This document shows, in pieces, positions 1 to 64,000 of a stretch of DNA of 64,000 nucleotides. The translations under genes were made by a program, and so were the position numbers. The stretch is taken from the NCBI RefSeq assembly GCF_026319325.1, contig NZ_JAPDMU010000003.1, positions 1 to 64,000 of the forward strand, given 5' to 3'. The notes beneath the pieces were generated by a model. The model was given only the letters and a program-made list of their open reading frames with translations. It made no database searches and was not told where the DNA came from. Each line of letters starts with the position of its first letter. Position 1 is the first letter of the stretch. This DNA is from Methylophaga sp. OBS3. Its GTDB lineage: Bacteria > Pseudomonadota > Gammaproteobacteria > Nitrosococcales > Methylophagaceae.

Positions 1-128
1 TTGACGTTTGCATTCTTAGCGAATACTCAGCGTCAAAATATTTTCAAGAAACATTTCCACGCAAGTACCCACACAAATTACTTGATACCGTTTTGTTAAA
101 GAGCGTTGCTAGCTAAGCCAGCAAAGAG
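1..128 (-). other. rRNA operon 5' leader (16S gene lies off the left edge)
   Basis: Read on the minus strand, this stretch resembles the enterobacterial rrn leader: boxA, then a conserved block containing GTGTGGGTACTTGC, then an A/T-rich part with an inverted repeat (TTGACG...CGTCAA near 1-36) that could belong to the RNase III processing stem. The two promoters just upstream fit. The 16S gene itself is not in the window. An rRNA operon next to tyrS, an M23 peptidase and anmK is a familiar order in Pseudomonas-like genomes. The leader start is inferred as about 7 bases from the proximal -10 box. Confidence 0.85.
94..105 (-). promoter_or_regulatory. rRNA antitermination boxA
   Basis: The minus strand reads CGCTCTTTAACA, matching the Escherichia coli rrn leader boxA (TGCTCTTTAACA) at 11 of 12 positions. 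In that family it recruits NusB/NusE so that polymerase resists termination through the rRNA genes. Confidence 0.9.
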
Positions 129-134
129 GCGAGA

Positions 135-162
135 ATTATACGCCAATCGCCAGGGCTGTCAA
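135..162 (-). promoter_or_regulatory. rRNA operon proximal promoter (P2-like)
   Basis: The minus strand carries a perfect -35 TTGACA (157-162) and a perfect -10 TATAAT (135-140), 16 bases apart, followed by a C-rich discriminator TCTCGCCTC. A 16-base spacer and G/C-rich discriminator are typical of stringently controlled stable-RNA promoters. Confidence 0.9.
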
Positions 163-219
163 ACTTTATTTCGTATCCTTTGTCGCTTTCAAAGCCGCCG
201 TAATCAACGAAAGAGCGGC

Positions 220-247
220 ATTCTACAGCCTCAGAGCATTAGGTCAA
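220..247 (-). promoter_or_regulatory. rRNA operon distal promoter (P1-like)
   Basis: A second minus-strand promoter lies 85 bases upstream of the first: -35 TTGACC (242-247), 16-base spacer, -10 TAGAAT (220-225), then GCCGCTC as discriminator. The tandem arrangement mirrors E. coli rrn P1/P2. The rest of 1-370 shows no gene; an A/T-rich segment at about 300-330 lies further upstream. Confidence 0.75.
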
Positions 248-370
248 CAGGAAGAAATTCCCAACTCTTTAAGACATGCTCTAGGTGCATGAATTCATAC
301 GTAATTTATTTTTAAATTTTTATGCTTTTGTTAGTCGGTTAACACCAATTGACGTCTTTAAGCCGGACAA

Positions 371-1378
371 TCACTTTGCTTGTTGGCGAAATTCTCTCGG
401 TGAAAGTCCGTATATTTGATGAAAAACTCTGCTGAAATGTGCCAGATTATTAAATCCGCAACGCATCGCGACTTCTGTTATTGAAAAATGTTTATATAGA
501 TGACTACTCAGCAATTGATGACTTAAGGCTAACCGCTGCTGGGTTAGGTAACGCATCAACGATGTTTGTTCTTCAATAAATAAGTTATTTATGTAACGAA
601 TAGACAAACCAACGCTCTTTGAAATTTGCTGTGCACTCAGTTCGCTATCATCCAGATGATGGGATATGTAATTTTTCACCCTATGTAAAGCCAACTCTCT
701 ATGGCGCGATAATCTAATCTCATCACCATTGGCTTCATTTAAAGTCATATTAATAAGCTGTAATACTGGTTCGGCTAAAGCCTGAAACTCAGGTGCTTTA
801 AATTGATTCAACTGATTTAGCATGCTGGCTAACATCGATGTAGTGACTTTGGTTAGATTGGCGCTCTTAGAAAGATTAGTTGCCGTGAGCGTACTTAAAT
901 TACGCACCTGACTATCTAATAGATGTCTTGGCACAGAGATCAGCAACTTTGAAAAGGCTGTTGGTATTTCTATCCGATGTGGTTGTGTTGCGTCATACAG
1001 AGTTAACTCTCCCGGTTTGAGAAAAACCTCTCTGCCACTCTGCTCTAATTTATATTCACCATTCGTTGGCATCACAATGAAATAACAATCTTGCTCGGCT
1101 TTGTCTGGTTCCTGAGCTAGCCGTTGTATAGAAATTGCATTTGAGTGTATCGGTGATACTCGCATGCCGCGTTGCCATGGAAAGAGATACATATCATTAA
1201 ATAGTTGCATCTCTTTAGGTTGTTGAATATCAACATTGGCATATTCTCGACCAATGACATCTTTAAGCCATGCCAGTCTCTGGCTTTCAGGAAGTTGCTT
1301 AGTACACAGACGTTGTCCGCCAAGTTGTAACAAACTTTGTTGGTAACTTGGCATTGTTATAGTCCGTGTATTACGCAT
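371..1378 (-). CDS. AraC-family transcriptional regulator
   Basis: A 335-residue protein with the layout of AraC activators that carry an AraC-binding-like sensory domain (about residues 55-205) and a C-terminal double helix-turn-helix (about 232-333). The second HTH ends with the family signature around FNNLAHFSRVFHQIYGLSP. Such proteins (the FeaR/NicR type) usually activate a nearby catabolic or transport gene when a small ligand binds. The gene is divergent from the four-helix membrane protein at 1488, a classic regulator-target arrangement with a 109-base shared gap. A later Met at residue 9 is an alternative start; neither has a strong ribosome site. The ligand cannot be told from sequence. 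Confidence 0.85.
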   Translation of the reverse strand: MRNTRTITMPSYQQSLLQLGGQRLCTKQLPESQRLAWLKDVIGREYANVDIQQPKEMQLFNDMYLFPWQRGMRVSPIHSNAISIQRLAQEPDKAEQDCYFIVMPTNGEYKLEQSGREVFLKPGELTLYDATQPHRIEIPTAFSKLLISVPRHLLDSQVRNLSTLTATNLSKSANLTKVTTSMLASMLNQLNQFKAPEFQALAEPVLQLINMTLNEANGDEIRLSRHRELALHRVKNYISHHLDDSELSAQQISKSVGLSIRYINNLFIEEQTSLMRYLTQQRLALSHQLLSSHLYKHFSITEVAMRCGFNNLAHFSRVFHQIYGLSPREFRQQAK

Positions 1379-1487
1379 ATGTAATCACCAATTTAATCAA
1401 AATAAAGCGCCAATTCAGGCAAGTTTAGAACAAGCGCTAAAGGCATACTTCTCAAATTAAACTATAACAATAGAGAGAGGAATAAAC

Positions 1488-1979
1488 ATGTCTAAAGCAA
1501 CAGATATCAACACCGTCTTAATTCGTGGTGTTTGTTTATGGATATTGATGGCTTTATTGCTGGCTTGGTGTTTAGTCGGTGTGTACAACCAAGTTGAGTT
1601 CTTGCAAGCAATTTTTCCGGGTAAACCTTCAAGGATATTGCAGGCACATATCGACTTTCTATTGATGAGCGCTTTGATATTTGGGTTTTATGCTGCTCGC
1701 GTGAGCTTACCTTGGCATGTTCGCTGGGCGATGGTGGTTGGTGCCTTTACTAACTCCAGCCTATTTTTAATGTATGCGATGTTTCCAACGCTTGATCCTG
1801 CAACTGAGCTTTATAGCCCCACCGGTTTTTGGTTTGGACTCTCTAATATCTATTTATATAGTAGCTTACTCATTACCAGTTATGGCTTTGGTAAAGGCGC
1901 TGTCTTAGTGCTGAAAAATAGCTTGAATACCGATGAACAGGATAAAAATTGTAAAAGATGTGGGCGTGAACTTAAGTAA
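1488..1979 (+). CDS. Small four-helix membrane protein with CxxC tail
   Basis: A 163-residue integral membrane protein, unrecognised as to function. Hydrophobic segments lie near residues 12-32, 55-72, 79-100 and 113-142. His54 sits at the start of helix 2 in an AH motif. The cytosolic tail ends with CKRCGREL, a CxxC pair (Cys155, Cys158) that could bind a metal. Four short helices with an AH motif loosely recall styrene oxide isomerase-type proteins, but this is a weak resemblance from memory. A strong ribosome site (AGAGAGGA) lies 6 bases before the ATG. It is divergent from the AraC regulator, which probably controls it. Confidence 0.7.
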   Translation: MSKATDINTVLIRGVCLWILMALLLAWCLVGVYNQVEFLQAIFPGKPSRILQAHIDFLLMSALIFGFYAARVSLPWHVRWAMVVGAFTNSSLFLMYAMFPTLDPATELYSPTGFWFGLSNIYLYSSLLITSYGFGKGAVLVLKNSLNTDEQDKNCKRCGRELK

Positions 1980-1986
1980 CGCTATG

Positions 1987-2017
1987 ATTACCGGCAGGTA
2001 TAAGGCCTGCCGGTAAT
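1987..2017. terminator. Strong hairpin between convergent genes
   Basis: A perfect 12-base-pair stem (ATTACCGGCAGG with its complement) and a 7-base loop lie between the ends of the membrane protein gene and tyrS. Neither strand has a proper U-tract after the stem, so it may act as a two-way transcript-end stabiliser rather than a classic intrinsic terminator. Confidence 0.5.
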
Positions 2018-2037
2018 AAACAAAATATGTGTCTATA

Positions 2038-3234
2038 CTAATTAAGAATCACCCAAGCGATTTTCTTTTTACCTGCTTGGATAAGATATTTGCCTGACGC
2101 CAACTGCAACGTTGGTTCAATCACTTGCCAATCAACTTTCACACTTCCGTTTTTTAACATATCCCTAGCTTGAGCTGAATTAGCAGCTAGATTTGCTTTG
2201 TTAATAACAGCAGATATGGCTAGTTCAGATTGCCCTTCCAGCTCAATCGTAACTTCAGGTGTTCCCTCCGGCACTTCACCTTCGGTGATGACATTGCCTG
2301 CACCTTTATGCGCATTCAATGCAGCTTCCTCACCATGAAAACGTGCAACAATCTCACGTGCTAAGTCGATCTTCACATCACGGGGGTTAGCACCGTTTTC
2401 AACGCTGGTTTTCAAATCCTCAATTTCTTTTAATGATTTGAAAGACAATAGTTCATACCAGCGCCACATCAGTGAATCAGGGATAGAAACAATTTTTTGG
2501 AACATGGTACCTGGCGCTTCAGTAATACCTACGTAGTTACCAAGAGACTTCGACATTTTCTTAACACCGTCCAAACCTTCTAGTAAGGGCGTCATTATCA
2601 CTACCTGGGCATCTTGTCCTTCTGCTTTTTGCAGCTCACGTCCCATCAATAAGTTAAATTTCTGATCGGTACCACCGAGTTCAACATCAGCTTCTAACGC
2701 CACAGAGTCATACCCCTGAACTAGAGGATAAAGAAACTCATGGATTGAAATGGACTGGTTAGCTTTAAAGCGCTTTTTGAAATCATCACGCTCTAGCATT
2801 CGCGCAACGCTTAGTTGCCCCGCTAACTTAATCATAAAGTCAGCACCTTTATTGCCAAACCACTCGGAGTTGAAGCGTACCTCAGTTTTTTCTGGATCTA
2901 AAATTTTGAATACCTGCTCTTTATAGGTACGGGCATTCGCTTCAATTTCTTCTGAGGTTAGTGGTGGACGTGTGGCACTCTTACCAGTGGGGTCACCAAT
3001 CAGACCAGTAAAGTCACCGATCAAAAAGATAACCGTGTGTCCCATTTGTTGAAACTGACGTAACTTATTGATGAGAACAGTGTGACCTAAATGCAGATCA
3101 GGAGCAGTTGGGTCAAAACCGGCTTTAATACGAAGCGGCTGGCCTTTTTTAAGTTTCTCAATTAGCTCTTCTTCAACCAAAATTTCTTCAACGCCGCGAC
3201 GAATTTCGGCCATCGCCTCTTGCACAGGGATCAT
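2038..3234 (-). CDS. tyrS: Tyrosyl-tRNA synthetase
   Basis: Charges tRNA-Tyr with tyrosine in the cytosol. The 398-residue product has the class I signature HLGH (about residues 48-51), the KMSKS loop (about residue 230) and a C-terminal S4 RNA-binding domain. The length and N-terminus ([11 protein letters not shown]) match the Pseudomonas-type enzyme rather than the longer E. coli type. The start at 3234 is chosen because TTGGAGAG lies just upstream; an in-frame extension to 3276 has no such site. It is divergent from the M23 peptidase. Confidence 0.97.
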
Positions 3235-3357
3235 GACAACTCTCCAAGGTTTCAATTTGGGCGCAGATGTTACCACATGCGCAGTAATTTAAGGGGTTTC
3301 AATTATCATCAAATACTGAGAGAATTGGACGAATTTATAACTAGCAAGAGACTGTCC

Positions 3358-4878
3358 ATGAAGAAACGTAATAGACTTCTGAGCCCATCACAGCAGACAC
3401 GTATCTTCAAGTCAGAGCGTTTAGCACCGCACAAAAATCGACACTTTATGTTTGTGTCTGTATTAGCTATTGCGGGTATCTTTCTGACAACAATGGTACT
3501 AGCAACCAGTGCCCCAGCACCTACTAGTCAAAGCCAAGTTATCAAACTTCCTGAAATCAAACAGGAAATGCATGCACTTGCATCACCTATCACCAAATCA
3601 CCAGCAGCTGCCATCACACCACTGACGGTTCAAAGTAAAGCAACTGACGAAACACCTATTTCAGATGTTGAAGCAACCGAACAACTACACCTTCAGACAG
3701 GTGGAATTCCAGTGGAATCCCCTGAGAACGTTGCTTTAGTTGCCGAGCCACGTGATAGCAATGTCAATTGGCAGGAAGTTGAAATCGTATCGGGTGACAA
3801 CTTGTCACGAATTTTCCCACGCCTTGGTTTAACAGCAACAGATGTCTTTCATGTCGCCCAAACTGAAAACATCAAACCATTACTGAATTTAAAACCAGGT
3901 CAACTACTTCGCGTTGGTTTGGAGCCTGCTGAAGAAGACGATTCACTTAATCTGATTGCCCTTGAGTTACAACTCGATCCAATCAAAACACTGTCATTGA
4001 CTGCTGTCGATGATGGCTATATTGCTGAAACGCATGAGCGTGAAATTGAAAAACGCCAGCAAGTTGTTGGTGGCGAAATCCAAAGCTCGCTTTTCCTTGA
4101 TGGCCAAAAAGCTGGCATGTCAGATAAATTGATCATGGAACTCGCTTATATTTTCGGCTGGGACATCGACTTTGCCCTAGATTTACGCCAAGGCGATAGT
4201 TTTAAAGTTGTTTACAACGAAAACTACTTAGATGGTGACAAAATCGATGATGGTGAAATTTTAGCAGCGGAATTTACCAATCGTGGCAAATCCTTCCGCG
4301 CGGTTCGCTTTACTGATGATGAAGGTACCAGCCGTTATTACACCCCAACAGGTGATAGCATGCGTAAAGCCTTTACGCGCACGCCTGTGCCAATTTCACG
4401 TATCAGCTCAGGCTTTAACCCTAACCGCAAACACCCAGTATTGAAAACTAACCGTCCTCATCGTGGTACAGACTATGCGGCAGCAACCGGTACCCCAATT
4501 CTTGCAACAGGTGACGGTAAAGTTAGCTTTGTTGGTAACAAAGGTGGCTACGGACGTACTGTGATTTTGTCTCATGGTGGTAGATACACCACGTTGTTTG
4601 CACATATGTCACGTTATAAATCTGGTATCAAAGTTGGTCAGCGCGTTAGACAAGGTGATGTGATTGGTTATATCGGTAGTAGTGGTTTAGCTACGGGTCC
4701 ACATTTGCATTACGAATTCCGTGTTGATGGCGTTCACAAAGATCCATTAACTGTTGAGCTGCCTAAAGCAGAAGCTTTACCAGCACAATATCGTCAGCAA
4801 TTTGCAATGCTCTCTGAGCCATTGTTAGCACGTCTGGATAATGTTCAAATTCCAACAATCGCTTTCAATATCGACTAA
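3358..4878 (+). CDS. M23-family murein endopeptidase (MepM-like)
   Basis: Cleaves peptidoglycan cross-links in the periplasm, by family. From the chosen Met the protein has 506 residues: a basic N-terminus and one membrane anchor (about residues 27-46), a LysM/OapA-like domain around 140-190 (VSGDNLSRIFPRLGL), and a C-terminal LytM domain with zinc-site motifs HRGTDYAA (about 368) and HLHYEF (about 448). Earlier in-frame Met codons exist (3220, 3277), but these would add a non-signal-like stretch overlapping the tyrS start. Its stop overlaps the anmK start (TAATG), so the two are translationally coupled, linking cell-wall cutting to recycling of its products. Confidence 0.92.
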   Translation: MKKRNRLLSPSQQTRIFKSERLAPHKNRHFMFVSVLAIAGIFLTTMVLATSAPAPTSQSQVIKLPEIKQEMHALASPITKSPAAAITPLTVQSKATDETPISDVEATEQLHLQTGGIPVESPENVALVAEPRDSNVNWQEVEIVSGDNLSRIFPRLGLTATDVFHVAQTENIKPLLNLKPGQLLRVGLEPAEEDDSLNLIALELQLDPIKTLSLTAVDDGYIAETHEREIEKRQQVVGGEIQSSLFLDGQKAGMSDKLIMELAYIFGWDIDFALDLRQGDSFKVVYNENYLDGDKIDDGEILAAEFTNRGKSFRAVRFTDDEGTSRYYTPTGDSMRKAFTRTPVPISRISSGFNPNRKHPVLKTNRPHRGTDYAAATGTPILATGDGKVSFVGNKGGYGRTVILSHGGRYTTLFAHMSRYKSGIKVGQRVRQGDVIGYIGSSGLATGPHLHYEFRVDGVHKDPLTVELPKAEALPAQYRQQFAMLSEPLLARLDNVQIPTIAFNID

Positions 4879-5993
4879 TGGCGCTTTATGTTGGTGTGAT
4901 GTCAGGCACCAGTGTTGATGGAATTGATACAGCACTACTAGATATCACACCAGGCAATACCCCAAAACTGATCGCGGCCCAAACACTCGACTATCCTGTC
5001 GAGATACAGCAAGCAATTCATAACCTCATTAAAGATCAGCACTGTAGTCTTCAAGCTCTTGGAGATTTGGACATGGCGCTTGGTCACCTCTATGCTGATG
5101 CCGTTATTGCGTTATTAGACCAAGCTAACTGCCCAGCAGAGAACGTTAGTGCTATCGGCTGTCACGGCCAAACGATTTTTCATTCCCCCGAATCTCCCCA
5201 CCCATTTAGCATGCAAATTGGCAATGCAAACCCTATCGTTGAGCGAACAGGTATCAACACTGTTGTCGACATAAGACAACGCGATATGGTGTGTGGTGGT
5301 CAAGGCGCTCCTATGGTGCCGGGCTTTCATGAAATCATGTTTCGTGATGATTCAGAGAACAGAGTTATCGTTAATATTGGTGGGATCGCCAATATCACAA
5401 TCCTTCCTTCAGATCCTCAGCAAGCAATACAGGGTTTTGATACAGGGCCAGGTAATACCCTGATGGATTCTTGGATCAATCAATACCAGAGTAAACGCTT
5501 TGATGCTAATGGTGATTGGGCAGCAACTGGTAATGTGCAATCTGCGTTACTAGAGACTTTACTAAACGATGATTACTTCGCTCTGCCGCCGCCCAAAAGC
5601 AGTGGTCGCGAGCTCTTCCACTTACCATGGTTAAAAGCAGCGCTGGCAAAACACGCTGATAACTTTAAAGCTGAAGATATTCAAGCAACATTGTTAACTC
5701 TCACTGCAAAATCAATTGCAGATGCGGTTTTAACTCATGCTAGCAACACCCAGAGGGTGATTATTTGTGGTGGTGGCGCTCATAACTCAGCACTCATCAA
5801 GGCTATCCAACATTTACTGCCAGACATACAAGTAGATACGACTGACCAACATGGACTCTCAGCAGACTTAGTAGAAGCCAGTGCCTTTGCTTGGCTAGCT
5901 TGTCAGACGATGAACCACCAAACTGGCAGTATTGCGTCTGTTACTGGCGCGAAACACGATAGTATTCTCGGTGGCATTTACTGGTCAAGATAA
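4878..5993 (+). CDS. anmK: Anhydro-N-acetylmuramic acid kinase
   Basis: Phosphorylates and opens 1,6-anhydro-MurNAc released during peptidoglycan turnover, giving MurNAc-6-phosphate in the recycling pathway. The 371-residue length is normal. The N-terminal phosphate-binding motif MSGTSVDGIDTALLDI and the internal GFDTGPGNTLMD and IICGGGAHN motifs are family hallmarks of this sugar-kinase/Hsp70-fold enzyme. The start codon shares one base with the upstream peptidase stop. The 3' end overlaps the convergent GcvH-like gene by 16 bases. Confidence 0.97.
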   Translation: MALYVGVMSGTSVDGIDTALLDITPGNTPKLIAAQTLDYPVEIQQAIHNLIKDQHCSLQALGDLDMALGHLYADAVIALLDQANCPAENVSAIGCHGQTIFHSPESPHPFSMQIGNANPIVERTGINTVVDIRQRDMVCGGQGAPMVPGFHEIMFRDDSENRVIVNIGGIANITILPSDPQQAIQGFDTGPGNTLMDSWINQYQSKRFDANGDWAATGNVQSALLETLLNDDYFALPPPKSSGRELFHLPWLKAALAKHADNFKAEDIQATLLTLTAKSIADAVLTHASNTQRVIICGGGAHNSALIKAIQHLLPDIQVDTTDQHGLSADLVEASAFAWLACQTMNHQTGSIASVTGAKHDSILGGIYWSR

Positions 5994-6352
5994 GCTTGGT
6001 ATTCGTTATCACCGAGTAATTTTGTTTGCCACGATAGTCCGGGTTGCTCAATCACAAAAAGCCAACCTTCGGTTTCAGGCTGTTGATTTATTAAGGCTAC
6101 ATCTAGAAAAAGCGTTTTGTTGATTTGTTTAAGACGTGCCGAAAATGGCAAGTTTATTTCCGTCAACGACTTTGCTGATTCAAGCGTACATATAGACTCA
6201 TATGCCTGTATTTCGGTGTTTTCAGCAACACCAAAGCTAATATGGTGTAGGTCAGATAGCTGATCTTGATAAAACTCAGTAATACCTACTTGATAAGCTT
6301 CAGCACCTAATCGCCGAAACCATAAATGACTCTTGCTGAATAATGTTGGCAT
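5978..6352 (-). CDS. GcvH-like lipoyl-domain protein
   Basis: A 124-residue protein with the order of motifs of glycine cleavage H protein: HLWFRR near the N-terminus, VGITEFYQDQL, LESAKSLTEI and EGWLFVIE. Lys61 sits where the lipoyl-lysine lies in H proteins. It is diverged: the usual APVSGEV turn reads LPFSARL. No other glycine-cleavage gene is nearby; it is 7 bases behind malQ at the end of a glycogen operon. It could be an H-protein paralogue, a GcvH-like lipoate-binding protein of another pathway, or degenerate. The start at residue MPTLFSK fits H-protein length, but upstream in-frame Met codons (6382, 6391) overlapping malQ are possible. Confidence 0.7.
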   Translation of the reverse strand: MPTLFSKSHLWFRRLGAEAYQVGITEFYQDQLSDLHHISFGVAENTEIQAYESICTLESAKSLTEINLPFSARLKQINKTLFLDVALINQQPETEGWLFVIEQPGLSWQTKLLGDNEYQAYLDQ

Positions 6353-6359
6353 AGACTGG

Positions 6360-7817
6360 TTAGTCAGCAACCAGTCTTCCATACAGAGCATTCATATCTC
6401 TTAATACTTGAGCACAATCAGGTGGCAACATATCCCATTGAAAGCGCCAACGCCAGTTATCTTCAGTCGTACCAGGGACATTCATACGGTGCGCACCATC
6501 AAGAGCCAATACATCTTGCATTGGTAATACCGCTAATGACGAAACAGACATAAGTGCCATTCTATTGAGTAGCCATGGCATGCCTTCATCACTATGACCG
6601 ACATAGGCATGAAGATGATGTTTTGCCCCGTCATCTAAAGTTTGATACCAACCTAAAGTTGTATTGTTATCGTGAGTACCGGTATAAGTCACACTGTCCG
6701 TGGTATGTTGATGTGGCAAATAGGGGTTGGTGGCATCACCACCAAAAGCAAACTGCAGAATCTTCATACCGGGCATGGCAAATTTTTCACGCAGTGCATT
6801 CACTTCATCGGTAATAATGCCCAAGTCTTCTGCAACTAGAGGCAACTCATCAAACCGCTCAAGTAAAGCATTAAATAATTGCTCACCCGGCGCTTTTGCC
6901 CATTGTCCTTCAATGGCTGTTTCACAACTCGCAGGGATCTCCCAACAAGACTCAAAACCTCTAAAGTGATCGATGCGGATCAAATCAAATAGTTTAAGTT
7001 GTGTCTGTAAGCGTCTTTGCCACCAATCAAAATTGCTATCGATATGAGTTTGCCAGTGATAAAGCGGATTTCCCCAGCGCTGCCCCGTTTCAGAAAAATA
7101 GTCCGGTGGTACACCAGCAACTTTTTCGGGCTCCCCAGTAGCGTCCAGCGTAAATAACTTCGGTTCAGCCCATACATCAGCGCTGTCGTGCGCTACAAAA
7201 ATAGGCATGTCACCAAACAACTTCACACCACGCTGGTTTGCATAGGTTTTGAGTGCTTGCCACTGTGAAAAGAACATAAACTGCTCAAATCGACGAATAT
7301 TGAGTGATTCGCTACGTTGTTTACGAATTTCAACTAAGGCGGGCTCTTGCCGATCTCTAAGCGGTGCAGGCCAGTCAAACCAAGCTGTTGAATGCTGAAG
7401 TTGACGGATTTCTCTAAATAAAACGTAATCGTCTAACCAGTAAGACTCATCAGCACAAAATTTGGCAAAAGCATTTTTTAGGTCATCTGCCGCATAAGTT
7501 GTGAAATGTCGATACGCTAAAGCAATTTGTGCCGCAATCTTACCGCCCGATAACTCTTCTGACTGACACCATGGCTGCTGACGAATTTTTTCCAGGCTAA
7601 TGAGACGGGTATTGCCAGCGTGTGCAGACAGACACTGATAGGGAGAGCCATCGCTATGTGTTGGCCCTAAAGGCAACATTTGCCAAACGGTGACCCCTGC
7701 TTGTTGAAGAAAATCAACAAACCGGTAGGCATCTTTGCCCAAATTGCCGGAAGGTAAACTGGTGACGTGTAGTAACACGCCACTACGACGCTGACAAAAA
7801 ATATGCGCCTGTTCCAT
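6360..7817 (-). CDS. malQ: 4-alpha-glucanotransferase (amylomaltase)
   Basis: Transfers alpha-1,4-glucan chains between maltodextrins in the cytosol. The 485-residue GH77 enzyme has LPLGPTHSDGSPYQ near the N-terminus, the nucleophile region LIRIDHFRGF, the acid/base region VAEDLG and the GTHDNNT motif near residue 380. The ATG lies 2 bases after the GH57 stop, with GGAAG embedded in the end of that gene. It acts with the GH57 enzyme, GlgC and GlgB in alpha-glucan turnover. Confidence 0.95.
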   Translation of the reverse strand: MEQAHIFCQRRSGVLLHVTSLPSGNLGKDAYRFVDFLQQAGVTVWQMLPLGPTHSDGSPYQCLSAHAGNTRLISLEKIRQQPWCQSEELSGGKIAAQIALAYRHFTTYAADDLKNAFAKFCADESYWLDDYVLFREIRQLQHSTAWFDWPAPLRDRQEPALVEIRKQRSESLNIRRFEQFMFFSQWQALKTYANQRGVKLFGDMPIFVAHDSADVWAEPKLFTLDATGEPEKVAGVPPDYFSETGQRWGNPLYHWQTHIDSNFDWWQRRLQTQLKLFDLIRIDHFRGFESCWEIPASCETAIEGQWAKAPGEQLFNALLERFDELPLVAEDLGIITDEVNALREKFAMPGMKILQFAFGGDATNPYLPHQHTTDSVTYTGTHDNNTTLGWYQTLDDGAKHHLHAYVGHSDEGMPWLLNRMALMSVSSLAVLPMQDVLALDGAHRMNVPGTTEDNWRWRFQWDMLPPDCAQVLRDMNALYGRLVAD

Positions 7818-7819
7818 AG

Positions 7820-9502
7820 TTAACTTCCGCGTCGCATTGTGCCGCCTTGTTCCGCCATACCCCCGCCATGAGATACAACTTCTGACAGTATTTGTGGTAC
7901 TTCCTGTCCCAGCATTTGATATAGATTAGATAAGTGTAATCGGTACAAGCGCTCGAAATCGCTTACGCTCTCAGCAGAGTTATAATCACCAAACCACCAG
8001 AACCAATCAGAGCCCTCGCAAATCGCAAGTTGGCGGTCAATCGCTTGTTGCGTTTCACTGTCAAACTCATTTTCGGCCATCACCTGGTCATAGACCTGTT
8101 TGGCATGGCTTAATAAATCCCAACCGCGGTTTTTATCAGGATCACCAATCCAGGTAGAGAAACTGCCATAAACCCAGCTACCAGCAACCATTTCAGGTAA
8201 CTCTCCAGGTTTTACGCCAGCTTCAAGACAATTGCTGAACGTTGTTAACTCAATATCAGGATGTGCAACCAAACGTTTGTACAGAGACTGTAAGAAATAA
8301 TACCCATTGTAAGAGTAGTACTCCCAGGCATTCTCACCATCTAAGATAACGGAAACCACACGATCGGCATCGTTTTCTGTATTCGCTTTAATATTCATCA
8401 AGTGATGAATAAAATCATTTACCGCATCCTCAGCGCCCCACTTGGTGTAGGTAAAGCCAATCAAATCCGATAAACCATCATCACGGAAAAAGCATGCCGG
8501 CGGTTGGTTTTTAACACGATAAGGCTTGTGAATATTGGCATCGTTCATTGCCGACTTATTCAAGCTGTTTCGCAATACATTCTCGCCGGTTGCTACCCAA
8601 GTAAAGCCGTGACTTGCAATTAATGGCATCGTCGCAGCCGAGACAGCCCCTTCCGATGGCCAGCAGCCTTTAGGGCGAAAACCAAAGAATGACTCAAATA
8701 CACGTAAGCCCTCCTCAATATGCCATTGAGCACGCTCAGCACCACCTGGATATGCTTTGATTTCAGGAAGGGGGGCATCAGGCATCGCTTCTAATGTTGA
8801 ATTAATATCCAACATCAATGGCAAGATTGGATGCGCATAAGGCGTAACAGAAAGTTCAACACGACCTGATTCAGCTAATCGGCGGTAGCGTGGAATAAGG
8901 TCGTTAAGAATCTCCCCAATCACTGTCATTAACTGACGACGATCGTGAAACGTGAATAACTGGCCTTTTTTCATTAAGGCTTGAATACGAATATCGCTCC
9001 GACGGACCGATTCAGCCATCCAAACCAAGTGATACCAAACTAATAAATCGACCAAAAACTGTTCGTTTAAGTAACGTAAACGTTCAGTTTGTTCCAAAGC
9101 CCATCGGGCAATATCCACTAACTTGGCAAACTGAGGAAACGGTGCAATCAGTTTCTCTTCATTGGCGCGTAAACAAGCATTAATCAATTTACGACGCTCA
9201 CCAGCATGCGTTGGTTGTACTGGTGAGTCTAGCGCGATAAGTAGTGGATCTTTTAATCGGCCAGTACCCTTAAAGCGCCCTTTTAGTTGCTGGTCATAAT
9301 CATCCAACTGCTCAAGTAGCGTCGGAGCAAAGTTAACAACAGCTTTGGCTTGGGGCACATTTTCAAGGTGCCAAGCCATATCTGCGTAATCTTTAATGGC
9401 ATGCAAATAGGTCCAAGGCAGCTGATACATGCCGCCCATTGGCTCACTATATTGCGGCTGGTGCATGTGCCAGCATAAAACGACTTTTAATTTAGCGGAC
9501 AT
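7820..9502 (-). CDS. Glycoside hydrolase family 57 protein
   Basis: A 560-residue GH57 alpha-glucan enzyme. Visible conserved regions are HMHQPQY at the N-terminus, [17 protein letters not shown] (region of the catalytic Glu) and [10 protein letters not shown]. Family members include alpha-amylases, 4-alpha-glucanotransferases and branching enzymes; which activity this has cannot be decided here. No signal peptide is present, so it is cytosolic, fitting glycogen or maltodextrin breakdown. The start overlaps the glgC stop by 11 bases and malQ follows at 2 bases, so glgC-GH57-malQ is one operon. Confidence 0.9.
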
Positions 9503-10760
9503 AGCGATAGTTTTGACCTAACATTTCAGGTGTCACTAAAACGACACCATTGGGTGAAACCTCAAATCGTTTGGCATCGGCTTCTAAATCCTCACCAATG
9601 ACCGTACCAGGGGGAACGATACAGCCTTTGTCCAAAACGACTTTCTTAAGACGACAGTTTCGACCGATACTGACGTCTGGCAAGACCACGCTGTCTTCTA
9701 CCACACTGAAACTATGTACTTCTACGTTTGAAAATAACACCGAGTGTCGAACAGTGGAACCCGAAATAATACAACCGCCAGAAACCATAGAGTCTACCGC
9801 CATACCCCGACGGTCATCATCATCAAATACAAACTTTGCGGGAGGTTGCTGCGCTTGATGAGTCCAAATTGGCCAATCATCATCATATAAATTTAGCTCT
9901 GGCGTGACACCAATTAACTCTAGGTTGGCAGACCAGAAAGCATCGATAGTCCCTACATCACGCCAGTAGCCAGGATCATTACCCTGAACGTCTTTGTAAG
10001 GGAATGCGATTACTTTGTAATGCTTAATCAAGCTCGGAATAATGTCGTGACCAAAATCATGCGTAGATCTTGGTGAATCGGCATCTTTGATTAATTGTTC
10101 ATACAGAAATGCTGCGTTAAAGATATAAATACCCATTGAGGCAAGTGCGACATCATCGCGGCCCGGCATTGGGGTTGGTTCAGCCGGTTTTTCATCAAAT
10201 GCAACAATTCGACGATTCACATCAACAGACATAACACCAAATGCTTTTGCTTGGTCTAATGGCACTTCAATGCAGCCAATTGTCATGTCCGCGTTTTGCG
10301 CGACATGCTCTGCCAACATATCACCGTAATCCATTTTGTAGATGTGATCACCAGCAAGAATCAATACATACTCGGCGCCATGATTTCGCAAAATATCAAT
10401 ATTTTGGTAAACCGCGTCGGCCGTACCCGCATACCAGCCTTCCGCCGTACGTTGAGATGCTGGCAACAACTCGACAAACTCGCCCAAAGCACCACGCATA
10501 AACCCCCAACCTTGTTGGATATGACGAATTAATGAGTGCGCTTTATATTGCGTTAAAACCCCTACTCGGCGAATACCGGAGTTAACGCAGTTTGATAATG
10601 GAAAATCAATAATTCTAAACTTACCGCCAAATGGTACGGCCGGTTTAGCACGCCAATCCGTCAATTGTTTCAGTCGTGAACCACGACCTCCCGCAAGAAT
10701 TAAAGCGAGTGTATCTCTGGTAAGACGACTGACAAAGCGCGTGCTATTATTTTTGGACAT
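9492..10760 (-). CDS. glgC: Glucose-1-phosphate adenylyltransferase
   Basis: Makes ADP-glucose from glucose-1-phosphate and ATP, the committed step of bacterial glycogen synthesis. The 422-residue protein has the nucleotidyltransferase motif [11 protein letters not shown], the regulatory/substrate region [20 protein letters not shown], and a C-terminal left-handed beta-helix region. A good ribosome site (GAGGAT) precedes the ATG. It heads the minus-strand operon and is divergent from glgB across about 85 bases. No glycogen synthase gene (glgA) is present in this window. Confidence 0.97.
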
Positions 10761-10859
10761 TAGGATCCTCGGCTACTGGCGTGCAAAGTATGTTGTAATG
10801 AACTCAAGCCTGCCACAAGCCCGGCCTGCTGAGCAATAAAAAAAATGATGAAGGATAGT

Positions 10860-13037
10860 ATGCCCAATTTTTTTGAAAATAAGTTGACAGCTGATCAGGA
10901 AAAAATCATCGAAGCACGCCACCATGATCCTTTTTCCATATTAGGTTTACATGAGCGTAATGGTGAGGCCATTATCACCGCATTTTTACCTGATTGTGAG
11001 TCCGTCACACTTGAAAATGGTGAACCCTTAAAACGGTTAGCTGGCACCGACTTGTTTGAATGGCGCGGCAGCATTGGTGAAGTTCAATGGCCCTATGCGC
11101 TAAATAAACAATTTAAAAACCAAACGACGTTCAAGCAGTTTGATGCATATAGTTTCGGACCACAGATTTCTGAATATGATCTGCACCTGTTTGCAGAAGG
11201 TCGCCATTGGCATGCTTACCGGATGCTTGGCGCACATGCCAAAACCATTGATGGTGTTGAAGGTGTGTTATTCGCCACTTGGGCACCTAATGCGCAACGC
11301 GTCAGTGTTGTTGGTAACTTTAATCAGTGGGATGGCAGAAGACATCCTATGCGTGTTCGTGGCAATAGTGGCGTGTGGGAATTATTTATTCCCGATCTAA
11401 AACCAGGCGACCTTTATAAATTTGAGCTTCGCAATCACCATGATGGCAGCCTACACTTAAAACAAGACCCGTATGGTCAAGGCAGTGAATTGCGTCCAGG
11501 CACAGCTTCAAAAGTGTTTAGCAGCCATTACAAATGGCAAGACCAAAACTGGATGGACAAACGCGAACGCAGCGATTGGTTACACAGTCCACACAGTGTT
11601 TACGAAGTACATTTAGGTTCATGGCGACGTCACGCCGATGGCAGTTTTTATAGTTATCGTGAGCTTGCAGACACTCTAGTGCCTTATGTAAAACAATTAG
11701 GTTTTACCCATATCGAATTGTTGCCCATTACCGAGCATCCATTAGATATGTCTTGGGGCTATCAAACCACCGGATACTATGCCGCGACTAGTCGCTTCGG
11801 CACACCTGATGAGTTTCGTTATTTAGTCGATAAATGTCACCAAAATGATATTGGCGTACTACTCGACTGGGTGCCGGGCCATTTCCCTAAAGATGCACAT
11901 GGCCTCGCCCGTTTTGATGGCTCAGCACTTTATGAACATGAAGATCCCCGTTTAGGTGAGCATCAAGACTGGGGCACATTGATTTTCAACTACGGTCGAA
12001 ATGAGGTCCGTAACTTTTTGTTATCCAGTGCTTTTTTCTGGTTAGAAGAGTTCCATATTGATGGTTTACGTGTCGATGCTGTCGCATCAATGCTGTATTT
12101 GGACTACTCACGCAAAGAAGGCGAATGGTTACCAAATCGTTATGGTGGTCGTGAAAACCTAGAAGTTATCGAGTTTTTAAAGCAAGTAAACACTGTGCTT
12201 CATCAAGCTCATCCCGGCTGTATTGTTGCCGCTGAAGAATCAACGTCTTACCCAATGGTCTCAAGGCCAACAGATATTGGTGGTCTTGGCTTTTCCATGA
12301 AATGGAATATGGGCTGGATGCACGACATCTTGGAATACATGAAGCAGGACCCAATTCATCGTCGTTATCACCACAATCAATTGACGTTTGGCCTGCTCTA
12401 CGCATTTACTGAAAACTTTGTTTTACCGTTTTCGCATGATGAAGTTGTGCATGGCAAACGCTCAATGCGCTACAAAATGCCTGGTGATGAATGGCAACAG
12501 TTTGCCAACTTACGTTTGCTATACACATTTATGTATTGCTATCCAGGTAAAAAACTACTGTTTATGGGCTCTGAGTTTGGGCAAGGCAGCGAGTGGAACT
12601 CAGATAACCAATTGGAATGGTATGTTCTTGATTACCCGCCACACCAAGGCTTGCAACAATTAGTCACAGACTTAAACCAGCTATATAAAGAACTACCCGC
12701 TCTACATACATTTGATTTTGAATCGCGTGGCTTTGAATGGTTGGACTGCCACGACCATGAACAATCCGTATTAAGTTTAATTCGTAAGACTGAACAAGAC
12801 TGCATTTTGGCGGTATTTAACTTCACCCCGGTAACCCGAGGTAGCTATCGTGTTGCTGTACCAGAAGCAGGTGCATACCGCGTTATTTTTAATTCCGACT
12901 CTGAATTTTATTGGGGCAGTAATTTTGAAACAGCTATTGAAGTGCATAGTGATCCACAGCCATGGGCTGAGCGTGCACATTCTGTGACTTTAAATCTGCC
13001 GCCACTTGCCGGGTTAATGCTGCAAAAGATTCGTTAA
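10860..13037 (+). CDS. glgB: 1,4-alpha-glucan branching enzyme
   Basis: Introduces alpha-1,6 branches into glycogen. About 725 residues: N-terminal CBM48 modules ([19 protein letters not shown]), then a GH13 barrel with nucleophile motif [10 protein letters not shown], acid region AAEEST and [11 protein letters not shown], and a C-terminal beta domain. The chosen ATG at 10860 is preceded by AAGGAT; in-frame ATGs at 10845 and 10848 lie after a run of A with no ribosome site. The stop overlaps the ppk2 start, coupling the two genes. Confidence 0.96.
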
Positions 13038-13807
13038 TGAACAAACTGCTGCCCGAGGCAACCTATCGCGAACAAAAGTACTTATTGCAAATTGAGTTGC
13101 TGAAAGTACAGCATTGGACGCAAGAAACCGGGCAGCGGATCTTGGTTTTGTTTGAAGGGCGAGATGCCTCAGGAAAAGGCGGCACCATAAAGCGTTTTAC
13201 CGAACACCTTAATCCTCGTGGTGCGCGTGTTGTTGCACTTCCCAAACCCAGCGATATTGAGCAAGGCCAGTGGTATTTTCAGCGCTATATCCAACACTTA
13301 CCTTCTGCTGGTGAAATCGTTCTATTTGACCGTAGTTGGTATAACCGTGCTGGTATTGAGAGAGTTATGGGGTTTGCCACTGAACAACAATATCAGCACT
13401 TTCTACAACAAGTACCGCAAGTCGAAAAACTACTGATCGATGATGGAATTCAATTATTTAAATATTGGTTTTCTGTCAGCCGTGATGAGCAGGCAAAACG
13501 ATTTGATGCGCGCCGTAATGATCCGTTAAAACACTGGAAATTGAGCCCTATTGATGAAGCAGCGCAATCTAAGTGGGATGAATATACCGAAGCGAAACAA
13601 GCCATGTTTACTGCTACCCACTCCCCTGCTTCACCCTGGACAATCATCAAATCTGATGACAAACGCAGTGCCAGACTAAATTGTATGAAGCACTTTTTAC
13701 GCGTCTTAGATTATCCAGATAAGAATCTGGAGTTGTTAGAAAAGATTGAGAGTTCGCAGGTGTTTGAGCCAGTATTTAACCAGCCCAAACGCCGCCAATC
13801 TGATTAA
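13037..13807 (+). CDS. ppk2: Polyphosphate kinase 2
   Basis: By family, transfers phosphate between polyphosphate and nucleotides. The 256-residue single-domain PPK2 has a Walker A motif (GRDASGKGGTIKRF), the lid region around DIEQGQWYFQRY, and a Walker B-like LFDRSWYNR. It is translationally coupled to glgB (TAATG overlap), an unusual partner that could supply nucleotide triphosphate for GlgC from polyphosphate; that link is inference. Subclass (ADP or AMP as acceptor) is not resolved. The stop lies 3 bases from the convergent pgi end. Confidence 0.92.
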   Translation: MNKLLPEATYREQKYLLQIELLKVQHWTQETGQRILVLFEGRDASGKGGTIKRFTEHLNPRGARVVALPKPSDIEQGQWYFQRYIQHLPSAGEIVLFDRSWYNRAGIERVMGFATEQQYQHFLQQVPQVEKLLIDDGIQLFKYWFSVSRDEQAKRFDARRNDPLKHWKLSPIDEAAQSKWDEYTEAKQAMFTATHSPASPWTIIKSDDKRSARLNCMKHFLRVLDYPDKNLELLEKIESSQVFEPVFNQPKRRQSD

Positions 13808-13810
13808 CGC

Positions 13811-15448
13811 TTATTGACGTAAAGTACGAATCAGTTTGATAAGTTCGGTAGTCGAACTATCATGCGTTGAAATTTCTGCATTATCTTTAAGATCAGGCAA
13901 GATTGCTTTAGCAAGCTGTTTACCTAACTCAACGCCCCATTGGTCGAATGAATTAATATTCCAAACAACACCTTGAACGAACACTTTGTGTTCATAAAGT
14001 GCCACTAACTGGCCCAACATTTCGGGTGTGAGTTTCGGGAACAATAGAACATTACTTGGACGATTACCTGGGAAAACCTTGTGCGGTAATAAAGCTTCTA
14101 GTTCTTTACCTTCAAGTCCACTTGCTACTAATTCAGATCGAACTTCTTCAGCGTTTTTGCCTTTCATCAAGGCTTCAGCTTGTGCAAGACCATTTGCCAA
14201 CAAAATTGACTGATGATCACACTCTGGGTAATGACTATTGACTGGTAACACAAAATCAACTGGGATCAATTGCGTACCCTGGTGAATCAGCTGGAAATAC
14301 GCATGCTGACCATTGGTACCCGGCGTACCCCAAATAACAGGACCAGTTTTATAACTAATACGCGCGCCCTGACGGTTAATAAATTTACCGTTACTTTCCA
14401 TATCCAATTGCTGCATATGGCTTGGGAAACGTGCCAGCGAGTGATCATAAGGAACGATGGCATGTGTTTGGGCATTAAAGAAGTTAATGTACCAAATACC
14501 TAACAAACCCATAATCACAGGGATGTTTTTTGCGAACGGTTGTGAACGGAAATGCTGGTCCATTTGATGACCGCCATCCAATAAACGCTCGAAGTTATCC
14601 ATGCCCACATACAAAGCAATTGGCAGACCAATAGCGCTCCACAGTGAATAACGTCCACCGACCCAGTCCCAAATCTCAAACATGTTGTCGGTATCAATAC
14701 CGAATTTAGAGACTTCGTCAGCATTGGTTGAAACAGCAACAAAATGTTTAGCAACATCTGCTTGTTGAGCTGACTTCAAGAACCATTGACGAGCTGATTG
14801 TGCATTGGTCAATGTTTCTTGCGTAGTAAATGTTTTTGAAGCCACAACAAATAGCGTGGTTTCAGGGTTCAGCTTTTCTAGCGTAGTACTTAAATCTGTA
14901 CCATCAACATTAGATACAAAGTGAACTTTCAAACCATCAATTGCGTATGGCTCAAGCGCGTCACAAATCATGGCAGGGCCTAAATCAGAGCCACCGATAC
15001 CAATATTCACGATATCGGTCATAGGCTTACCTGTGAAACCAACCCATTCACCGCTATGGACCTTGCCGCAGAAGTTGGCCATTTTGGCTAACACGGCATT
15101 CACTTCAGGCATCACATCTTTGCCATCGACCATTACCGGAGTATTGGCACGATTACGCAAAGCCGTGTGCAGAACAGCACGACCTTCGGTATGGTTAATC
15201 GCTTCACCACTAAACATGCAGTCAATCCAACTTTGCATATCCACAGCATCAGCTAATGCAAATAGCTTATCCATGGTTTCTTGCGTGATGCGATTTTTAG
15301 AGTAATCCAGCAGTAAATCACCGCTGTATACTGAAAAGTGCTCAAAGCGGCTAGAATCCAGCGCAAATTGCTCACGCATCGACAGATATTTCACATCGGA
15401 ATAGTGCCGGTCTAAAGATTGCCACTCTGCGATATTTAATGGTGTCAT
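13811..15448 (-). CDS. pgi: Glucose-6-phosphate isomerase
   Basis: Interconverts glucose-6-phosphate and fructose-6-phosphate, linking central carbon flow with the neighbouring glycogen genes. The 545-residue length is usual. Motifs include [11 protein letters not shown] (sugar-phosphate loop), MESNGK and a C-terminal region with [10 protein letters not shown], the PROSITE-type signature. It follows hisS by 17 bases and so may be read from the long ndk-hisS transcript; it converges with ppk2. Confidence 0.97.
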
Positions 15449-15465
15449 ATTTCTACTTATTGTTA

Positions 15466-16734
15466 TTACTGGTGGGCACTTTGACTGAGAAAATCAGCCA
15501 ATTCCTGCCACGATATAGTTTGTTGTTCGCCGGTTGCCATGGTTTTCACACCAACCTGCTGCTGTGCGACTTCTTCTTCACCAAGGATGAGTGTCCAACG
15601 AGCACCACTACGGTCAGCCCGCTTAAATTGGCTTTTAAAACTACCACCACCACAATGGCTAATCAAGCGTAAAGAAGGGAGTTGATCACGGAGTTGCTCG
15701 GCAAAAACAGTCGCTGCCGATTGTGCTGTTTCCCCAACGGCAACAAGGTAAGCATCAGGGCCAGTTGCTTCAGGCAAGGCATCGTTGGCTTCTAACAACG
15801 CAATTAAACGTTCTAAACCAATCGCAAAGCCAATGGCTGTTGCCATTTTGCCACCTAATTGCTCTACCAGACCATCATATCGACCACCTGCGCAGACAGT
15901 ACCTTGCGCGCCGAGTTGATCTGTTACCCACTCAAATACTGTCTTGCTGTAATAGTCGAGACCGCGAACTAAGCGTGGATTAACCTCATAACTAATACCC
16001 GCTTTATCTAATGTCTGACAAAGCACCTCAAAATGTTGACGTGATTCAGCGTCAAGATGATCCAGAAGTTTCGGCGCAGCATCATTTAATGCCTGCATAT
16101 CTGGATTTTTGCTATCCAGAATACGCAAAGGATTGCTATGCAATCGACGCTGGCTATCTTCGTCTAACTGTTCATGATGTTGTTCAAAGTAACGAATCAA
16201 TTCAGCACGATATTGCAGTCGTGCTTCCGTGCTACCTAATGAATTGATTTGCAACGTCACGCCAGTTAAGCCAAGCGCTTTCCATAGTCTTGCCGTTAGC
16301 AGAATTAATTCAGCATCAATATCCGGACCATCAAAACCATAAGCTTCTACACCCAATTGGTGAAACTGACGATAACGACCTTTTTGTGGGCGTTCGTGAC
16401 GAAACATGGGGCCCATATACCAAAGACGTTGGCTTTGATTGAGTAGACCATGTTCCATTGCGGCACGCACGCACCCCGCAGTACCTTCCGGACGCAACGT
16501 TAAGCTGTCACCATTTCGGTCTTCGAAGGTATACATCTCTTTTTCAACGATATCGGTTACTTCACCGATTGAGCGTTTAAAGAGTTCAGTTTTTTCCACG
16601 ACAGGCAAACGAATCTCACGATAACCGTAGCTGCCAAGAACATTTCTGAGCGTTGTTTCAATATACTGCCAATATGGCGTCACTTCCGGGAGAATATCGT
16701 TCATTCCCCGTACTGAGCGGATCAATTCTGCCAC
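15466..16734 (-). CDS. hisS: Histidyl-tRNA synthetase
   Basis: Charges tRNA-His. The 422-residue class II synthetase has the motif 1 region after RGMNDILP, motif 2 in the [18 protein letters not shown] block, the histidine signature [15 protein letters not shown], motif 3 near [10 protein letters not shown], and a C-terminal anticodon-binding domain. It lies 2 bases after ispG in the usual gammaproteobacterial order. Confidence 0.98.
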
Positions 16735-16736
16735 CT

Positions 16737-17864
16737 TTAACTGATGTCCTTTATCGGTATTACTTTCTCGGCTTTGTCGCCTTGTTTACGCAGCGCAATT
16801 CGCTGCCGAATTTCGCGCTCTAATTCATCGACCAGTGCATCGTTTTCTACCTTATGATGAGGTTTACCATCTTTATAAAGTAAGTTTGGTGTACCACCTG
16901 TCAGGCCGATAGCAGCCTCTTTAGCTTCACCCGGACCATTTACAACGCAACCGATAACGGCAACATCCATTGGCTCGATAATGTCATCTAGTCTTGCTTC
17001 AAGTGCATTAACCGTAGAAATCACATCAAACTGTTGTCTTGAACATGAAGGACAAGCAATTAAGTTAATGCCTTTACTACGAATACGTAGGCTCTTCAAA
17101 ATATCAAAGCCAACACGAATTTCTTCAACGGGATCTGCTGCAAGGGAAACACGAATGGTATCGCCAATACCTTCTGCCAACAGCATGCCTAAACCAATCG
17201 CTGATTTCACTGAACCGCTACGTAATCCGCCGGCTTCGGTGATACCTAAGTGCAGTGGCTGTTCGATTTGGTCAGCTAGTTTCCGATAGGCAAAGACGGT
17301 CATGAAGACATCTGACGCTTTCAAGCTGACTTTAAAGTCAGGAAAGTTAAGCCTATCGAGGATATCAATATGACGCATCGCTGATTCCACCAATGCATCG
17401 GGAGTTGGCTCGCCATATTTCTTTTGCAATTCTTTTTCTAAAGAGCCGGCATTCACACCAATACGGATTGGAATATTAAAATCACGCGCTTTATCAACAA
17501 CTGCACGCACCCTGTCTTCACGTCCGATATTACCCGGGTTGATTCGTAAGCAATCCACGCCTAATTCAGCAACGCGTAAGGCAATTTTGTAATCAAAATG
17601 AATATCAGCAATCAGCGGAATACTGGTTTGTTTTTTAATTTCACCAAACGCTTCGGCCGCATCCATTGAAGGAACAGATACACGTACCAAATCGGCGCCA
17701 ACTTGTTGTAGTCGCTGAATTTGCGCGACAGTTGCCGCAACGTCAGTTGTTTCAGTGTTGGTCATGCTCTGTACAGCAACAGGAGCATCACCCCCAACTG
17801 GTACATTACCGACCATGATTTGTCTTGATTTACGACGTTTGATGAGGTGACTGGTTTCCATCAT
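16737..17864 (-). CDS. ispG: 4-hydroxy-3-methylbut-2-en-1-yl diphosphate synthase
   Basis: A [4Fe-4S] enzyme of the MEP isoprenoid pathway that converts MEcPP to HMBPP. The 375-residue protein has the N-terminal TIM barrel ([20 protein letters not shown]) and the C-terminal cluster-binding motifs ACPSCSRQ and [13 protein letters not shown]. The double Met start leaves residue 1 or 2 open. The position between rodZ and hisS is conserved in gammaproteobacteria. Confidence 0.97.
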
Positions 17865-17870
17865 ATTTAA

Positions 17871-18833
17871 CTAGTCTCCAAGCGTTAGTCGGGCGACATT
17901 TTTTACGCGAAATTCTGCCAAGTCAACAGGCGTATTATTAAATCGCAATGCTGTTCCACCGACATTACCGATGCGTACTGAAAATGGGATAGGCCCAATA
18001 AGTTCTATGGTTTCTTGGTCAAGAACACGACTGATGAGGGTATTGCCACCATTGTCTTTAACTTCGATCCAAGAAGGTTCTGTGACCACTAATGTTAATG
18101 TAGCTTCACCACTGTTAAGCGTATTGCCTGACTCATCTTCGATTGATAAAGTTTCAGGGCTGACAGCTACGGTTTCAGCATCATTCACTTCAACAGGGTC
18201 AACCGGCGCAGTTAAGTTTTCTTGCTCACTACTCGCCATTTCAGCAGGCATCGACTCAATTCGTAGCGGTGCCGTAACGTTATTATCTAACTTACTGACA
18301 TCACGCGTTTCCTGAGCATTAGTTGGATTTGCTCGAATGCCATCGTCGTCATAAGCAAGGTCCGGTTCGACAACCATATTGTCACTATTGATGCCAGTTG
18401 CCGCTTGCTCAACCTCGGTTACAGGTGTTGACCAAAGCTGATAAACAACGAGAGCGATAATAATAGCGACGATAACCAATAAACCACCGCCCCATGGAAA
18501 TCCTTTATCGTCAGGGAGTGTTTTGGTCATTAATAAATCAGTTGGCCGTTCAACTTCACCATATTGTTCGTTAAACATGGCGAGCATTTCATCACTCGGT
18601 AGCCCTAAAAACTTCACATAGTTCAATAAATAACCACGTGCATAGGTACGACTGTGTAATTTTTCCCAATCTTCTTGCTCAAGATGATCGATAGTGGCTC
18701 GCGTGAATCGCAATTGGGTTGCAACTTCGGCAATGGTTAACTTCTTTTGTTCACGTGCTTGTTGCAGTTTTAGCCCGATACCAGTTGTCGGGAACATTGC
18801 TGAATTATCGCTTTCGTCGTTCACTGCACTCAT
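17871..18833 (-). CDS. rodZ: RodZ-like cytoskeletal HTH membrane protein
   Basis: By family, RodZ binds MreB and helps maintain rod shape. The 320-residue protein has an N-terminal Xre-like HTH (about residues 17-80, with LTIAEVATQLRFTRATIDHL), a single transmembrane helix (about 115-134), an acidic, Ser/Thr-rich periplasmic linker and a C-terminal DUF4115 beta domain (about 220-320). The ATGA overlap with pilF shows coupling. Confidence 0.92.
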   Translation of the reverse strand: MSAVNDESDNSAMFPTTGIGLKLQQAREQKKLTIAEVATQLRFTRATIDHLEQEDWEKLHSRTYARGYLLNYVKFLGLPSDEMLAMFNEQYGEVERPTDLLMTKTLPDDKGFPWGGGLLVIVAIIIALVVYQLWSTPVTEVEQAATGINSDNMVVEPDLAYDDDGIRANPTNAQETRDVSKLDNNVTAPLRIESMPAEMASSEQENLTAPVDPVEVNDAETVAVSPETLSIEDESGNTLNSGEATLTLVVTEPSWIEVKDNGGNTLISRVLDQETIELIGPIPFSVRIGNVGGTALRFNNTPVDLAEFRVKNVARLTLGD

Positions 18834-19585
18834 AGATTTGCGATACCTTGGTTGACCATTTGCATTTCATCAGAATCTGGGAATCGCGAGCGCAAAATCA
18901 AAACATAGCTCGCAACGGCATCTTCATCACCCAACTTGTTTTCGATCTTAATGCCAGTTAATAAAGCACGGGGCGTCCAAGTCGCAGCACTGTGGAAACG
19001 TTGAATGTATCCACGTGCTTGTAAGTAATTTTGTTGCTCATAGCTGATTTCAGCCATGCGTAACAAAGATTTACCTAGTGTTGGCTGGTATTGAAGTGCG
19101 CGTCGAAAATAGCCTTCTGCTTTAGCAAGGTCAGGTTTTTGTAACGCACATAACCCAGCATTCTCGTAGGCTTGAGCGACACTAAGGTATAAAGGATTTT
19201 CAACAGCTAATAGGAATTTAGCCTCTGCTTCGTCATAGCGTTGCTGCTGGCATAGATAAACACCGTAGTTATTTTGTGCTTCTGAATAATCCGGCTCTAG
19301 AGCGACAGCTTTTTTGAAATGTTTTTCCGCTTTATCGTTTTCATCAAGTCGTTGATACAACAACGCTATGGTGTTGTGTGCACTGGCTAAGTTTGGATCT
19401 TGCTGCAAAGCTTTTTCAAGCTTTTCTAGCGCAAACTTGTAATCACCACGCTGCATATAATTAATACCCAAACGCATATTAATTTCTGCGGCCTCACTCC
19501 CCCCGGAACTTGACGTCCGGTTACCAGCGCAGGCAGTTAAAGAAATTGAAAACAGTAATACCCAAAAATATCGCTGAACTCTCAT
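18830..19585 (-). CDS. pilF: Type IV pilus biogenesis lipoprotein PilF/PilW
   Basis: An outer-membrane TPR lipoprotein (pilotin) that places the PilQ secretin. The 251-residue protein has a lipobox (SLTAC, Cys about 19) and TPR repeats from about residue 35 to 235. It sits in the classical rlmN-pilF-rodZ order and overlaps both neighbours by four bases. No other pilus gene is present in the window, so pilus function is inferred from family and context. Confidence 0.93.
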
Positions 19586-20688
19586 TTGACGAAAACCACT
19601 TCCTGTTCGGCTAAACGTTGGCTGCGGCGGGTTTTGTCTTTCACTTCACCAGCCAACTGACCACATGCAGCCACAATATCATCCCCACGCGTTTTACGCA
19701 CGGTGACAACCAGGCCAGCATCCATCAGTTGCTGTTTGAACTTCTCGATCACATTTCGTGATGAACAACGGTAATCCGTTCCCGGAAAGGGATTAAACGG
19801 AATCAGGTTAATTTTGGTTGGTAAGTCTTTGAGAATGCGAATTAAATCTTTTGCATCCTGGGCAGAGTCGTTAATACCAGCCAGCATCACATACTCCACC
19901 GTGATATGGCGACGTTGCTGACCACCTTCAACATAACGTTTGCAAGCGGCTAATAGTTCAGCAATCGGATATTTGTCATTAAGGGGAATAATCTGACTGC
20001 GCAATTCATCATTAGCAGCATGTAATGAAATTGCTAAGCTGACCGGACAGTCCTGTTTTAGCTTGTCAATCATTGGCACCATGCCCGAGGTGCTCAATGT
20101 CACTCGGCGCCACGAAATGCCATAGCCGTAATCATCACGCATTAAATTCATCGCGCTAACAACATTGGCATAGTTAGCCAGTGGTTCGCCCATCCCCATC
20201 ATCACCACGTTAGTGACGACACGGTTTCCCTTGGGATCTTTATTCAATGCACGGTTCGCAATCCATAATTGCGCCACGATTTCAGCAGCCGTTAAATTAC
20301 GATTAAAGCCTTGTTGTGCTGTAGAGCAAAAAGTACATGTCAGCGCACAGCCGACCTGTGATGAGACACATAGCGTGCCCCGCCCTGCTTCGGGGATAAA
20401 CACAGTCTCAATGGCATTATTGCCATCCATTCTGATAACCCATTTGCGCGTTCCATCCGCAGAGATATGCTCATGCATGACTTCTGGCACACGAATTTCT
20501 GCAATGGCTGCCAGTTTTTCGCGTAATGCTTTGCTGAGGTTACTCATCTCCGCAAAATCAGTGATTTGATACTGATGTATCCATTGTAACAACTGACGCG
20601 CACGGAAAGGCTTTTCGCCGATTTCGACGAAAAACGCTTCCATGGCTTGTAAATCAAGCCCCAATAGATTGGTACGGTCAGTTGTCAT
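19582..20688 (-). CDS. rlmN: 23S rRNA/tRNA adenine-C2 methyltransferase
   Basis: A radical-SAM enzyme that methylates A2503 of 23S rRNA and A37 of some tRNAs. The 368-residue protein carries the CxxxCxxC cluster motif ([18 protein letters not shown]) and downstream family motifs [10 protein letters not shown] and SLHAAND. The start lies 17 bases after the ndk stop. Confidence 0.97.
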
Positions 20689-20705
20689 GGACGTTTACTT
20701 ATCGC

Positions 20706-21137
20706 TTAGCGAGTACGTGAGCAAAGTTGATCTTCTGTAAAGAAGTAAGCAACTTCACGAGCTGCGCTAGTTGTTGAGTCAGAACCGTGGACTGCGTTTT
20801 CATCGATGCTTTGCGCAAAATCAGCACGGATAGTGCCTGCGGCAGCTTCCTTAGGATTTGTTGCGCCCATCAGATCACGGTTTTTGATAACGGCGTCATC
20901 ACCTTCCAGAACCTGAATCATGACAGGACCAGAAGTCATAAAACTAACCAGATCACCAAAGAATGGACGTTCTTTGTGTTCTGCGTAAAAGCCTTCTGCT
21001 TGGTCTTGTGACAGGTGAACCATGCGTGCAGCAACTACAGACAGGCCCGCTTTTTCGAAACGTGAATAAATTTCACCAATCACATTTTTTGCTACTGCGT
21101 CTGGTTTGATGATAGACAAAGTACGTTCAATCGCCAT
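20706..21137 (-). CDS. ndk: Nucleoside diphosphate kinase
   Basis: Balances NTP pools by transferring the terminal phosphate through a His intermediate. The 143-residue protein is normal in length and has [12 protein letters not shown] at the N-terminus and the active-site His in NAVHGSDS. A ribosome site (GAGGAT) precedes the ATG. It is the first gene of the minus-strand block running through hisS, possibly to pgi. Confidence 0.98.
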
Positions 21138-21289
21138 TATTGATCCTCATTGATAAAGTTGTGTTAAACCGACATATTCTAGCATCTTAAGTACAGCTTG
21201 TTGGTAGCGTCATGAATCAATCAGTAATACAGGGATTTTGCTTTGGATTTAGTGACAAAACCATTACCATCAGCAAATATTGAGAAACA

Positions 21290-22177
21290 TTGGCATTTAA
21301 TCAATTCATGAATACCCCTTTTAAGCGCATAGGCCTGTTTATTCGTAAAGATGATCCTGTGATGGAATCTGCCGTCATTGAGGTCAACGAACTGCTGCAT
21401 GCGCGAAATTTGCAGGTTTGTTGCAACGAACCACTCGCTTTTTTGCCCGAATTGCCGGTTACTTCGATTGCTGACTTTGCATCCGCATGCGATCTCACCA
21501 TTGCTATTGGTGGTGATGGCACAATGTTGTCAGCAGCACGTGCATTGGCGGGTAGTGAATTGCCTATCGTTGGAATTAATGTCGGTCGTTTAGGATTTCT
21601 TGCGGATGTCACCTTAAAAGACTTGCAAGTCCAACTGGGTCGTATTCTGGATGGCCAATATCGTAAAGATCAGCGATATATGCTTCAGGCCCATCACAAT
21701 GGCAAGTCAGAGCCGCTTAGTATTGCCATGAATGACGTGGTTATTCACTGTCATCAAAGTCTGCACATGATTGAGTTTGAAACCCATATTAATGGCCGGT
21801 TTCTTAATAGTCAGCGAGCTGATGGCGTTGTGATCGCCACCCCGACTGGTTCAACAGCCTATGCGATGTCTGCTGGTGGTCCTATTTTAGATGTTGATCT
21901 TGATGCATTAGTTATTGCCTCAGTATGTCCACATACTTTGAGCAACCGTCCATTAGTTGTCTCTGCCAATAGTGTCATTGATATTAAAATCAGTGAAAAT
22001 AATCAAACGACAGCAATGGTTACCTGCGATGGGCGTCCCGGCCATTTACTGCAACCTGGGGACACCATTCGCATTCAAAGACATGCAAACCGTGTCGATC
22101 TTTTGCATCTTGAAGATCATGATCATTATTCAATTTTACGTGCCAAGTTGGAGTGGGGTCGCAAACTAACATGCTAA
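21290..22177 (+). CDS. nadK: NAD kinase
   Basis: Phosphorylates NAD to NADP. The protein (289-295 residues) has the GGDGT motif (IAIGGDGTMLSAAR), the NE/D-type region and TPTGSTAYAMSAGGPI. Two starts are possible: a TTG at 21290 with GAGAAA just before it, or an ATG at 21308 (MNTPFKRIGLF), which matches homologue N-termini but lacks a clear ribosome site. The stop overlaps the recN ATG. Confidence 0.95.
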   Translation: MAFNQFMNTPFKRIGLFIRKDDPVMESAVIEVNELLHARNLQVCCNEPLAFLPELPVTSIADFASACDLTIAIGGDGTMLSAARALAGSELPIVGINVGRLGFLADVTLKDLQVQLGRILDGQYRKDQRYMLQAHHNGKSEPLSIAMNDVVIHCHQSLHMIEFETHINGRFLNSQRADGVVIATPTGSTAYAMSAGGPILDVDLDALVIASVCPHTLSNRPLVVSANSVIDIKISENNQTTAMVTCDGRPGHLLQPGDTIRIQRHANRVDLLHLEDHDHYSILRAKLEWGRKLTC

Positions 22178-23844
22178 TTCGGCTAAGCGTTCGCCATTTG
22201 GCGGTAGTAGAAGATATTTCCTTGCAACTCAAGCCCGGCATGACGTCTTTGACGGGTGAAACTGGCGCGGGAAAATCAATGTTAGTAGATGCGCTTGGCC
22301 TAGTTTTAGGTGATCGCGCCGATTCTAATATGGTTCGCCAAGGTGCTGAGCGGGCTGAAATTGAAGCAGCATTTGATATTAGCGCCAATCCAGCACTCTC
22401 CGATTGGTTAACAGATAATGAGCTAGATGATGACGAACAATGTCATCTGCGTCGCACTATCAGTCGTGATGGCAGATCAAAAGGCTATATCAACGGCCGT
22501 CAAGTTACACTCAGCCAATTAAAGCAGGTGGGTGAGTTAAGTATCGACATTCATGGTCAACACGCACACCAATCGCTCCTGCGCCCTGAAACACAGCGAG
22601 AATTAGTCGATATTGTTGCTGGCAATAGATCGCTATTAAAACAATTACGCCAACATTATCGTGAATGGCAGCAAAATCAGCAGCAACTTGCTGCTTTAAA
22701 AGAACAGGCCAACCAAGGCCAAGCAAGGCAAGAGTTGCTTGCTTACCAAGTTGATGAAATGGCTGCTTTCGCTTTAACCAATGACAAAATCCAAGATTGT
22801 CTGCAACAACAGCAACAGCTCGCCAATGCCGCTGAACTGATGCAAAGCAGCGAGAATGCATTGCAGACCATTTTTGACCAAGAAGATGGTGCTGCTTATG
22901 ACTTAATCGGCATTGCCGTTAGAGACTTGGAAAAACTTCAAGATGTTGAACCGCGTTTTACCAACATTGTTGAAACGCTTAATAGTGCGCTTATCAATCT
23001 AGATGAATCAGCAAGCAGCTTGCGACATTATTTAGACCATAGTGAGCTTGACCCGCAACGTTTAGAAGATGTTGAGCAAGAACTTTCACAGCTTCATGAT
23101 TTGGCACGTAAACATCATGTTGATATCGAACAGCTACCAGATCACTTTCAAGCCCTGTCAGACGAGCTGGCGCAGCTTTCATCGGCTAGCCAAAACTTAG
23201 AAGCAATAGAACAACAGGTAGCTGCTGGTCGTGAGGCATGTTTAGCGGTGTGCCAACAAATTCGTCAAAACCGGCAACAATGCATTAGCGATTTATCTAA
23301 GCAAATTACGAGCTCCATCCAACAACTGGCAATGCCAGCGGGTAAAGTCGAATTTGTCATCACACCATACGCTGATGGTGAGTTTGCCGAGCATGGTGCT
23401 GATCATGTGCAATTAAAAGTGACAACTAACCCAGGTCAACCTGCTGGTGATTTAGCAAAAATTGCGTCAGGTGGTGAATTAGCGCGTATCAGTTTAGCGA
23501 TACAAGTAGTGACTGCAGGCCAACGAACAGTACCAACACTCATTTTTGACGAAGTCGATGTCGGCATTGGTGGTGGTGTGGCAGAAATTGTTGGTCAGCA
23601 TCTTCGTTTATTGGCCAGTAGCCAACAAGTGATTTGTGTTACCCATTTGCCACAAGTTGCTGCGCAGGCGCATCAACAATTACAAGTTAGTAAAAAACTC
23701 ACTGCTGATAATACCCATATTGAAATTGCTGAATTAGATCATTCAGAGCGTATTGAAGAAATTGCGCGCATGTTAGGTGGTATGCAATTGACCCAAACGA
23801 CCCGACTTCATGCCGAAGAAATGCTAGGTCAAGTGCATCCCTAA
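22171..23844 (+). CDS. recN: DNA repair ATPase RecN
   Basis: An SMC-like protein of recombinational double-strand-break repair. The 557-residue product has Walker A (GETGAGKSM, about residues 30-38), long coiled coils between about 150 and 370, and C-terminal signature and Walker B (LIFDEVDVGIGGG). The ATG at 22171 overlaps the nadK stop (ATGCTAA); an upstream GTG at 22153 would add six residues that are not family-like. The nadK-recN pairing is common. Confidence 0.96.
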   Translation: MLIRLSVRHLAVVEDISLQLKPGMTSLTGETGAGKSMLVDALGLVLGDRADSNMVRQGAERAEIEAAFDISANPALSDWLTDNELDDDEQCHLRRTISRDGRSKGYINGRQVTLSQLKQVGELSIDIHGQHAHQSLLRPETQRELVDIVAGNRSLLKQLRQHYREWQQNQQQLAALKEQANQGQARQELLAYQVDEMAAFALTNDKIQDCLQQQQQLANAAELMQSSENALQTIFDQEDGAAYDLIGIAVRDLEKLQDVEPRFTNIVETLNSALINLDESASSLRHYLDHSELDPQRLEDVEQELSQLHDLARKHHVDIEQLPDHFQALSDELAQLSSASQNLEAIEQQVAAGREACLAVCQQIRQNRQQCISDLSKQITSSIQQLAMPAGKVEFVITPYADGEFAEHGADHVQLKVTTNPGQPAGDLAKIASGGELARISLAIQVVTAGQRTVPTLIFDEVDVGIGGGVAEIVGQHLRLLASSQQVICVTHLPQVAAQAHQQLQVSKKLTADNTHIEIAELDHSERIEEIARMLGGMQLTQTTRLHAEEMLGQVHP

Positions 23845-23854
23845 TACGTTTTAA

Positions 23855-24268
23855 CTAGCTCTTTTGGCAGTTTTTGCAAATGCCGTAGATATACAAACTA
23901 TGATCGGTCATCTCAAAGCCATTTTCTTTAGCGATGACTTTTTGGCGTTGCTCGATCATTTCGTCGTAAAACTCTTCAATTTTATTGCACTTCACGCAAA
24001 ACATATGATCGTGATGGTCACCATCTTCAAGTTCGAATACAGCATGACCACCTTCAATGCTCAGTCGAGATACCAGACCTGCACCTTCGAATTGGGTCAG
24101 TACACGATAAACCGTCGCTAGGCCAATTTCCTCCCCCAGCTCCAGTAATGCTTTATAGACATCTTCGGCGCTCATGTGGCGCTGTGCCGAGTGTTCCATG
24201 ATTTCCAGCACTTTAAGTCGCGGTAGCGTTACTTTTAGGCCGGCTTTTCGTAAATCCTGACTTTCCAT
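23855..24268 (-). CDS. fur: Ferric uptake regulator
   Basis: Iron-sensing repressor. From MESQDLRKAGLK the protein has 137 residues: an N-terminal winged helix (LATVYRVLTQFEGAGL is the recognition region) and a C-terminal dimerisation/metal domain with HDHMFCVKC and ICKNC, the metal-binding Cys pairs. An in-frame start at 24310 would add 14 atypical residues. It is divergent from bamE, a conserved arrangement. Fur boxes at the TonB receptor and two-component system in this window are likely targets. Confidence 0.96.
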   Translation of the reverse strand: MESQDLRKAGLKVTLPRLKVLEIMEHSAQRHMSAEDVYKALLELGEEIGLATVYRVLTQFEGAGLVSRLSIEGGHAVFELEDGDHHDHMFCVKCNKIEEFYDEMIEQRQKVIAKENGFEMTDHSLYIYGICKNCQKS

Positions 24269-24345
24269 TATGTTTGTTGCCTCGTAGAAATTGCGCGAAT
24301 AGAGTATCATCGCATTTTGGTCATCAACACAGATTGAAATACTAA

Positions 24346-24915
24346 ATGAAAAGCCTCGTTATTTATAGCCTTTCGCTAATGATTCTTGTGCTCAGTGGCT
24401 GTAGCAAAGATAAAATCCCTGGCGTTTATCGCATTGATATCCAGCAAGGTAATGAAGTGACGCAAGAAATGCTTGCCAAACTTGAACCAGGCATGACGAA
24501 AAGCCAGGTCAACTTTGTTATGGGTACCCCGCTGATTATTGACACATTCCACCCGAATCGTTGGGATTATCTGTACAGCTACCAACCGGGTAATGGTGAT
24601 CGCCAACAGCGTCGTATCACACTTTACTTTGATAATGAGGAAAAGCTTGATTACATCGATGGTAATACGCGTACTGTCGAAAGAATTGAACTTGCTGAAG
24701 AAGATCGCACCGAAACAAATATCGTTGTTCCTTTAACTGAACGCAAAACCAGCTTTTTCGGTGGCTTGCTGAATATGATTGGTTTTGGTGACGATGAGGC
24801 TGACATTATTGAAGATAACGAGGAAGTTGATCCCGCACTTGAAAAACAGGCAGAATCATTACCAAGTGAATCTGACCCGATGATGGATGATGATATCCCA
24901 CCTGGAACAGAGTAA
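24346..24915 (+). CDS. bamE: Outer membrane assembly lipoprotein BamE (SmpA/OmlA)
   Basis: Accessory lipoprotein of the BAM complex that inserts beta-barrels. The 189-residue protein has a lipobox ending at Cys19 (LSGC) and the SmpA/OmlA fold at about 30-110 ([29 protein letters not shown]). It is longer than the usual ~113-residue BamE because of a C-terminal tail (about 125-189) rich in Asp/Glu and probably unstructured. A strong two-way terminator follows. Confidence 0.94.
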
Positions 24916-24931
24916 AAAATATTGAATAAAA

Positions 24932-24956
24932 AAATGCCGCTTTTCAGCGGCATTTT
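24932..24956. terminator. Bidirectional intrinsic terminator
   Basis: A 10-base-pair stem (AAATGCCGCT with its complement), 4-base loop, T run on the plus strand and A run before it, placed between the convergent bamE and carbonic anhydrase genes. It can terminate in both directions. Confidence 0.9.
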
Positions 24957-24959
24957 TAT

Positions 24960-25592
24960 TTAATCTAGGGTATTTTCAAACTTATCTGTAGTTGGGTTAT
25001 AACTTAATAACTCACCAGCCGTTAGATCAAAATACCATCCATGCAGCGTAATAGAACCACTTTCAACGCGTTCTTTTACAAAATCAAAGCCAAGCAGGTT
25101 TTGCAACGAAACCAATACAGCCCGCTGCTCACACGCTTTTAATTGTACAGCATCACTTTGGTCAGCATGATTAGATTTCACCCACTCCTTAGCTTCTTGA
25201 GCAATCGACACCCAACGATGAATAAATTGTGAGTCATTAAGATCTTCGCTTTCCCAAAGGCCTTTGATACCACCACAGTTGGCATGTCCCATAACGATGA
25301 TGTTTTCAACGCCTAAACCTTTAACCGCAAACTCAATCGCGGAACTCGTACCATGATGATGTTGATCGTTTTCACATGGTGGTACGAGATTAGCGACGTT
25401 ACGCACTGTAAATAAGTCACCTGGATCACAATCAGTCAAAATTGCTGGATCAACACGGGAGTCACAGCAAGCAACCATCAAGGTTTTTGCTGGTTGACCA
25501 GTTTTCATACTGTCGTATAAACCTTGATCATCCCCAAAATAACGCGCTTTGAAACGCTCAAAACCCTCAATTAACACATCTGTTTTTGCCAT
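24960..25592 (-). CDS. Beta-class carbonic anhydrase
   Basis: Zinc enzyme interconverting CO2 and bicarbonate. About 210 residues with the zinc ligands and catalytic dyad in CCDSRVDP (Cys, Asp, Arg) and GHANCGG (His, Cys). The ATG at 25592 is preceded by AAGG at good spacing; an ATG at 25598 overlaps the stop of the upstream hydrolase gene (TAATG). The two genes are coupled. In a methylotroph it could supply bicarbonate for carboxylations, which is inference. Confidence 0.95.
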   Translation of the reverse strand: MAKTDVLIEGFERFKARYFGDDQGLYDSMKTGQPAKTLMVACCDSRVDPAILTDCDPGDLFTVRNVANLVPPCENDQHHHGTSSAIEFAVKGLGVENIIVMGHANCGGIKGLWESEDLNDSQFIHRWVSIAQEAKEWVKSNHADQSDAVQLKACEQRAVLVSLQNLLGFDFVKERVESGSITLHGWYFDLTAGELLSYNPTTDKFENTLD

Positions 25593-25597
25593 TGTCA

Positions 25598-26233
25598 TTA
25601 CCTTAAAAAATGCAGATAGGGATTCGTTTCTAATTCTTTTGAAAGTGTTGTTACAGGACCATGACCACTATGAACACGTAAATGACCGGGTAATGTCATT
25701 AGCTTTTTCAAGCTCTCTTGTGTCACTGCCGCATCTCCCATCGGCAAGTCATAACGGCCGATACTGCCAGCAAACAATGTGTCGCCGACAAAAATATCTT
25801 GGTCATCATAATAACAACCCTGCCCTGGCGTATGCCCTGGGGTCGAAATAAATTTTAGTTCAGTCTCGCCCAGTTGAACAATATCCCCATCATCTAAAAA
25901 ATGATCAATGCGACCACAAGGCCGATTAAATGCTGGCTCTCCAAACCAATCACCTTGTTTAGGCAAAGTCGCAAATAAAGGTTGTTCAAGTTTAGGTAGA
26001 TAGGTCGGCACATCAAAATGCTCTTGTAGCATTGTTAGTGCCCCCGCATGGTCTAAATGCCCATGGGTCAGCAAAATCATTTTGATATCAGGGATAGGAC
26101 GTAAAGCGATTAACTGACGCATTAACTCATCAGATTCGCCAGTATCAATAATGGCAGATTGATTAGTGCTTGGGTCAGTTACGAGATAGGTGTTAACGCG
26201 AAAGGCGCCGACGGTAAAACATTGTACCTGCAT
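25598..26233 (-). CDS. Metallo-beta-lactamase-fold hydrolase (glyoxalase II-like)
   Basis: A 211-residue single-domain MBL-fold protein with metal motif LTHGHLDHAG (about residues 55-65), a later His in TPGHTPGQGC, Asp in FVGDTLF and terminal His in HSGHGP. It resembles the YcbL-type small glyoxalase II-like thioester hydrolases; the true substrate is unknown. It is followed with one base of overlap by the carbonic anhydrase. Confidence 0.88.
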   Translation of the reverse strand: MQVQCFTVGAFRVNTYLVTDPSTNQSAIIDTGESDELMRQLIALRPIPDIKMILLTHGHLDHAGALTMLQEHFDVPTYLPKLEQPLFATLPKQGDWFGEPAFNRPCGRIDHFLDDGDIVQLGETELKFISTPGHTPGQGCYYDDQDIFVGDTLFAGSIGRYDLPMGDAAVTQESLKKLMTLPGHLRVHSGHGPVTTLSKELETNPYLHFLR

Positions 26234-26291
26234 TATTTACTCTTCAATGTTTACCGCCAGCACCCCAATTAAACGCTAAAAGACTCTATCT

Positions 26292-27530
26292 CTAGTCTTG
26301 GTTATCCCACTTACTCCGGCTTTCACGAGCAACGCGCATATTATTTTCAAACCATTTACGTTTGACGCTCTGCGTGCGAGCCAAGTTAAGGTTAGCTTCG
26401 TACCATTTTTTCTTCAGATCGGCATGAGGATCTGGGTGCAGATTTGCTTCATACCATTTCTGATGACTGATTCGAGCTTGGTAGAGGTTAGCTTCGTACC
26501 ATTTACGTTTCGCAGCTGTTTTCTCATCACTAAACTCATACCAGTGTTTATCGGTAGGTTTATCGTCCAGATTCGCTTCATACCATTTACGCGTTTGACT
26601 GCGAACTTTTTCGATGTTTTCTGCTTGGAAACGTTTTTTCCAATCAGTATCACCTGCTTCTTTAAACTCGTACCAGTGATGGCTTGTTGGCGTGTTATCT
26701 AAATTCGCCTCATACCATTTGCTGCGTGTCGCACGGACACTATCAAGTGCTGAACGAAGGTTTGCTTCGTACCACTTTTTCTTAGTATCTAAGTGCTGAA
26801 CGAGGTTTGCTTCGTACCATGGAGTTTCAACCGGTGCAGTTGGGCGCAAGTTGGCTTCGTACCATTTGCCTTTTTCACGAGCAATTTTCGTATTGTAGGC
26901 AAACCAATCCCGCTCAACCTGACGCATACGTGTCAGAGACAAATTCGCTTCATACCATTTTAGTTTGATATCAGCGTGAGGGTTTGGGTGTAGGTTAGCT
27001 TCATACCATTTTTGATGGCTCATGCGAGCTTGTGACAAGTTTGCTTCGTACCATTTACGTTTAGCGGCAGATTTTTCATCACTAAACTCATACCAATGTT
27101 TATTGGTTGGTGTTGAATCAAGGTTTGCTTCATACCACTTAGCACGGTTTTCCCGAGCTTGGCGTAAGCTCTCTAACTGCCACATACGTTTGGCGTCAGT
27201 ATGTCCCTTTTCACGATAGTCAAACCAATGTGATTTAACTGGTGAGCTAACGAGATTAGCTTCGTACCATTTACGCGTTGCACGGACACTTTCGACCGCA
27301 TTACGAAGGTTAGCTTCATACCATTTTTTCTTAGTATCTAAATGCTTAACCATATTAGCTCTGTACCAAGGCGTACCTTGATGCTGAGTTTTCTGGCTAT
27401 TCGCTTTATACCAAGGGACTTTTTTCATATTCTCTCGCATTGCATTCGCCTTCTGCCACGTGTCACGGATGCTGCTTGTCTCTTGATTGTTAGCGTACCA
27501 CTTTGATTTGATATCTATTGTGCTACTCAT
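26292..27530 (-). CDS. KWYEANL tandem-repeat protein
   Basis: A 412-residue protein built almost wholly from 26 units of 14-19 residues, each starting with an aromatic pair: consensus K-W-Y-E-A-N-L then a variable, charged 7-12-residue spacer ending in K or R. Exact KWYEANL occurs 13 times and PWYEANL once; variants include HWYEF, DWFAYN and RFQAEN. No signal peptide, membrane helix or known catalytic motif is seen. Residues 53-235 and 236-406 are a unit-by-unit duplication. Synonymous codons differ between copies, pointing to selection on the protein. GGAGAGG lies before the ATG. I do not recognise the family. Possible roles are a helical binding scaffold, a nucleic-acid or metal binder, or a multi-core peptide precursor; none is shown. 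Confidence 0.88.
   Translation of the reverse strand: MSSTIDIKSKWYANNQETSSIRDTWQKANAMRENMKKVPWYKANSQKTQHQGTPWYRANMVKHLDTKKKWYEANLRNAVESVRATRKWYEANLVSSPVKSHWFDYREKGHTDAKRMWQLESLRQARENRAKWYEANLDSTPTNKHWYEFSDEKSAAKRKWYEANLSQARMSHQKWYEANLHPNPHADIKLKWYEANLSLTRMRQVERDWFAYNTKIAREKGKWYEANLRPTAPVETPWYEANLVQHLDTKKKWYEANLRSALDSVRATRSKWYEANLDNTPTSHHWYEFKEAGDTDWKKRFQAENIEKVRSQTRKWYEANLDDKPTDKHWYEFSDEKTAAKRKWYEANLYQARISHQKWYEANLHPDPHADLKKKWYEANLNLARTQSVKRKWFENNMRVARESRSKWDNQD
26313..26825 (-). repeat. Second super-repeat of the KWYEANL gene
   Basis: Encodes residues 236-406 (units from TPWYEANL to KWFENNM). It aligns unit for unit with residues 53-235, including spacers such as HLDTKK, SVRATR, HWYEFSDEK and HADxK. 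DNA blocks are also alike at an offset of about 550 bases (for example around 26770 and 27320), so this is a segmental duplication inside an older array. Confidence 0.8.
26826..27374 (-). repeat. First super-repeat of the KWYEANL gene
   Basis: Encodes residues 53-235 (units from TPWYRAN to KWYEANLRPTAPVE). It holds one more unit than the second copy, at the junction. Four diverged N-terminal units (KWYANN, TWQKAN, PWYKAN and lead-in) precede it. Confidence 0.8.
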
Positions 27531-27565
27531 AACGATTACCTCTCCGGGTAGTTTTTTTCAATTTG

Positions 27566-27595
27566 ATAGTACCCTAGATTGAATCCATATAACAA
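27566..27595 (-). promoter_or_regulatory. Probable promoter of the KWYEANL gene
   Basis: The minus strand shows TTGTTA (27590-27595), an 18-base spacer and TACTAT (27566-27571), about 35 bases before the start codon. It suggests the repeat gene can be transcribed independently of the upstream exported-protein gene. Match to consensus is moderate. Confidence 0.45.
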
Positions 27596-27628
27596 GAAAA
27601 AGACATGGAATAAGTCCGTTATTGTCAC

Positions 27629-28036
27629 CTATTCAAAACATAGCTGTTGGGCCTTAAGACGTTGAAGCATGGCAATTTGCTGCTCTACATTTTGCATTCT
27701 TCGTGACTCTTTTTCTTCAACCAAAGATGAATAAGCTAAATAGCCAATGCCAAGCCATCCTTCCACAATTGGAATGCTATCAACTGCAATTAATGTCGTT
27801 GCTACTTTGTTGGTATTGTCATGATAGAAATTGGGTTTGTAGCTATACCGATAGGGATGCAATGCATTAATCGCACTATCTAATTCATAACAATCATACT
27901 GACGCTGATTATCTGATGGTTTAGCGATAGGTGGCTCGAAGTAAATTGGCTCTGTAGGCACTGGCGGTAACGTCATTGCCTGTACCGATGCATAAAGACT
28001 GGCGACCGTTATTGCAAACCAAAACAGTTTTCTCAT
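27629..28036 (-). CDS. Small exported protein of unknown function
   Basis: A 135-residue protein with a typical Sec signal peptide (MRKLF... to about residue 20, ASVQA), then a Pro-rich segment (PPVPTEP, PPIAKP), two Cys (49 and 133) that could form a disulfide, and a C-terminal probable coiled coil (about 107-132). The ATG at 28036 has GGAG six bases upstream; a TTG further up is not needed. It lies 98 bases upstream of the KWYEANL gene on the same strand. I recognise no family. Confidence 0.7.
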   Translation of the reverse strand: MRKLFWFAITVASLYASVQAMTLPPVPTEPIYFEPPIAKPSDNQRQYDCYELDSAINALHPYRYSYKPNFYHDNTNKVATTLIAVDSIPIVEGWLGIGYLAYSSLVEEKESRRMQNVEQQIAMLQRLKAQQLCFE

Positions 28037-28258
28037 CTTAAGCTCCAATAATCCTCATAACCTTATTAGCGGCTTTATTTAGTAAATATTTAAGTGAATT
28101 TTCTTACCTATATCCTAAAGTAACTAACCAAACAATCGCAGCTAAATCATCTAATGCATAGCTAATATTGAACCAATTGAATCATTATCTAGACGCAATA
28201 CATCGAATTAGCATAGGCTTAACTAAAAAGCTTAATAACCTTCTTGCAGGAGGCCTCG

Positions 28259-28564
28259 ATGGCTGGCAGGGAACATGAAGAAAAGCGACAATTTCAACGA
28301 ATGCAGTTGGAAAGTCAGTTACAGTTTCGCCGCGAGGGTGGAACAACGCTATATAAAGCAAAAACATTAGATCTTAGCGCCAGTGGTGTCAGGTTCACGA
28401 CAACAGAGTCACTATTGTCTGATGAACTTTTGCAGATTGTCATACACAGTCAACACCCGCAAATATCGCCATTAGTTGCTGAAGGTAAAGTGAAGCGTGT
28501 TGAGGCAGCATCAGAGGAAGAACAACACTTTACCGTATCGGTCGTTTTTTCTAATCTAAGTTAA
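28259..28564 (+). CDS. PilZ-domain protein
   Basis: A 101-residue single PilZ domain, by family a cyclic-di-GMP receptor. The binding motifs are visible: the Arg-rich KRQFQR near residue 10 and DLSASGVRF (D-x-S-x-x-G) about 30 residues later. The ATG at 28259 follows a strong AGGAGG site; an upstream TTG is unlikely. Divergent from the exported-protein gene and convergent with coq7. A GGDEF protein lies close by, so a local c-di-GMP theme is possible. Confidence 0.88.
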   Translation: MAGREHEEKRQFQRMQLESQLQFRREGGTTLYKAKTLDLSASGVRFTTTESLLSDELLQIVIHSQHPQISPLVAEGKVKRVEAASEEEQHFTVSVVFSNLS

Positions 28565-28567
28565 GTT

Positions 28568-29209
28568 TTACAGCCAGTAACTGCTGCGGGTCATCACCTT
28601 AGAGACGACAGTCATCAATTTTTGTACAGGCAAAGGTAATTCCGCACCACCGGCATTTACCGCCTGTTCCCCATGATGTATCTCATCAACCTGCATTTGT
28701 TTTAAAACCGCACGACTTGCCTTGTCACTGTCATCTAATTGGTCAAGATGATCTGCTAAATGGGCCTCAACTTGTTTCTCGGTTTCGGCGACAAATCCAA
28801 GACTCCATTTATCACCTGCTTTACCGGCAACCGCACCAAGAGCAAATGAGCCGACATACCAAAGTGGATTTAAAACACTTCGATGACCATCTAATGCAGT
28901 CAAGCGTTGTTGACACCAAACTAAATGATCATTTTCTTCCATTGCCGCTTGTTGCATGGTTTCACGCACTTCAGGCAACTTAGCGGTTAACGCTTGGCCT
29001 TGATATAAAGCTTGCGCAGACACCTCACCCGCATGATTAATACGCATCAATGCCGCATGATGACGACGTTGTTTATCAGTAAGCTCCGCTTCCGGTATTT
29101 TCAATGCCGGATTTTTGCGCCCACTGCCTTTTGGGTTTCCCCAGATTGTTGTTAACGCCTTGTCGAATGCCAAAATCACGGCATCCTGAAAGTCAGTCTG
29201 TCTTTGCAT
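28568..29209 (-). CDS. coq7: Demethoxyubiquinone hydroxylase
   Basis: Di-iron monooxygenase of ubiquinone synthesis. The 213-residue protein has the carboxylate/His ligands of the family: RINHAGEVSAQ, EENDHLVWC and DEIHHGEQA. The ATG at 29209 lies just after the stop of the upstream GGDEF gene (a TTG at 29215 is the alternative), so it is probably translationally coupled to a diguanylate cyclase, an odd partner. Confidence 0.95.
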   Translation of the reverse strand: MQRQTDFQDAVILAFDKALTTIWGNPKGSGRKNPALKIPEAELTDKQRRHHAALMRINHAGEVSAQALYQGQALTAKLPEVRETMQQAAMEENDHLVWCQQRLTALDGHRSVLNPLWYVGSFALGAVAGKAGDKWSLGFVAETEKQVEAHLADHLDQLDDSDKASRAVLKQMQVDEIHHGEQAVNAGGAELPLPVQKLMTVVSKVMTRSSYWL

Positions 29210-29211
29210 AG

Positions 29212-30255
29212 TCAAAATAATTCAACATCGTTGTCATGGGCGGATGAGCGCGATTCGGTAATTTTACCCTCAGATACAAGGCTATGATAACTGTGTACCT
29301 GGTTACGACCATTTTGTTTAGCGTAATACAAGGCATTATCAGCCTGACCGATAACATCCGCAGTCGAGGATTGCAGCGCCACTTCAACAAAGCCAATGCT
29401 AATCGTAATTTGATCCAGCTGAGGGAATGTTTGGTTAGCCACAATTAACCTAAGTCGCTCAAAAGCCATAAATGCATCCGCTTCACCGGCCGATTTAAGA
29501 AGAACAACAAACTCTTCTCCCCCAAAACGAAACACCAGATCATTATCTCGCAACACACCAGAGGTCATAAGTCTTGAGACGAGAATGATCACTTCATCCC
29601 CATATAAATGACCATAGTTATCATTTATTTGCTTAAAGTAATCGATATCAATGATGCCTAGCCAGTCTTTGGTAGCAGCATGACGCCGCGAGTCCTGAGG
29701 CTCAACGCTTTTATCCAAAAAGTTATTACGCTGATTATTAAGTACTTGCGAAATTTGTTGATCCAGCGTCTCTCTATTAAAGAGACTGGTCAATTTATCG
29801 CGTTGGGTTTTATTAATCAGCCCGAGGTAATTAGCATAGACCTTCAATAACCCAGAAACGAGCCTTTGGTCACTATCAGACAACTTTTCGTGGAAACGGT
29901 GTAACAAAATCGCCAAAATCCCCCCTTGACTGTCAAGCGCAGGAATAATGGTAAAAAATTCACCTTGTTTATCGCAGTATTGCTTAATTTCACGGTCGTC
30001 AATTGCTGATCTAATGAGCGATTTCAACTCAGGCGACTCATTATCAAACTTACTGTGGGCCTTTGCTGGGGCAACCAAGTCCTTGGCTTCTTGGCTTTTC
30101 TCAAGCCTATTCACCTGCAGAATATCCAGACTATGAGCCGGAAACAGTTCGTTAAGCGTTTTAAGCAGACTTTCTTCTAATACATCACGATCTTGATGGC
30201 CGGTAAATTCGGCCAGATTATCGATTATTTGATTACTGTTATGAAGGTGCTGCAT
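29212..30255 (-). CDS. Diguanylate cyclase (GGDEF)
   Basis: A 347-residue protein with an N-terminal GAF-like sensory region (about 1-160) and a C-terminal GGDEF domain. The active-site motif reads FRFGGEEFVVLL (GGEEF is a functional variant), with IDIDYFKQINDNYGHLYGD upstream for metal and guanine binding. No membrane helix is seen. It should make c-di-GMP in the cytosol. It ends just before coq7. Confidence 0.92.
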   Translation of the reverse strand: MQHLHNSNQIIDNLAEFTGHQDRDVLEESLLKTLNELFPAHSLDILQVNRLEKSQEAKDLVAPAKAHSKFDNESPELKSLIRSAIDDREIKQYCDKQGEFFTIIPALDSQGGILAILLHRFHEKLSDSDQRLVSGLLKVYANYLGLINKTQRDKLTSLFNRETLDQQISQVLNNQRNNFLDKSVEPQDSRRHAATKDWLGIIDIDYFKQINDNYGHLYGDEVIILVSRLMTSGVLRDNDLVFRFGGEEFVVLLKSAGEADAFMAFERLRLIVANQTFPQLDQITISIGFVEVALQSSTADVIGQADNALYYAKQNGRNQVHSYHSLVSEGKITESRSSAHDNDVELF

Positions 30256-30341
30256 TCCAGGTTATCCATAGATATAGCATCAGACTAATATTGTTATGTA
30301 ACTGTATTACTGCCTGTTTCAGCTACACTTCTGAATACTAC

Positions 30342-31304
30342 TCAGTTGACACTCACTTTTTTATTCAGAATTTGTTTGAGAGTGCTTGCCAGTTCATGGG
30401 GCTGAAATTTTGAAACATATGCATCAGAGCCTATGCCGCGCCCCATCGCCTGATTTGCAACCGCAGTTAGCGATGAATGCATAATAACGGGTAAATGTGC
30501 CATCCGCGGATCAGCTTTAATTTTTTGCGTTAAAACGTAACCATCCATCTCTGGCATTTCAACATCCGTCAGCACAACACTGATTTCACTATCGATTTTT
30601 CTACCTTCACGCTCACATTGCGTGGCAATTTTATCAAGCGCTTTCCATGCTTCAGCGCCATTAATCACACTGACATGGTGTACACCTAATCTATCTAAAG
30701 TTTGGGCAACTTGTTTTCTAGCAACTGCGGAGTCATCTGCAAATAACACTTTATATTTGCCAGCATTTTCAATTTTATCAATACCCTCAAAAACACTGTC
30801 GTCATAAAAACCACCGGCATCAGCCAAGATCTTTTCAACGTCCATGATCATAACTAAACGATTATCAGATAACTCGGCCACAGCAGTAACTAAACCACCA
30901 AGGCGCTTTGACAATAGTGCTGGCGGCTCTTTAACTTGCTGCCAACTTAGTCGCTGAATGGTATCAACCGCAGAGACAAGAAAACCTTGTACATGTGTGT
31001 TGTACTCAGTGATCATCAAAATTGACGGTTTTTCTTTGGCGTTTAACTTACAAAATTTTTGCAAATTAATAATTGGGACCATATCACCACGCAGGCTTAC
31101 AAAGCCTTCAATACCTTCGGGCATTTCTGGTGCGCTAGTAATTTCTGGCACATTAAGAACTTCTCTGACTTTAAAGACGTTAATGCCAAAGAGCTCATTA
31201 CGACCTGTTTCATCGTTGGTGCCAAGACTAAATAAAAGCACCTCAAGGTGATTAGTGCCTGCCAGCTTTGTACGTTCATCAATCGAATCAATTAAAGATG
31301 CCAT
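30342..31304 (-). CDS. cheV: CheV-type chemotaxis coupling protein
   Basis: A 320-residue fusion of an N-terminal CheW domain (about 15-165; GINVFKVREVL, FVSLRGDMVPIINL) and a C-terminal receiver (about 185-315) with the acidic pocket VLFADDSAV, phospho-acceptor VVLTDVEMPEMDG and later Lys in SKFQP. It couples chemoreceptors to CheA with phosphorylation-based adaptation. It stands alone; no other che gene is nearby. A ribosome site AAGAGA precedes the ATG. Confidence 0.94.
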   Translation of the reverse strand: MASLIDSIDERTKLAGTNHLEVLLFSLGTNDETGRNELFGINVFKVREVLNVPEITSAPEMPEGIEGFVSLRGDMVPIINLQKFCKLNAKEKPSILMITEYNTHVQGFLVSAVDTIQRLSWQQVKEPPALLSKRLGGLVTAVAELSDNRLVMIMDVEKILADAGGFYDDSVFEGIDKIENAGKYKVLFADDSAVARKQVAQTLDRLGVHHVSVINGAEAWKALDKIATQCEREGRKIDSEISVVLTDVEMPEMDGYVLTQKIKADPRMAHLPVIMHSSLTAVANQAMGRGIGSDAYVSKFQPHELASTLKQILNKKVSVN

Positions 31305-31511
31305 GGCAGTTCTCTTACGCTAGTAGTTATTGGCGTGCTTCCGTTAATCCATTTAACGGCAAAAATAAGCAGAACTTGAGTGCAAGACTGCCTTAAGACC
31401 AAGATAGCGCAAGGCTATCGTCTCAGCAAGCAATATTCTTAGAGAAAACTACACCCTGAAATCCCAAAGCAGTTAGAATGGGTCGGGTATTAAAGAAGAA
31501 ATAATTCGGAA

Positions 31512-31598
31512 TGGTGCCCAGGGGGAGACTCGAACTCCCACGTACATAAGTACACTAGCACCTGAAGCTAGCGCGTCTACCAATTCCGCCACCTGGGC
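31512..31598 (-). tRNA. tRNA-Leu (anticodon CAG)
   Basis: The minus strand folds as a class II tRNA: acceptor GCCCAGG pairs with CCTGGGC, anticodon stem CTAGC/GCTAG with loop TTCAGGT (anticodon CAG), a variable arm, T-loop TTCGAGT and a genome-encoded CCA. Confidence 0.97.
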
Positions 31599-31609
31599 AA
31601 GAAGCGCGC

Positions 31610-31638
31610 ACTATATAGATTGAGATAATAACTGTCAA
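31610..31638 (-). promoter_or_regulatory. tRNA-Leu promoter overlapping the rnr start
   Basis: Minus strand: perfect -35 TTGACA (31633-31638), 17-base spacer, -10 TATAGT (31610-31615), then a G/C-rich discriminator GCGCGC. The -35 box touches the first base of the divergent rnr start codon. Confidence 0.8.
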
Positions 31639-33806
31639 TGACTAAAGAACACCCGCACGACCCTTTCGCCGCACGTGAAGCCGAAAAATACGACAACCCT
31701 ATCGCCAGCCGAGAACTTATCCTCGCACTACTTAAAGACCACAAAGCCCCATTAAGTCAAAAGAATATTGCTCGCCAACTTGGCATTAAAGGTGAAGAAG
31801 AGGTTGAAGCATTACGTCGTCGGTTACGAGCGATGGAACGTGACGGTCAAATTCTGCGCAACCGTAAAAACGCCTATGGTGTTGTATCTAAAATGAATTT
31901 GATTAGTGGCCGTGTCATGGGGCATCCAGATGGGTTCGGTTTCTTAATCCCCGATGAAGGTGGTGAAGACTTATTTTTAAGTGAACGTGAAATGCGTGTG
32001 GTGCTTCATGGCGACCGAGCTTTAGCCCGTGTTGTAGGTACCGATCGTCGGGGTCGTCAAGAAGGCAGTATTGTTGAGGTTATCCAACGTGCCAATGAAA
32101 AAGTTGTTGGTCGTCTCCACGACGATGCTGGAATGTTTTATTTAGTGCCACATAATCGTCGTATCAGTCAGGATATACTGATTCCAATACAGGATTTACT
32201 AGGTGCTAAGGATGGCCAAATTGTAGAAGCTGCCGTCACTGAACACCCCAATAAACATCGCTCCCCGCTTGGTAAAATCGTTAATGTACTTGGTGACCAT
32301 ATGGCACCCGGTATGGAAATTGATATTGCTCTGCGCAGCTTTGAGTTGCCACACGAATGGTCAGTCAAGGCTTTAAAACAAGCTGAATCTTTTGGTGAAT
32401 TTATCCCAGAGGCAGCTATTGAAGGTCGATTAGACTTACGCGAACTCCCTCTGGTGACTATCGATGGTGCCGATGCTCGTGATTTTGATGATGCCGTCTA
32501 TGCAGAAAAACTCAAAAACGGTAACTGGAAATTGTGGGTTGCCATCGCCGATGTTTCTTACTACGTTAAACCTGATGATGCATTAGATAAAGATGCACAA
32601 GACCGGGCAACTTCGGTTTACTTCCCTAGCCAAGTTATCCCGATGCTCCCTGAAGCATTATCGAACGGACTTTGCTCACTCAACCCTAAGGTTGATCGCT
32701 TATGCATGGTTTGTGAAATGGTGATAAATCCTCAGGGTGAACTGGAATCTTATAAATTCCATGAAGCCGTGATGAACTCCAAAGCGAGACTTATTTACGA
32801 GCAAGTTGCTGAAATCCTGGAGACTCCTGAGAGTCCATTGAGAGATGAATTTGCACATGTCTTGCCGGGATTGGAAGACATGTATGCCCTATTCAAGATC
32901 ATGCTTAATGCAAGAGAATCTCGTGGTGCCATTGATTTTGAAATGACTGAAACGCAGTTCCTATTTGATGAAAACCGTAAAATCTCATCAATCGAACCCC
33001 GTCAACGTAATGATGCACACCGCTTAATTGAAGAGTTTATGATTGCTGCAAATGTCTCTGCAGCTAAATACTTATTAAATAGCAAATTACCGGTTTTATA
33101 TCGTGTTCACGAAACGCCCGCGGAAGAAAAGCTATCCGCATTACGTGAGTTCTTAGGCGAACTTGGCTTATTTTTAGGTGGTGGCGATGAACCTGAGCCA
33201 CGTCACTATGCTTCTTTGTTAAAAACAGCGAGTAAACGTCCAGATGGCCATTTATTACAAACTGTTATGCTGCGCAGTATGAAGCAAGCTGTGTATAGCC
33301 CTGACAACGTTGGTCACTTTGGTTTAGCACTTGAGGCCTATGCTCACTTCACCTCCCCAATTCGCCGTTATCCGGATTTACTTGTCCATCGTGCATTGAA
33401 ACACGCTATTAGTAAAAAGAAAAAAGCGACATGGCAATATTCGGATGAAGAAATGGTGCAACTCGGTGAGCACTGTTCAATGGCCAGCCGCCGCGCCGAT
33501 GAAGCAACCCGTGATGTCAGTGACTGGCTCAAATGCGAATTTATGCAAGAACGTGTTGGCGAAGTACACGAAGGCATTATTAGTGGCGTAACAGGCTTTG
33601 GTTTATTTGTTGAATTAACCGATATCTACATTGAAGGTTTGATTCACGTCACTTCATTGAAAAATGACTATTACCAATTCGATGCTGCTGGTCACCGTCT
33701 CATGGGTGAAAGAACCCGTAAAGTCTATCGTTTAGGTGATGCTTTAAGAGTGAAAGTTGTCCGCGTCGACCTTGATGAGAAAAAAATCGACCTTGAGCTA
33801 GCATGA
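31638..33806 (+). CDS. rnr: Ribonuclease R
   Basis: A 3'-5' exoribonuclease that degrades structured RNA. The 722-residue protein has an N-terminal winged-helix (about 22-85), cold-shock domains, the RNB catalytic domain with DGADARDFDDAVYAE (metal-binding Asp residues) and a C-terminal S1 domain (about 640-722). It is shorter than the E. coli enzyme because it lacks the long basic tail after S1. It is divergent from tRNA-Leu. Confidence 0.96.
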   Translation: MTKEHPHDPFAAREAEKYDNPIASRELILALLKDHKAPLSQKNIARQLGIKGEEEVEALRRRLRAMERDGQILRNRKNAYGVVSKMNLISGRVMGHPDGFGFLIPDEGGEDLFLSEREMRVVLHGDRALARVVGTDRRGRQEGSIVEVIQRANEKVVGRLHDDAGMFYLVPHNRRISQDILIPIQDLLGAKDGQIVEAAVTEHPNKHRSPLGKIVNVLGDHMAPGMEIDIALRSFELPHEWSVKALKQAESFGEFIPEAAIEGRLDLRELPLVTIDGADARDFDDAVYAEKLKNGNWKLWVAIADVSYYVKPDDALDKDAQDRATSVYFPSQVIPMLPEALSNGLCSLNPKVDRLCMVCEMVINPQGELESYKFHEAVMNSKARLIYEQVAEILETPESPLRDEFAHVLPGLEDMYALFKIMLNARESRGAIDFEMTETQFLFDENRKISSIEPRQRNDAHRLIEEFMIAANVSAAKYLLNSKLPVLYRVHETPAEEKLSALREFLGELGLFLGGGDEPEPRHYASLLKTASKRPDGHLLQTVMLRSMKQAVYSPDNVGHFGLALEAYAHFTSPIRRYPDLLVHRALKHAISKKKKATWQYSDEEMVQLGEHCSMASRRADEATRDVSDWLKCEFMQERVGEVHEGIISGVTGFGLFVELTDIYIEGLIHVTSLKNDYYQFDAAGHRLMGERTRKVYRLGDALRVKVVRVDLDEKKIDLELA

Positions 33807-33821
33807 TGTGACAGATTTTCC

Positions 33822-33849
33822 TTGACCGCGCTCAGAAAGGCAGTACAAT
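33822..33849 (+). promoter_or_regulatory. Probable tRNA-His promoter
   Basis: TTGACC (33822-33827), 16-base spacer and TACAAT (33844-33849), about 60 bases before the tRNA. The -10 lies inside an imperfect inverted repeat (GAAAGGCA ... TGCCCTTTC). Confidence 0.6.
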
Positions 33850-33911
33850 TATGCCCTTTCCAAATTGCACCGCTGATTCACGCGGTCAGGCGAAAAAAAA
33901 CCATTTTCTGT

Positions 33912-33988
33912 GGTGAGTGTAGCTCAGTTGGTAGAGTCCCGGATTGTGATTCCGGTTGTCGTGGGTTCGAGCCCCATCACTCACCCCA
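33912..33988 (+). tRNA. tRNA-His (anticodon GTG)
   Basis: A 77-base tRNA with acceptor GGTGAGT including the extra 5' G typical of tRNA-His, anticodon loop with GTG inside CCGGA/TCCGG stem, T-loop TTCGAGC and encoded CCA. It closely resembles the E. coli gene. Confidence 0.97.
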
Positions 33989-33996
33989 TTTTCCTG

Positions 33997-34857
33997 TCAT
34001 TTAAATCGAATCTTGAACTCGTCAATGACGTCTTGCTCAAGCTCTTGATAATCAAGATCGCTCATATGTAAACGTGTTAACACGTTTTCTTTCTCTAAAA
34101 CCCACTCTGAATTTTCTTGGCCATAACGATATCGGCTATGGATATTTGCAGCGATTTTCGACATCGCATACAAATCCTTACTCCAAGCACTCACATCATC
34201 CGCAGGCAAAAGCTCGTCATCATGGTGACGTAAGATCAGCTCGCAGATATAGTCAGGTAAATGCCAAGAGTTAGCTAAGAAATAACCAACGACTGCGTGA
34301 TTAGTTTGATAAATCTCATCTTCCACTTCGGTAAAAGGGATTTCAATCTGATTATTCGCTTTGATTAAGGTCTCTTTGTAATCACTAAAACGCATCGCCA
34401 TCAATGGAATACCGCAATCGCGGAACAATCCAAATGTGAAGCAATCTTCTCGCAGTGATGGATTTTTTATATTTAAATAGCCCGGCAACATCAACATCAA
34501 ATTTGCTAAATCAATACTATTGTCCCAAAACTTTTCTAAAGAGATACATGCCTTACCAGACATTGCGCGGCGCAACTCAATATAAGTCACTAACATCTCA
34601 ACGCGTTTTATACCGAGCATAACGATCGCCTGCTCAATATCTAAGATTTTTCTTTTTAGGCCAAATATTGGGGAGTTAATGGTTTTGAGTAACATCCCCG
34701 AAAGCGCGACATCACGACCAATACTGTAAGCATAATCATCAGCATCAGAATCTACCGATGCTGAAAGTTGATGAACCTCTAACAATACCGTTGGACTTGC
34801 GGGGATCTGGAAATGGCGCATTTCCTGTTCTGCGCGAACTAAATCTACTTGTTTCAT
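33997..34857 (-). CDS. HDOD-domain protein
   Basis: A 286-residue protein made of one HDOD domain (about residues 10-225), a degenerate HD-type module common in bacterial signalling. Visible family features are the N-terminal IPASPTVLLEV and the later AIVMLGIKRVEML helix. The full HD metal site is not preserved, so hydrolase activity is not expected. No second output domain is present. It stands between tRNA-His and tRNA-Thr; partner unknown. Confidence 0.87.
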   Translation of the reverse strand: MKQVDLVRAEQEMRHFQIPASPTVLLEVHQLSASVDSDADDYAYSIGRDVALSGMLLKTINSPIFGLKRKILDIEQAIVMLGIKRVEMLVTYIELRRAMSGKACISLEKFWDNSIDLANLMLMLPGYLNIKNPSLREDCFTFGLFRDCGIPLMAMRFSDYKETLIKANNQIEIPFTEVEDEIYQTNHAVVGYFLANSWHLPDYICELILRHHDDELLPADDVSAWSKDLYAMSKIAANIHSRYRYGQENSEWVLEKENVLTRLHMSDLDYQELEQDVIDEFKIRFK

Positions 34858-34998
34858 TTATTGCTGTACTCCTACATACAAATCCATCTGCAAGAAGAAA
34901 TATAACACCAATACATTCGTGTTTAACCCCAAGTGGTGCACTAAATTTATGATTTTTAACAGGCTATTCGTCTAGATCAAAATTAACGAAATTGAGGC

Positions 34999-35027
34999 TT
35001 GCTAAGGCCGTACTGCCTCCGTATAAT
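34999..35027 (+). promoter_or_regulatory. tRNA-Thr promoter
   Basis: TTGCTA (34999-35004), 17-base spacer and perfect TATAAT (35022-35027), about 12 bases before the mature tRNA. Confidence 0.75.
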
Positions 35028-35039
35028 ACGCTTCCTGTT

Positions 35040-35115
<76 letters not shown>

Positions 35116-35125
35116 AAGCATATTT

Positions 35126-35160
35126 AAGCCTCAGAAGTTTTACTTCCGAGGCTTTTTTGT
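35126..35160 (+). terminator. Intrinsic terminator after tRNA-Thr
   Basis: Stem AAGCCTC/GAGGCTT extended by GAAG/CTTC across a one-base bulge on each side, then a run of six T. It ends the tRNA-Thr transcript. The remaining bases to 35408 show no gene; they should hold the ettA promoter. Confidence 0.9.
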
Positions 35161-35408
35161 TTCTGGCTTTCCTTAAAAACCTAATTCATCCCCCAACCGA
35201 AACAAATTTTGAGTAGCAAACCTAACTGTCTTTAAGCAATTAGCCCACACCCAATTCACAACCAGATAAATCGCAGTATTCAAAACACGTAACAAATTCT
35301 CTGATGTTTGATGAAGTAAATTTTCTACTTAAGAACAGAATTCGCATTCCAAGGCTGGCCTCGGTAAAATCGCCCTCAATTTGTTTTAAGTCATAACGGA
35401 GCCGATAT

Positions 35409-37067
35409 ATGGCGCAATACGTATACAGCATGAACCGCGTTGGCAAAATCGTGCCGCCAAAACGCGAAATTCTTAAAGATATTTCTCTGTCATTTTTCCC
35501 AGGTGCAAAAATTGGTGTTTTGGGCCTAAACGGTTCGGGTAAATCTACACTTCTGCGTATCATGGCTGGTGTAGATAACGACTATATCGGTGAAGCTCGT
35601 CCAATGCCGAACATGAAGGTTGGTTACCTGCCTCAAGAACCTGAGCTTGACGATAACAAAACGGTTCGTGAGGTTGTGGAAGAGTCTGTTGCTGATGTTA
35701 AAGGCGCATTGGATGAGTTGGATAAAGTCTATGCGGCTTATGCTGAGCCTGATGCTGACTTTGATGCACTCGCCAAAAAACAAGCTGAATTAGAAAACCT
35801 GATCACAGCAAAAGATGGCCACAATTTAGAAAACGCTTTAGAGCGTGCAGCAGATGCATTACGTCTTCCGCCTTGGGATACCAAAGTTGGCGTGTTGTCT
35901 GGTGGTGAGCGACGCCGCGTTGCATTATGCCGCTTATTGTTAGATAACCCAGATATGTTGCTTTTAGATGAGCCGACTAACCATCTTGATGCTGAGTCTA
36001 TTGCTTGGATCGAACGCTTTTTACAAGAATACCCAGGTACCGTTGTGGCCATTACCCATGACCGCTACTTCCTTGATAACGCAGCAGGCTGGATTCTTGA
36101 GTTAGATCGTGGTCGCGGTATTCCATATGAAGGTAACTACTCTTCTTGGTTGGAACAAAAAGAAAATCGTTTAGAACAAGAAGCGAAAGAAGAAGCATCA
36201 CATCGTAAAGCTATCCAAGCTGAACTTGAATGGGTTCGCCAAGGTGCTAAAGGCCGCCAGGCCAAATCTAAAGCACGTTTGAAACAGTTTGAAGAAATGA
36301 ACTCAAAAGAGTTTCAACAACGCAATGAGACCCAAGAAATTTACATTCCACCTGGTCCACGTCTAGGCGACAAGGTTATTGAACTCAATAATGTCACGAA
36401 GTCATATGGTGACAAATTGTTGTTTGAAAATCTGAATATCTCTATTCCACCGGGTGCGATTGTCGGCATTATTGGTCCAAATGGCGCGGGTAAATCGACT
36501 TTATTCCGAATGATTAGTGGTGAAGAAAAACCGGATGCTGGTGAAATCGAAATCGGTAGTACGGTGCAATTAGCCTATGTAAATCAGTCTCGTGAGTTAG
36601 ATGGCAAAAAAACCGTGTTTGAGGAAATTTCTGATGGCGCTGACATGATTACTGTCGGTAACTATCAAACCCCTTCACGTGCGTATTGTGGCCGTTTTAA
36701 CTTTAAGGGTTCAGACCAACAGAAGTTTGTTAAAGATCTCTCAGGTGGTGAACGTAACCGTTTGCATATGGCAAAGCTGCTTAAAGAAGGCGGTAACGTA
36801 TTACTGCTCGACGAACCGACCAATGATCTCGATGTTGAAACACTGCGTGCTCTAGAAGAAGCCATTTTGGCGTTCCCTGGCTCAGCCGTGGTGATTTCGC
36901 ATGACCGTTGGTTCTTAGATCGTATTTGTACCCATATCATTGCTTATGAAGGTGATTCTTCAGTCACATTCTTTGAGGGTAACTATACGGATTATGCTGA
37001 GGATTACCGCAAGCGCTTTGGTAAAGATCACCAACCAGAGCGCATTAAATACCGTCGTATGAACTAA
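35409..37067 (+). CDS. ettA: Energy-dependent translational throttle protein (ABC-F)
   Basis: A ribosome-binding ABC-F ATPase that gates the first elongation step according to ATP level. The 552-residue protein has two ABC domains with Walker A motifs GLNGSGKST and GPNGAGKST and signatures LSGGERRR and LSGGERNR, separated by a charged arm/linker (about 240-320). There are no membrane helices. GGAG precedes the ATG. A strong terminator follows. Confidence 0.96.
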   Translation: MAQYVYSMNRVGKIVPPKREILKDISLSFFPGAKIGVLGLNGSGKSTLLRIMAGVDNDYIGEARPMPNMKVGYLPQEPELDDNKTVREVVEESVADVKGALDELDKVYAAYAEPDADFDALAKKQAELENLITAKDGHNLENALERAADALRLPPWDTKVGVLSGGERRRVALCRLLLDNPDMLLLDEPTNHLDAESIAWIERFLQEYPGTVVAITHDRYFLDNAAGWILELDRGRGIPYEGNYSSWLEQKENRLEQEAKEEASHRKAIQAELEWVRQGAKGRQAKSKARLKQFEEMNSKEFQQRNETQEIYIPPGPRLGDKVIELNNVTKSYGDKLLFENLNISIPPGAIVGIIGPNGAGKSTLFRMISGEEKPDAGEIEIGSTVQLAYVNQSRELDGKKTVFEEISDGADMITVGNYQTPSRAYCGRFNFKGSDQQKFVKDLSGGERNRLHMAKLLKEGGNVLLLDEPTNDLDVETLRALEEAILAFPGSAVVISHDRWFLDRICTHIIAYEGDSSVTFFEGNYTDYAEDYRKRFGKDHQPERIKYRRMN

Positions 37068-37087
37068 TCAACGGTAAAGCCCAAAAC

Positions 37088-37119
37088 AAAAAAGCCCCGC
37101 TAATTAACGGGGCTTTTTT
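37088..37119. terminator. Bidirectional intrinsic terminator
   Basis: A 12-base-pair stem made of an A run plus GCCCCG and its complement, with an 8-base loop, between the convergent ettA and PQQ-propeller genes. It can work on both strands. Confidence 0.92.
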
Positions 37120-37134
37120 ATGGTGGTTATTTCG

Positions 37135-38238
37135 TTACTTAAATACGAAGACATCACCATCATCACTATTAAACAATAACCTTTCATTAACGACGGTTGC
37201 AGAACCAAATATGGGCCATCCGGCATCATAGCTTGCTAATGCTTGTCCCGTTCTAGCATCAACGATAAACATCTCACCTGCCATTGAGCCAATATAAACT
37301 GCATTTTGGGTCAGTAATGGCGATGCAAAAATCGGCGCCTCAGCGTCAAAAGACCATTGTAAAGCGCCCTTTTCTGCACTGACACTCAAAACATCTCCGC
37401 CGGTTGTTGCTGCAATGACTTGATCTTCATATGCAGCAATTGACCCAAATATCCGATTTTCAGCTTGATATTGCCAGATAGGCTCAGATTGTCCTGGGGT
37501 TAATTTCAATAATAGTCCCAAATCCGTTCCCACATAAAACGTATCACCAACGACAGCAGGAGTCGCATCTACTGCTGAACCAACATCATATTGCCAGATC
37601 AACTCACCGGTTTGATTCAGTTGATAGACATGCCCATCATCACTGCCAAACACTAGCGTGTCATTCAGAAGCGCCACTGATGAGTCCACCGCTGCATTCG
37701 TTTTAAAACGCCAATTTAATGTCCCACTTTTGGCATCAAGTGCATACAAATAGCCGTCTAAAGAACCAATATAAACGACACCGTCAATCAAAATAGGAGA
37801 AGCAAAAACTTTATCATCGGTTTGAAATTTCCATAGCAACTCGCCATCGTGGTTAATGCCATAGACATAACCATCATCACTTCCAAAGAAAATCCGCGTA
37901 GACGTCACTAGGGGCGTTGAGAAGATGGCATCATCAGCCTGAAACTGCCAACTGATCTCTCCGGCATCTAGTGAGAGTGCATATAAAACACCATCATAGT
38001 GACCACTAAAAACTTGTCCACCATAAACAACGGGTGATGAAGCGGCACCTTCGCCATTCGATGTAAAGACCCAATTAGCTGTCGAAAACGTTATTGGTCC
38101 ATTCTTATCTACATAACCGCTTCGCTGATTATCAAAGCGAAACAATGCATGGTCAGATTCATATTCAGCGCTTTGCTGACATCCCACCAACAAAAGTAAT
38201 AGCCCAAACGTTAAAGTTTTATTTGCTCTTTTCATCAT
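37135..38238 (-). CDS. PQQ-repeat beta-propeller lipoprotein (BamB-like)
   Basis: A 367-residue lipoprotein (lipobox LLVGC, Cys about 20) followed by about seven PQQ-type beta-propeller blades, each with a pattern like VYIGSLDGYLYALDAKSGTL. The fold matches BamB and PQQ-binding-like proteins, but no dehydrogenase catalytic residues are evident. It is probably anchored in the outer membrane. It stands alone, not beside der as bamB usually does, so I do not call it bamB. Function unknown. Confidence 0.82.
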   Translation of the reverse strand: MMKRANKTLTFGLLLLLVGCQQSAEYESDHALFRFDNQRSGYVDKNGPITFSTANWVFTSNGEGAASSPVVYGGQVFSGHYDGVLYALSLDAGEISWQFQADDAIFSTPLVTSTRIFFGSDDGYVYGINHDGELLWKFQTDDKVFASPILIDGVVYIGSLDGYLYALDAKSGTLNWRFKTNAAVDSSVALLNDTLVFGSDDGHVYQLNQTGELIWQYDVGSAVDATPAVVGDTFYVGTDLGLLLKLTPGQSEPIWQYQAENRIFGSIAAYEDQVIAATTGGDVLSVSAEKGALQWSFDAEAPIFASPLLTQNAVYIGSMAGEMFIVDARTGQALASYDAGWPIFGSATVVNERLLFNSDDGDVFVFK

Positions 38239-38350
38239 GATTCTTTTTTACTTTTGGTTCGCTAATAATAGCAACCTAATTTGCACTATTATTTTGCAGT
38301 AAATTGCATGCTATTATTTAATTCATCCTTCACGCTACAAGGAGCATCGC

Positions 38351-38728
38351 ATGTTATACATGCTGTTAGTCGTAGCAATACTTCTCGCCTTTATGTTGGG
38401 TATGCTGTTTTGGCAACGGCAACAACGTAAAACTATCCTTTCGACATCCCCCAAACCGCCGAGCAAACATTTTCATGGTGTCAGCATTACGCCTAGTGCT
38501 GGTGCCTGTCGTGCAGCCCAAGCTATTGCAAATAAACGTTTTTTATCAAGTGACGCACCTGTACTACCATTAACTGACTGTGACACGGCTTATTGTGGTT
38601 GCCGGTATGAACATCATCAGGACCGTCGAGGTCCAATTAATCGTCGGCAAAAGCACGTCGAAATTGAAACGCAAAGTAATGAAAACGATCATCGCCAAAC
38701 ACCAGAAAGGCGTCATGGCCTGAGATAA
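38351..38728 (+). CDS. Membrane-anchored Cys/His-rich small protein
   Basis: A 125-residue protein with one N-terminal membrane helix (about 2-22) and a basic soluble part. Cys53, Cys77, Cys82, Cys84 and His88, His89 form a compact CxxxxCxC...HH group followed by DRR and NRR, suggestive of a metal site. The second half is rich in Arg, His and Gln and probably disordered. AGGAG precedes the ATG. Its 3' end overlaps the convergent gene by 16 bases. I recognise no named family. Confidence 0.65.
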   Translation: MLYMLLVVAILLAFMLGMLFWQRQQRKTILSTSPKPPSKHFHGVSITPSAGACRAAQAIANKRFLSSDAPVLPLTDCDTAYCGCRYEHHQDRRGPINRRQKHVEIETQSNENDHRQTPERRHGLR

Positions 38729-39078
38729 GGATCCCTAGGTGAAGTTCGGCCAGAGTCTTCTATCATTAATATATAAGCGCGAATATCTTCTTTACTGGCT
38801 GTGAGTACAAATGGCGCTATCTCACGCATTGTTTCTTGGATATAGGGCGAGATATCCTTATTTTCTGTAAAAAGCTCACTTCTCACTTCGCAGAATAAAA
38901 CTATTCCGTCACGAAAATTTTCAAGATCAGACGCTAAGGTCTCATCTTCACCAATTGTCCAGCCACGTGACAGCCATTCTTGATAGCAATCCTGCACTAA
39001 TAAACTGTTCATTTCAGTTGCACCGGCCTGCCAACCTGAAGATAACAATAAAATACTCAGTATTAATTTGTGCATCAT
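38713..39078 (-). CDS. Small periplasmic protein of unknown function
   Basis: About 121 residues from the chosen Met pair (MMHKLILSILLL), with a signal peptide cleaved after about GATE, then a mostly helical acidic domain with two Cys (DCYQEW and LFCEV) that could form a disulfide. An in-frame start at 39105 would add nine charged residues before the signal and is less likely. The 3' end overlaps the convergent Cys/His-rich gene. Family not recognised. Confidence 0.65.
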   Translation of the reverse strand: MMHKLILSILLLSSGWQAGATEMNSLLVQDCYQEWLSRGWTIGEDETLASDLENFRDGIVLFCEVRSELFTENKDISPYIQETMREIAPFVLTASKEDIRAYILMIEDSGRTSPRDPYLRP

Positions 39079-39247
39079 GTTTACCCTGCCATCACGGTGG
39101 AACATATTCTCATCTTAAATGACTTTGTTTATCACCCACAATAAAAGCTGCGCTAATAAAGTGCGAACACGCTGTGTATTGGTGCACCAAAATAACACCC
39201 CGAACCCACAAAAAATGTAACACATTGATTTTTAATGAATTTAAAAG

Positions 39248-39274
39248 TTGGCATTCTTAATGCAACACTAAAAT
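39248..39274 (+). promoter_or_regulatory. Candidate promoter (sigma-54-like or short-spacer sigma-70)
   Basis: TGGCATTCTTAATGCA (39249-39264) has the GG-N10-GC spacing of a sigma-54 promoter. The same bases can be read as a sigma-70 promoter, TTGGCA (39248-39253) and TAAAAT (39269-39274), but with a short 15-base spacer. Both would start transcription near 39275-39285, just upstream of an orphan terminator. Confidence 0.4.
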
Positions 39275-39356
39275 TGTAGTTTTTTTCAGTTGCATGTTGT
39301 TCTCTCTCTCGCTGCGTGCTGAGCTTTGGGTAGGTCTTTGACCTACCCTTTTTTTT
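39275..39356 (+). ncRNA. Candidate small RNA, about 80 nt
   Basis: In the 364-base gap between the periplasmic-protein gene and the glycerate kinase gene, a promoter-like site is followed by about 50 bases containing a C/U-rich run (TTCTCTCTCTCGC), then a textbook intrinsic terminator. No open reading frame is credible. The layout is that of an independent small RNA, or of a terminated leader for the downstream operon. The C/U run could pair with purine-rich ribosome sites such as AGAGAGG; that is inference. Confidence 0.45.
39328..39356 (+). terminator. Orphan intrinsic terminator
   Basis: Perfect 9-base-pair stem GGGTAGGTC/GACCTACCC with a 3-base loop followed by eight T, on the plus strand only. 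The nearest upstream genes face the other way, so it must end a transcript starting within the gap. Confidence 0.9.
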
Positions 39357-39469
39357 GCTCAATTCTTTTTTAATCTTGTAGCAATATTTAATCGTTATAA
39401 ATTGGAAAAAGTCAGCCGGTACGAATTTTGCGTTAACCCTATAAATCTTTTTAGGAAGCCCGGCAAATT

Positions 39470-41242
39470 ATGGATATCACAACCCAGCACATACGCAGTT
39501 TTCTTGATGCGCACCAGTTGCCACCAGCCTATGCCCAGCAAATTCAGCAATGGTATGCAGCATTAATTAAAGAGCTATTTTTGCACCAGAAAAGTGCAAA
39601 ACGCCCATTTCTGGTCGGGCTTCATGGTGCGCAAGGCTCAGGAAAAACGACCCTTTCAGCCTGTATTGCACATATGCTTTGTGAGGCATATCAATGTCAA
39701 ACCATCACTTTATCACTCGATGACTTTTACCTAACTAAAGCTGAGCGACAACAGCTAGCGACTTCTGTTCACCCTCTGCTTGCTACTCGAGGCGTTCCAG
39801 GAACACACGATATCCCATTATTCATTAACACTATTGAAAAACTGGTTGATGGAAACTTGCCCGTAGCTATCCCCAAATTTAATAAAGCCAGCGATGATCG
39901 TTTGCCAGAGAGCGAGTGGCAAGTTATTACACTGCAACCCAAGGTCATCATTATCGAAGGCTGGTGTATGGGTGCACTTCCTGAATCTATGCAAGCGCTA
40001 GCGATTGCCATTAATAGCTTAGAGGCAGATGAAGATCCAGAAGGCTTATGGCGCCGGTATGTAAATAGCCAATTAGCTGGTGCCTATCAGGCTTTATTTG
40101 CCCACATCGATTATTGGTTAATGCTTAAAGCGCCAAGTTTTGACTGCATTTATCAATGGCGCTTGCAACAAGAGCAGGCACTCGCAGCCTCTGATAGTTC
40201 AACTGACAAGTCCGGCATTATGGACGAAAAGACACTCGCAAAATTTATACAGTTTTATCAACGACTCACTACTCATTGTTTGGAAAGTTTACCCAGCCGC
40301 ATGGACACCGTAATAGAATTAAATTCAGAAAGACATATCACCAATATTGTTAGGCCTAACCAGCCAACTAGCGATGACGCTAGTGACAAATTACTTATTT
40401 TCACTGACCTTGATGGCAGCTTATTAGATCATTATCACTACCGACATGATGAGGCTGATGCCACCTTATGTGAGCTTGAAGAGCAAGGTATCCCAGTAAT
40501 TCCTATTAGCAGCAAAACACGCTCAGAAATAGAACTACTCCGCCAAACGCTGCGTAACCCGCATCCATTTATCAGTGAAAATGGTGCTGCAGTCTATATT
40601 CCAAAACAGTATTTTCCTACTCAGCCTGAAGGCACCGTTGTTAAAGACGAGTATTGGCAAAAAAGCTTTGTTGAAAACCGCCAGCATTGGCTTGCCATTA
40701 TTAACGACCTCAAACCTGAGTTTGGTAAAGATTTCACCAGCTTCGCTGATGCCGGTATTGATGGCATTATGAGCTTAACGGGTTTAGATGTTCATGCTGC
40801 AGCTCGCGCTGCACATCGTGAATACGGCGAAGCAATTGCTTGGCATGGTAGCCCCACCCGACAAAAATTATTTGTTGAAACATTGGAAGCCGCAGGTGCA
40901 ACCGTGTTGCAAGGCGGCCGTTTTTTACATGTCTCAGGAAGCAGTGATAAAGGCAAAGCACTGCATTGGCTGACGCAACAATATCAACTCAATCATCCCA
41001 ACAGTCATTGGCAAACGCTTGCCATTGGCGATAGCAATAATGATATCGCGATGCTTAATCAGGCAGATCTTGCCTTACTGATTCCATCGCCTGTTCATGG
41101 TTTACCAGAGATAACACAACGTAGTGGTGTCTATATCGCGCCACATAAAGGACCACGAGGCTGGTCGGCTGGCGTCAAAAACATTCTTAATCAAGAACGT
41201 CAGTCAGACCTCGCTCAGCTACAGGAGCATGCACATGGCTGA
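39470..41242 (+). CDS. Glycerate kinase fused to glucosyl-3-phosphoglycerate phosphatase-like domain
   Basis: A 590-residue two-domain protein. Residues about 1-290 are a P-loop kinase of the plant-type D-glycerate kinase family (Walker A GAQGSGKTT near 53-61; SLDDFYLT; EGWCMG). Residues about 305-580 are a HAD phosphatase of the mannosyl-3-phosphoglycerate phosphatase type (FTDLDGSLLD near 310, ENGAAVYIP, GDSNNDIAML near 520). The neighbours indicate that it dephosphorylates glucosyl-3-phosphoglycerate to glucosylglycerate and phosphorylates glycerate released by the phosphorylase. The fusion puts a forward step and a recycling step in one chain. It overlaps gpgS by eight bases. Activities are inferred from family and context. 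Confidence 0.88.
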   Translation: MDITTQHIRSFLDAHQLPPAYAQQIQQWYAALIKELFLHQKSAKRPFLVGLHGAQGSGKTTLSACIAHMLCEAYQCQTITLSLDDFYLTKAERQQLATSVHPLLATRGVPGTHDIPLFINTIEKLVDGNLPVAIPKFNKASDDRLPESEWQVITLQPKVIIIEGWCMGALPESMQALAIAINSLEADEDPEGLWRRYVNSQLAGAYQALFAHIDYWLMLKAPSFDCIYQWRLQQEQALAASDSSTDKSGIMDEKTLAKFIQFYQRLTTHCLESLPSRMDTVIELNSERHITNIVRPNQPTSDDASDKLLIFTDLDGSLLDHYHYRHDEADATLCELEEQGIPVIPISSKTRSEIELLRQTLRNPHPFISENGAAVYIPKQYFPTQPEGTVVKDEYWQKSFVENRQHWLAIINDLKPEFGKDFTSFADAGIDGIMSLTGLDVHAAARAAHREYGEAIAWHGSPTRQKLFVETLEAAGATVLQGGRFLHVSGSSDKGKALHWLTQQYQLNHPNSHWQTLAIGDSNNDIAMLNQADLALLIPSPVHGLPEITQRSGVYIAPHKGPRGWSAGVKNILNQERQSDLAQLQEHAHG

Positions 41243-42467
41243 TTTTCACCAAAATGGCATCATCACTACACTTCATAACCTTACGCACAGACATCTCGCG
41301 GATCTAGAGCAAGACCTTGTTAACTTTAGCCAACAACGGCCAATGGGCTTGCTGCTTCCATCACTTTATTCTGAGCTTGAAGGAGCAGCATTACCCGACA
41401 TTATTCAGCAACTTAAAACAGTACCTTATCTTTCTGAAATTGTTATTGGGTTAGATCGTGCTGACGCAGAGCAATATCAAAAAGCACTCAGTTTTTTTGG
41501 CACATTACCTCAGCATCACCGCGTGCTTTGGCAAGATGGACCACGGTTACGTGCTATTGATGCGGAGTTACAAGAACTCGGTTTAGCGCCACAACAACCG
41601 GGAAAAGGCCGCAATGTCTGGTACTGCATGGGCTATATTTTGGCCTCAGGGAAAGCCGAGTCAGTCGCATTACATGACTGCGACATTGTCACTTACTCAA
41701 CGGAAATGTTGGCAAGATTGATTTATCCCGTTGCCAATCCGTTATTTAACTATGAATTTTGCAAAGGCTATTACGCACGTGTTGCTGGTGGCCGTCTTAA
41801 TGGGCGAGTTAACAGATTACTCATCACCCCGCTACTTCGGGCATTAAAATCTGTAATGGGTCCGAGTGATTATCTCGACTATATGGATAGCTATCGATAC
41901 TCGTTAGCGGGAGAGTTCTCCTTCCGCCGTGATGTTCTCAACGATATTCGGATTCCGAGCGATTGGGGTTTAGAAATCGGCGTGTTATCTGAAATGCACC
42001 GTAACTACGCCAATAATCGTCTCTGCCAAGTTGATATTGCTGATATTTATGATCATAAACACCAAGATTTATCTGTTGATGATCAACAAGGTGGCCTTTC
42101 AAAAATGTCGATTGATATTGCTAAAGCGCTTTTTCGTAAACTGGCGACCAAAGGTACTGTATTTAGCCCTGAGCATTTCAGAAGCATTAAAGCGACTTAC
42201 TACCGTATTGCTTTGGATTTTGTCGAAACCTATCGCAACGATGCTCTAATGAATGGCCTCGACTTTGATATCCATCAAGAAGAAGCCTCAGTTGAGATGT
42301 TTTCTCGAAATATCATGGATGCGGGTCAAATCTTCTTAGAAAATCCTATGGAGACGCCTTTTATTCCAAGCTGGAACCGTGTGCAAAGTGCATTACCAGA
42401 TATATTCACACGCCTTTATGAAGCTGTAGAAGCTGACCATGCAGAATTTTCTAAGGAGAACGCATGA
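41235..42467 (+). CDS. gpgS: Glucosyl-3-phosphoglycerate synthase
   Basis: Transfers glucose from NDP-glucose to 3-phosphoglycerate, the first step of glucosylglycerate synthesis. The 410-residue GT81-type enzyme has a GT-A fold with the metal motif DCDIVTY and conserved GKGRNVWYCMGY. The ATG at 41235 is preceded by CAGGAG; an in-frame extension to 41124 lies wholly inside the upstream gene and is rejected. It overlaps both neighbours (8 bases upstream, ATGA downstream), so the three genes are one coupled operon. Confidence 0.93.
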   Translation: MADFHQNGIITTLHNLTHRHLADLEQDLVNFSQQRPMGLLLPSLYSELEGAALPDIIQQLKTVPYLSEIVIGLDRADAEQYQKALSFFGTLPQHHRVLWQDGPRLRAIDAELQELGLAPQQPGKGRNVWYCMGYILASGKAESVALHDCDIVTYSTEMLARLIYPVANPLFNYEFCKGYYARVAGGRLNGRVNRLLITPLLRALKSVMGPSDYLDYMDSYRYSLAGEFSFRRDVLNDIRIPSDWGLEIGVLSEMHRNYANNRLCQVDIADIYDHKHQDLSVDDQQGGLSKMSIDIAKALFRKLATKGTVFSPEHFRSIKATYYRIALDFVETYRNDALMNGLDFDIHQEEASVEMFSRNIMDAGQIFLENPMETPFIPSWNRVQSALPDIFTRLYEAVEADHAEFSKENA

Positions 42468-44203
42468 ATACAGCAGCCAATATTCATCCCCTCACCCATC
42501 ACTTAGATATCATTTACGCCGAACTCTATGATGCTGAAACACGCGGTAACCTAGCTAGTGAGTTGATGGATATCATGCGGCTGGATGCTGATGCGTTAAT
42601 GCAAAGCAGTACCCAGAATAAATGGCAGGCATCAGATATTGCGGTGATCAGCTATGGCGCGAGTGTCATTAAAGACCATGAAAAACCATTGGTCACACTC
42701 AAGCGGTTTGCACAGGAGTTTCTTCAACCCTACAGCAACATGCTGCATATCCTACCTTTCTTCCCTTACTGTAGTGATGATGGCTTTGCGGTTAAAGACT
42801 TTATGCAAGTCGATCCTACGCTTGGTGACTGGGAGGATATCAATGCTATCGCCAAAGACTGCATGTTAATGGCGGATTTAGTGATCAATCATGCCTCGAC
42901 CGAGAGTAAATGGTTTGAAAACTTTCAACGCTGTGAGGGTGAAGGCCATGATTTCTTTTATACAGCTGATGCTAATGCCGATATTGATCAAGTAGTCAGG
43001 CCTCGGACCAGCCCATTATTAAGACCAACCGAAACAGCTGATGGACTAAAAAACGTTTGGTGTACCTTTAGTCATACTCAGGCCGATCTCGACTTTAGAA
43101 ATCCTGCTGTGTTGAAGATGATTATCCGAATCATCCGTTTTTACTTAGATCAGGGCGTGCGCTTATTCCGTCTTGATGCAGTGGCGTTTGTCTGGAAAGA
43201 GCCGGGAACCAGCAGTTTAAACCTGCCACAAACACACGAAATCGTTAGGTTACTGCGTTTATTAATCGAACATGCACAGCCTGATGCCATCATTATTACC
43301 GAAACCAATATCCCTAATCGGGAAAACCTGAGTTATTTTGGTAATGGTAATGAAGCACACTGGATTTATAACTTTTCATTACCACCTTTATTACTCAACA
43401 CTATGATGACTGGCGATAGCAGTTACCTACGCCAATGGCTGATGAGTATGCCGCCCGCCCAGCAAGGCACCGCTTACTTTAACTTTATCGCCTCTCATGA
43501 TGGTATTGGTCTGCGCCCAGCTGAAGGTCTACTTAGCGAACAGGAAATCACCACATTAATTAGCACCATGCAGGGATTTGGAGGGGAAATTTCTTGGCGT
43601 GCAAGTGCTAATGGCATCAAAAAACCCTACGAAATTAACATCGCATTATTTGATGCTATGCAGGGTACCGTTAAAGGCCCTGATAACTGGCAAATTCCGC
43701 GTTTCTTATGTGCACATGGCATCATGCTGGCACTGGAAGGTGTTCCGGGCATTTATATTCATAGCCTGCTTGCCACGAGCAATGATTATCAACGGGTTGA
43801 ATCATTAGGATATGCCCGAGCAATTAACCGGCATCAGTGGCAAGATGATGATATTCGTAAGCGATTACAGCAACATGACTCGCAGCATTCTCTGATATAT
43901 CGTCAATTAACAACGTTAATTCAATTGCGCCGACAACAGCCTGCTTTTCACCCTAATGCAACGCAGTACACACTTCAATTAGGCCAGTCGTTGTTTGGTT
44001 TTTGGCGACAAAGCCAAGACCGGCGTCAAAGTATTTTTTGTATTTTCAATATCACTGATAGCAATCAAACTATGTATATCAATGACTTAAACCTTGTCGC
44101 AACAGACACATGGCGAGACTTGATCAGTGGTGAGTCCTTAGAAAACTGGCCTGATAAACTGTCTTTGGCCCCTTATCAAATGCTCTGGTTGAGTAATAGT
44201 TAA
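42464..44203 (+). CDS. GH13 sugar phosphorylase, probably glucosylglycerate phosphorylase
   Basis: A 579-residue member of the sucrose phosphorylase subfamily (GH13_18): FFPYCSDDGFAVKDF, nucleophile region RLFRLDAVAFVWKE, acid region IITETNI and FIASHDGIGLRPAEG. In this operon the likely reaction is glucosylglycerate plus phosphate to glucose-1-phosphate and glycerate; sucrose or glucosylglycerol phosphorolysis are alternatives that sequence alone cannot exclude. The ATG overlaps the gpgS stop and GGAG precedes it. Its two products are substrates of GalU (next gene) and of the kinase domain (first gene). Confidence 0.88.
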   Translation: MNTAANIHPLTHHLDIIYAELYDAETRGNLASELMDIMRLDADALMQSSTQNKWQASDIAVISYGASVIKDHEKPLVTLKRFAQEFLQPYSNMLHILPFFPYCSDDGFAVKDFMQVDPTLGDWEDINAIAKDCMLMADLVINHASTESKWFENFQRCEGEGHDFFYTADANADIDQVVRPRTSPLLRPTETADGLKNVWCTFSHTQADLDFRNPAVLKMIIRIIRFYLDQGVRLFRLDAVAFVWKEPGTSSLNLPQTHEIVRLLRLLIEHAQPDAIIITETNIPNRENLSYFGNGNEAHWIYNFSLPPLLLNTMMTGDSSYLRQWLMSMPPAQQGTAYFNFIASHDGIGLRPAEGLLSEQEITTLISTMQGFGGEISWRASANGIKKPYEINIALFDAMQGTVKGPDNWQIPRFLCAHGIMLALEGVPGIYIHSLLATSNDYQRVESLGYARAINRHQWQDDDIRKRLQQHDSQHSLIYRQLTTLIQLRRQQPAFHPNATQYTLQLGQSLFGFWRQSQDRRQSIFCIFNITDSNQTMYINDLNLVATDTWRDLISGESLENWPDKLSLAPYQMLWLSNS

Positions 44204-44277
44204 CAGACCCCATATTGTGGTCATGGTAATTTAATAACAATCGACTATGCTCCCTTGAACTAAAAAAAGGATAAAAA

Positions 44278-45129
44278 ATGTCTGATACACAACGAATTCG
44301 TAAATGTTTATTTCCCGTCGCAGGCTATGGCACACGGTTCTTACCGGCTACCAAAGCGATGCCGAAAGAAATGTTGCCGATCGTTAACAAGCCGCTTATT
44401 CAGTACGGCGTAGAAGAAGCAATGGAAGCTAATCTCACTCAGATGGGCTTTATCACCGGTCGTGGTAAACGCGCCATTGCCGATCACTTTGATACGAGCT
44501 ATGAGCTCGAGCACCAAATCCAAGGAACCTCCAAAGAAAAACATCTGGCGGATATTCGTCACGTAATGGATAGCTGTGACTTTATGTTTATTCGTCAACG
44601 TGAAATGTTGGGCTTAGGCCATGCTATTCTCACCGGCGAATCTATTGTTGGTAAAGAACCCTTTGCCGTTATTTTGGCTGATGATTTATGTGCAACACCC
44701 GATGATGGGAGTGACCGCGCGCTGAGTCAGTTAGTTGACTTGTACCAACGTCATAATTGCACTGTGATCGCGATTGAAGAAGTTCCGCCTGAAAATACCG
44801 GTAGCTATGGTGTTATCGCTGGTGAAGAAATCGAACCCGGCGTCTATCGCATTACCGATATGATCGAAAAACCAAAACCAGAAGAAGCACCAAGCAACTT
44901 GGCTATCATTGGTCGTTACGTGTTCACCAATGATATTTTCGATTACATTCGAGACACACCTCCTGGCGCTAATGGCGAAGTACAAATTACGGATGCCATC
45001 AAGGCTATGGCACAAGAGAAAACCGTTTTAGCGTATAAATTTAAAGGTCATCGTTTTGACTGCGGTAGTATCGGCGGCTTTGTAGAAGCTACTAATTACT
45101 ACTATGAAAACGATTACAAAGGCCGTTAA
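44278..45129 (+). CDS. galU: UTP-glucose-1-phosphate uridylyltransferase
   Basis: Makes UDP-glucose from glucose-1-phosphate. The 283-residue protein has the nucleotide-binding signature FPVAGYGTRFLPATKAMPKEMLPI broken here as PVAGYGTRFLPATKAMPKE, plus VILADDLC and the C-terminal GHRFDCGS. It starts 74 bases after the phosphorylase with AAAGGA before the ATG, so it may share the operon or have its own promoter. It could return glucose-1-phosphate to the NDP-glucose pool used by GpgS. Confidence 0.96.
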   Translation: MSDTQRIRKCLFPVAGYGTRFLPATKAMPKEMLPIVNKPLIQYGVEEAMEANLTQMGFITGRGKRAIADHFDTSYELEHQIQGTSKEKHLADIRHVMDSCDFMFIRQREMLGLGHAILTGESIVGKEPFAVILADDLCATPDDGSDRALSQLVDLYQRHNCTVIAIEEVPPENTGSYGVIAGEEIEPGVYRITDMIEKPKPEEAPSNLAIIGRYVFTNDIFDYIRDTPPGANGEVQITDAIKAMAQEKTVLAYKFKGHRFDCGSIGGFVEATNYYYENDYKGR

Positions 45130-45176
45130 AGCGTTAACTTGTTAAAATAACGTATTGCTTACTGTATACGCCTTTA

Positions 45177-45698
45177 ATGAATACCAACGTTGAACAAGAA
45201 AATACCACGCTGATCACGCAGGCGGCTTTTTTAGCAGAAGTCGCCTCGCAGTGGCAGACAGCTATGGACAATGAAGATGCGATTTCATTGTTTTTGATTG
45301 ATGTTGATGAGTTTGATGGCATTCGCCACAAAAGTGGCTGTGTCCGAAAAATCGTCAAAGCACTCGAAAGTATCCTGAATCGTGAGTCTGACTTCATTTG
45401 CCACTTTAGCCGTAAAAAGATCATGTTTTTAACGTCGAATATGACTTATCAACAGACTCGACAACTAGCGGTACGCATACATCAGCATGTCGCTTCGTTA
45501 TCTTTACGGCAAGTTCAAGATATCAACACGTCGCCACCGGTTACCGTGAGTATTGGACATACCTCCTATACTCCTACGCAAGATGGACAGTATGGCGTGT
45601 TAGATATTATTAGCTGTGTATTAAAGCTTTGCCAGCAAGCCAAAGAGGCTGGTGGAAATTGCACAAAAACCCGTCTTCATAGCCGGGTATTAGGCTAA
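45177..45698 (+). CDS. Degenerate GGDEF-domain protein
   Basis: A 173-residue stand-alone domain that follows the GGDEF fold: LFLIDVDEFDGIRHKSG matches the LDIDxFKxINDxxG region and VTVSIGHTSY the late strand. The catalytic GGDEF hairpin is replaced by SRKKIMFL, so it should not make c-di-GMP. It could bind a nucleotide or act as a partner protein. No sensory domain is attached. The ribosome site is weak, and it may ride on the galU transcript. Confidence 0.75.
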   Translation: MNTNVEQENTTLITQAAFLAEVASQWQTAMDNEDAISLFLIDVDEFDGIRHKSGCVRKIVKALESILNRESDFICHFSRKKIMFLTSNMTYQQTRQLAVRIHQHVASLSLRQVQDINTSPPVTVSIGHTSYTPTQDGQYGVLDIISCVLKLCQQAKEAGGNCTKTRLHSRVLG

Positions 45699-45715
45699 TT
45701 TTTGCAGTGCAAAAA
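45699..45715. promoter_or_regulatory. 17-base perfect palindrome upstream of miniprotein 1
   Basis: TTTTTGCA, one base, then TGCAAAAA, directly after the GGDEF-like gene stop. Its centre is about 45 bases upstream of the start predicted from a TATATT -10 box (45740-45745) that has no good -35. This is where an activator would sit; the protein is unknown. It could also be a weak terminator hairpin. Confidence 0.4.
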
Positions 45716-45778
45716 CTAGTCAAAATAAACTTTAGTTGCTATATTCCTTCCATAAAAATTTATTGATGAGAAAGAATC

Positions 45779-45886
45779 ATGCTGAAAAAACTAGATACAT
45801 TACTGATTGAAAAATTTCCACACATCATCTTGGCATTCACCGTTTTCTGGTTAGGCCTTGTAGCATACGGTTTCTTTAGTTCTTAA
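45779..45886 (+). CDS. Single-helix membrane miniprotein 1 (35 aa)
   Basis: A 35-codon gene. It starts MLKKLDTLLIEKFPHIIL and ends FWLGLVAYGFFSS; residues about 14-33 form one membrane helix. The ribosome site GATGAGAAAG lies upstream at good spacing and a strong terminator follows, which argues for a real single-gene unit. It aligns without gaps over 31 residues to miniprotein 2 (8 identities plus many conservative changes). Function unknown; small single-helix subunits of respiratory complexes are one possibility. Confidence 0.7.
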   Translation: MLKKLDTLLIEKFPHIILAFTVFWLGLVAYGFFSS

Positions 45887-45904
45887 TCAGAACTAAGAAA
45901 TATA

Positions 45905-45934
45905 AAAAAAAACCGGCATCTGCCGGTTTTTTTA
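45905..45934. terminator. Intrinsic terminator after miniprotein 1
   Basis: Stem AACCGGCA/TGCCGGTT flanked by A and T runs, so it can act in both directions. It separates the two miniprotein genes, which must therefore have separate promoters. Confidence 0.9.
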
Positions 45935-45965
45935 TGCCTGTTGTTTTTACCGATCCACTTTGCTT

Positions 45966-46007
45966 TTGATCCAGATCAAAATCCCTAGCGCTTAACAAGC
46001 GCATAGT
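45966..46007 (+). promoter_or_regulatory. FNR/Anr-type promoter of miniprotein 2
   Basis: TTGATCCAGATCAA (45966-45979) is a perfect match to the FNR/Anr consensus TTGAT-N4-ATCAA. A -10-like CATAGT lies at 46002-46007, placing the box centre close to -41.5, the classic class II activation position. It predicts induction of the next gene under low oxygen. Confidence 0.7.
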
Positions 46008-46044
46008 AGAACCGTAAATCAAACCAACCCTATTCGGAGGATTT

Positions 46045-46149
46045 ATGGAAAAAATTAATGAATGGATCATGGCGCACTTTTTCGAACTGATTCTTGTGTT
46101 ATCAGTTTTTTGCTTAGCTTGGGTTTCAGTAGGCTGGATGCTTACTTAA
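46045..46149 (+). CDS. Single-helix membrane miniprotein 2 (34 aa)
   Basis: A 34-codon gene with an excellent ribosome site (CGGAGG) seven bases before the ATG. It begins MEKINEWIMAHFFELIL and ends CLAWVSVGWMLT; residues about 13-32 form one helix. It is a paralogue of miniprotein 1: F, IL, VF, L, V and G positions match in a gap-free alignment. The FNR box and -10 upstream predict low-oxygen expression. The 3' end overlaps the convergent AlkD-like gene by 8 bases. Function unknown. Confidence 0.75.
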   Translation: MEKINEWIMAHFFELILVLSVFCLAWVSVGWMLT

Positions 46150-47242
46150 GCATAAAAGCCTCCCCCGCCAGCACCTGACCGTTAACTCTTAAACGTATCT
46201 CGTGCTGGCCAGGGTAAAGCTTGCGGGTACTGAGCTGCTGCATTAGTTGTTTTTTTTGTAGTGCGATGCTTTCACCAGCCGCTAATGTTAGGCGTTGCCA
46301 AAAGAACACTTTCGATGACATTGCCCCATTAGCTCTTGGTAAATGCAATTCGTAATCAACTAATAAGCTTTGCGTCTTATCAGACACATTATGTAGCTCA
46401 GCAACTAGCTCAACAGCTTCACCAAGCTGATATTCATGCTGGCTCAGGCTAAAGCGGTGGTTAATGGCTAAATATTGTTGATAGCCAAGTATTGCTAAAG
46501 CTTCTGGATGAGCTTGTTTTTGCAAAGTTCTTAACGCCCGACCAATGATCCATAAACGCACTGGCGTTGCGTCTTTTTGCCACTCTCGGCAGAGTTGTAA
46601 AATTTTCTCAGGATGCGATTTACTAAGGTCATTAAGATGATTAGCCACAGACTTTCTTACATAAAGGCTGTCATCATCTCTAAGTAATGCTAGAAGTTCT
46701 AGCGCCTTATCGAGGGGAATGTTATCTAAACGCGTTCCCCAAGGCAGCCTAGGTCTTAGGCCCTCTGAGGCAAGCCGCCGCTTATGTAAATCATCGCTCT
46801 CGGCCCAGGCCAACATATGCTGATAGCTGATATCAAAATACTCATTGATATAGAGACGAACCGCAAATTCAGCCGTAAATAATGACGTTAATACCCCTAA
46901 CACAGGCAAAGCAATCTCAGGCGTTTTAATTCCAGCCTTACCTGCATAAGTAATAATTGGCCAGGCGATATAACTTTCCCAGCCAACGTCACTACCCATT
47001 TTTTGCCATTGTTCAGCCAGCAGCAGAAGTTTTGGCGCAACCTGAGCAAAGTCTGTATCAAGTTGCTCGCAAATCAACTCAGCCAAGCAATCGACGCGCT
47101 GAGTCAGTGATAAATCATCAATCTCGGCAGAAGCTTGTTTGGTAAATCGCTCAGCATCAAAATATTGAAAGTGCTGCACTAAAACATCGCCGAGAAACTT
47201 GACCGCTTCGGTATTAATTAAATACTTTAGCGGCTCAGCCAT
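46142..47242 (-). CDS. DNA alkylation repair-like HEAT protein
   Basis: A 366-residue protein whose first 240 residues form HEAT-like helical repeats of the AlkC/AlkD glycosylase family (for example DDDSLYVRKSVANHLNDLSKSHPEKIL). The C-terminal part (about 260-366) is a beta-rich extension. By family it may excise alkylated bases. The start abuts the rlmD stop, so the two are cotranscribed. Confidence 0.82.
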   Translation of the reverse strand: MAEPLKYLINTEAVKFLGDVLVQHFQYFDAERFTKQASAEIDDLSLTQRVDCLAELICEQLDTDFAQVAPKLLLLAEQWQKMGSDVGWESYIAWPIITYAGKAGIKTPEIALPVLGVLTSLFTAEFAVRLYINEYFDISYQHMLAWAESDDLHKRRLASEGLRPRLPWGTRLDNIPLDKALELLALLRDDDSLYVRKSVANHLNDLSKSHPEKILQLCREWQKDATPVRLWIIGRALRTLQKQAHPEALAILGYQQYLAINHRFSLSQHEYQLGEAVELVAELHNVSDKTQSLLVDYELHLPRANGAMSSKVFFWQRLTLAAGESIALQKKQLMQQLSTRKLYPGQHEIRLRVNGQVLAGEAFMLK

Positions 47243-48573
47243 TAGCGTTTATGAAATACCGCGATAGATTCCACATGGCTGGTATGCGGGAACATATCCA
47301 TAATGCCAGCTGCATCCATTTGGTAACCATATTGATTCACCAACTCACCTGCATCTCTAGCAAGTGTTGCTGGATTACAAGAAACATAAACAATTTGTTC
47401 AGCGCCAAGTGCAGCCAATTGTCCCAGCACTTCAAATGCACCGCTTCGTGGTGGGTCTAATAAAATTTTGTTAAAGCCGGCTTTTGCCCAAGGGTAATCG
47501 GCAAGCTCAGTTTGTGTTAAATCGGCTAGCTCAAAAACGGCATTGCTTAACTGATTTTTATCGGCATTACGCTTGGCATGCGCAACCAGTGAGGCATCCC
47601 CTTCTACACCAACGACTTCTTTGACTTTTTGCGCCATTGGTAACGTGAAGTTACCCAAACCACAGAACAAATCTAATACGCGGTCTTCAGGCTGTAAATC
47701 TAATAACTTCATGGCAAGTGGGATCATTTTTTCATTGATCCCCGCATTCACTTGGGTAAAGTCACCCGGTGCGAAGTCCAATGAAATGCCAGCCACCGGT
47801 GAATAAGCTAGCTGTGGATTCTCTGGCCACAATGGACTTACAGTAGCGGGACCGCCCGGCTGTTGGTAAATCCATAAATCATGTTGTTGGCCATAATTAA
47901 TGAGCTTCTCGATATCCGAGACAGATAATGGATCGAGATTACGGAAAACCAGTGCGGTATTGGTTTCATCCATCGCCACTTCAATCTGGGCAATTCGCTC
48001 TCTAGCCTCTAGCCCTTCGATTAATGAAGCCAGTTCAGTCAGTCTCAGTCCAACTCGTGGATCTAACACTTCACATTGGCTCAACTCGGCAATATAAGGC
48101 GCAGACTTTTCACGAAACCCCACCAGCACTTTTTGCTTTTTATGTACGTATTTAACGCCTAACCGTGCTTTACGACGATAGCCCCATAATGGACCATCTA
48201 AAGGCGGTAACCATTGCTCCGGGGCAAGTTGTCCAAAATGTGTAAACTGCTCTGCTAATGTGTTTTGCTTAAGGCTTAATTGGGCTTCTGGCGCCATATG
48301 CATCAAGCTACAACCACCGCAAACACCAAAATGATGACATTTTGCATCAACCCTATCTGCCGAAGCACTCAATACCTCAACAGCTTTAGCTTCATCATAT
48401 TTACTGTGTAAACGGGTATATTGAAAACGAATGTTTTCACCAGCTAATGCACCATCAATAAAAACAGTTTTGCCCTCAATACGGGCGATGCCACGGCCAT
48501 CATGTGCCAGTGTTTCGATATCTGTTTGGAAAATCTCTTGGGTGACCCGTTGTTTGCGAGCTCGTCGCGCCAT
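47242..48573 (-). CDS. rlmD: 23S rRNA (uracil-1939-C5) methyltransferase
   Basis: Makes m5U1939 in 23S rRNA. The 443-residue protein has an N-terminal TRAM domain (about 12-70), an iron-sulfur cluster motif (CHHFGVCGGC with a later Cys), SAM motif DLFCGLGNFTLPMA and catalytic Cys in VSCNPATLARD. It is the first gene of a pair with the AlkD-like gene. Confidence 0.96.
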   Translation of the reverse strand: MARRARKQRVTQEIFQTDIETLAHDGRGIARIEGKTVFIDGALAGENIRFQYTRLHSKYDEAKAVEVLSASADRVDAKCHHFGVCGGCSLMHMAPEAQLSLKQNTLAEQFTHFGQLAPEQWLPPLDGPLWGYRRKARLGVKYVHKKQKVLVGFREKSAPYIAELSQCEVLDPRVGLRLTELASLIEGLEARERIAQIEVAMDETNTALVFRNLDPLSVSDIEKLINYGQQHDLWIYQQPGGPATVSPLWPENPQLAYSPVAGISLDFAPGDFTQVNAGINEKMIPLAMKLLDLQPEDRVLDLFCGLGNFTLPMAQKVKEVVGVEGDASLVAHAKRNADKNQLSNAVFELADLTQTELADYPWAKAGFNKILLDPPRSGAFEVLGQLAALGAEQIVYVSCNPATLARDAGELVNQYGYQMDAAGIMDMFPHTSHVESIAVFHKR

Positions 48574-48640
48574 GCTTTTGTTCCTACCAATAAAAAAGTC
48601 CGGCCACGCTATGCGTTACCGGACTAGTCAATAAATAAAC

Positions 48641-49237
48641 TTATTTCTGTTGCCAACTACCGTTTTGTTGATACCACCAACCTTTAGCAGCATTACTGAT
48701 CCAACGACGTGCAAAGGTATCTTGAATGTCTTGTTGCCATTCAGGATGACCATTCGCTCTGGCAATTTCTGCATAAAGTGCATTACGGTCTTGATTCTCA
48801 GCAGCAATCAAACCATTGATCGTATTGCGATCTTTTAACGGCACAGCTTTGCCATCTCGCAATGCAATAAGCCCATCTTGGGTTAATCCAACCGCACCAC
48901 TTTGGTAAAAAGGTTGTAATTGATCATGACGCGCTTTCATTTTGTTTTGTAATGCATTTACCGCTGGCGAGTTGATATTAATATCTGGCTGCGCCTGAGC
49001 CGGAGTAACCAGCCAGTTTAATACGCTCATCGCCACTTTACTTGGCATATCTAATTGGCTTTGGGATTCGGTTGGTACTGACTCAGGTGTATTACCTGCA
49101 TCTTCCCCCCACACGTCTTCAATAATACGATCGGCTGCTTTTTCAGCCGCTGCTGCAGGGAAGTAGATATTAATCGTGACGCAAGATGCCAACAGCATCA
49201 CGGCAAAAAAACTGCTCACACTGTTCATTAAACGCAT
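48641..49237 (-). CDS. YdbL-like (DUF1318) protein with lipoprotein N-terminus
   Basis: About 198 residues. The N-terminus has a lipobox (MLLASC) followed by VTINIYFPAAAAEKAADRI, resembling the small lipoprotein YnbE; the C-terminal half (about 90-198) is a YdbL/DUF1318 domain with a basic W-rich end. In E. coli YdbH, YnbE and YdbL are separate and form an intermembrane lipid-transfer system. Here a YnbE-like anchor and YdbL appear joined; that reading is inference. The start at 49237 has AGGA upstream; 49246 is possible. It follows the YdbH-like gene by about 10 bases. Confidence 0.75.
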   Translation of the reverse strand: MRLMNSVSSFFAVMLLASCVTINIYFPAAAAEKAADRIIEDVWGEDAGNTPESVPTESQSQLDMPSKVAMSVLNWLVTPAQAQPDININSPAVNALQNKMKARHDQLQPFYQSGAVGLTQDGLIALRDGKAVPLKDRNTINGLIAAENQDRNALYAEIARANGHPEWQQDIQDTFARRWISNAAKGWWYQQNGSWQQK

Positions 49238-49247
49238 GGTTATCATC

Positions 49248-51308
49248 CTATTCAATTACGGGGCCTTCACTGTGTCTTACGGCTTGTAATCTCGCCAAAA
49301 GTTCAGGCCAATCTACCTTATCGGTATAACCCTTCACATTTATCCATGGCGGTAAGCCTCCACCTTTAACAATATAATACCCTTGATCGTCGTCAGCGAC
49401 GCCGCTCATTTGGCAAACTTCATTTAAAAGTCGGCAACGAATACCCAGCTTTTCGTATGAAAAGTCTTCAAAAAATCGTAAAAAACTTCGTGACATGACA
49501 CCGCTTGCGCCACCACCAATTTGCGATAAATTATCGACGGCTCTTTGACTTATTCGTCGTTTACCTGGATTCTCTATTGGTGTAGCGAAATAAGCATCAA
49601 ACTGTACTGGCTGCCAATTAATTAGCTGTAACCCAGCGACTTCACCATCTAATCGGCCAGTGATTTTACCGAAATCAAACGTACTGGTCAGTTGTTCTAA
49701 ATCAAGCCTTTGCAGATCAATGTTGGCACTTAGTTGAGGCAAACTGCCCAACGGGTTTCGCATAGTGAGATCTTTAATCACTGCCGTGCCATCAAAGACT
49801 TTTACTAATAAGGCACCATCAATATCCACTTGCTGTTTTTGATAACTCACTTTAGGAATTACGCCAGATAACTTGCCGTCCATTTCTGGCCATCCCAAAG
49901 TGCTCGTCAGCGCCTGCATTGATAATGGCTTTATTAAGCCATCAAACTGCCAACTCGCTCCATCTTGAGCATATTGATAGTTAAAATCATTTATCTGTAG
50001 CCCACCATCCAAAATAGGCAGACTGAGCGCCGTTGATGCCACCACCCGGTTTTCTGACACTGATGCTTGAAGCCTACTCGTATCAATTGGCACTGGCCCG
50101 ACATTTAACTGTTGCCATGTAATATCAATTGGTAATGATTTACTACCCGTTGACCATGCCAACTCTCCATCTAATCCTAATATGGCAAAACGTTGATTGA
50201 CGTCTTCTATTTTTACTTGGCTTAGGTTTGCATGAAGCGTTAGTTCGTCTTCCAACAACGCCATTTGACCACTGATTTGGCCATCCGTATTTAAGTTTGC
50301 GACCGCAGTCCCTGGCACAAAGGGCTGTAACCACCATTGATATAAAGCTGCCAGCGAACTCTCACCGAGCTTGATGTTAATTGCCTGCATTTGTTGCTCA
50401 TCAAATGTCAGATTGCCTTGTAAAGACATCACTTCGGGTTGGGTAATGTCAAAGTGTTGTAAGTCGATAGCAAACGTATCAGTCACAATATTTCCCGTTG
50501 CTTTCAATATAAGTGGGACTTGCTGAAAATCAAGGAAAATCGGCGCCCAATAACTTTGACCATCATCAAGGGTGGCATCGACCTCAAATTGCCATGCTTT
50601 ATTTTGCAAATCAGCATTTGCCTTAACCTGCATTGATAGTGCTTCAGCAACTTTATCGCCCGTCTCACTACTGAAATGAAGTTGTTCTGCTGTTAGCTCG
50701 ATATCTGCCGATGTGACAATAGTGTCTTGCCCAGATAACAAAAGCGCTCCGGATACAACTGCTCGTGGCTGCCAATGATTAATAACACTGAGTTGTTCGA
50801 CATTTACTTTCTCAGCTGCCAAGGATAACAGCTGAGCAACATCAACCGACTTGGGATAAAGCTTTGCCTGCCAATGGCTGCCTACCAGCATCAACGACAA
50901 TGATGCCGTGCCCTCGCCAATGAGGAGATTACGAATCTCTACAAGATAGCCTGATGTTTGCGGGTTAATGGAAAAACTGACCTGCAATTGTTGTTTGCCT
51001 ATCAAGGGATGTGTAAAACCTAGAAGCCCTTGCTGACAGTGCCAAGTCCCACTATTTAGAATAATGTCTCGGCAACTAAAGTTAACGTCACTGAGTGTTT
51101 CACCAGCAACAATTAACTCATCTGCTGAAGCGTTGAGGATCAGAACTTTTTCGGCAAGCTGGAAAGTTATATCCAGTGCTGATAAATCAATGCCTGCAAA
51201 AGTCAGGCTTTCTGCTTCTAGCCTTGTATCATCAACTGCATAACTTACGCTGCTCAATAACAACAGCACAAACGCTATAAGTCTCGACGGACTGAGTAGC
51301 GTTGACAT
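49248..51308 (-). CDS. YdbH-like intermembrane transport protein
   Basis: A 686-residue protein with an N-terminal signal or anchor (to about residue 24) and a long beta-rich AsmA/TamB-like body typical of YdbH, with a conserved end region (about 580-686; VMSRSFLRFFEDFSYEKLGI). By homology it spans the periplasm and moves phospholipids to the outer membrane. The ATG shares a base with the cysM stop and the YdbL-like gene follows, so it lies in a minus-strand run with lepA-cysM upstream. Confidence 0.82.
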   Translation of the reverse strand: MSTLLSPSRLIAFVLLLLSSVSYAVDDTRLEAESLTFAGIDLSALDITFQLAEKVLILNASADELIVAGETLSDVNFSCRDIILNSGTWHCQQGLLGFTHPLIGKQQLQVSFSINPQTSGYLVEIRNLLIGEGTASLSLMLVGSHWQAKLYPKSVDVAQLLSLAAEKVNVEQLSVINHWQPRAVVSGALLLSGQDTIVTSADIELTAEQLHFSSETGDKVAEALSMQVKANADLQNKAWQFEVDATLDDGQSYWAPIFLDFQQVPLILKATGNIVTDTFAIDLQHFDITQPEVMSLQGNLTFDEQQMQAINIKLGESSLAALYQWWLQPFVPGTAVANLNTDGQISGQMALLEDELTLHANLSQVKIEDVNQRFAILGLDGELAWSTGSKSLPIDITWQQLNVGPVPIDTSRLQASVSENRVVASTALSLPILDGGLQINDFNYQYAQDGASWQFDGLIKPLSMQALTSTLGWPEMDGKLSGVIPKVSYQKQQVDIDGALLVKVFDGTAVIKDLTMRNPLGSLPQLSANIDLQRLDLEQLTSTFDFGKITGRLDGEVAGLQLINWQPVQFDAYFATPIENPGKRRISQRAVDNLSQIGGGASGVMSRSFLRFFEDFSYEKLGIRCRLLNEVCQMSGVADDDQGYYIVKGGGLPPWINVKGYTDKVDWPELLARLQAVRHSEGPVIE

Positions 51309-52204
51309 TAGGATGCTGGGAATAAGCCCGTCGATAAGTAACGATCACCACGATCACAAATAATGCAGACAATCACCGCATTACTGACCGTTTCTGATAA
51401 CTGCAATGCAGCAGCCACACTGCCACCTGAAGAGACACCACAGAAAATACCTTCTTCTGCTGCTAATCGGCGCATTGTGTCTTCAGCTAGGATTTGCTCG
51501 ATATCAATAGTGACATCAACACGTTGAGGCTCAAAAATAGCTGGCAAATAAGCCTCAGGCCAACGTCTTATTCCCGGGATGCTCGAACCATCTGTCGGCT
51601 GCACACCGACAATCTGCACATCATTATTTTGTTCTTTTAGGTAACGAGAGACGCCCATAATCGTACCAGTCGTGCCCATCGCACTGACAAAATGTGTGAC
51701 TTTACCTTGGGTATCACGCCAGATTTCTGGGCCAGTGGTTTCGTAATGAGCCAAAGGATTATCAAAGTTACCAAACTGGTTTAAGACCTTACCTTTGCCT
51801 TGGGCTTGCATTTCTATAGCTAAGTCGCGGGCAACTTCCATCCCCTCGACGGAGATGATTTGTGCACCATAAGCACGCATTGAGGCGCGACGTTCATCAG
51901 ACATATTGGCTGGCATGATTAAAATCATTTTGTAGCCGAGAATTGCCGCCACCATAGCCAGTGCAATACCGGTATTACCACTGGTAGCTTCAATTAACGT
52001 GTCACCCGGTGCAATGTCACCACGTGCTTCGGCATGGCGAATCATGCTGACAACAGGTCTATCTTTGACTGAGCCAGCAGGATTATTACCTTCTAACTTA
52101 GCCAAAATAATATTACTGGTATCACCGGGCAGTCGCTGTAAACGCACCAGCGGTGTATTACCAATGGTTGACTCAATAGTTGGAAACTCCAGCATATTAT
52201 TCAT
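51308..52204 (-). CDS. cysM: Cysteine synthase B
   Basis: PLP enzyme making cysteine from O-acetylserine and sulfide or thiosulfate. The 298-residue protein has the PLP-lysine motif NPAGSVKDRP, the SGNTGIALA loop and the GTTGTIMG phosphate-binding motif. Starts at 52204 (overlapping acpS by 8 bases) and 52195 are both possible. The position after acpS matches other gammaproteobacteria. Confidence 0.96.
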   Translation of the reverse strand: MNNMLEFPTIESTIGNTPLVRLQRLPGDTSNIILAKLEGNNPAGSVKDRPVVSMIRHAEARGDIAPGDTLIEATSGNTGIALAMVAAILGYKMILIMPANMSDERRASMRAYGAQIISVEGMEVARDLAIEMQAQGKGKVLNQFGNFDNPLAHYETTGPEIWRDTQGKVTHFVSAMGTTGTIMGVSRYLKEQNNDVQIVGVQPTDGSSIPGIRRWPEAYLPAIFEPQRVDVTIDIEQILAEDTMRRLAAEEGIFCGVSSGGSVAAALQLSETVSNAVIVCIICDRGDRYLSTGLFPAS

Positions 52205-52577
52205 CCGTCAAAATCACATACGCAGTTGCATAATCACCATCATCACTAAGACTCAGATGACTGGCAGAAATTTCTCTTTGATTTGCTAACTCAACCGCTC
52301 TATCACTAAAAACTAAACGGGGTTTACCTAAATCGTCATTAAGCACACTGATATGCCGAAGGCTCAAACCATCCCGAAAGCCACAACCAAAGGCTTTGGC
52401 GGTGGCTTCTTTGGCTGCAAAACGTTTTGCTAGGAAAGCAGTAGGTTTAGCTGCTTGTTGGAAATTAGCGAACTCATCATCACTGAGTATTTTTTGTGCA
52501 GCCTTATCACCAAACTTATCTAACATTGTTTGGATTCGGGGCAAAAAAACTAAGTCCGTGCCTATCCCTAAAATCAT
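52197..52577 (-). CDS. acpS: Holo-[acyl-carrier-protein] synthase
   Basis: Attaches the phosphopantetheine arm to ACP. A 126-residue protein with GIGTDLVFLPRI at the N-terminus and the FAAKEATAKAFG motif. One-base overlap with pdxJ shows tight coupling in the conserved pdxJ-acpS order. Confidence 0.97.
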   Translation of the reverse strand: MILGIGTDLVFLPRIQTMLDKFGDKAAQKILSDDEFANFQQAAKPTAFLAKRFAAKEATAKAFGCGFRDGLSLRHISVLNDDLGKPRLVFSDRAVELANQREISASHLSLSDDGDYATAYVILTDE

Positions 52578-53305
52578 TAACGACGCGCATCCAACATGAG
52601 CTGTTTCATTTCACGTACTGCTGCCTGAAACCCAGTAAATACTGAGCGTGCCACAATCGCATGACCAATATTCAACTCAACTAGCTCTTTAATCGCCGCA
52701 ATGGGCTGGACGTTATGGTAGTTCAGGCCATGTCCCGCATTTACCTGTAAGCCTTGTTTATGCGCATATTCAGCAGCATCACGAATGACTTTAAGTTCTC
52801 GCTTGGCTTCTGCTGGCGTTGTTGCTTCTGCGTATCGGCCAGTATGAAGTTCAATGACTGGCGCACCACAAGCTACTGCAGCATCAATTTGTTTTTTATC
52901 AGGGTCAATAAATAAAGAAACCGTCACCCCTGCTGCTGCAAGACGCTGGCAAGCCGCATGCATTTTAGATTGCTGTCCGGCGACATCTAGACCACCTTCG
53001 GTAGTCAGTTCTTCACGGCGCTCAGGCACCAAGCAGCAATCTGCCGGACGATATTTTTCTGCAATCGCCAGCATTTCTTCGGTGACTGCCATTTCCAAAT
53101 TCATTTTGGTTTGTAAGATCTCAGCCAGCAAAGCAACATCACGATCTTGAATATGTCGGCGGTCTTCACGTAAATGTACCGTGATACTGTCCGCACCAGA
53201 CTGCTCTGCTTCGATTGCAGCTTGAACAGGATCTGGGTAACGAGAGCCGCGTGCTTGGCGCAATGTAGCGATGTGATCAATATTCACACCCAGAAAAATT
53301 CGCAT
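52577..53305 (-). CDS. pdxJ: Pyridoxine 5'-phosphate synthase
   Basis: Condenses 3-amino-acetone phosphate with deoxyxylulose 5-phosphate to form pyridoxine phosphate. The 242-residue TIM-barrel protein has [24 protein letters not shown] and [10 protein letters not shown]. It makes the cofactor of the nearby CysM. It lies 15 bases after recO. Confidence 0.97.
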
Positions 53306-53319
53306 ATAACTCCTTAAGA

Positions 53320-54033
53320 TTAACTAGCTGGTTTGGCGTATCGTTGCATTTCGGCGAATAAAGCACGGCTTTTCAGCGGTTTGCCTTCCAGATAATAATT
53401 TAACACTGTTCGCATTAACTGTTTTATTTCAGCTTGTGCTTGAGCGTCGATACCATCAGCATGGTGAAATTGTAACAAGCTGCTACCGAGCAGTTTTTCG
53501 CCTCGGTCTTGTAGTGTTACCGGTATAAAACCTTGCTCTGGTTGATAGCGATATCGCCTTTCAGCATCAATTTCATCGCCATTAATATCATGGTATAAAT
53601 CAATGCCATAACCAAGGCTATTGAGTAAGTTGAGCTCAAAATAGCGCAAATTGATTTCAATATCATGAGCTTCAGCTAATTTAGCTAGGGTTTGACGATA
53701 GAGCGCAAACACGACCGGCTCAGGATGATGTATTGATAACAGTCTTACCAATAACTCATTGATATACAAACCACAAAGAGATGAAGCACCGCGAAGTAAA
53801 AAAGCAGGCTCTGTCGTCTCAACTTGGCTTAATGTGACCAAATCCCCTCGGCCAAACCAACTTAACCAAAGTGGTTGATAAAGTTGGAAAGGATTACTTT
53901 GCCGTTTTTTTTGTTGCCGAATACCTCTGGCAATCAAACTTATTCGGCCAGACTGTTCGGTAAAAACATCCAGCAATAAACTGGTTTCACGATAAGGTCG
54001 GTGATGAAGAACAAAGGCTTGGGTAAGTGCCAT
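53320..54033 (-). CDS. recO: DNA repair protein RecO
   Basis: Helps load RecA on SSB-coated DNA. The 237-residue protein has an N-terminal OB-fold ([23 protein letters not shown]) and a helical C-terminal part. No zinc-finger cysteines are seen, as in other gammaproteobacterial RecO. It lies 8 bases after era. Confidence 0.94.
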
Positions 54034-54041
54034 AAGCGACT

Positions 54042-54947
54042 TTAGAGATCGTCGTTATAACCCAAATTACGCAAAATTCGCTCGTTATCTGACCAGCCTT
54101 CTCGCACTTTTACCCATAACTGTAAAAAGACCTTACAGCCGAATAATTTTTCCATCTCTTCACGCGCATCTTTACCGACTTGCTTGAGTAACTCGCCTTT
54201 TTTGCCGATGACGATAGACTTCTGACCACCTCGTTCGACATAGATAACAGCACTGATTCGGTACAAATTACCTTCTTCTTCAAACTGTTCGACTTCAACG
54301 GTCAGTGAATAAGGGAGTTCCTGTCCTAAATGGCGAAACAGCTTTTCACGGACCATTTCTGCTGCAAGAAAACGCGAACTACGATCTGTCAGTTGTTCTG
54401 GATCGTAAATCAAGTCACCTGCTGGTAATAACTTGGTAAGCGTTGATTCTAAGGCCTCAATGTTCATACCTTTACGCGCAGAGATAGGAACAACATCAGC
54501 AAAGTCATATTTGCCTGCTAATGCCTGAATTCTCGGCAAAATAGCGGCCTTATCGTCTAGTTTGTCGACTTTGTTTAACACCAACACAACGGGCGCTTTA
54601 GCATCTTTTTGAATACGGTTTAAAACCCGTTGGTCTTCTTCAGTCCAGTTATGGCCTTCTACTACAAAAGCAATAACATCAATATCTTCAATCGATGCAG
54701 CTGCAGCGCGGTTCATATAGCGGTTCATAGCCCGCTTACCATCACTATGCATACCCGGCGTATCAACGTAGATCAATTGCGCATCATCGGTCGTTTTGAT
54801 ACCTAAAATGCGATGTCTGGTGGTTTGTGGCCGGCGTGAAGTAATACATAATTTTTGGCCAAGGATACGGTTAATCAGGGTTGATTTACCGACATTAGGT
54901 CGACCAATAACGGCTATGTAACCACTTCGAAATTCAGTTTCGCTCAT
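54042..54947 (-). CDS. era: GTPase Era
   Basis: Essential GTPase of 30S assembly that binds the 3' end of 16S rRNA. The 301-residue protein has G1 [15 protein letters not shown]3 DTPGMH, G4 NKVD, and a C-terminal KH domain (about 205-285; [13 protein letters not shown]). It overlaps rnc by four bases. Confidence 0.98.
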
Positions 54948-55627
54948 ATATTGCCTTCGATTAGCGTTAAGGCTCGTTCGGCGGCACGCTTCTCTGCTTT
55001 GCGGTGGCTGCTGCCTTGAGCAATCACTAATTTATCTAACAGTGACACCTGACAAGATGCCTCAAATACGGGTTGTTGTTGATCCGATTTCAATTCTTTA
55101 ACGTTATAAATTGGTAACGGTAATTTTCGGCTTTGCAATAATTCTTGCAAACGCGTTTTAGGATCTTTAACGGCTTCTGTGACATCAATATTCTGCAACC
55201 GCTCATCATATAAACGCAGAATCAATGTGCGGGCATTGTCAAAACCGCTATCAAGATAAACTGCGCCAAATAAGGCTTCGACAGCATCTGCCAAAATCGA
55301 TTCACGTCGAAAACCGCCGCTTTTTAATTCACCAGGACCTAAAACTAATACCTCACCAAGGTTAAGTTCACGTCCCAGCTCAGCTAAGGTTTCACCACGA
55401 ACTAACGATGCCCGCAAACGACTTAACTTGCCTTCTTTAACCTGCGGAAAACGTTTAAATAATGCTTCGGCAATAACCAAACTTAAAATAGCATCACCGA
55501 GATATTCTAAACGCTCGTTATTTTTTGGATCGGCACTACGATGGGTCAACGCCTGTTGTAATAAGGCTTGATCTTGGAAATTTACTTGCAGTTTTTTACA
55601 CAGCTGTTGTTGCTTGCTGCTGGTCAT
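54944..55627 (-). CDS. rnc: Ribonuclease III
   Basis: Cleaves double-stranded RNA, including rRNA precursors. The 227-residue protein has the catalytic signature [13 protein letters not shown] and a C-terminal double-stranded RNA-binding domain (about 155-225). It overlaps the DUF4845 gene by four bases in the lepB-rnc-era run. Confidence 0.98.
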
Positions 55628-56016
55628 TGAATCGTCCGTGTTGCTGGTTGCTCAATATCAACCTCAGTAACAAAATGGCCAATCAAATCAATCTGTGCGA
55701 TAAATGGTTTACGCACTTCATAATCAATTGTAATACGGGTGACATAGGCACCGTTTTTACCACGACCCAAATCAATGTTTTCATCCTTAACACTGAAAAC
55801 GTAACCAGTATTAAAACGTTTATTCAGTAATGATGTGACTTGCTGCTTTGTAAGTTGGTTATTTTTAATCTCAACTTCCATCGAGTCCATGATTTGCAGG
55901 ACACTATAGTACTCCTGATACATCGGCAGCAGCCGCATAGCAAAGGTGGCAAAAAACGCAATGATACCCAGAACAAACACCCAACCAATTAAGGTCATTC
56001 CTTGCTGTTTTTTCAT
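55624..56016 (-). CDS. DUF4845 membrane protein
   Basis: A 130-residue protein with a short basic N-terminus, one helix (about 7-28; [18 protein letters not shown]) resembling a pilin-like leader, and a soluble domain. This family commonly sits between lepB and rnc; function is unknown. The ATG at 56016 has GAGGAAAAG upstream; the in-frame extension to 56073 lies within lepB and is rejected. Confidence 0.88.
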
Positions 56017-56026
56017 CTGCTTTTCC

Positions 56027-56788
56027 TCAGTTAATGCCTTTACCAAGCCGTGACCAGACGATACCACCTGCATCTATATCCCAGCTCATCCAAATCATAA
56101 ACGCTTTACCCACTAAATGGGATTCCGGTACGGGTCCCCACACACGGCTATCGTTACTATTGTCTCGGTTATCACCCATTACGAAATAATGTCCATCAGG
56201 AACAATCATTTCACCTTCAGCACTTGGTCGACCATCATCAGTAGCAATCATGTGTTTATGGCCCTCGATATGCTCATAAAACACTTCACTGTTAGGCGTA
56301 AGTTGACTGCTCACTTCAGCATCAGCGTTTAGTGGTTGCTGTTCAACTACTTCGCCATTGATATATAAGGTTTTATCAAAATAGCCAACTCGATCGCCCG
56401 GCAATGCAACAACACGTTTAATGTAATCAATCTCGGGTTGTTTAGGGTAACGGAAGACAATCACATCTCCGCGCTCTGGCTCGCCCGTTTCCAAAATTTT
56501 GCTATTTAGAACAGGCAGTCTCAGGCCGTAAGCAAACTTGTTTACCAAAATAAAATCGCCAATATGTAGTGTTGGCAGCATTGACGCGGAAGGAATGCGA
56601 AACGGCTCAGCAACAAATGAACGAATCACTAACACCAGCAAAATGATTGGGAAAAATGACCGAGCATACTCAACTACCGCTGGCTCTTTGCCATCTGTAG
56701 TACGTTGTTTTGCCCAAAATAGGCGGTCAACCAGCCAAATAAGACCTGTTACGGCTACTAGTAAAACCATTATTGCTGGAAAACTCAC
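56027..56788 (-). CDS. lepB: Signal peptidase I
   Basis: Removes signal peptides at the inner membrane. The 253-residue protein has two N-terminal helices, catalytic Ser in PSASMLPTL, catalytic Lys in DYIKRVVALPGD and the box E region GDNRDNSNDSR. The start is a GTG at 56788 with AAGGAG eight bases upstream. It follows lepA by 17 bases. Confidence 0.97.
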   Translation of the reverse strand: MSFPAIMVLLVAVTGLIWLVDRLFWAKQRTTDGKEPAVVEYARSFFPIILLVLVIRSFVAEPFRIPSASMLPTLHIGDFILVNKFAYGLRLPVLNSKILETGEPERGDVIVFRYPKQPEIDYIKRVVALPGDRVGYFDKTLYINGEVVEQQPLNADAEVSSQLTPNSEVFYEHIEGHKHMIATDDGRPSAEGEMIVPDGHYFVMGDNRDNSNDSRVWGPVPESHLVGKAFMIWMSWDIDAGGIVWSRLGKGIN

Positions 56789-56805
56789 CGTTTATCTCCT
56801 TAGTG

Positions 56806-58602
56806 TTAAGACTTCTTGGACAACTGTAAAACCGCCAAGAATGCTTCCTGCGGAACATCAACCTTACCCACAGACTTCATACGTTTTTTACCGGCTTTTT
56901 GCTTTTCAAGCAATTTACGTTTACGAGAAACGTCACCGCCATAACATTTTGCCAAAACATTCTTACGCATTGCTTTAACAGTAGAGCGAGCAATGATGTG
57001 ACCACCAATCGCAGCCTGAATAGCAATATCGAACATTTGCCGTGGGATCAGTTCCTGCATTTTTTCGACTAATTGGCGACCTCTAGAAACACTGTCGCTG
57101 CGGTGAACAACCAGCGCCAGCGCATCAACTCGCTCGCCATTAATGAGAATATCCAATTTCACTAAGTCCGCAGGTTGGAATCTAATGAAATGATAATCCA
57201 AAGAAGCATAACCACGACTGACCGATTTAATACGATCGAAGAAATCAATGACGACTTCATTCATCGGTAACTCGTAGCTCAGGGCAACTTGTTTACCCAT
57301 GTATTGCATGCTCTTTTGCACACCACGCTTTTCAACACACAGGGTAATTACCGCACCTAAATGCTCTTGTGGCACCAAAATATCAGCGGCAACAATAGGT
57401 TCACGAATTTCATCAATTGACCCCGGATCGGGTAACGAAGATGGATTTTCAATTTTGACGATTTCGCCCTTTTTGGTAGCGACTTGGAACACAACCGTCG
57501 GTGCTGTGGTTATCAGATCAAGATCGTATTCACGCTCTAAACGTTCCTGGATGATTTCCATGTGTAATAAGCCAAGGAAACCACAACGGAAGCCGAAACC
57601 TAAAGCTTGTGAATTTTCAGGCTCAAAATGCAAAGAAGCATCATTCAAACGCAATTTACCGAGGGCATCACGGAAGGTTTCATAATCATCACTGCTGACA
57701 GGGAATAAAGCGGCATACACCTGCGGTGTAATTTCTTTAAAGCCCGGTAGCATTTTATCGGCGCCATCACGCGAAGTCGTTAATGTGTCGCCGACAGGTG
57801 CACCATCAATTTCTTTTACACCTGAAATGACATAACCCACTTCACCACATTTCAGTGCGGTACGTTTGCTACGTTTTGGCGTAAATACACCCACCTCATC
57901 AACTAGGTACTCATGACCCGTCGACATAACCCGGATTTTATCTTTGGTGCTTAATTGGCCCTGTTTGATGCGGACCAATGAAATGACACCCACATAACTA
58001 TCAAACCAAGAATCGATGATCAGTGCTTGTAGCGGTGCATCCGGATCCCCCTCTGGTGCAGGAACACGAGCCACCAGCTCTTCGAGTAGATCTTCAATAC
58101 CTAAACCGGTTTTTGCACTGCAACGCACAGCATTAAGTGCATCAACACCAATGATGTCTTCAATTTCTTGGGCAACACGCTCAGGTTCAGCTGAAGGCAG
58201 GTCAATTTTGTTTAAAACTGGTAATACTTCAAGACCTAAATCGATAGCGGTATAGCAGTTCGCGACACTTTGCGCCTCAACACCTTGCGCGGCATCCACC
58301 ACCAGCAAAGCACCTTCACAAGCCGCTAAAGAGCGAGAAACCTCATAGGAAAAGTCGACGTGGCCAGGTGTGTCGATAAAATTCAGGTGATACGTTTCGC
58401 CATCACGTGCTTTGTAATCCAAAGAGACACTTTGTGCCTTGATGGTAATACCACGTTCTTTTTCGATATCCATGGAGTCCAGCACTTGCTGAGACATTTC
58501 ACGATCTGAGAGACCACCACAAATTTGAATAAAGCGATCAGCAATTGTTGATTTGCCATGATCGATATGGGCAATAATGGAAAAGTTACGAATATTTTTC
58601 AT
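56806..58602 (-). CDS. lepA: Elongation factor 4
   Basis: Ribosomal back-translocase-type GTPase. The 598-residue protein has G1 [10 protein letters not shown]3 DTPGHVDF, G4 NKIDLP, EF-G-like domains and the C-terminal LepA domain ending QLSKKS. It starts the minus-strand lepA-to-cysM run. In many relatives mucD lies directly upstream; here an iron-linked cluster separates them. Confidence 0.98.
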
Positions 58603-58781
58603 TCAGGTCGAGTTCATTCCGGCGGTTCAGCTTAAGTTGGTTTTGTTAAAAAACAATGGCTTTTCTAAAGACCAATCCAACTTTGCTGATGCGTTGCAAA
58701 TAGTGCTGCATTATACGCACTTAGCACCATGAACACGACATTTGTCTTAATGACAGGAAATGCATTTACTTGAATAAATAT

Positions 58782-58818
58782 TGGCAGCAGCAAAGTTCTT
58801 AAAACTTCACTGCTGCCA
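58782..58818 (-). terminator. Hairpin after the TonB receptor gene
   Basis: Stem TGGCAGCAG/CTGCTGCCA with an inner AAGTT/AACTT stem, straddling the end of the receptor gene's 3' region; the minus strand continues ATATTTATT. A weak to moderate terminator. Confidence 0.55.
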
Positions 58819-58823
58819 TTAAC

Positions 58824-60773
58824 TTAAAACTGCCAGGCAACGCTCAAGCGTACGTCTCTACCTGGCTCCTGATACCCCGATAACACCGGCGAGTAATCAG
58901 CAACACTTGAGTGATCAATATAGTTTTTGTCGAAGATGTTGCGAACTGTCAACGCAATCTTAATATCCTCAGCTAAAGCAGGTGTCCACTGTGCATAAAA
59001 ATCATGGATACCAAAACCAGGTTGATCAGCTTCGCCAATCACCGGCGAATTAACTTTGTCACCTTTGACAAAACGCGCATTCCAGCCAAATTGCCATTGA
59101 CTATCGTACTGATAATCCAAAGACGCAATAAGCGTATCCCCTACCGTGTTTGCAATACCATTATGGTCATAGGCATTGGCTTTAACGCCATCGACTTCGG
59201 CATCGTTATAGTGATAACTGACACGTGCCATCAAACTATCCCATCGACGGCCTAACTCAAGGATGTAGCCATCAGACTCTAAGTCACCGAGGTTATCAAA
59301 CAGTCGACTATTTTCTGGTGACACACCGATCACATCTTGAATTTCAGTGCGATAAGCCTTGGCTGAACCAAACCAAGTGCGAGACTCGTAGGCGACACCA
59401 GCTTCCATATTTTCAGCTTTCTCAGGCTTTAAATCCGGCGCATTGCTGGTAAAACCAATTTTGAAAGCATCTTGAGCTAATGGCCCTTTGAATGCTTCTG
59501 CATAGGAAGCAAATGTGCTCCAGTTCTCAGTCAGATGATAATTGAAGCCAATATTGGCGCTGACATCATTTTCATCATATTTGGTGTTGGCAAAACCATT
59601 ACGCGTTTCATAATCGTCATAACGTAAACCGGTACTTACCAATAAAGCATTCGTTAGCTGAATATCATCCTGTAGATAAATCCCTTTTACTTTAGATTCA
59701 TCAACAGCGTACTCATCAACACCATCTGCAATGGTTTCATCTTCACGATAATCCACACCGTAGGTGATTTGATGGATACCCAAAAATGACGTGTTACGTA
59801 AATCAAAGCCTTTACTCTCGCCTGAACCAGTAAATGGACCAAAGCGACCATTTTGGAATAACTCCGTTTCGGTGTGGTAAAGCGTCAAGTCCAGATCAAG
59901 ATAAGGATTATTTAATGGGTTTAAGTTGTAATTAACGGTGTAGGTTTCACGTTCAGATTCCACTGGATAAAGTGGATTAAAGTCAGCAACCTGCCATTGT
60001 GGGCGCTGCGTTCGATCACCTTCATCTTTACGCTTTTCATAGCTAAAGCGAACTGTCTGGCTATCTGTTAAATGACCAACAACTTTGGTGAATAGGTAAT
60101 CTTGATCTGCTTCCGTACCAATCGCTTCATCACCATCCCCATCGTCATAGTTATCAACGTCTGCTTTAGTAACTGATACCATGGCGCTCCAGTCATCTGT
60201 CAGACGACCAAATAACGTAGTATTGGTTTTAAAACTATCGGTGTTACTCGAAAAAGTCCCTTTCAACAAACCACCAAACTGTTGGTCAGGCTTTAATAAA
60301 TCCTCAGGATCTTTGGTGGTAAACTTCACCGAACCACCCAAAGCTCCCGGCCCTGATAAGGCATTACCTGCGCCAGCATTCACTTCAACTTGTTTGAGTA
60401 ACTCCGGCTCTATGCTAATACGGCCGGCATGGTGGAATTGTCTCGTCGACTGCTGCGCACCATCAATTGTGATGTTTAACAATTGATCTTCAATACCGCG
60501 CACATAGAGTTTTTGGGCAAACCCTGGACCACCGCCAATCGTGACCTCTGGTGATTGGCTAAACAGATCCTGCAAATCGTTTGCCTGTAATTTGGCAATC
60601 TGATCAGCATCAACACTATTTAACTCCGGGGTGACCGTATTCGCTGTCACTTTTACCGGCGCTAGCGATACTGCATTTTCATCTGCTGCCTGAACATTGC
60701 CATAGGCAATCAAACTCGCCATCAATAGCATGAGTCGTTTTGGCTTGGGTACATAAGCCTGCTTTGTTTTCAC
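58824..60773 (-). CDS. TonB-dependent outer membrane receptor (possibly heme-type)
   Basis: A 649-residue receptor: signal peptide (to about residue 29, GNVQA), plug domain (about 45-165; YVRGIEDQLLNITIDGAQQ, GPGALGGSVKF) and a beta-barrel ending in aromatic QF. The plug and FHHAGRISIEPELLKQVEV resemble the hemoglobin/transferrin-type receptor family, and FKGPL and APDLKPE loosely recall its FRAP/NPDL box; the ligand is not certain. The start is taken as GTG at 60773 with AGAGAGG five bases upstream; an ATG at 60797 has no ribosome site. A Fur box lies just upstream. Confidence 0.88.
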   Translation of the reverse strand: MKTKQAYVPKPKRLMLLMASLIAYGNVQAADENAVSLAPVKVTANTVTPELNSVDADQIAKLQANDLQDLFSQSPEVTIGGGPGFAQKLYVRGIEDQLLNITIDGAQQSTRQFHHAGRISIEPELLKQVEVNAGAGNALSGPGALGGSVKFTTKDPEDLLKPDQQFGGLLKGTFSSNTDSFKTNTTLFGRLTDDWSAMVSVTKADVDNYDDGDGDEAIGTEADQDYLFTKVVGHLTDSQTVRFSYEKRKDEGDRTQRPQWQVADFNPLYPVESERETYTVNYNLNPLNNPYLDLDLTLYHTETELFQNGRFGPFTGSGESKGFDLRNTSFLGIHQITYGVDYREDETIADGVDEYAVDESKVKGIYLQDDIQLTNALLVSTGLRYDDYETRNGFANTKYDENDVSANIGFNYHLTENWSTFASYAEAFKGPLAQDAFKIGFTSNAPDLKPEKAENMEAGVAYESRTWFGSAKAYRTEIQDVIGVSPENSRLFDNLGDLESDGYILELGRRWDSLMARVSYHYNDAEVDGVKANAYDHNGIANTVGDTLIASLDYQYDSQWQFGWNARFVKGDKVNSPVIGEADQPGFGIHDFYAQWTPALAEDIKIALTVRNIFDKNYIDHSSVADYSPVLSGYQEPGRDVRLSVAWQF

Positions 60774-60805
60774 AACAACCTCTCTAATAAAAATCATTTA
60801 CAAAT

Positions 60806-60824
60806 AATAATGATTCTCATTTTA
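60806..60824. promoter_or_regulatory. Fur box upstream of the TonB receptor
   Basis: The plus-strand bases match the 19-base Fur consensus (GATAATGATAATCATTATC) at 14 positions, with the core ATAATGAT and TCATT intact. It lies about 35 bases before the receptor start, where Fur would block transcription when iron is plentiful. Confidence 0.75.
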
Positions 60825-60867
60825 GAAGTTATCTAAGATGCTGCAAGCAAATTTACAATTGTTACAT

Positions 60868-62229
60868 TTAAGCGGCGCTTATTGAGGGCAGACTCGCAAC
60901 GATTGGCAGAACAACGGTTATTTTTAAACCATGAGGCTTATGTTGTTCAGCATGAACTCGTCCCCTCAACCGGTTTATATAACGCTGGGTTATCGCCAAA
61001 CCAAGCCCATAGCCTTGACGCTGTTTACTGTCATTAGCCGGTAGACGAAAAAAAGGCCTAAATAAACTAGCCAAATATGCCTCACTAACCCCCGGCCCAC
61101 TATCGATAATCGTCAATAGGTAGTTTTCGACAGTCTGTTGCAGGGTGATAGTTACCGTTTGAGAGGCAGGTGTAAAGCTCAAAGCATTTCGCAAAATATT
61201 CTCTAATGCTTGTCCCAAGAGATCAGACTGACTGTTATCAATTGGTGCATGCTCAGGTAGATCCAGTATCAATTGCCGATCAGGAAACTCAAAACGCGCG
61301 TTATCAACCAAACTATCGAGTAAATCTCTAAGGTCAAATGACTCTGCTATATAGCTTGGTTGCTCGCGATCTAACCACGCTAACGTTAATGAGTCATGTA
61401 CCAAGCGACGCATGACATCACAATCTGAACGAATCTGTTTTAAAGCTTTTTGTGGATCATCCTCAACACTGTCCAATGCCAACTCAATTCTTGTCAGCGG
61501 CGTACGAAGTTCATGAGATAAATCTTCGGTTAAATGTCGTTGGTGGGTTATTAAACTGCTGATCCGTTCGGCCATATCATCAAATGTCTTGGCAACTTCA
61601 GCAAGTTCATCATGTCGGCCTTTTAAATCAGGCAACACCCGTACATCATGATTTCCATCACTGAATTTTCGAGTCGCTTGCTGTAATTGATGTAGCGGTC
61701 GCATGACATGCCGATATATCAGTAGACTAATTAACCCCATGATTAATATTGGCAAAAAGATTTTTAACATCACGCCAGCAATTGGCCAATAACTGCCCGG
61801 ACGCATCCGCTGTGGTAACAAAATCAAAAAATGTGTGTGTTTATCGCCAAGATTAAGATCCATGATTGGATTTAACTTGAAATACAGATGGATTTTCCAG
61901 CTGATATCTCGCCCTAAAACAAACGACTCTATAAACCTTGGTAATAACTGGCTACCAGCAATAGGCTGTACGTCAGATTTCACAACCGCGACCCAGGTTG
62001 ACTCTTTAACTTGTAACTGTTCGATATAATCCTGCAAAGCATCCATATCACCAGATTGATAAAGTGCTGCTGCATGATTGGCATACTCTTGAAGTGTTTC
62101 TTGATGCTGCTTATCGATGAAGCTCATATGCAGCTCAGTACGAACAATTAACCAATGTACCAATAACATTAATACGACACTGCCAATCACTGTAAGCAGT
62201 AATAATTTCCACAGCAGTTGCCGATTCAT
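60868..62229 (-). CDS. Sensor histidine kinase
   Basis: A 453-residue membrane kinase: helix near 12-30, periplasmic domain (about 31-155), second helix (about 157-177), HAMP, then HisKA with phospho-acceptor His in DLSHELRTPLTRIE and a HATPase with ENILRNALSF (N box) and DSGPGVS (G box). It overlaps the response regulator stop by four bases. Its linkage to a Fur-box receptor suggests a metal-related or envelope signal; that is inference. Confidence 0.93.
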   Translation of the reverse strand: MNRQLLWKLLLLTVIGSVVLMLLVHWLIVRTELHMSFIDKQHQETLQEYANHAAALYQSGDMDALQDYIEQLQVKESTWVAVVKSDVQPIAGSQLLPRFIESFVLGRDISWKIHLYFKLNPIMDLNLGDKHTHFLILLPQRMRPGSYWPIAGVMLKIFLPILIMGLISLLIYRHVMRPLHQLQQATRKFSDGNHDVRVLPDLKGRHDELAEVAKTFDDMAERISSLITHQRHLTEDLSHELRTPLTRIELALDSVEDDPQKALKQIRSDCDVMRRLVHDSLTLAWLDREQPSYIAESFDLRDLLDSLVDNARFEFPDRQLILDLPEHAPIDNSQSDLLGQALENILRNALSFTPASQTVTITLQQTVENYLLTIIDSGPGVSEAYLASLFRPFFRLPANDSKQRQGYGLGLAITQRYINRLRGRVHAEQHKPHGLKITVVLPIVASLPSISAA

Positions 62230-62909
62230 TGCAAACAGTAACCCGTGCCATGAACCGTTAACAATTTATCAGCCGGCATCCCTGCAGCGACCAATTTGCG
62301 TCTAACTCGGCTGATATGCATATCTAAACTACGATCATAACGACTGAAGTCTTTCAGCAGTACTCGCCGATATAGCTCAGCTTTACTAAGTGGTTGCTGA
62401 TAATGTCGAGCCAGCGTCCATAACAGTTTAAATTGCACTGTCGTCAAGGTGATTTCTTGTTGGTTATAAACTACTGAATAAGGTTGTTTTTGTAATCGAA
62501 GTGGACCCAGTGTGAGTCGGTTAGGCTCTTGTGACTGAGTATGTTGGCTACTTCTCCGTAATACCGCTTCAATACGTAACTGCAACTCAAGAAAATTAAA
62601 TGGCTTCCCCAAAAAGTCATCAGCACCATTTTGCAAACCTAATATGCGTTCTGACTGGGCATTTCGGGCAGTAATCAAAATTACAGGCACATCGGATTGT
62701 TGCCGAATCTGTTGCAGTAAATCATGACCACAACTATCGGGTAAGGTCAGATCTAATAACACTAAATGAATGGTGTGACTGGAGAGGATTGTTGTTACTG
62801 AGTAGGCATCATGTGATTGCCAAACGGAAAATCCCGCCTTGGTCAGCATTTGCTTAAGTTGATCATTTAAAACCTGATCATCCTCAATGATCAAAATGCT
62901 GTATTCCAT
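62226..62909 (-). CDS. OmpR-family response regulator
   Basis: A 227-residue regulator: receiver (about 1-118) with IIEDDQ, phospho-acceptor Asp in LLDLTLPDS and the conserved Lys in LGKPF, then an OmpR-type winged helix (about 130-227). The ATG at 62909 (MEYSILIIEDD) is chosen over a TTG eight codons upstream. A Fur-box-like site lies just before it, so the system may be iron-repressed. Confidence 0.93.
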   Translation of the reverse strand: MEYSILIIEDDQVLNDQLKQMLTKAGFSVWQSHDAYSVTTILSSHTIHLVLLDLTLPDSCGHDLLQQIRQQSDVPVILITARNAQSERILGLQNGADDFLGKPFNFLELQLRIEAVLRRSSQHTQSQEPNRLTLGPLRLQKQPYSVVYNQQEITLTTVQFKLLWTLARHYQQPLSKAELYRRVLLKDFSRYDRSLDMHISRVRRKLVAAGMPADKLLTVHGTGYCLQ

Positions 62910-62929
62910 TTTTACCCAAACCCTTAAAT

Positions 62930-62948
62930 GCAAATGATTTTCATTAAT
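62930..62948. promoter_or_regulatory. Fur-box-like site upstream of the two-component system
   Basis: Read on the minus strand, AAATGAT-N2-TCATTA gives about 13 of 19 matches to the Fur consensus, with a second partly overlapping AATGAT. It lies 21 bases before the response regulator ATG. Confidence 0.6.
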
Positions 62949-62967
62949 GATAAAGGGTTTTCAAGGC

Positions 62968-63002
62968 AAAAAAAAGCGGCGAATCATTTCTGAGTCGCCG
63001 CT
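62968..63002 (-). terminator. Intrinsic terminator after mucD
   Basis: On the minus strand, stem AGCGGCGA/TCGCCGCT with an inner TCA/TGA pairing is followed by eight T. It ends the mucD transcript. Confidence 0.9.
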
Positions 63003-63022
63003 ATTTGTATAGCTAAAGCTTT

Positions 63023-64000
63023 TTATTCTTCAATCTTCAACGCTAAGAACTGCGCCGAACCACCACGTTGAACCAGAACTGGAATAGATTTACCAACAGG
63101 TAAATTCTTCGCTACCTCAACAAACTGCTTACCATCAGTAATCTGCTCATTGTTTAAACTAATGATGACATCAGTTAAGGTAATTCCCGCTTGCGCAACT
63201 GGACCCGCTTCGATTTTCATGACCATAACACCACCAGCTTCAACACCTGTTTCCTGGCGTTGCTGCGGTGTTAATTCAACCACTTCTACAGCCAAGTTAT
63301 CAGCTCTGAAACGGCCATCTGGCGTTGCGTTCGAGCCACTAGCGATTTTTTCATCTTCAGGCAGCTCTTCAACTTTCACGCTCAGTGTTTGGCGTTTGTT
63401 TTTACGCATGATTTCAACTGGCGCTGTTTTACCAACTTCCGTGCTACCAACAATTGGTGGCAAATCAGATGAGGCATCAACATTACGACCATTAAACTTC
63501 AAGATAATGTCGCCTGCTTCAAAACCTGCTTTAGCAGCAGGACTATCAGCAATAACTCTTGAAACCAGTGCACCACGTGGTTTAGCTAGACCAAATGACT
63601 CAGCTAATTCACGCGTTACATCTTGAATGACAACACCTAACCAGCCACGGCTGACATAGCCTTGTGATTTGATCTGGTTAACTACGTTCATCACAACATC
63701 CATTGGGATGGCGAATGACACGCCCATAAAACCACCGGTTCGACTATAAATCTGTGAGTTAATACCGATAACTTCACCGTCGAGATTAAATAGAGGGCCG
63801 CCAGAGTTACCTGGATTAATTGCGACGTCAGTTTGAATAAACGGAACATAGCTATCGCTTGGTAGGCTTCGACCTAAGGCACTGATAATGCCAGCAGTGG
63901 CTGAGTAATCAAAACCAAATGGTGAACCAATCGCCAGTACCCACTCACCGACTTTAAGATCTTCTGAGTGACCTAGTTTGACTGCTTTAAGATCCAGACC
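63023..64000 (-). CDS. mucD: DegP/MucD-type periplasmic serine protease (partial)
   Basis: The gene runs off the right edge; the window holds its C-terminal 325 residues. The reading frame continues past 63727 to the edge, where the catalytic motif GNSGGPL (active-site Ser) and VGEWVLAIGSPFG are seen, followed by two PDZ domains (about 63260-63660 and 63030-63240). It degrades or refolds misfolded envelope proteins. Its association with lepA downstream is a conserved context, though here separated by the receptor/two-component cluster. Confidence 0.93.
   Translation of the reverse strand, partial: GLDLKAVKLGHSEDLKVGEWVLAIGSPFGFDYSATAGIISALGRSLPSDSYVPFIQTDVAINPGNSGGPLFNLDGEVIGINSQIYSRTGGFMGVSFAIPMDVVMNVVNQIKSQGYVSRGWLGVVIQDVTRELAESFGLAKPRGALVSRVIADSPAAKAGFEAGDIILKFNGRNVDASSDLPPIVGSTEVGKTAPVEIMRKNKRQTLSVKVEELPEDEKIASGSNATPDGRFRADNLAVEVVELTPQQRQETGVEAGGVMVMKIEAGPVAQAGITLTDVIISLNNEQITDGKQFVEVAKNLPVGKSIPVLVQRGGSAQFLALKIEE

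Follow-up and report, generated by a model that had tools for sequence, protein, structure and literature searches.

What does a bacterium gain from a protein built almost entirely of one short aromatic motif, repeated some two dozen times in a single chain? The question is raised by a gene within the 64,000-nucleotide stretch of Methylophaga sp. OBS3 DNA analysed here (the window), which a sequence-only reading had located at positions 26292–27530 and credited with 412 residues. Both the position and the length stand, and the strand is the minus strand: from an ATG start the frame runs through 412 codons to a stop, and the plus-strand frame that shares the start of 26292–27530 is, on translation, interrupted by stops. 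The product, the WYEAN-repeat protein, comprises 26 units of 14–19 residues, as first counted, provided that three degenerate units are included, and the longer gaps between motifs are spans over such units; KWYEANL occurs exactly 13 times. The aromatic pair said to open every unit is WY or WF in 23 of the 26 and is replaced by WQ, WQ and FQ in the remaining three, and the description of the spacers as ending in K or R holds only in part, the residue before the 23 W[YF] pairs being K in 15 cases, H in 4, P in 3 and D in 1. The chain has a pI of 9.7, no cysteine and 1% glycine, and by eye neither it nor its relatives show a hydrophobic N-terminus or signal peptide.

Tandem Repeats Finder (score 50) reports no tandem array in the window, which indicates that the WYEAN repeat is old at the DNA level. 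The two halves of the gene nonetheless match at 71.5% across 439 aligned bases (aligned cores of the first copy at 26944–27374 and of the second at 26392–26825, both on the minus strand, converted from gene to window coordinates), so the array includes an old super-repeat duplication of about a dozen units. Synonymous codons do vary among the 13 exact KWYEANL copies, with four codons used for Ala, six for Leu and two each for Tyr and Asn. When the window gene is compared with five relatives, pN is 0.057–0.126 in motif codons versus 0.244–0.365 in spacers, roughly three to four times lower, and synonymous differences are saturated by a simple count; the selection on the peptide proposed from the codon variation is thereby borne out. 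Outside the gene, the genome shows no excess of a W-[YF]-x3-[AS]-N DNA pattern (30 matches versus 35 for a reversed control), and the gene, giving a single match in its own genome, is apparently single-copy.

The gene is present in 53 of 57 Methylophagaceae genomes and in none of six other genomes of the order. It is missing from G003 (1.1 Mb, 100% complete), G056 (97%), G030 (84%) and G044 (85%), and for the last two assembly gaps may account for the absence. A pattern scan of a collection of genome contigs yielded 35 stretches, 30 of them encoding a relative, with M. aminisulfidivorans and M. sulfidovorans among the carriers; this collection overlaps with the genome collection, and the two counts are not independent. 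Beyond the family, a profile search of 369 genomes of the class returned four matches, all within the family, and thus none among the other 365, and a phylum sample of 398 genomes, some of which also belong to the class set, returned only the own genome and G438, with no credible match in the 397 others; G438 was rejected as a relative, its protein being of the pentapeptide type and lacking W-Y. No relatives were found in viral contigs, plasmids or phages. Searches of Pfam, NCBIfam, PHROG and PDB sequences gave nothing that passed the cut-off or had a convincing E-value, in keeping with the initial failure to recognize a family, and the confident hit to a characterized repeat family that might have overturned that judgement was looked for and not found. 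Scores against the pentapeptide-repeat family PF00805 (16.3 bits versus a Pfam cut-off of 20.2) and NCBIfam HetL (16.5 bits versus a cut-off of 260) are sub-threshold, and pentapeptide repeats have a period of 5; with a period of 14–19 here, we reject membership. An RNA element was rejected as well, since no Rfam match reached the gathering score within 24000–29500. A literature search found no description of a WYEAN-repeat family and no text with KWYEANL, and the letter matches listed for WYEAN or KWYEA were unrelated titles.

A promoter-like element, CTTG-N20-GTACTATC, lies upstream of the gene (27565–27596, minus strand); its hexamers TTGTTA and TACTAT are separated by an 18-bp spacer and agree with the sigma-70 consensus at 8 of 12 positions. 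The ribosome-binding site GAGAGGTAA (GAGAGG; 27536–27544, minus strand) is kept in relatives. Across an alignment of 20 of the 31 upstream regions, a common TTG is followed some 20 bases on by an invariant GTAnTATC, and L017, L027 and L030, which fall outside the alignment, carry variants of the element. The strict pattern matches once in the window against 0.14 expected, and it is present at 36 of the 63 loci collected, a set in which many entries overlap or do not contain the upstream region of the repeat gene. The conserved element is not among the matches of a sigma-70 consensus scan, which needs 9 of 12 positions and gave two sites against 8.5 expected by shuffling. Upstream columns that are at least 90% conserved number 19 for the repeat gene (ATG included), 20 for ndk and 3–12 for the neighbouring gene UP (described below), carbonic anhydrase, nadK, coq7, cheV and rnr (20 loci, 13–20 usable per gene; the metallo-β-lactamase (MBL)-fold hydrolase gene, with only 10, was left unaligned). 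Because ndk is similar, the conservation before the repeat gene is strong and not unique. The 61 columns of bamE and 54 of fur are not comparable, since their shared divergent region runs into each other's genes; these and other neighbour names beyond the Pfam matches are ones that we take from the encoded proteins.

Codon adaptation of the repeat gene (0.728) ranks sixth among 55 window ORFs picked by a mechanical rule, whose median is 0.658, and second of 17 in a relative's own locus. The reference for this measure was 19 ORFs of a relative's ribosomal region, since a search of the own genome, which is incomplete, did not turn up ribosomal L2. By this codon measure the repeat protein is probably well expressed. 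Together, the occurrence in 53 of 57 family genomes, the upstream element, the codon adaptation and the constraint on motif codons establish that the gene is real.

Statistics over 507 units from 24 of 31 proteins (seven were dropped as fragments or near-duplicates, and L028 was kept despite some unread bases) define the unit more closely. After W comes Y (94%) or F (6%), then E in 79%, A in 83% and N in 87%, with L, M or I next in 63%; conservation covers the Ala at +3 and the Asn at +4 and often extends to an Ala at +8. Immediately before W stands K in 62%, P in 18%, H in 13% and R in 3%, that is, K or R in 65% and P or H in 31%. Motif gaps of 14 (62), 15 (199), 17 (131) and 19 residues (33) make up 425 of 483, and gaps of 29, 30 and 44 span degenerate units. 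Distinct unit types recur, namely PWYEANMxxHLDTKK, KWYEANLxxAVxSVRATR (18–19 residues), KWYEANLDxTPTEK (14), xWYEANxxxDPHADxKK (17) and KWYEANLxxARxx, with the Pro-containing stretches TPT and DPHAD at regular places. In nine proteins with 23 units, the spacers alone were compared between species: of 828 comparisons, 474 gave the best match at the same index, where 36 would be expected by chance, and a further 249 gave it at about the equivalent slot of the other half. The sequence-only reading had raised variable copy number among homologues, and complete copies do range from 11 W[YF] units in 202 residues (L030) to 27 in 427 (L020), in a short version of 11–17 units and a long one of 21–27. 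Taken with the spacer-position test, these counts show that unit order and spacing are kept and that long and short versions differ by roughly a whole super-repeat; the strings of unit types suggest that the shortest relatives carry one super-repeat and Methylophaga two. In Methylophaga muralis the repeat gene (L013, 8001–9237) is broken into two frames, through either a mutation or a fault of assembly.

This fixed order weighs heavily on one of the two functions originally put forward, a polyprotein that would be cleaved at basic residues to release many small peptides of similar sequence. Although the lysine before 62% of Trp would suit such cleavage, P or H occupies that place in 31%, the unit types differ and hold their order and position between species, the signal peptide is lacking by eye, and no peptidase is recognized among the seven window neighbours scanned; in two relatives scanned a Lon-like protease gene stands near the repeat gene. 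Because distinct unit types stand in a fixed order, we disfavour a precursor and find it scarcely credible.

The other function first proposed was a repeated binding surface, for instance a helical solenoid. Structure prediction, run as the check then suggested, gave no known fold with AlphaFold2 and Foldseek. For the window protein (13 sequences) the mean pLDDT is 47.4 and the pTM 0.15; for the 234-residue relative L027 (22 sequences) they are 63.0 and 0.20, the alignments being shallow in both cases. Where ordered, both models are all-helical, with no packing and no residue at a pLDDT of at least 90, and the L027 model has no Foldseek match in the PDB. That low-confidence model places helices of 20–43 residues at 6–30, 55–93, 110–137, 157–176 and 191–233, with weaker stretches between, so that its five long helices start 34–55 residues apart. 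In a folded solenoid, each unit would contribute a short helix, and its W, Y, A, N and L would pack against the adjoining units to form one extended binding surface, as the all-helical models, the conserved A at +3, N at +4 and frequent A at +8, and the regular placement of TPT and DPHAD might suggest. Against this stand the pTM values, the spacing of 14–19 residues without a constant period, and a hydrophobic moment little or not above that of shuffled sequences (z from −0.4 to 2.0 in five proteins); nor does the protein match a TPR, HAT or PPR-like profile in Pfam. Since AlphaFold2, on these shallow alignments, gives helices without packing, the solenoid is unsupported, and we consider it rather unlikely. 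The same hydrophobic moments led us to reject a membrane-binding amphipathic helix.

What the models depict resembles a chain of helices that form conditionally more than it does a packed domain. By the charge–hydropathy boundary formula the protein falls on the disordered side (0.348 versus a boundary of 0.433), and from this one crude index and the low model confidence we infer intrinsic disorder.

Composition speaks to two further possibilities. A nucleic-acid-binding or nucleoid-associated protein, in which K and R would touch phosphate while W and Y stack or intercalate, accords with a pI of 8.8–10.0 in all 31 proteins measured, fragments included, and with the even spread of K, R, W and Y; yet the window protein carries a net charge of only +0.056 per residue, the motif Glu is 79% conserved, and the searches revealed no similarity to any nucleic-acid-binding family, which makes this role quite unlikely. 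Protection of the LEA or hydrophilin type, keeping proteins soluble in salt or drying, could be imagined for a hydrophilic, repeated, cysteine-free and glycine-poor protein from a family that includes marine organisms. A Trp content of 6.6% and a Tyr content of 5.6%, at fixed places, are however unlike LEA proteins, and the motif is more conserved than the spacers, which argues for specific contacts; we regard stress protection of this kind as highly improbable.

The explanation that we prefer, and hold tentatively, is that the repeat protein is an intrinsically flexible, basic and multivalent linker of the sticker-and-spacer kind. Each W-[YF]-E-A-N unit would act as a short sticker, with charged spacers, constrained in length, setting the stickers 14–19 residues from one another, and stretches of two or three units would probably turn helical on binding. 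Many weak contacts would then engage a repeated or oligomeric partner, the repeat protein itself, or both, and would cross-link the linker into a cytoplasmic cluster or condensate. The flexibility, cytoplasmic location, helix formation on binding and cross-linking are what we infer. The repeated binding surface of the sequence-only reading is supported in this form as the most economical account.

Proteins of this general design are known from pyrenoids. As described in PMC10288592, the diatom Rubisco linker PYCO1 has a pI of 10.03, is mostly disordered and is built of tandem repeats with KWSP stickers; the sticker is helical when bound to Rubisco, mutation of its W impairs condensation, and PYCO1 oligomerizes and condenses an enzyme. 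PYCO1 and the WYEAN-repeat protein are alike as basic tandem-repeat chains with a recurring Lys-Trp motif, the putative sticker in the latter. They are set apart by the motif itself, by the Rubisco partner of PYCO1, and by density, PYCO1 having six stickers in repeats of about 80 residues as against 11–27 stickers placed every 14–19. EPYC1 of Chlamydomonas is, according to PMC10288592 and PMC11570498, a disordered repeat protein with evenly spaced helical stickers that is unconserved beyond close relatives, and searches for pyrenoid linkers use a repeat spacing of 20–120 residues (PMC11570498). EPYC1 shares a narrow distribution, and would share sticker repeats, with the WYEAN-repeat protein and, unlike it, has five stickers and is Rubisco-specific and eukaryotic; the WYEAN spacing of 14–19 residues is also denser than the range searched for pyrenoid linkers. 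The 34–55 residues between helix starts in the low-confidence L027 model lie inside that range. Our best reading is that the repeat protein works like PYCO1 and EPYC1, by analogy, and is not a member of their kind. Among bacteria, the alpha-carboxysome scaffold CsoS2 is alike as a disordered multi-repeat scaffold and differs in belonging to carboxysome gene sets; the CsoS2 family is not among the Pfam and NCBIfam matches of the repeat protein.

If the protein is a linker, its partner might be sought among its neighbours. Directly upstream lies UP (27629–28036, minus strand), a small protein that, judged by eye, seems to carry a signal peptide; it has no match in Pfam or NCBIfam and has weak relatives in 11 non-family genomes of the class. 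UP accompanies the repeat gene in 51 of 53 genomes and is absent from all four of the 57 that lack it. It is preceded by a FliA (sigma-28)-like promoter (28066–28092, minus strand) that agrees with what we take to be the FliA consensus at 13 of 16 positions in the window and at up to 15 in relatives (for example L050 at 9763, minus strand; L028 at 7417; L005 at 7433). Scored against this assumed consensus, with seven redundant or gapped loci left out and two genomes doubled (L022 with L052, L030 with L047), sites of at least 13 positions precede UP in 17 of 25 loci (16 of 24 when L022 and L052, one genome, are merged) versus 0.4% of 3000 random stretches. UP is therefore a candidate motility-regulon gene, as judged from this promoter-like sequence, and uncharacterized.

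These sites, the co-occurrence with UP, and nearby cheV, GGDEF and PilZ genes would fit a motility-linked repeat protein, expressed in the flagellar regulon with UP and either acting at the flagellum or cell pole or taking part in c-di-GMP control. The repeat gene, however, has its own upstream element and no FliA-like site in any of 21 loci, read-through from UP being possible; cheV reaches the same score in only 2 of 18 loci, the window (31353–31379, minus strand) and L044; and G027, 99% complete, keeps the repeat gene without UP and without cheV at that place, which also disqualifies UP as an obligate partner. We judge a motility role improbable.

The surroundings of UP vary among relatives. 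A response regulator and a sensor kinase of 704–711 residues, absent in the window, lie directly upstream of UP in L022 (4590–7460) and L050 (9732–12554), and L014 and L049 have ORFs of comparable size; L022 and L028 carry an OmpA-family gene on the other strand. In some relatives, such as L002 (4943–7333) and L022 (1258–3657), a Lon-like (LonB/LonC) protease gene lies between pilZ and UP. In G022 (L048, 5090–5927) cheV is in three pieces while UP and the repeat gene are open, perhaps reflecting early chemotaxis loss or an assembly error.

Downstream of the repeat gene follow an MBL-fold hydrolase (25598–26233, minus strand), which some members of the family have at this place, and then a beta-carbonic anhydrase recognized by Pfam (24960–25598, minus strand), past which the genes, bamE and fur (as we assign them) included, keep the same order in relatives. 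Constancy of neighbours was another point raised by the sequence-only reading. Of 30 loci, some of them truncated, 15 have the hydrolase near the repeat gene. Carbonic anhydrase is attractive as a partner because it is adjacent. At ortholog level it occurs in 45 of 53 genomes with the repeat gene and in 2 of 4 without (a 36%-identity match in G023 set aside). The two without are G003 and G056; conversely, the search did not find it in G007, G022 and G023, which are 90–99% complete and have the repeat gene, and the loci of G007 and G022 show the carbonic anhydrase gap. In G003, coq7 and carbonic anhydrase are separated by a stretch of about 350 bp that contains neither UP nor the repeat gene. 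Rubisco, the target of the pyrenoid linkers, fares no better: PF00016, a large-subunit model that also finds Rubisco-like proteins, matches in 29 of 57 genomes of this methylotroph family, in two score classes (E about 1e-137 to 1e-141 and 1e-120 to 1e-126, partial G001 matches aside). G003 and G056, both without the repeat gene, have a match, and none was found in the window genome (94.7% complete) or in G034, G036, G037, G052, G053 and G054 (99–100% complete, repeat present). Because near-complete genomes have the repeat gene without Rubisco, Rubisco is not a general partner, and since carbonic anhydrase, the MBL hydrolase, UP and Rubisco each fail co-occurrence, none of them is an obligate one.

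A more specific version of the linker reading, possible but doubtful, is that some two dozen stickers gather a central C1-metabolism enzyme or another abundant oligomeric enzyme into a condensate or lattice distinct from a carboxysome and not based on Rubisco. The titles listed by our literature search include no bacterial condensate organized by a non-Rubisco linker of this sort. The design is of a known kind; what is novel is the motif, its density, the bacterial family in which it occurs and the missing Rubisco.

Nearly a whole bacterial family thus keeps a gene that lies outside every profile library used. Its near-family-wide presence, apparent single copy, conserved upstream element and constrained spacing imply that it should matter to the cell. 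If the linker reading is true, the WYEAN-repeat protein would be a bacterial parallel to the pyrenoid linkers without Rubisco, and its natural short and long versions would offer a direct handle on valency.
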